In this document: piece after piece, positions 1 to 12,063 of the stretch
Position numbering within the stretch: position 1 is the first letter of the stretch
Layout of the letters: every line of letters begins with the position of its first letter
Origin: an uncultured Clostridia bacterium
GTDB taxonomy: Bacteria; Bacillota_A; Clostridia; TANB77; CAG-508
Direction: 5' to 3'
DNA: 12,063 nucleotides
Assembly (NCBI GenBank): GCA_944393165.1
Contig: CALXZF010000064.1
Location: 1 to 12,063 of the forward strand
Notes under the pieces: generated by a model
What the model was told of the DNA's origin: nothing
The model's input: only the letters and a program-made list of their open reading frames with translations
Databases searched by the model: none
Program-made: the position numbers and the translations under genes

Positions 1-115
1 TATGAAAAAGAACAAGTAGAAATAGCGTAAAGTGGTTTAAAAAAAGAACTAGCAGAAATAGTGAAAGGTGTTCTACGAAAAAAGAGCAAGTAGAGGTAGT
101 GAAAAGTAATCTATG
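1..115. repeat. Degenerate tandem repeat upstream of rimO, about 36-38 bp x 3
   Basis: Three imperfect copies are visible at about 1-39, 40-77 and 78-115. Each has an A-run followed by GAACAAGTAGAAATAG-like sequence. Translated, the copies read EQVEIA-stop-SGL, ELAEIVKGVL and EQVEVVKSNL, so the unit looks like a charged 12-residue peptide repeat with a stop in copy 1 and a frame change between copies 2 and 3. The first nine codons, ending in TAA at 28-30, could be the end of an upstream gene, but too little is present to say. An A-rich GAAATAA duplication follows at 131-160. Confidence 0.5.
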
Positions 116-171
116 ACAAATAGAAAATGAAAGAAAAAGAAATAAAAGAAAAAGAAATAAAGGAGTAAGAA

Positions 172-1626
172 ATGAAAGTAGGATTTGTATCTTTAGGATG
201 CAGTAAAAATTTAGTGGATACTGAAAAAACAATAGGAATATTTAAGGCAAATGATTATGAAATAGTAAATGACCCAAAAGAGGCAGAAGCGATTGTTATA
301 AATACATGCGGGTTTATTGAGTCTGCAAAAGAAGAAGCTATAAATACAATTCTAGAAATGGCAGAATATAAAAAACAAAAATGTAAGTTTTTAATTGTTA
401 TGGGGTGTTTGGTTGAAAGATACAAAGAAGAACTAGAAAAGGCTATTCCTGAAGTTGATTTATTTATAAAGTATAGTGAATACAATTCTTTGTGGAAACA
501 AATACAAAAACTGCTAACTGAAAATACAAAAGGACAAATTGATGCTAAGAAGTTGGGCGAGAAGAGTCCAGAGTTAAGCGCATGTGAGGCAAACACTCTG
601 CTTACAACTTGCAAATGCGAGACGAATAGTCAAATCACAACTTATACATGTGATTCAAATAATCAAACTACGAAATATGATGATTTTAATACCGTAGAAG
701 AAAGAGTGATTTCAACTGGCGATAATTTTGCATATTTGAAAATTGCTGACGGTTGTAGTAATAGATGTACATACTGTGCAATACCATATATAAGAGGTCC
801 TCAAATAAGCAGAAAAATGGAGGATATCATAAAAGAAGCAGAAAGACTAGCGGAAGCGGGCTACAAGGAGCTTATACTAATTGCACAAGACACTACAAAA
901 TATGGCACAGACATTTACGGAAAGCCTATGCTTACCGAGCTTTTATCTAAAATAGCTGAGATAGATTCTATTAAATGGATAAGATTTTTATATGCTTACC
1001 CAGAGACTATAACAGATGATTTAATTAAATTGGTAAAAGAAAACGACAAAATATGCAAATATTTTGACATACCTATTCAACATATTTCTGACAGAGTTTT
1101 AAAGATGATGAACAGACAAAGTGACGGAGCATCAATTAGAAGGCTAATAAAGAAGTTGAGAAGTGAAATTCCTAATGTGATTATTAGAACTACTGTAATG
1201 GTTGGATTCCCTGGAGAGACTAAGGCGGATTTTGAAGAATTATATAATTTCTTAGATGAAGCAAAGTTTGATAAACTTGGTTGCTTTGCGTATTCAAAAG
1301 AAGAGGGAACTCCTGCTGCTAGGATAAAAGAGCAAATTCATCCAATGACCAAAAAAAGCAGATATAACAAGATAATGAGTATGCAACAAATTATTTCTAA
1401 AGAAAATTTGGAAAAACAAATAGGAAAAGAGGTTGAAATTTTAGTAGAAGGCAAATCTTTTGACGGCAGAACATACATTGGTAGAACTTACATGGATGTG
1501 CCAGAAATAGACGGAGTGGTATATTTAAATAGTAATCAAAATTTACAATCGGGAGAATTTGTAAAAGGAAAAATAGTTGATGTAAGCAATTATGATTTAA
1601 TATGTGAGCAGATTGAGAGCAACTAA
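172..1626 (+). CDS. rimO: Ribosomal protein S12 methylthiotransferase RimO (radical SAM)
   Basis: RimO adds a methylthio group to an aspartate of ribosomal protein S12, using two iron-sulfur clusters and S-adenosylmethionine. The N-terminal methylthiotransferase domain carries its three cluster cysteines at C10 (GCSKN), C46 (NTCGF) and C79 (GCL). The radical SAM motif is C195-SNR-C199-TY-C202, and a TRAM-like RNA-binding domain fills about residues 415-484. The GCSKN start and the S12-type family pattern favour RimO over MiaB. AGGAG at 161-165 sits 6 nt before the ATG, supporting this start. At 484 residues it is about 40 longer than the usual roughly 440. The excess lies in the linker between the first two domains, at residues 116-180, which contains a Cys-rich tandem repeat. 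No promoter is evident directly upstream, so it may be co-transcribed with a gene to the left. Confidence 0.95.
   Translation: MKVGFVSLGCSKNLVDTEKTIGIFKANDYEIVNDPKEAEAIVINTCGFIESAKEEAINTILEMAEYKKQKCKFLIVMGCLVERYKEELEKAIPEVDLFIKYSEYNSLWKQIQKLLTENTKGQIDAKKLGEKSPELSACEANTLLTTCKCETNSQITTYTCDSNNQTTKYDDFNTVEERVISTGDNFAYLKIADGCSNRCTYCAIPYIRGPQISRKMEDIIKEAERLAEAGYKELILIAQDTTKYGTDIYGKPMLTELLSKIAEIDSIKWIRFLYAYPETITDDLIKLVKENDKICKYFDIPIQHISDRVLKMMNRQSDGASIRRLIKKLRSEIPNVIIRTTVMVGFPGETKADFEELYNFLDEAKFDKLGCFAYSKEEGTPAARIKEQIHPMTKKSRYNKIMSMQQIISKENLEKQIGKEVEILVEGKSFDGRTYIGRTYMDVPEIDGVVYLNSNQNLQSGEFVKGKIVDVSNYDLICEQIESN
583..681 (+). repeat. In-frame 33-bp tandem repeat x 3 inside rimO
   Basis: Three consecutive 33-bp units (583-615, 616-648, 649-681) encode 11-residue repeats: CEANTLLTTCK, CETNSQITTYT and CDSNNQTTKYD. 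The pattern is C-(E/D)-x-N-(T/S/N)-x-x-T-(T/K)-(Y/C)-x. The units lie in the linker between the methylthiotransferase and radical SAM domains. The amino-acid pattern is better kept than the DNA, which suggests an old duplication that has stayed in frame. Confidence 0.75.
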
Positions 1627-1733
1627 AACGAAAAAACATACATTAGAACGGCTATTGGTGCTTGGAAGGTAATAATAAAGTATACCTCATGACCACAATA
1701 AAATAATGGTTAAATAATAAAGCCAAAGGCACG

Positions 1734-1765
1734 ACCAACCTAACAATAATTTTCGACCGTTTGGT
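1734..1765. promoter_or_regulatory. Imperfect inverted repeat upstream of the fabH promoter
   Basis: ACCAAC (1734-1739) faces GTTTGGT (1759-1765) with one bulged base, about 30-60 nt before the -10 element. It could be an operator or a weak hairpin after rimO. It does not match the FapR or FabT operator patterns as I know them, and there is no following T-run. Confidence 0.2.
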
Positions 1766-1792
1766 TAGATTAATGCAAAAAAATATTATTTA

Positions 1793-1806
1793 TGGTATAA
1801 TATAAT
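1793..1806 (+). promoter_or_regulatory. Extended -10 promoter of the fab operon
   Basis: TGG-TATAAT at 1793-1801 matches an extended -10 (TGnTATAAT). It overlaps a second TATAAT at 1801-1806. No good -35 hexamer lies at 16-18 nt spacing, consistent with an extended -10 promoter. It lies about 55 nt before the ATG at 1858 and is the best-looking start of transcription for fabH-fabZ. Confidence 0.6.
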
Positions 1807-1857
1807 ACGGTAAAAAATGGTAATGATAAATTAAAACAAAAACAGAGAGGAATACAT

Positions 1858-1902
1858 ATGAATTCGATAAAAATACTAGCAAGTCGGTATGTATTTACCT
1901 AA
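1858..1902 (+). other. fabH: Original fabH start region, out of frame: N-terminal 10 codons with +1 frameshift
   Basis: A well-placed ribosome site (GAGAGG, 1845-1850) precedes ATG 1858, whose frame reads MNSIKILASRYVFT and stops at 1900-1902. Removing one base, C1885, makes the frame read MNSIKILASG and then run directly into MYLPKNE of fabH at 1889. That gives the normal FabH N-terminal strand. As written, the segment is either a sequencing or assembly error, a real frameshift mutation, or a 14-codon leader that overlaps and could re-initiate at 1889. Confidence 0.7.
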
Positions 1903-2785
1903 AAACGAGATAGATAATAATTATTTTAACAATAAATTTAATTTAGATGATAATTGGATATATAAAAGAACAGGAATTGAAAAAAGACACTGGGCAGAAG
2001 ATGAAAGCACATTAGACATGGCAATTAAGGCAGTAGAAAACTTGAAAAATACTAATGATATGGATTTTGAAAAAATTGGTTTGATAGTTGTGGCATCAAC
2101 TAATTATGAAGATAGCATGCCTGGGATTTCTTTTCAAATACAAAAGAAATTTGGCATTGAAAACTGCATGTGCATGGACATTTTGGCAGGCTGCAGTGGA
2201 TACATAAATGCTATGGATATTGCAAGAAAATATATTGAATTAGATGAAGTAGAGCAGGCTCTTGTGGTTGGAGTTGAAAAATTATCTAAGTATATAGATA
2301 ATGATGATATAAACACAGCTATTTTGTTAGGCGACGGAGCTGGAGCAACATTGATTGAAAAAGCAGAAAACAAGTTGTATGCGAAAAACATAGAAAGCAT
2401 AGGAAAAGAAGGCAATATATTAACATGCAAAGAAAATAATCCAATATATATGGACGGAAAGAAAATATATAAATTTGCAATAGCAAGAGTAGCAGAAAAT
2501 ATTAATAAATTATTGCAAAGTCAAAATATAGACATATCAGAAATTAAATATATCATTCCGCACCAATCGAATTTAAGGATTATGATTAGCATGGCAGAAA
2601 GGATTGGAGCTACACCTGAGCAAATGTACATAAATATTTTCAATATAGGAAATACATTTAATGCAAGTATTCCAATGGCATTAGATGAAGTAATAAAAAA
2701 GAATCTTTTAAAAGAAAACGATAAAATAATATTTGTTGGATATGGCGGAGGCTTAAATCTTGGAAGTATTTTAATAGAAATATAG
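1889..2785 (+). CDS. fabH: Beta-ketoacyl-ACP synthase III FabH (N-terminus frameshifted)
   Basis: FabH condenses an acyl-CoA primer with malonyl-ACP and starts type II fatty acid synthesis. The intact frame from ATG 1889 encodes 298 residues. The catalytic triad is visible: Cys102 in LAGCSGY, His225 in IPHQSN and Asn255 in GNTFNAS. Adding back the 10 codons from ATG 1858 places the cysteine at 112, the same number as in E. coli FabH, and gives a normal length of 308. ATG 1889 itself has no convincing ribosome site, so the true start is very probably 1858 and the extra base near 1885 is a defect or error. All catalytic residues lie downstream of the break, but the first beta strand would be lost if translation began at 1889. 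fabD follows after 16 nt. Confidence 0.9.
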   Translation: MYLPKNEIDNNYFNNKFNLDDNWIYKRTGIEKRHWAEDESTLDMAIKAVENLKNTNDMDFEKIGLIVVASTNYEDSMPGISFQIQKKFGIENCMCMDILAGCSGYINAMDIARKYIELDEVEQALVVGVEKLSKYIDNDDINTAILLGDGAGATLIEKAENKLYAKNIESIGKEGNILTCKENNPIYMDGKKIYKFAIARVAENINKLLQSQNIDISEIKYIIPHQSNLRIMISMAERIGATPEQMYINIFNIGNTFNASIPMALDEVIKKNLLKENDKIIFVGYGGGLNLGSILIEI

Positions 2786-2801
2786 ATAGGAGAGAAAAAA
2801 T

Positions 2802-3746
2802 ATGAAAATAGGATATGTTTTTCCTGGTCAAGGAACACAGACAGTTGGTATGGGAAAAGATATTTACGAAAAATACGAAGAGGCTAAAAATGTATATGGT
2901 GTAATTGATAAAGCTTTAGGCGAAAGCATAGAAGATATTACATTTAATATGGAACAAGAAGTTTTAAACGAAACCAAAAACACACAAATAGCAATATATT
3001 CAATGAGTATGGCTATTCTTGAAATATTAAATAAAAATGGAATAGAAGCACAAGCAGCTGCAGGACTAAGCCTAGGAGAATATAGTGCACTTACATGTGC
3101 AAATGCTATATCTTTAGAAGAAGGGGCTAAAATAGTTAGAACTAGAGGAAAATTAATGCAAGATTTAGCACCAGAAGGAAACTGGGCAATGGCCGCAATA
3201 ATAGGGCTAGATGATGATAAAGTAGAAGAAGCATGTGACAAAGTAGAAAGCGGATTTGTTAAAGCAGTAAATTATAATTGTCCTGGCCAAGTTGTGGTTT
3301 CTGGAGAGAAGGAAGCAGTACTTAAAGCTATGGAAAATGCAAAAGAATTAGGTGCAAGAAAAGCTATAGAATTAAAAACAAGTGGGCCATTCCATACAGA
3401 AAAGCTTATAGAGGCATCTAAAGCATTAAAAGAAGAGCTAGAGAAAATACATATTAATAAATGTCAAATTCCTGTTATAAAGAATTTGAATGGAGAACCA
3501 TACAATGAAAATGATAACATGGTAGAAATTTTAGCAAATCATGTAATTAATCCAGTTAAATTTAGAAAATCTATAGAAACAATGCTAGATATGGGAGTGG
3601 ATACATTTGTAGAGGTTGGACCTGGCAAAACTTTATCAGGTTTTGTAAAAAAAGTTTGCAAAGAAAAAGGAATAGAAGCAAATGTGTTAAATATTGAAAA
3701 TGTAGAAACTCTAGAAAAAGCAATAGAATTTCTAAAAAACAAATAA
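2802..3746 (+). CDS. fabD: Malonyl-CoA:ACP transacylase FabD
   Basis: FabD transfers malonyl from malonyl-CoA to acyl carrier protein for the elongation cycle. The 314-residue length is typical. The N-terminal FPGQGTQ motif (residues 7-13), the nucleophile Ser90 in GLSLGEY, Arg115 in the conserved TRG segment and catalytic His198 in SGPFHT are all present. The usual GHSLGE is GLSLGE here; to my knowledge this variant also occurs in clostridial relatives. AGGAGAG lies about 7 nt before the ATG. The gene starts 16 nt after fabH, where many clostridial operons carry acpP and fabK between fabH and fabD. A small hairpin follows its stop codon. Confidence 0.96.
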   Translation: MKIGYVFPGQGTQTVGMGKDIYEKYEEAKNVYGVIDKALGESIEDITFNMEQEVLNETKNTQIAIYSMSMAILEILNKNGIEAQAAAGLSLGEYSALTCANAISLEEGAKIVRTRGKLMQDLAPEGNWAMAAIIGLDDDKVEEACDKVESGFVKAVNYNCPGQVVVSGEKEAVLKAMENAKELGARKAIELKTSGPFHTEKLIEASKALKEELEKIHINKCQIPVIKNLNGEPYNENDNMVEILANHVINPVKFRKSIETMLDMGVDTFVEVGPGKTLSGFVKKVCKEKGIEANVLNIENVETLEKAIEFLKNK

Positions 3747-3775
3747 AGTCCAAACATACAAAGTGTAGGGCTTTA
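3744..3775 (+). other. Small hairpin between fabD and fabG
   Basis: TAAAGTCC (3744-3751) pairs with GGGCTTTA (3768-3775) through one G-U pair. Inside it, TACA-AAG-TGTA (3757-3767) forms a second short stem. There is no T-run, so it does not look like a full terminator. It could be an mRNA processing or stability element. Confidence 0.3.
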
Positions 3776-3806
3776 ATATAAAATAATAAGAAAGGATGAA
3801 TTTAAA

Positions 3807-4547
3807 ATGAGTGAAAACAAAGTTGCATTAGTTACAGGAGGTTCAAGAGGTATAGGAAAGGAGATTGCATTAGAGCTTGCAGAAAATGGATTTGACATAG
3901 CTATAAATTACAGAAGCGAGCAAGAAGTAAATCCAGAAGTAAAACAAGAAATTGAAAAACTTAATGTAAGATGTGAATTAGTTAAAGCTGATGTTTCAAA
4001 TTTTGAAGAATGCGAAAACATGGTTAAAGAAATTATAGAAAAATTTGGAAGAATAGATGTGCTTGTAAATAATGCAGGTATTACAAGAGATGGCTTAATT
4101 ATGAGAATGAAAAAAGAAGATTTTGAGTCAGTTATAGATGTTAATTTGGTAGGTACTTTTAATGTGACTAGAAATGTGATACCACATATGATAAAACAAA
4201 GATCAGGAAGAATAGTAAGTTTAGCATCAGTTGTTGGAGTTGCAGGAAATGCTGGTCAAACAAATTATGCAGCATCTAAAGCTGGTATAATAGGATTTAC
4301 AAAAAGCTTAGCAAAAGAAGTTGCAAGTAGAAATATATTGGTAAATGCAGTAGCACCTGGATTTATAGATACAAATATGACACAAGTACTATCAGATTCA
4401 GTAAAAGAAGGAATTCATGCTCAAATACCATTAAAGAGAATGGGTTCACCAAGAGAAGTTGCAAAAGTAGTAAGATTTTTATCAACAGATGATAGCTCAT
4501 ATATAACAGGTCAAGTTATTAATATAGACGGCGGAATGGTAATGTAG
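3807..4547 (+). CDS. fabG: 3-oxoacyl-ACP reductase FabG
   Basis: FabG is the NADPH-dependent reductase that converts 3-ketoacyl-ACP to 3-hydroxyacyl-ACP. It is a classical short-chain dehydrogenase of 246 residues, the expected size. The cofactor loop TGGSRGIG is at residues 10-17 and NNAG at 88-91. The catalytic residues Ser141, Tyr154 and Lys158 (NYAASKAG) are in place. The C-terminus ends in the usual TGQVINIDGGMVM. AAAGGA precedes the ATG at about 3791-3796. Position between fabD and fabF and an intact active site support the housekeeping role. Confidence 0.96.
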   Translation: MSENKVALVTGGSRGIGKEIALELAENGFDIAINYRSEQEVNPEVKQEIEKLNVRCELVKADVSNFEECENMVKEIIEKFGRIDVLVNNAGITRDGLIMRMKKEDFESVIDVNLVGTFNVTRNVIPHMIKQRSGRIVSLASVVGVAGNAGQTNYAASKAGIIGFTKSLAKEVASRNILVNAVAPGFIDTNMTQVLSDSVKEGIHAQIPLKRMGSPREVAKVVRFLSTDDSSYITGQVINIDGGMVM

Positions 4548-4584
4548 AATAAACACATAAATAACAAATGGAAGGATGTTAAGA

Positions 4585-5823
4585 ATGGAAAGAAGAGTAG
4601 TTATTACAGGACTAGGAGCAATTACTCCAATAGGAAATAATGCAGAAGAATTTTGGAAAGGTATAAAAGAAGGAAAATGTGGAATTGATGAAATAACACA
4701 TTTTGACACAACTGATTACAAGGTAAAATTAGCAGCAGAAGTAAAAGGCTACAATCCAGAAGAATATTTTGACAGAAGAAGTGCAAAAAGATTAGATAAG
4801 TTTTCTCAATTTGCAATAGTTGCAGCAAGAGAAGCTTGGAATGACAGTAAATTAGACAAAGAAAAAGTAAACATGGAAAGAGTAGGAGTAATTCTAGGCT
4901 CTGGTATAGGTGGACTTGAGACTATTGAAAAAGAAGTATCTGCTTTGATATTAAAAGGGCCAGATAGAGTTTCGCCAATGTTTATTCCTATGACAATTGG
5001 AAATATGGCTGCAGGAAATGTTGCTATAGATTTAGGCGCAAAAGGCGAATCTATTTCAATGGTTACAGCATGTGCTTCTGGAACTCATTGTATAGGTGAG
5101 AGTTTTAGAATGATAAAAAATGGCTATCAAGATGTAGTTATAGCAGGTGGAACAGAAGCTTCAGTAACTCCAATTGGAATAGCAGGATTTACAAATATAA
5201 AAGCACTTTCTCAAGCAACTGATAAAAATAGAGCAAGTATTCCATTTGACAAAGAAAGAAGCGGATTTGTTATGGGGGAAGGTGCAGGAATAGTAATATT
5301 AGAAGATTTAGAGCATGCTTTAGCAAGAGGTGCTAAAATATATGCAGAAGTAGTTGGATATGGAGCAACTTCAGATGCATATCATATAACATCACCAGCT
5401 CCTGGAGGAGAAGGTGGAGCAAGAGCTATGAAAGTTGCTATGGAAGAAGCAAATGCAAAACCAGAAGATATTACATATATTAATGCACACGGAACATCAA
5501 CTCATCTTAATGATTCTTGCGAAACTATGGCGATTAAAACAGCTTTAGGAGATGCAAGTAATAAAGTAATGGTTAGTTCAACAAAAGGTCATACAGGACA
5601 TTTACTTGGAGCTGCTGGTGGAATTGAGGCAATAGTATGTGCAAAAGCTGTGGAAGAAGGATTTGTACCAGCTACAATAAATTATAAAGTTCCAGATGAA
5701 GAATGTGACCTAGATGTAGTTCCAAACGAAGGAAGAAATGTTGAAGTAAAATATGCTATGTCAAATTCTTTAGGATTTGGAGGACATAACGCTAGTATAT
5801 TATTAAAAAAATTTGAAAAGTAA
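4585..5823 (+). CDS. fabF: Beta-ketoacyl-ACP synthase II FabF
   Basis: FabF condenses malonyl-ACP with the growing acyl-ACP. Starting at ATG 4585 gives 412 residues, with Cys163 (TACASG), His302 (NAHGTST) and His339 (GHTGHLLGAAG) as the active triad, matching the family numbering. An in-frame ATG at 4576 is rejected because GGAAGG (4570-4575) directly abuts it, while 4585 has a 9-nt spacing. The glycine-rich C-terminal GFGGHN motif is present. It lies between fabG and accB in the same direction, 28 nt before the accB start. Confidence 0.96.
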   Translation: MERRVVITGLGAITPIGNNAEEFWKGIKEGKCGIDEITHFDTTDYKVKLAAEVKGYNPEEYFDRRSAKRLDKFSQFAIVAAREAWNDSKLDKEKVNMERVGVILGSGIGGLETIEKEVSALILKGPDRVSPMFIPMTIGNMAAGNVAIDLGAKGESISMVTACASGTHCIGESFRMIKNGYQDVVIAGGTEASVTPIGIAGFTNIKALSQATDKNRASIPFDKERSGFVMGEGAGIVILEDLEHALARGAKIYAEVVGYGATSDAYHITSPAPGGEGGARAMKVAMEEANAKPEDITYINAHGTSTHLNDSCETMAIKTALGDASNKVMVSSTKGHTGHLLGAAGGIEAIVCAKAVEEGFVPATINYKVPDEECDLDVVPNEGRNVEVKYAMSNSLGFGGHNASILLKKFEK

Positions 5824-5851
5824 AAATAATATAAAGGTGGGTGAAAATAAA

Positions 5852-6313
5852 ATGAATTATGATGAAATAAAAAAATTAATTGACGATATGGGCAACTCAA
5901 AAATAGATGAATTAAGCATAGAATTTCCAGACGGAATAAAGATAAGCATGAAAAAGGATAAAGCACCAGTAATGCCAGCAGTTCCACAAGAAACTGTACA
6001 ATATATTACTGTGCCTGAACCAAAAGTAGTTGCAAATAAAGATAGCAAAGAAGATAAGCCAGCTGAAAAAGAAGAAAATTATAAAGTGGTAAAATCACCT
6101 ATGGTTGGAACATTTTATTCAAAATCATCTCCAAAAGCTGAGCCATATGTTAAAGTAGGAAGCAAAGTAAAAAAAGGTGATATACTTTGCATAGTTGAAG
6201 CCATGAAATTAATGAATGAAATTGAATCGGAATTTGACGGAGAAGTAGTCGAAATCTGTGTAAATGACGGAGATATGGTTGATTATGGAACACCATTATT
6301 CAAATTAAAATAA
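5852..6313 (+). CDS. accB: Biotin carboxyl carrier protein of acetyl-CoA carboxylase
   Basis: AccB carries the biotin that shuttles carboxyl groups between AccC and the AccA-AccD carboxyltransferase. From ATG 5852 it has 153 residues. It shows a short N-terminal helical region (1-35), a Pro/Lys/Glu-rich flexible linker (about 36-76) and a biotinyl domain (77-153). The biotinylation motif is EAMKLMN, with the acceptor Lys119. SPMVGTFY at 82-89 is typical of bacterial AccB. AAAGGTGG upstream fits this ATG; an earlier in-frame TTG at 5813 lies inside fabF and is not needed. Biotinylation requires a BirA-type ligase, not encoded here. Confidence 0.95.
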   Translation: MNYDEIKKLIDDMGNSKIDELSIEFPDGIKISMKKDKAPVMPAVPQETVQYITVPEPKVVANKDSKEDKPAEKEENYKVVKSPMVGTFYSKSSPKAEPYVKVGSKVKKGDILCIVEAMKLMNEIESEFDGEVVEICVNDGDMVDYGTPLFKLK

Positions 6314-6403
6314 ACTTTGTTTGGCGTTGAAGATAAAAATAGTCAATAAAAAAGTATAACTATGGTTATCTTAATGCAAAAGATAAAGTGAAAGGAGAAA
6401 AAA

Positions 6404-6826
6404 ATGCTAAATATAAATGAAATTATGGAAATAATTCCTCAAAGACCACCTTTTTTAATGATTGATAGAGTCGAGGAATATGTACCAGGGCAAAGTTGTG
6501 TTGCATATAAAAATGTAAATATAAACGAACCACATTTTCAAGGGCATTTTCCTGGAAACCCAATAATGCCAGGAGTTTTGATTGTTGAAGCCTTAGCACA
6601 AACAGGTGCAGTAGCAATACTTTCAATGGAAGAAAATAAAGGAAAAAATGCATTATTCGGTGGAATAGATAAATTAAGATTCAAGAAACAAGTAGTTCCA
6701 GGAGATGTATTGAAACTAGAAGTAAAAATTATAAAACAAAAAGGACCTATTGGAATTGGAGAGGCAATTGCAACAGTTGACGGAAAAGTTGCGGCTAAAG
6801 GTGAGCTTACATTTGCCATAGTATAA
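6404..6826 (+). CDS. fabZ: 3-hydroxyacyl-ACP dehydratase FabZ
   Basis: FabZ removes water from 3-hydroxyacyl-ACP to give trans-2-enoyl-ACP. The 140-residue hot-dog fold protein has the catalytic His48 in GHFPG and Glu62 in VLIVEALAQ. The N-terminal PFLMIDRV motif is typical; the usual PHR before it is PQR here. AAAGGAG at 6391-6397 sits 6 nt before the ATG. A weak hairpin (TTATCTT 6366-6372 / AAGATAA 6380-6386) lies just upstream. This is the last gene before the operon is interrupted by a terminator and an opposing gene. Confidence 0.96.
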
Positions 6827-6895
6827 AGCCGAACTTAATATTTCAAATAACCATTATATAGTAATAATGAGCGCATTAGAAATAGTAGTGAAGCA

Positions 6896-6932
6896 AAAAA
6901 ACTAAGGAGTAGAATACTACTCCCAAGTTTTT
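6896..6932. terminator. Terminator hairpin after fabZ, probably bidirectional
   Basis: GGAGTAG (6906-6912) pairs with CTACTCC (6917-6923) around loop AATA. The stem continues, after a two-base mismatch, with AAAAACT (6897-6903) against AGTTTTT (6926-6932). The A-run on one side and T-run on the other allow termination from both strands. It sits between fabZ and the converging minus-strand gene. Confidence 0.7.
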
Positions 6933-6938
6933 GGAAAA

Positions 6939-7024
6939 TTACTAGTTTGCACATTGCTTTTTACTAGCTTTTACTGGTTAGCATGCTGGTTTTCACACTA
7001 GATTTTTACTAGTTCGCTGACTAG
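6939..7024. repeat. Iterated TTACTAG motif
   Basis: TTACTAG or a close variant occurs at 6939-6945, 6961-6967, 6971-6977 (TTACTGG), 6995-7001 (ACACTAG), 7006-7012 and 7018-7024 (TGACTAG). Two copies extend to the palindrome ACTAGT. The copies are irregularly spaced at 10-24 nt and fill the non-coding stretch between the terminator and the stop codon of the minus-strand gene. Function unknown. Confidence 0.45.
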
Positions 7025-7032
7025 CTATGCCT

Positions 7033-7395
7033 TTATTGCACTTTTTCTTGTCGCCAAGCATTATAATAAAATCGGTGTAAATAAGATTCTCTTGGAATAG
7101 AAGATACAGAATATCCTATTTTCCTAAGAGTAGTTTTTATCAACCTATGACTATAATGGTTTTTAAGCGAAATCTGAATAGAATTTGGTAGCACGCTGCT
7201 AGCATAAGAAAACTCACGAATTAGCTCATCAATGAGAAGCTGACGCGTTGGAGCATTTTTTGACTGCTCATAAAGTGCACCGAGCCGATAAAAAATAGAC
7301 AGATTATACAGTTCGCTAAGAGAAGGGGCTTTATTTAACCGTATCGTCTCACGACCTGTTTCAAAAAGATAATTGTTACCAGTAAGTCTTTCCAT
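7033..7395 (-). CDS. Unrecognised Arg-rich small protein, likely acquired
   Basis: I do not recognise this 120-residue protein. It is likely soluble and rich in Arg, Tyr and Ser, with no signal peptide, membrane segment or cysteine motif. The middle (SLSELYNLSIFYRLGALYEQ, then a helical LLIDELIREFSY) looks alpha-helical, and the C-terminal half is basic with RLIKTTLRKIGY. ATG at 7395 is chosen because AAAGGAG (complement of 7404-7410) sits 8 nt upstream; an in-frame TTG at 7413 is less likely. Seven of its 11 arginine codons are CGN, whereas its neighbours use almost only AGA. It has its own promoter and is divergent from accC and convergent with fabZ. Codon use and position suggest horizontal gain, with a possible DNA- or RNA-binding role that is only a guess. 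Confidence 0.75.
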   Translation of the reverse strand: MERLTGNNYLFETGRETIRLNKAPSLSELYNLSIFYRLGALYEQSKNAPTRQLLIDELIREFSYASSVLPNSIQISLKNHYSHRLIKTTLRKIGYSVSSIPRESYLHRFYYNAWRQEKVQ

Positions 7396-7403
7396 ATTAA
7401 GCA

Positions 7404-7410
7404 CTCCTTT
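7404..7410 (-). promoter_or_regulatory. Ribosome binding site deciding the start of the minus-strand gene
   Basis: The complement reads AAAGGAG, 8 nt before ATG 7395. It selects this ATG over the upstream in-frame TTG at 7413. Confidence 0.7.
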
Positions 7411-7428
7411 CAATTACTGATACGAAAT

Positions 7429-7457
7429 ATTATATCATAAACAATGAAAATAAACAA
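7429..7457 (-). promoter_or_regulatory. Promoter of the minus-strand small gene
   Basis: On the minus strand, TTGTTT (complement of 7452-7457) is followed after 17 nt by TATAAT (complement of 7429-7434). A TGA just before the hexamer makes an extended -10. It lies about 35 nt before the ATG at 7395. The -35 overlaps the first of two ribosome-site copies upstream of accC. Confidence 0.7.
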
Positions 7458-7487
7458 GGAGAATAATTAAAAAAATACAAGGAGAAT
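7454..7487 (+). promoter_or_regulatory. Duplicated ribosome-site block before accC
   Basis: ACAAGGAGAAT occurs exactly twice, at 7454-7464 and 7477-7487. The second copy puts AAGGAG 6 nt before the accC ATG and is the functional one. The first has no nearby start codon. No strong + strand promoter is seen in 7396-7490; TATCAT at 7433-7438 is a weak -10 candidate. Confidence 0.5.
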
Positions 7488-7490
7488 GTC

Positions 7491-8846
7491 ATGTTAAAGA
7501 AAGTTTTGATTGCAAACAGAGGAGAAATTGCTGTAAGAATTATAAGAGCATGTAAAGAATTAAATATAAAAACTGTTGCTATATATTCAGAAGCAGACAA
7601 AGATGCATTACATACTAAGCTTGCAGATGAAGCAGTATGTGTAGGACCTGCTCAATCAAGCAAAAGTTACTTAAATATTCAAAATATATTAGAGGCAGCT
7701 TGTACAACGAATTGTGATAGTGTTCATCCTGGTTTTGGTTTTTTATCTGAAAATGCTAGCTTTGCTAAAATGTGTGAAGAAAGCAATTTGAAATTTATAG
7801 GACCTTCATATAAGGTAATTGACCTAATGGGAAATAAATCACATAGTAAAGAATTAATGAAAAATGCAAAAGTACCAGTGGTTCCTGGGTCAGAAGGATG
7901 CATTGACAATGTGAAAGATGCCTTAAAATGTGCAGAAGAAATAGGATATCCAGTGTTGCTTAAAGCATCAGCCGGTGGTGGAGGAAAAGGTATTAGAAAA
8001 GTAGAATTTGAATCTGAAATGGAAAATGCCTTTAACTTAGTAAAACAAGAAGCAAAAGTATCATTTAATGATGATGCAATATATATGGAAAAATTCATAG
8101 TAAATCCTAGACATGTTGAAATGCAAGTATTAGCAGATGAACATGGAAATGTAGTACATTTAGGAGAAAGGGACTGCTCTGTACAAAGAAGAAATCAAAA
8201 AGTACTTGAAGAAAGTCCTTCAATGATTCTTACAGAAGAATTAAGAGCAAAAATGGGAAAAGCAGCAATAAGAGCAGTTAAAGCATCGGGTTATACAAAT
8301 GCTGGAACAATAGAATTCTTAGTAGATAAAGATAGAAACTTCTATTTCATGGAGATGAATACAAGAATTCAAGTAGAACATCCAGTAACAGAAATGGTAA
8401 CAGGAATAGACATAGTAAAAGAGCAAATAAAAATCGCATCAGGCGAGCCGCTAAGCTTTACACAAAAAGATATTACATTTAGAGGGCACGCAATAGAATG
8501 TAGAATAAACGCAGAAAATCCAGACAAAAACTTTAGACCATGCCCAGGAAAAATAACAGAGCTAAACTTGCCAGGCGGAAATGGAGTAAGAATAGACACA
8601 GCAGTATATACAGGTTACACAATACCACCAGTATATGACTCAATGATTGCTAAACTAATAGTACATGCAGAAAACAGAAATGAAGCAATAGCAAAAATGC
8701 AAAGAGCGCTAGAAGAATGTGTTATAGAGGGAATAGATACAAACATAGACTTTCTATTTAAAATATTATCAAATGAGCATTTTGTAAATAACGATTACGA
8801 CACATCATTCATTGAAAAATATATGTCGTTTGGGGACAGGCCTTAA
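7491..8846 (+). CDS. accC: Acetyl-CoA carboxylase biotin carboxylase subunit AccC
   Basis: AccC is the ATP-dependent carboxylase that places bicarbonate-derived CO2 on the biotin of AccB. The 451 residues match the family. The N-terminal domain begins LIANRGEIAVR. The ATP-grasp glycine loop AGGGGKGIR is at 161-169, with Lys158 before it. His208 (NPRHVE), Lys237 in RRNQKV, and Glu288/Asn290/Arg292 in MEMNTRIQVEHP form the active site. The family's C-terminal EKY is followed by MSFGDRP; the GDRP residues and the TAA are contributed by the first unit of a 34-bp tandem array, so the original stop was probably just upstream. AAGGAG lies 6 nt before the ATG. It starts the second half of the operon, after the inserted minus-strand gene. 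Confidence 0.96.
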   Translation: MLKKVLIANRGEIAVRIIRACKELNIKTVAIYSEADKDALHTKLADEAVCVGPAQSSKSYLNIQNILEAACTTNCDSVHPGFGFLSENASFAKMCEESNLKFIGPSYKVIDLMGNKSHSKELMKNAKVPVVPGSEGCIDNVKDALKCAEEIGYPVLLKASAGGGGKGIRKVEFESEMENAFNLVKQEAKVSFNDDAIYMEKFIVNPRHVEMQVLADEHGNVVHLGERDCSVQRRNQKVLEESPSMILTEELRAKMGKAAIRAVKASGYTNAGTIEFLVDKDRNFYFMEMNTRIQVEHPVTEMVTGIDIVKEQIKIASGEPLSFTQKDITFRGHAIECRINAENPDKNFRPCPGKITELNLPGGNGVRIDTAVYTGYTIPPVYDSMIAKLIVHAENRNEAIAKMQRALEECVIEGIDTNIDFLFKILSNEHFVNNDYDTSFIEKYMSFGDRP

Positions 8847-8951
8847 AACGACAAAGTTGTCGCTGAGGGACAGGCCTTAAAACGACAAAGTTGTCGCTAG
8901 GGGACAGGCCTTAAAACGACAAAGTTGTCGCTAGGGGACAGGCCTTAAAAC
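8832..8951. repeat. 34-bp tandem repeat array, about 3.5 units, overlapping the accC stop
   Basis: Units run 8832-8865, 8866-8899, 8900-8933 and a partial 8934-8951, differing only at the junction base. Each begins GGGGACAGGCCTTAAAAC and contains the palindrome CGACAAAGTTGTCG. There are no unique spacers, so it is not a CRISPR array. The GTCG before the first unit (8825-8828) hints at a decayed earlier copy. The array forms the left part of the 283-nt gap between accC and accD. The remainder, 8952-9114, shows no gene or clear signal on either strand. Confidence 0.85.
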
Positions 8952-9129
8952 AATTATTAAAGCTATCATCAAAGTAAAACATTAGCAACAATGCCCACCT
9001 AAGTCTAGTTTTGGGGCTCTGGAATGATGGCAAGCTACAAAAATCTAGGTATAACACAACCAGCAAGCTTTGGCTATACTTCAATACACACTTGTCCAGC
9101 TGAAATAAAAGGCAAAAGGAGGAAACACT

Positions 9130-9987
9130 ATGGTTATTGATAAAATCAAGAAAAGAATCGATTACGAAGATGAAAATGAAAATTCTCAAAAAGAAGAGCG
9201 AAGAAGTGATATCCCTATAGGAAAATGGGTTAAATGCAGTCACTGCAAAGAAATTTTATATAAAGAGGATTTGCACAAGAACTATAGTATATGCCCAAAT
9301 TGTGGGAATCACTTTAGATTGTCAAGTAGAAGAAGAGTTGATCAGATAATTGATGAGGGAACATTTAAGGAGTTCGATTTAAAAATTGATACTGATAATC
9401 CTTTAGAAATGGATGATTATATCAAAAAACTATCAACTTTAAGAGAAAAAACAGGACTTGATGAAGCTGTAAAATGCGGAATTGGAGAAATAAATAAGGA
9501 AAAAGTTGTACTTTGTGTTATGGATAGTAATTTCTTAATGGGAAGTATGGGAAAAGTAGTTGGAGAGAAAATAACATATTCTATTGAAAAAGCAATAGAA
9601 TTAAAGTTGCCAATTATTATATTCTGTGCATCAGGTGGTGCAAGAATGCAGGAAGGAATTGTTTCTCTAATGCAAATGGCGAAAACATCTGCAGCAGTAG
9701 AAAAATTAAACAAAGCAGGTAATTTATATATATCTGTTCTTACTGACCCAACATATGGTGGGGTTACTGCAAGTTTTGCAACCTTGGGAGATATAATCCT
9801 AGCAGAGCCTAATGCAATGATTGGTTTTGCTGGTCCAAGAGTTATAAAGCAAACAATTGGGCAAGATTTGCCAGAGGGATTTCAAACTGCAGAATTCTTA
9901 TTAGAGCATGGATTCGTAGATAAAGTTGTTAATAGAAAAGATATGAAAGAAACTTTATATAAATTGTTGCTTTTAAATAAGAGATAG
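9130..9987 (+). CDS. accD: Acetyl-CoA carboxylase carboxyltransferase subunit beta AccD
   Basis: AccD pairs with AccA to move the carboxyl group from biotin to acetyl-CoA, making malonyl-CoA. It has 285 residues. The N-terminal zinc ribbon has Cys36, Cys39, Cys55 and Cys58 (CSHC ... CPNC). The crotonase-like carboxyltransferase core includes CASGGARMQEG (166-176) and LTDPTYGGVTASFATLGD (204-221). GPRVIKQTIGQDLPEGFQ near 236-252 is diagnostic of AccD. A strong AAAAGGAGG lies just upstream of the ATG at 9130. A charged N-terminal leader of about 30 residues precedes the zinc ribbon. Confidence 0.96.
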   Translation: MVIDKIKKRIDYEDENENSQKEERRSDIPIGKWVKCSHCKEILYKEDLHKNYSICPNCGNHFRLSSRRRVDQIIDEGTFKEFDLKIDTDNPLEMDDYIKKLSTLREKTGLDEAVKCGIGEINKEKVVLCVMDSNFLMGSMGKVVGEKITYSIEKAIELKLPIIIFCASGGARMQEGIVSLMQMAKTSAAVEKLNKAGNLYISVLTDPTYGGVTASFATLGDIILAEPNAMIGFAGPRVIKQTIGQDLPEGFQTAEFLLEHGFVDKVVNRKDMKETLYKLLLLNKR

Positions 9988-10070
9988 GATATAGCTTATG
10001 TGGGACATTTAACAGAAAGTAGCCTATATAGAGTAATATAATAGAAAATTTAAAGAAAGGATTGTGGAAG

Positions 10071-10859
10071 ATGTCGAAAGTAACTGCATGGGAAAGAGTG
10101 AAAATTGCAAGAGAAGCAGATAGACCAACAGCATTAGATTATATAGAAAATATATTTGATGATTTTATGGAATTACACGGAGATAGATACTTCAAAGACG
10201 ATAAATCTATAGTTTGCGGTTTAGGAAACATTGGTAAACAAAATTACACAATAATTGGTGAGCAAAAAGGTAGAAACACCAAAGAAAATATTGAAAGAAA
10301 TTTTGGTATGCCAAACCCTGAAGCATATAGAAAAGCACTTCGATTTATGAAACAAGCTGAAAAATTTAATAGACCGATTGTTACTTATATTGACACAAAA
10401 GGAGCATATCCGGGGTTAGGAGCAGAAGAAAGAGGACAAGGAGAAGCTATAGCTAGAAACTTAATGGAGATGTCTGATTTAAAAGTACCCATTATTGCAA
10501 TTGTAATTGGTGAAGGCTCAAGTGGCGGAGCTTTGGCCATTGGAGTAGGCGATAGAGTGTTGATGCTTGAAAATGCAGTATATTCAATACTTTCACCAGA
10601 AGGTTATGCTAGCATTTTGTGGAAAGATAGCTCTAGAGCAGAAGAAGCTGCTGAGAAAATGAAGTTAACAGCTAAAGATTTACTTAAATTAGGAGTAATA
10701 GATGAAGTTTTAAAAGAGCCAAATGGAAATGCAAAAACAGATGTAGCCAAAATGGCTGAGACTATCAAAAAGAAAATAGTATCGATTACCAAAGAACTAC
10801 AAAACTTAGATGTCAACGAATTAATAGATAATAGATATCAAAAATTTAGAAATATGTAA
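10071..10859 (+). CDS. accA: Acetyl-CoA carboxylase carboxyltransferase subunit alpha AccA
   Basis: AccA is the partner of AccD in the carboxyltransferase. From ATG 10071 it has 262 residues. That is shorter than the roughly 315-325 of E. coli and Bacillus because it lacks the extra N-terminal helices and begins directly at TAWERVKIAREADRPTALDY. To my knowledge this short form is common in Clostridia. ELHGDRYFKDD (34-44), YIDTKGAYPGLGAEERGQ (106-123) and the oxyanion segment IGEGSSGGALAIGVGDRV (146-163) are intact. GAAAGGA (10055-10061) supports this ATG over an in-frame TTG at 10062. accD lies 83 nt upstream, in a gap with TATAAT at 10037-10042 but no matching -35. Confidence 0.95.
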   Translation: MSKVTAWERVKIAREADRPTALDYIENIFDDFMELHGDRYFKDDKSIVCGLGNIGKQNYTIIGEQKGRNTKENIERNFGMPNPEAYRKALRFMKQAEKFNRPIVTYIDTKGAYPGLGAEERGQGEAIARNLMEMSDLKVPIIAIVIGEGSSGGALAIGVGDRVLMLENAVYSILSPEGYASILWKDSSRAEEAAEKMKLTAKDLLKLGVIDEVLKEPNGNAKTDVAKMAETIKKKIVSITKELQNLDVNELIDNRYQKFRNM

Positions 10860-10874
10860 TAAAAATTAGGAAAG

Positions 10875-10927
10875 AGGTCTGTCCCCTTATCCCAGAAATG
10901 GGACAAAGGAACCGTCCCCTTGTCCCA
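10875..10927 (+). repeat. GTCCCC-type palindromic element before fabI
   Basis: Two 16-nt direct repeats, CTGTCCCCTTATCCCA (10879-10894) and CCGTCCCCTTGTCCCA (10912-10927), lie 33 nt apart. TGGGACAA (10899-10906) can pair perfectly with TTGTCCCA (10920-10927), or imperfectly with TTATCCCA (10887-10894), so two hairpins compete. Its opening GGTCTGTCCCC is the reverse complement of a close variant of the GGGGACAGGCC that begins each unit of the 8832-8951 array. The fabI ribosome site follows at once. Confidence 0.7.
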
Positions 10928-10946
10928 AAAGAGGAGGAAAAGAAAA

Positions 10947-11717
10947 ATGTTATTAGAAAATAAAACTGTATTGATAATGGGAATTAGAAATAAATGGAGC
11001 ATAGCGTGGGGAGCAGCAAAATCTGCTGCAGATAATGGTGCAAAAGTTCTATTTACATTTATGGGAGAAGAGAACAGAGAAAAAATAGAAGCATTAATAG
11101 CTGAAATTCCAGGTTCAAAAGCTTATGAATGTGATGCTTCAGAAGACAGTAAAATACAAGAATGCTTAGAAAAAATAAAGGAAGAAGACGGAAAATTAGA
11201 CGGAATTTTACATAGTATAGCTCATGCAAATACAGAAGACTTAAGAAATGATTTTATTACAACAAGTAGAGAAGGATTTTCACATGCAAATGATGTAAGT
11301 GCATATTCATTTGTGGCAATTGCTAGAATAGCAGAGGAATTAGATATGTTAAATGAAGGAGCAAGTCTTGTTTCGTTAACATATTATGGTTCTACAAAAG
11401 TATTACCAGGATATAATGTAATGGGTGTTGCTAAAGCAGCATTGGAAACTAGTGTAAGATATTTAGCAGATAATTTAGGAAAGAAGAATATAAGAGTAAA
11501 TGCAGTTTCTGCAGGACCTATAAAAACATTATCAGCAAAAGGAATTAAGGATTTTGGAAGTATATTAGATGTTGTTGAAGAGAAAGCACCTCTAAGAAGA
11601 AATGTTACAACTGAAGAAGTGGGAGATGTTGTATCATTCTTATTTAGTAAAATGTCTTCAGCAATAACTGGTCAAGTAATATATGCAGACAACGGATATA
11701 ACATAATGGGAATATAA
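10947..11717 (+). CDS. fabI: Enoyl-ACP reductase FabI
   Basis: FabI is the NAD(P)H-dependent reductase that completes each elongation cycle and is the classical triclosan target. ATG 10947 follows GAGGAGG (10931-10937) and gives 256 residues, the family size. An earlier in-frame TTG at 10920 is rejected because it lies inside the palindromic element. The atypical short-chain dehydrogenase cofactor motif GIRNKWSIAWG is at 12-22 and HSIAHA at 89-94. The active site Tyr146, Tyr156 and Lys163 (GYNVMGVAK) fall at the same numbers as in E. coli FabI. Many Clostridia use the flavoprotein FabK encoded next to fabH; here fabI closes the operon instead. Confidence 0.95.
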   Translation: MLLENKTVLIMGIRNKWSIAWGAAKSAADNGAKVLFTFMGEENREKIEALIAEIPGSKAYECDASEDSKIQECLEKIKEEDGKLDGILHSIAHANTEDLRNDFITTSREGFSHANDVSAYSFVAIARIAEELDMLNEGASLVSLTYYGSTKVLPGYNVMGVAKAALETSVRYLADNLGKKNIRVNAVSAGPIKTLSAKGIKDFGSILDVVEEKAPLRRNVTTEEVGDVVSFLFSKMSSAITGQVIYADNGYNIMGI

Positions 11718-11719
11718 AG

Positions 11720-11764
11720 AAAAAGCGTGAACAAAAGGGACACTCCCTTTTGTTCACGCTTTTT
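11720..11764. terminator. Bidirectional terminator with a 21-bp perfect stem
   Basis: The arms 11720-11740 and 11744-11764 are exact reverse complements around loop CAC. The 5' arm starts AAAAAGCGTGAAC and the 3' arm ends GTTCACGCTTTTT, giving an A-run and T-run for both directions. It begins 2 nt after the fabI stop, and the stop codon of the minus-strand spoIIID fragment (11754-11756) lies within the stem. It therefore serves both convergent genes. Confidence 0.92.
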
Positions 11765-11930
11765 GCTGGTGACTGTATTTTAATTTTGTTGCCAATCCTC
11801 CTCTAATGTGTCTCTCTGCTTTATTTTCATCTAAAACGCTTCTTACTTCAGCTGCTAAGTAAGGGCTGATTTTTTGTAATCTTTCGCTAACATCTTTGTG
11901 TACCGTTGTTACTTTTCGTAACGGTAGAAT
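11754..11930 (-). pseudogene. spoIIID: 3' part of a spoIIID-like sporulation regulator, N-terminus missing
   Basis: The frame reads TVHKDVSERLQKISP and later KAERHIRGGLATKLKY, which matches the C-terminal half of SpoIIID, the mother-cell transcription factor of sporulation. Full-length SpoIIID is about 85-95 residues, with its helix-turn-helix ending at a STVHKD-type sequence. Here the frame begins, after a stop at about 11931-11933, with unrelated ILPLRKVT and has no start codon, so the first half and part of the recognition helix are absent. About 50 native-looking residues remain. The break coincides with the end of another gene on the same strand and with an inverted repeat. It may be a remnant, or the 3' exon-like half of a gene split by an excisable element. 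Confidence 0.75.
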
Positions 11931-12063
11931 TTATATAATCAAAATTCGTAATTACTGTAGGCTGACTTCCAATTTCATTTAATAATTTTAATCTTACTTC
12001 TACATTTCCTTCGCTATCTACTTCAATGACATCTATTATTGTTTTAAGCATTGCATTTGTAAT
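11887..12063 (-). CDS. C-terminal end of a gene entering from the right, possibly a site-specific recombinase (partial)
   Basis: An open frame of 58 codons runs from the window edge to TAG at 11887-11889. It contains MLKTIIDVIEV and VDSEGNVEVRLKLL and ends TKSNNGTQRC. The strand-rich segment resembles the C-terminal tails of large serine recombinases, but no catalytic motif is within the window, so this is only a suggestion. It runs out of frame over the start of the spoIIID-like fragment, the arrangement expected when a recombinase gene lies at the edge of its own element. Confidence 0.45.
   Translation of the reverse strand: MTNAMLKTIIDVIEVDSEGNVEVRLKLLNEIGSQPTVITNFDYINSTVTKSNNGTQRC
11902..11925. 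other. Inverted repeat at the junction, candidate attachment site
   Basis: ACCGTTGTTAC (11902-11912) faces GTAACGGT (11918-11925) across TTTTC. The arms match perfectly over 8 bp apart from a 3-nt GTT duplication in the left arm. The repeat lies exactly where spoIIID-like sequence ends and the possible recombinase gene tail begins. Imperfect inverted repeats are typical of serine recombinase attachment sites. Confidence 0.35.

Follow-up and report, generated by a model that had tools for sequence, protein, structure and literature searches.

A probable skin-like and apparently mobilisable element in the mother-cell regulator gene spoIIID of uncultured Clostridia

Background

The right end of the window (the whole stretch of 12,063 nucleotides that was analysed) raises a simple question: why does the gene of the sporulation regulator SpoIIID begin in its middle, directly behind the end of another gene? 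A preliminary description of this DNA had suggested that a skin-type element splits spoIIID at this point. The genes known as targets of such intervening elements are sigK, spsM, spoVFB, gerE and yabG, according to the available part of a recent paper (PMC10747680). We found no description of a spoIIID-intervening element in the open-access literature, which leaves aside preprints and most subscription journals, and in three papers (PMC5595907, PMC6957869 and PMC4191935) none of the mentions of spoIIID is about an interrupted gene.

The reading that we favour, with a probability of around 0.7, is that spoIIID carries an intervening element of the skin type, apparently mobilisable, and that recombination of attL with attR in the mother cell would rejoin the gene; that the element excises, and when, is an inference.

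Results and discussion

The junction in the window

The C-terminal half of spoIIID lies on the minus strand at 11754..11903, from VHKD to the stop codon TGA at 11756-11754, and its upstream helix-turn-helix half is absent according to translation, tblastn and the reading of the upstream sequence. Translation of 11754-11921 on this strand gives LRKVTT, then VHKDVSERLQKISPYLAAEVRSVLDENKAERHIRGGLATKLKYSHQQKA and then a stop. From VHKD onward the product is SpoIIID, 90% and 96% identical to the two best relatives (tblastn), and the residues LRKVTT ahead of it are not those of the SpoIIID helix-turn-helix. A second reading frame enters from the window edge and stops at 11889-11887. This is the 3'-end of a large serine recombinase gene (11887..12063, minus strand), which continues past the window edge and whose TAG stop codon lies inside the spoIIID half, the two frames sharing 17 bases. 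Over 55 residues its C-terminus shares 84% identity with the end of a 526 aa protein from a related element (locus L067), and it is from this full-length relative, with its Resolvase, Recombinase and zinc-ribbon recombinase domains, that the domains are assigned. The preliminary description had noted the clean SpoIIID half behind an out-of-frame foreign gene tail, which these comparisons confirm. Another identity of the gene ending at 11887 would have removed its idea of an element, and the gene proved to be that of a recombinase.

At this junction we predict an attR site. Its shared core GTACA would be at 11899..11903 (minus strand), as suggested by the in-silico crossover and by the attP symmetry of related elements. 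The predicted crossover dinucleotide CA falls at 11900-11899, a position read from the window sequence, and the element-side arm CGTTACGAAAAGTAAC at 11908..11923 (minus strand) is the same in the attR sites of L067 and L070. The remaining part of the recombinase gene and the N-half of spoIIID of this genome lie past the window end at 12063.

Between the end of spoIIID and a convergent enoyl-ACP-reductase-like gene, at 11721-11763, there is also a perfect inverted repeat of 20 bp whose loop has 3 bases; it resembles a two-way terminator.

Recurrence of the split gene in related genomes

In order to look at relatives, the 49-residue C-half was compared with genome contigs and the best 80 of at least 476 related stretches were kept, so that the counts describe a sample of close relatives and not a prevalence. 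Upstream reading found a foreign tail at exactly the same codon in 37 of these 80 loci, typically with the residues LPLRKVTS or LPLRKVTT; the same kind of tail at an identical codon so many times means that the junction is not due to chance. The other 43 loci have the usual helix-turn-helix ahead of the C-half. A +1 shift is needed to reach it in L053, L054, L058 and L065, and L026 begins inside the gene.

The SpoIIID family search of the 37 interrupted genomes found the C-half in all of them, the N-half in 31 and a full-length gene in 6, the N-half of genome G027 being below the family cut-off because of a +1 shift. The preliminary description had proposed to look for another intact spoIIID: 31 of the 37 assemblies have no full-length match, in metagenome-assembled genomes (MAGs) that may be incomplete, and the six full-length genes found are all divergent, with 40-61% identity to the typical sequence. 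It had also foreseen, beyond 12063, a serine recombinase on the minus strand and an N-half in the same orientation. This arrangement was found in four related genomes (G009, G027, G032 and G034), where both halves are on one contig and strand, 4.9-12.5 kb apart, with the recombinase between them.

Recombinases with at least 81% identity to the reference were found in at least 21 of the 37 interrupted genomes among the matches listed (E limit 1e-20), 12 of them nearly whole at 90-100% and nine partial. None was listed for the other 16 genomes, as would be expected of contigs that stop at the junction. Among the 43 unsplit genomes, no relative of the recombinase exceeded 35% identity across most of its length, or 42% across one fragment. 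The element tail was present in 30 of the 37 interrupted genomes vs 2 of the 43 unsplit ones (G055 and G062).

The C-terminal region of the recombinase matched 1,095 database proteins. Among the best 120 of them, 115 have C-termini that fit an entry into spoIIID, although 28 of these stop at once and give little information, 2 continue into the tail of the element in the manner of an attP and 3 end otherwise. The split is therefore not rare, with 37 of the best 80 loci and 1,095 matching proteins.

Some cases stand apart. Three recombinases (P0215, P0226 and P0229) have an end that belongs neither to spoIIID nor to the tail of the element, and in two tail proteins (P0041 and P0097) there is no SpoIIID half; all five are possible other insertion sites or circle junctions. 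Moreover, G011 seems to have two different SpoIIID-family genes that elements of this family have split (N-halves L131 and L135, C-halves L019 and L146), provided that its bin is not a mixture.

Attachment sites and predicted excision

An in-silico crossover of attL and attR at GTACA restored an in-frame SpoIIID of 85, 90 and 88 aa in the three elements tried; G027 was left out because its N-half needs a +1 shift. The suggestion of a skin-type element thus gained support. Serine integrases usually have attP sites with symmetric arms. When the three predicted attP sites were compared with their own complement, 12, 10 and 15 of 20 positions matched, and the symmetry centred on the core CA was the best of ten centres each time, vs 4-9 of 20 for attB, attL and attR at the same centre. 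The related genomes thus show four features of an intervening element, namely same-orientation halves, a site-specific recombinase, a frame restored in silico and the lack of another close intact copy. Points against this reading include the possible substitute paralogue in 6 of the 37 genomes and the recombinase not assembled in 16.

The attP pattern was found in 0 of 39 genomes, 0 of 188 loci and no viral contig, and no clean attB allele was found beside an integrated one. Two of the best 120 of the 1,095 recombinase clusters, and possibly P0041, look like attP.

Two genomes were considered for excised alleles and set aside. G055 carries a SpoIIID-tail junction on one contig (L167) and an unsplit spoIIID on another (L041:1-313), and we rejected them as integrated and excised alleles side by side because only 176 bases, those ahead of the core, are identical. 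Since the unsplit copy lies directly behind an element cargo gene, it points to a restoring duplication or a chimera and not to excision. In G062 there are two similar but different alleles, which we did not retain as excision evidence either. A second copy of the tail in G029 (L169:1810-1932), away from spoIIID and behind unrelated upstream sequence, may be a relic or another insertion site.

Anatomy and cargo of the element

From left to right, the order is the spoIIID promoter, start codon and helix-turn-helix, the core, the in-frame tail, the cargo, the recombinase, the core again and the C-half. The element is 4,854 bp long in G032, 7,611 bp in G034, 12,517 bp in G009 and about 8.1 kb in G027. 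That of G021 is larger, as 9.5 kb from the N-side and 12.7 kb of fetched C-side sequence did not meet.

Of the 26 elements compared, whole or partial, nine have a small ORF that we call c2 (61-74 codons as listed). Six pieces, which come from five genomes, encode a Mob_Pre relaxase, and five encode a replication-like protein with a helix-turn-helix. In G009, G027 and G028 the relaxase shares its element with the recombinase; in several elements, including those of G032 and G034, the relaxase was not found. Among the other cargo are NERD-helicase, AlbA_2 and DUF2971 proteins, with matches to defence library models. No phage structural family was found among the element proteins scanned with Pfam (a subset of the ORFs), no recombinase relative was found in viral contigs, and the best matches of the recombinase in plasmid and phage records were all below 60% identity. 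The element looks like a mobilisable rather than a phage-like unit.

The recombinase gene is open through codon 510 in all 12 nearly whole copies, with a pooled pN of 0.042 vs a pS of 0.432. A sigma-A-like promoter, TTGCTT-17-TAAAAT, could be recognised by eye in six of the 13 upstream regions printed. Synonymous divergence was lower in the recombinases than in their hosts (pS 0.43 vs 0.55, lower in 47 of 55 pairs), values which are too near saturation to prove transfer. A similar stretch of around 100 bp, with short inverted repeats seen by eye, precedes c2 in L049, L067, L022 and L051; Rfam gave no match in it, nor anything in the window or the elements, and its hits were three tRNAs near the far end of the L070 locus.

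The SpoIIID-tail chimera and the selection on its parts

On the left side of the element, the spoIIID promoter, start codon and helix-turn-helix are fused in frame to a 40-residue tail that belongs to the element, which gives a chimera of roughly 80 aa. A SpoIIID domain is present in 107 of the 109 database proteins that have the tail. Upstream of 25 of the 29 N-halves there is a block of the type TTCTA...AATACAA. The promoter of C. difficile spoIIID was mapped as a sigma-E promoter, ATA-N16-CATATATA, in the available part of PMC3789822, and as the likeness to it is in the -10 part only, sigma-E control would be an extrapolation in these genomes.

While the element is integrated, translation of the tail begins at the SpoIIID start. 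Read upstream from the junction, 21 of the 37 cases reach an in-frame start ahead of any stop, 13 reach a stop first and 3 reach neither; the junction of the window also reaches a stop first. In the 21 cases, the tail in a free circle and the C-half in situ may therefore sometimes be translated without the SpoIIID start. The idea that the tail can be translated solely via the SpoIIID start codon holds for 13 of the 37 junctions at most, and we dropped it as a general rule. The predicted structure of the chimera has a mean pLDDT of 72, and its tail is modelled as a beta hairpin with modest confidence. A sequence search of the tail against solved structures gave one chance-level match (E 0.56), and a fold search with the chimera gave none at E 0.001 or better, SpoIIID itself (2l0k, E 0.032) being the first.

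Regarding selection, all 37 interrupted loci keep an open frame across 45 or more codons of the C-half. Their pooled dN/dS over 44 codons was 0.079, vs 0.071 in 41 unsplit loci (L026 and L041 were left out), and the N-halves gave 0.147 (34 codons, 15 N-halves). Between-species values also cover the period that preceded the insertion, and a recent dead insertion could give the same picture. This weakens the case for the spoIIID halves and not for the tail, because the tail belongs to the element. In 14 tails the dN/dS was 0.155 for the last 26 codons and 0.306 for the whole length, the divergent L116 and the truncated or disrupted tails, such as those of G006 and G016, being excluded. The tail is disrupted in these two genomes and divergent in G033, and the inserts found in several tails preserve the frame. 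In c2 the dN/dS was 0.187 over 42 codons of nine elements. Both gene halves, the recombinase and the SpoIIID-fused tail thus look conserved as proteins.

A model for the excision

Putting this together, the end of the window would be attR, the right junction of an integrative element which in many uncultured Clostridia appears to enter spoIIID at a fixed codon, the Val-His of KSTVHKD, and to carry the gene of a large serine recombinase at the right-hand edge. In the mother cell attL and attR would recombine at GTACA, removing the element and leaving spoIIID intact. In C. difficile, the accessible part of PMC5025042 describes the skin recombinase as constitutive and the direction of the reaction as set by a small factor. 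Similarly, the recombinase of this element would be made constitutively from its sigma-A-like promoter and wait for a directionality factor.

SpoIIID itself cannot be the trigger of excision here. The chimera is our favoured candidate for the directionality factor: it would be made once sigma-E activates spoIIID and be lost after excision. It is a tentative idea, which we put at about one chance in three, that the helix-turn-helix with its tail triggers or times excision, as a self-erasing developmental switch that borrows the sigma-E promoter of spoIIID. The small ORF c2 is the main alternative, a second candidate directionality factor. If the idea is right, the gene of the chimera lasts only as long as the element stays in place and brings about its own end when spoIIID is rebuilt, and the mother-cell programme would be gated in a broad group of gut Clostridia.

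Alternative explanations

An ordinary integrative mobilisable element might simply use spoIIID as its attachment site, excise on transfer or at random and leave sporulation to chance. The relaxase in 6 and the replication-like protein in 5 of the 26 pieces speak for this, as do the sigma-A-like promoter seen in six of 13 recombinase upstream regions and the single attachment site across many hosts. We nevertheless consider it unlikely on two indirect grounds: the SpoIIID-tail chimera is a conserved protein under the spoIIID promoter, and the known sporulation-gene elements of the same layout are timed, as the available parts of the papers cited below describe. Less probable still is that these are dead insertions, with spoIIID lost in lineages that no longer sporulate. 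The open state of all 37 C-halves, under a selection like that of unsplit genes, the 12 of 12 open recombinases and a spoIVA above the cut-off in 34 of the 37 interrupted genomes argue against such a loss, for which one can invoke the small genomes of these MAG lineages (1.1-2.0 Mb), the attP pattern found in 0 of 39 genomes, excision thus not being seen, and the sigK family, above the cut-off in only 17 of 37, several of the others being broken up by a +1 shift or the end of a contig.

It might also be that the chimera or a SpoIIID paralogue does the job of SpoIIID and that rejoining is unnecessary. The chimera is conserved and retains the helix-turn-helix, six of the 37 genomes have a full-length paralogue and the unsplit copy of G055 lies beside element sequence, yet this explanation, which we hold to be very improbable, leaves the open and conserved state of all 37 C-halves unexplained, and the paralogues are only 40-61% identical and missing from 31 of the 37 assemblies. 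Finally, a chimera could arise in assembly at a sequence common to several genomes. In 17 of the 37 interrupted cases vs 1 of the 43 unsplit ones the contig begins no more than 150 bp from the junction, hence assemblers do break there, and many broken contig ends enter element sequence alike in several bins. Against an artefact, the junction is base-precise and repeated in many separate MAGs, four contigs span the whole element, and the close relatives of the recombinase are confined to interrupted genomes, so we give it hardly any credit. The same breaks could mean a mixture of integrated and excised forms, but we do not count them as proof of it, since sequence shared between genomes explains them as well.

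Comparison with known elements

The intervening element that we favour resembles skin in sigK of B. subtilis and C. difficile (PMC5025042, in the part available) in that a large serine recombinase element splits the gene of a mother-cell regulator, the halves have the same orientation and the crossover restores the frame. It differs in its target, as spoIIID acts one step earlier than sigK, in the absence of phage genes among the proteins scanned and in the fusion of the N-half to a conserved tail. In addition, the direction factor of the C. difficile skin requires SpoIIID according to the same partial text, which cannot apply to an element in spoIIID. From its earlier action and the need for it in C. 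difficile skin excision, it follows that the spoIIID element would gate an earlier mother-cell step. How much may depend on it can be seen in a C. difficile spoIIID mutant, with 3x10^2 heat-resistant spores per ml vs 9x10^5 (PMC3789822, available part).

The gin element in gerE of B. cereus is of non-phage nature, as ours appears to be, and its target too is the very small gene of a transcription factor (225 bp for gerE), whereas it has 28.6 kb and three recombinases, as given in the accessible text of PMC5595907, compared with about 4.9-12.5 kb and one recombinase of this family in the spoIIID elements. Other sporulation-gene intervening elements are yin in yabG of C. botulinum, SPbeta in spsM and vfbin in spoVFB; their targets are late or structural genes and they are described as prophage or prophage-like in the available part of PMC10747680.

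A further case is a scaffold from human feces recorded as 'Bacteriophage sp.' (MT838016.1). Its recombinase is 46% identical over 506 positions and the 3'-end of the gene runs into the C-half of a spoIIID at that very codon, although recombinase and host are divergent, the N-half is absent from the scaffold and the record is unannotated. By ORF reading, apparent bacterial sporulation genes adjoin the recombinase and the C-half (L189, 2065-3793). This scaffold is probably the junction of a bacterial element and not a phage, judging by its gene content.

The family also yields large serine recombinases with predicted attB, attP, attL and attR sites, and a testable idea, namely that a mobile element senses the developmental clock of its host via a fused host protein.

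Frameshifts at CGG and a break in spoIVA

In these AT-rich Clostridia an extra C ahead of a glycine codon (CGGN) was observed to cause a +1 shift in spoIIID, spoIVA and sigK, after different preceding codons. The alleles are six in spoIIID (L053, L054, L058, L065, L049:1813-1993 and L168), and there are others in spoIVA (L171-L174) and sigK (L175-L178). Of the 258,560 codons in the long open frames of loci L001-L080, 106 are CGG, while 54 of the 207 regions in which an ORF goes on in the +1 frame contain a CGG in frame. A codon so rare overall and yet present in these switch regions suggests lineage-wide +1 decoding at CGG, and quadruplet or +1 decoding of CGGN as glycine throughout the lineage is possible. 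In the window there is no CGG in 3,340 codons of the main ORFs. A search with one pattern for a quadruplet-reading tRNA for CGG found it in 0 of 26 genomes. In other low-GC Firmicutes CGG has been reassigned or is apparently unread, as stated in the available part of PMC8629427.

Finally, spoIVA is cut near residue 400 in G024 (L180 and L181) and G033 (L182 and L183), with the parts on different contigs. Other large serine recombinase genes lie directly beside the break in both genomes, which is perhaps another intervening element.
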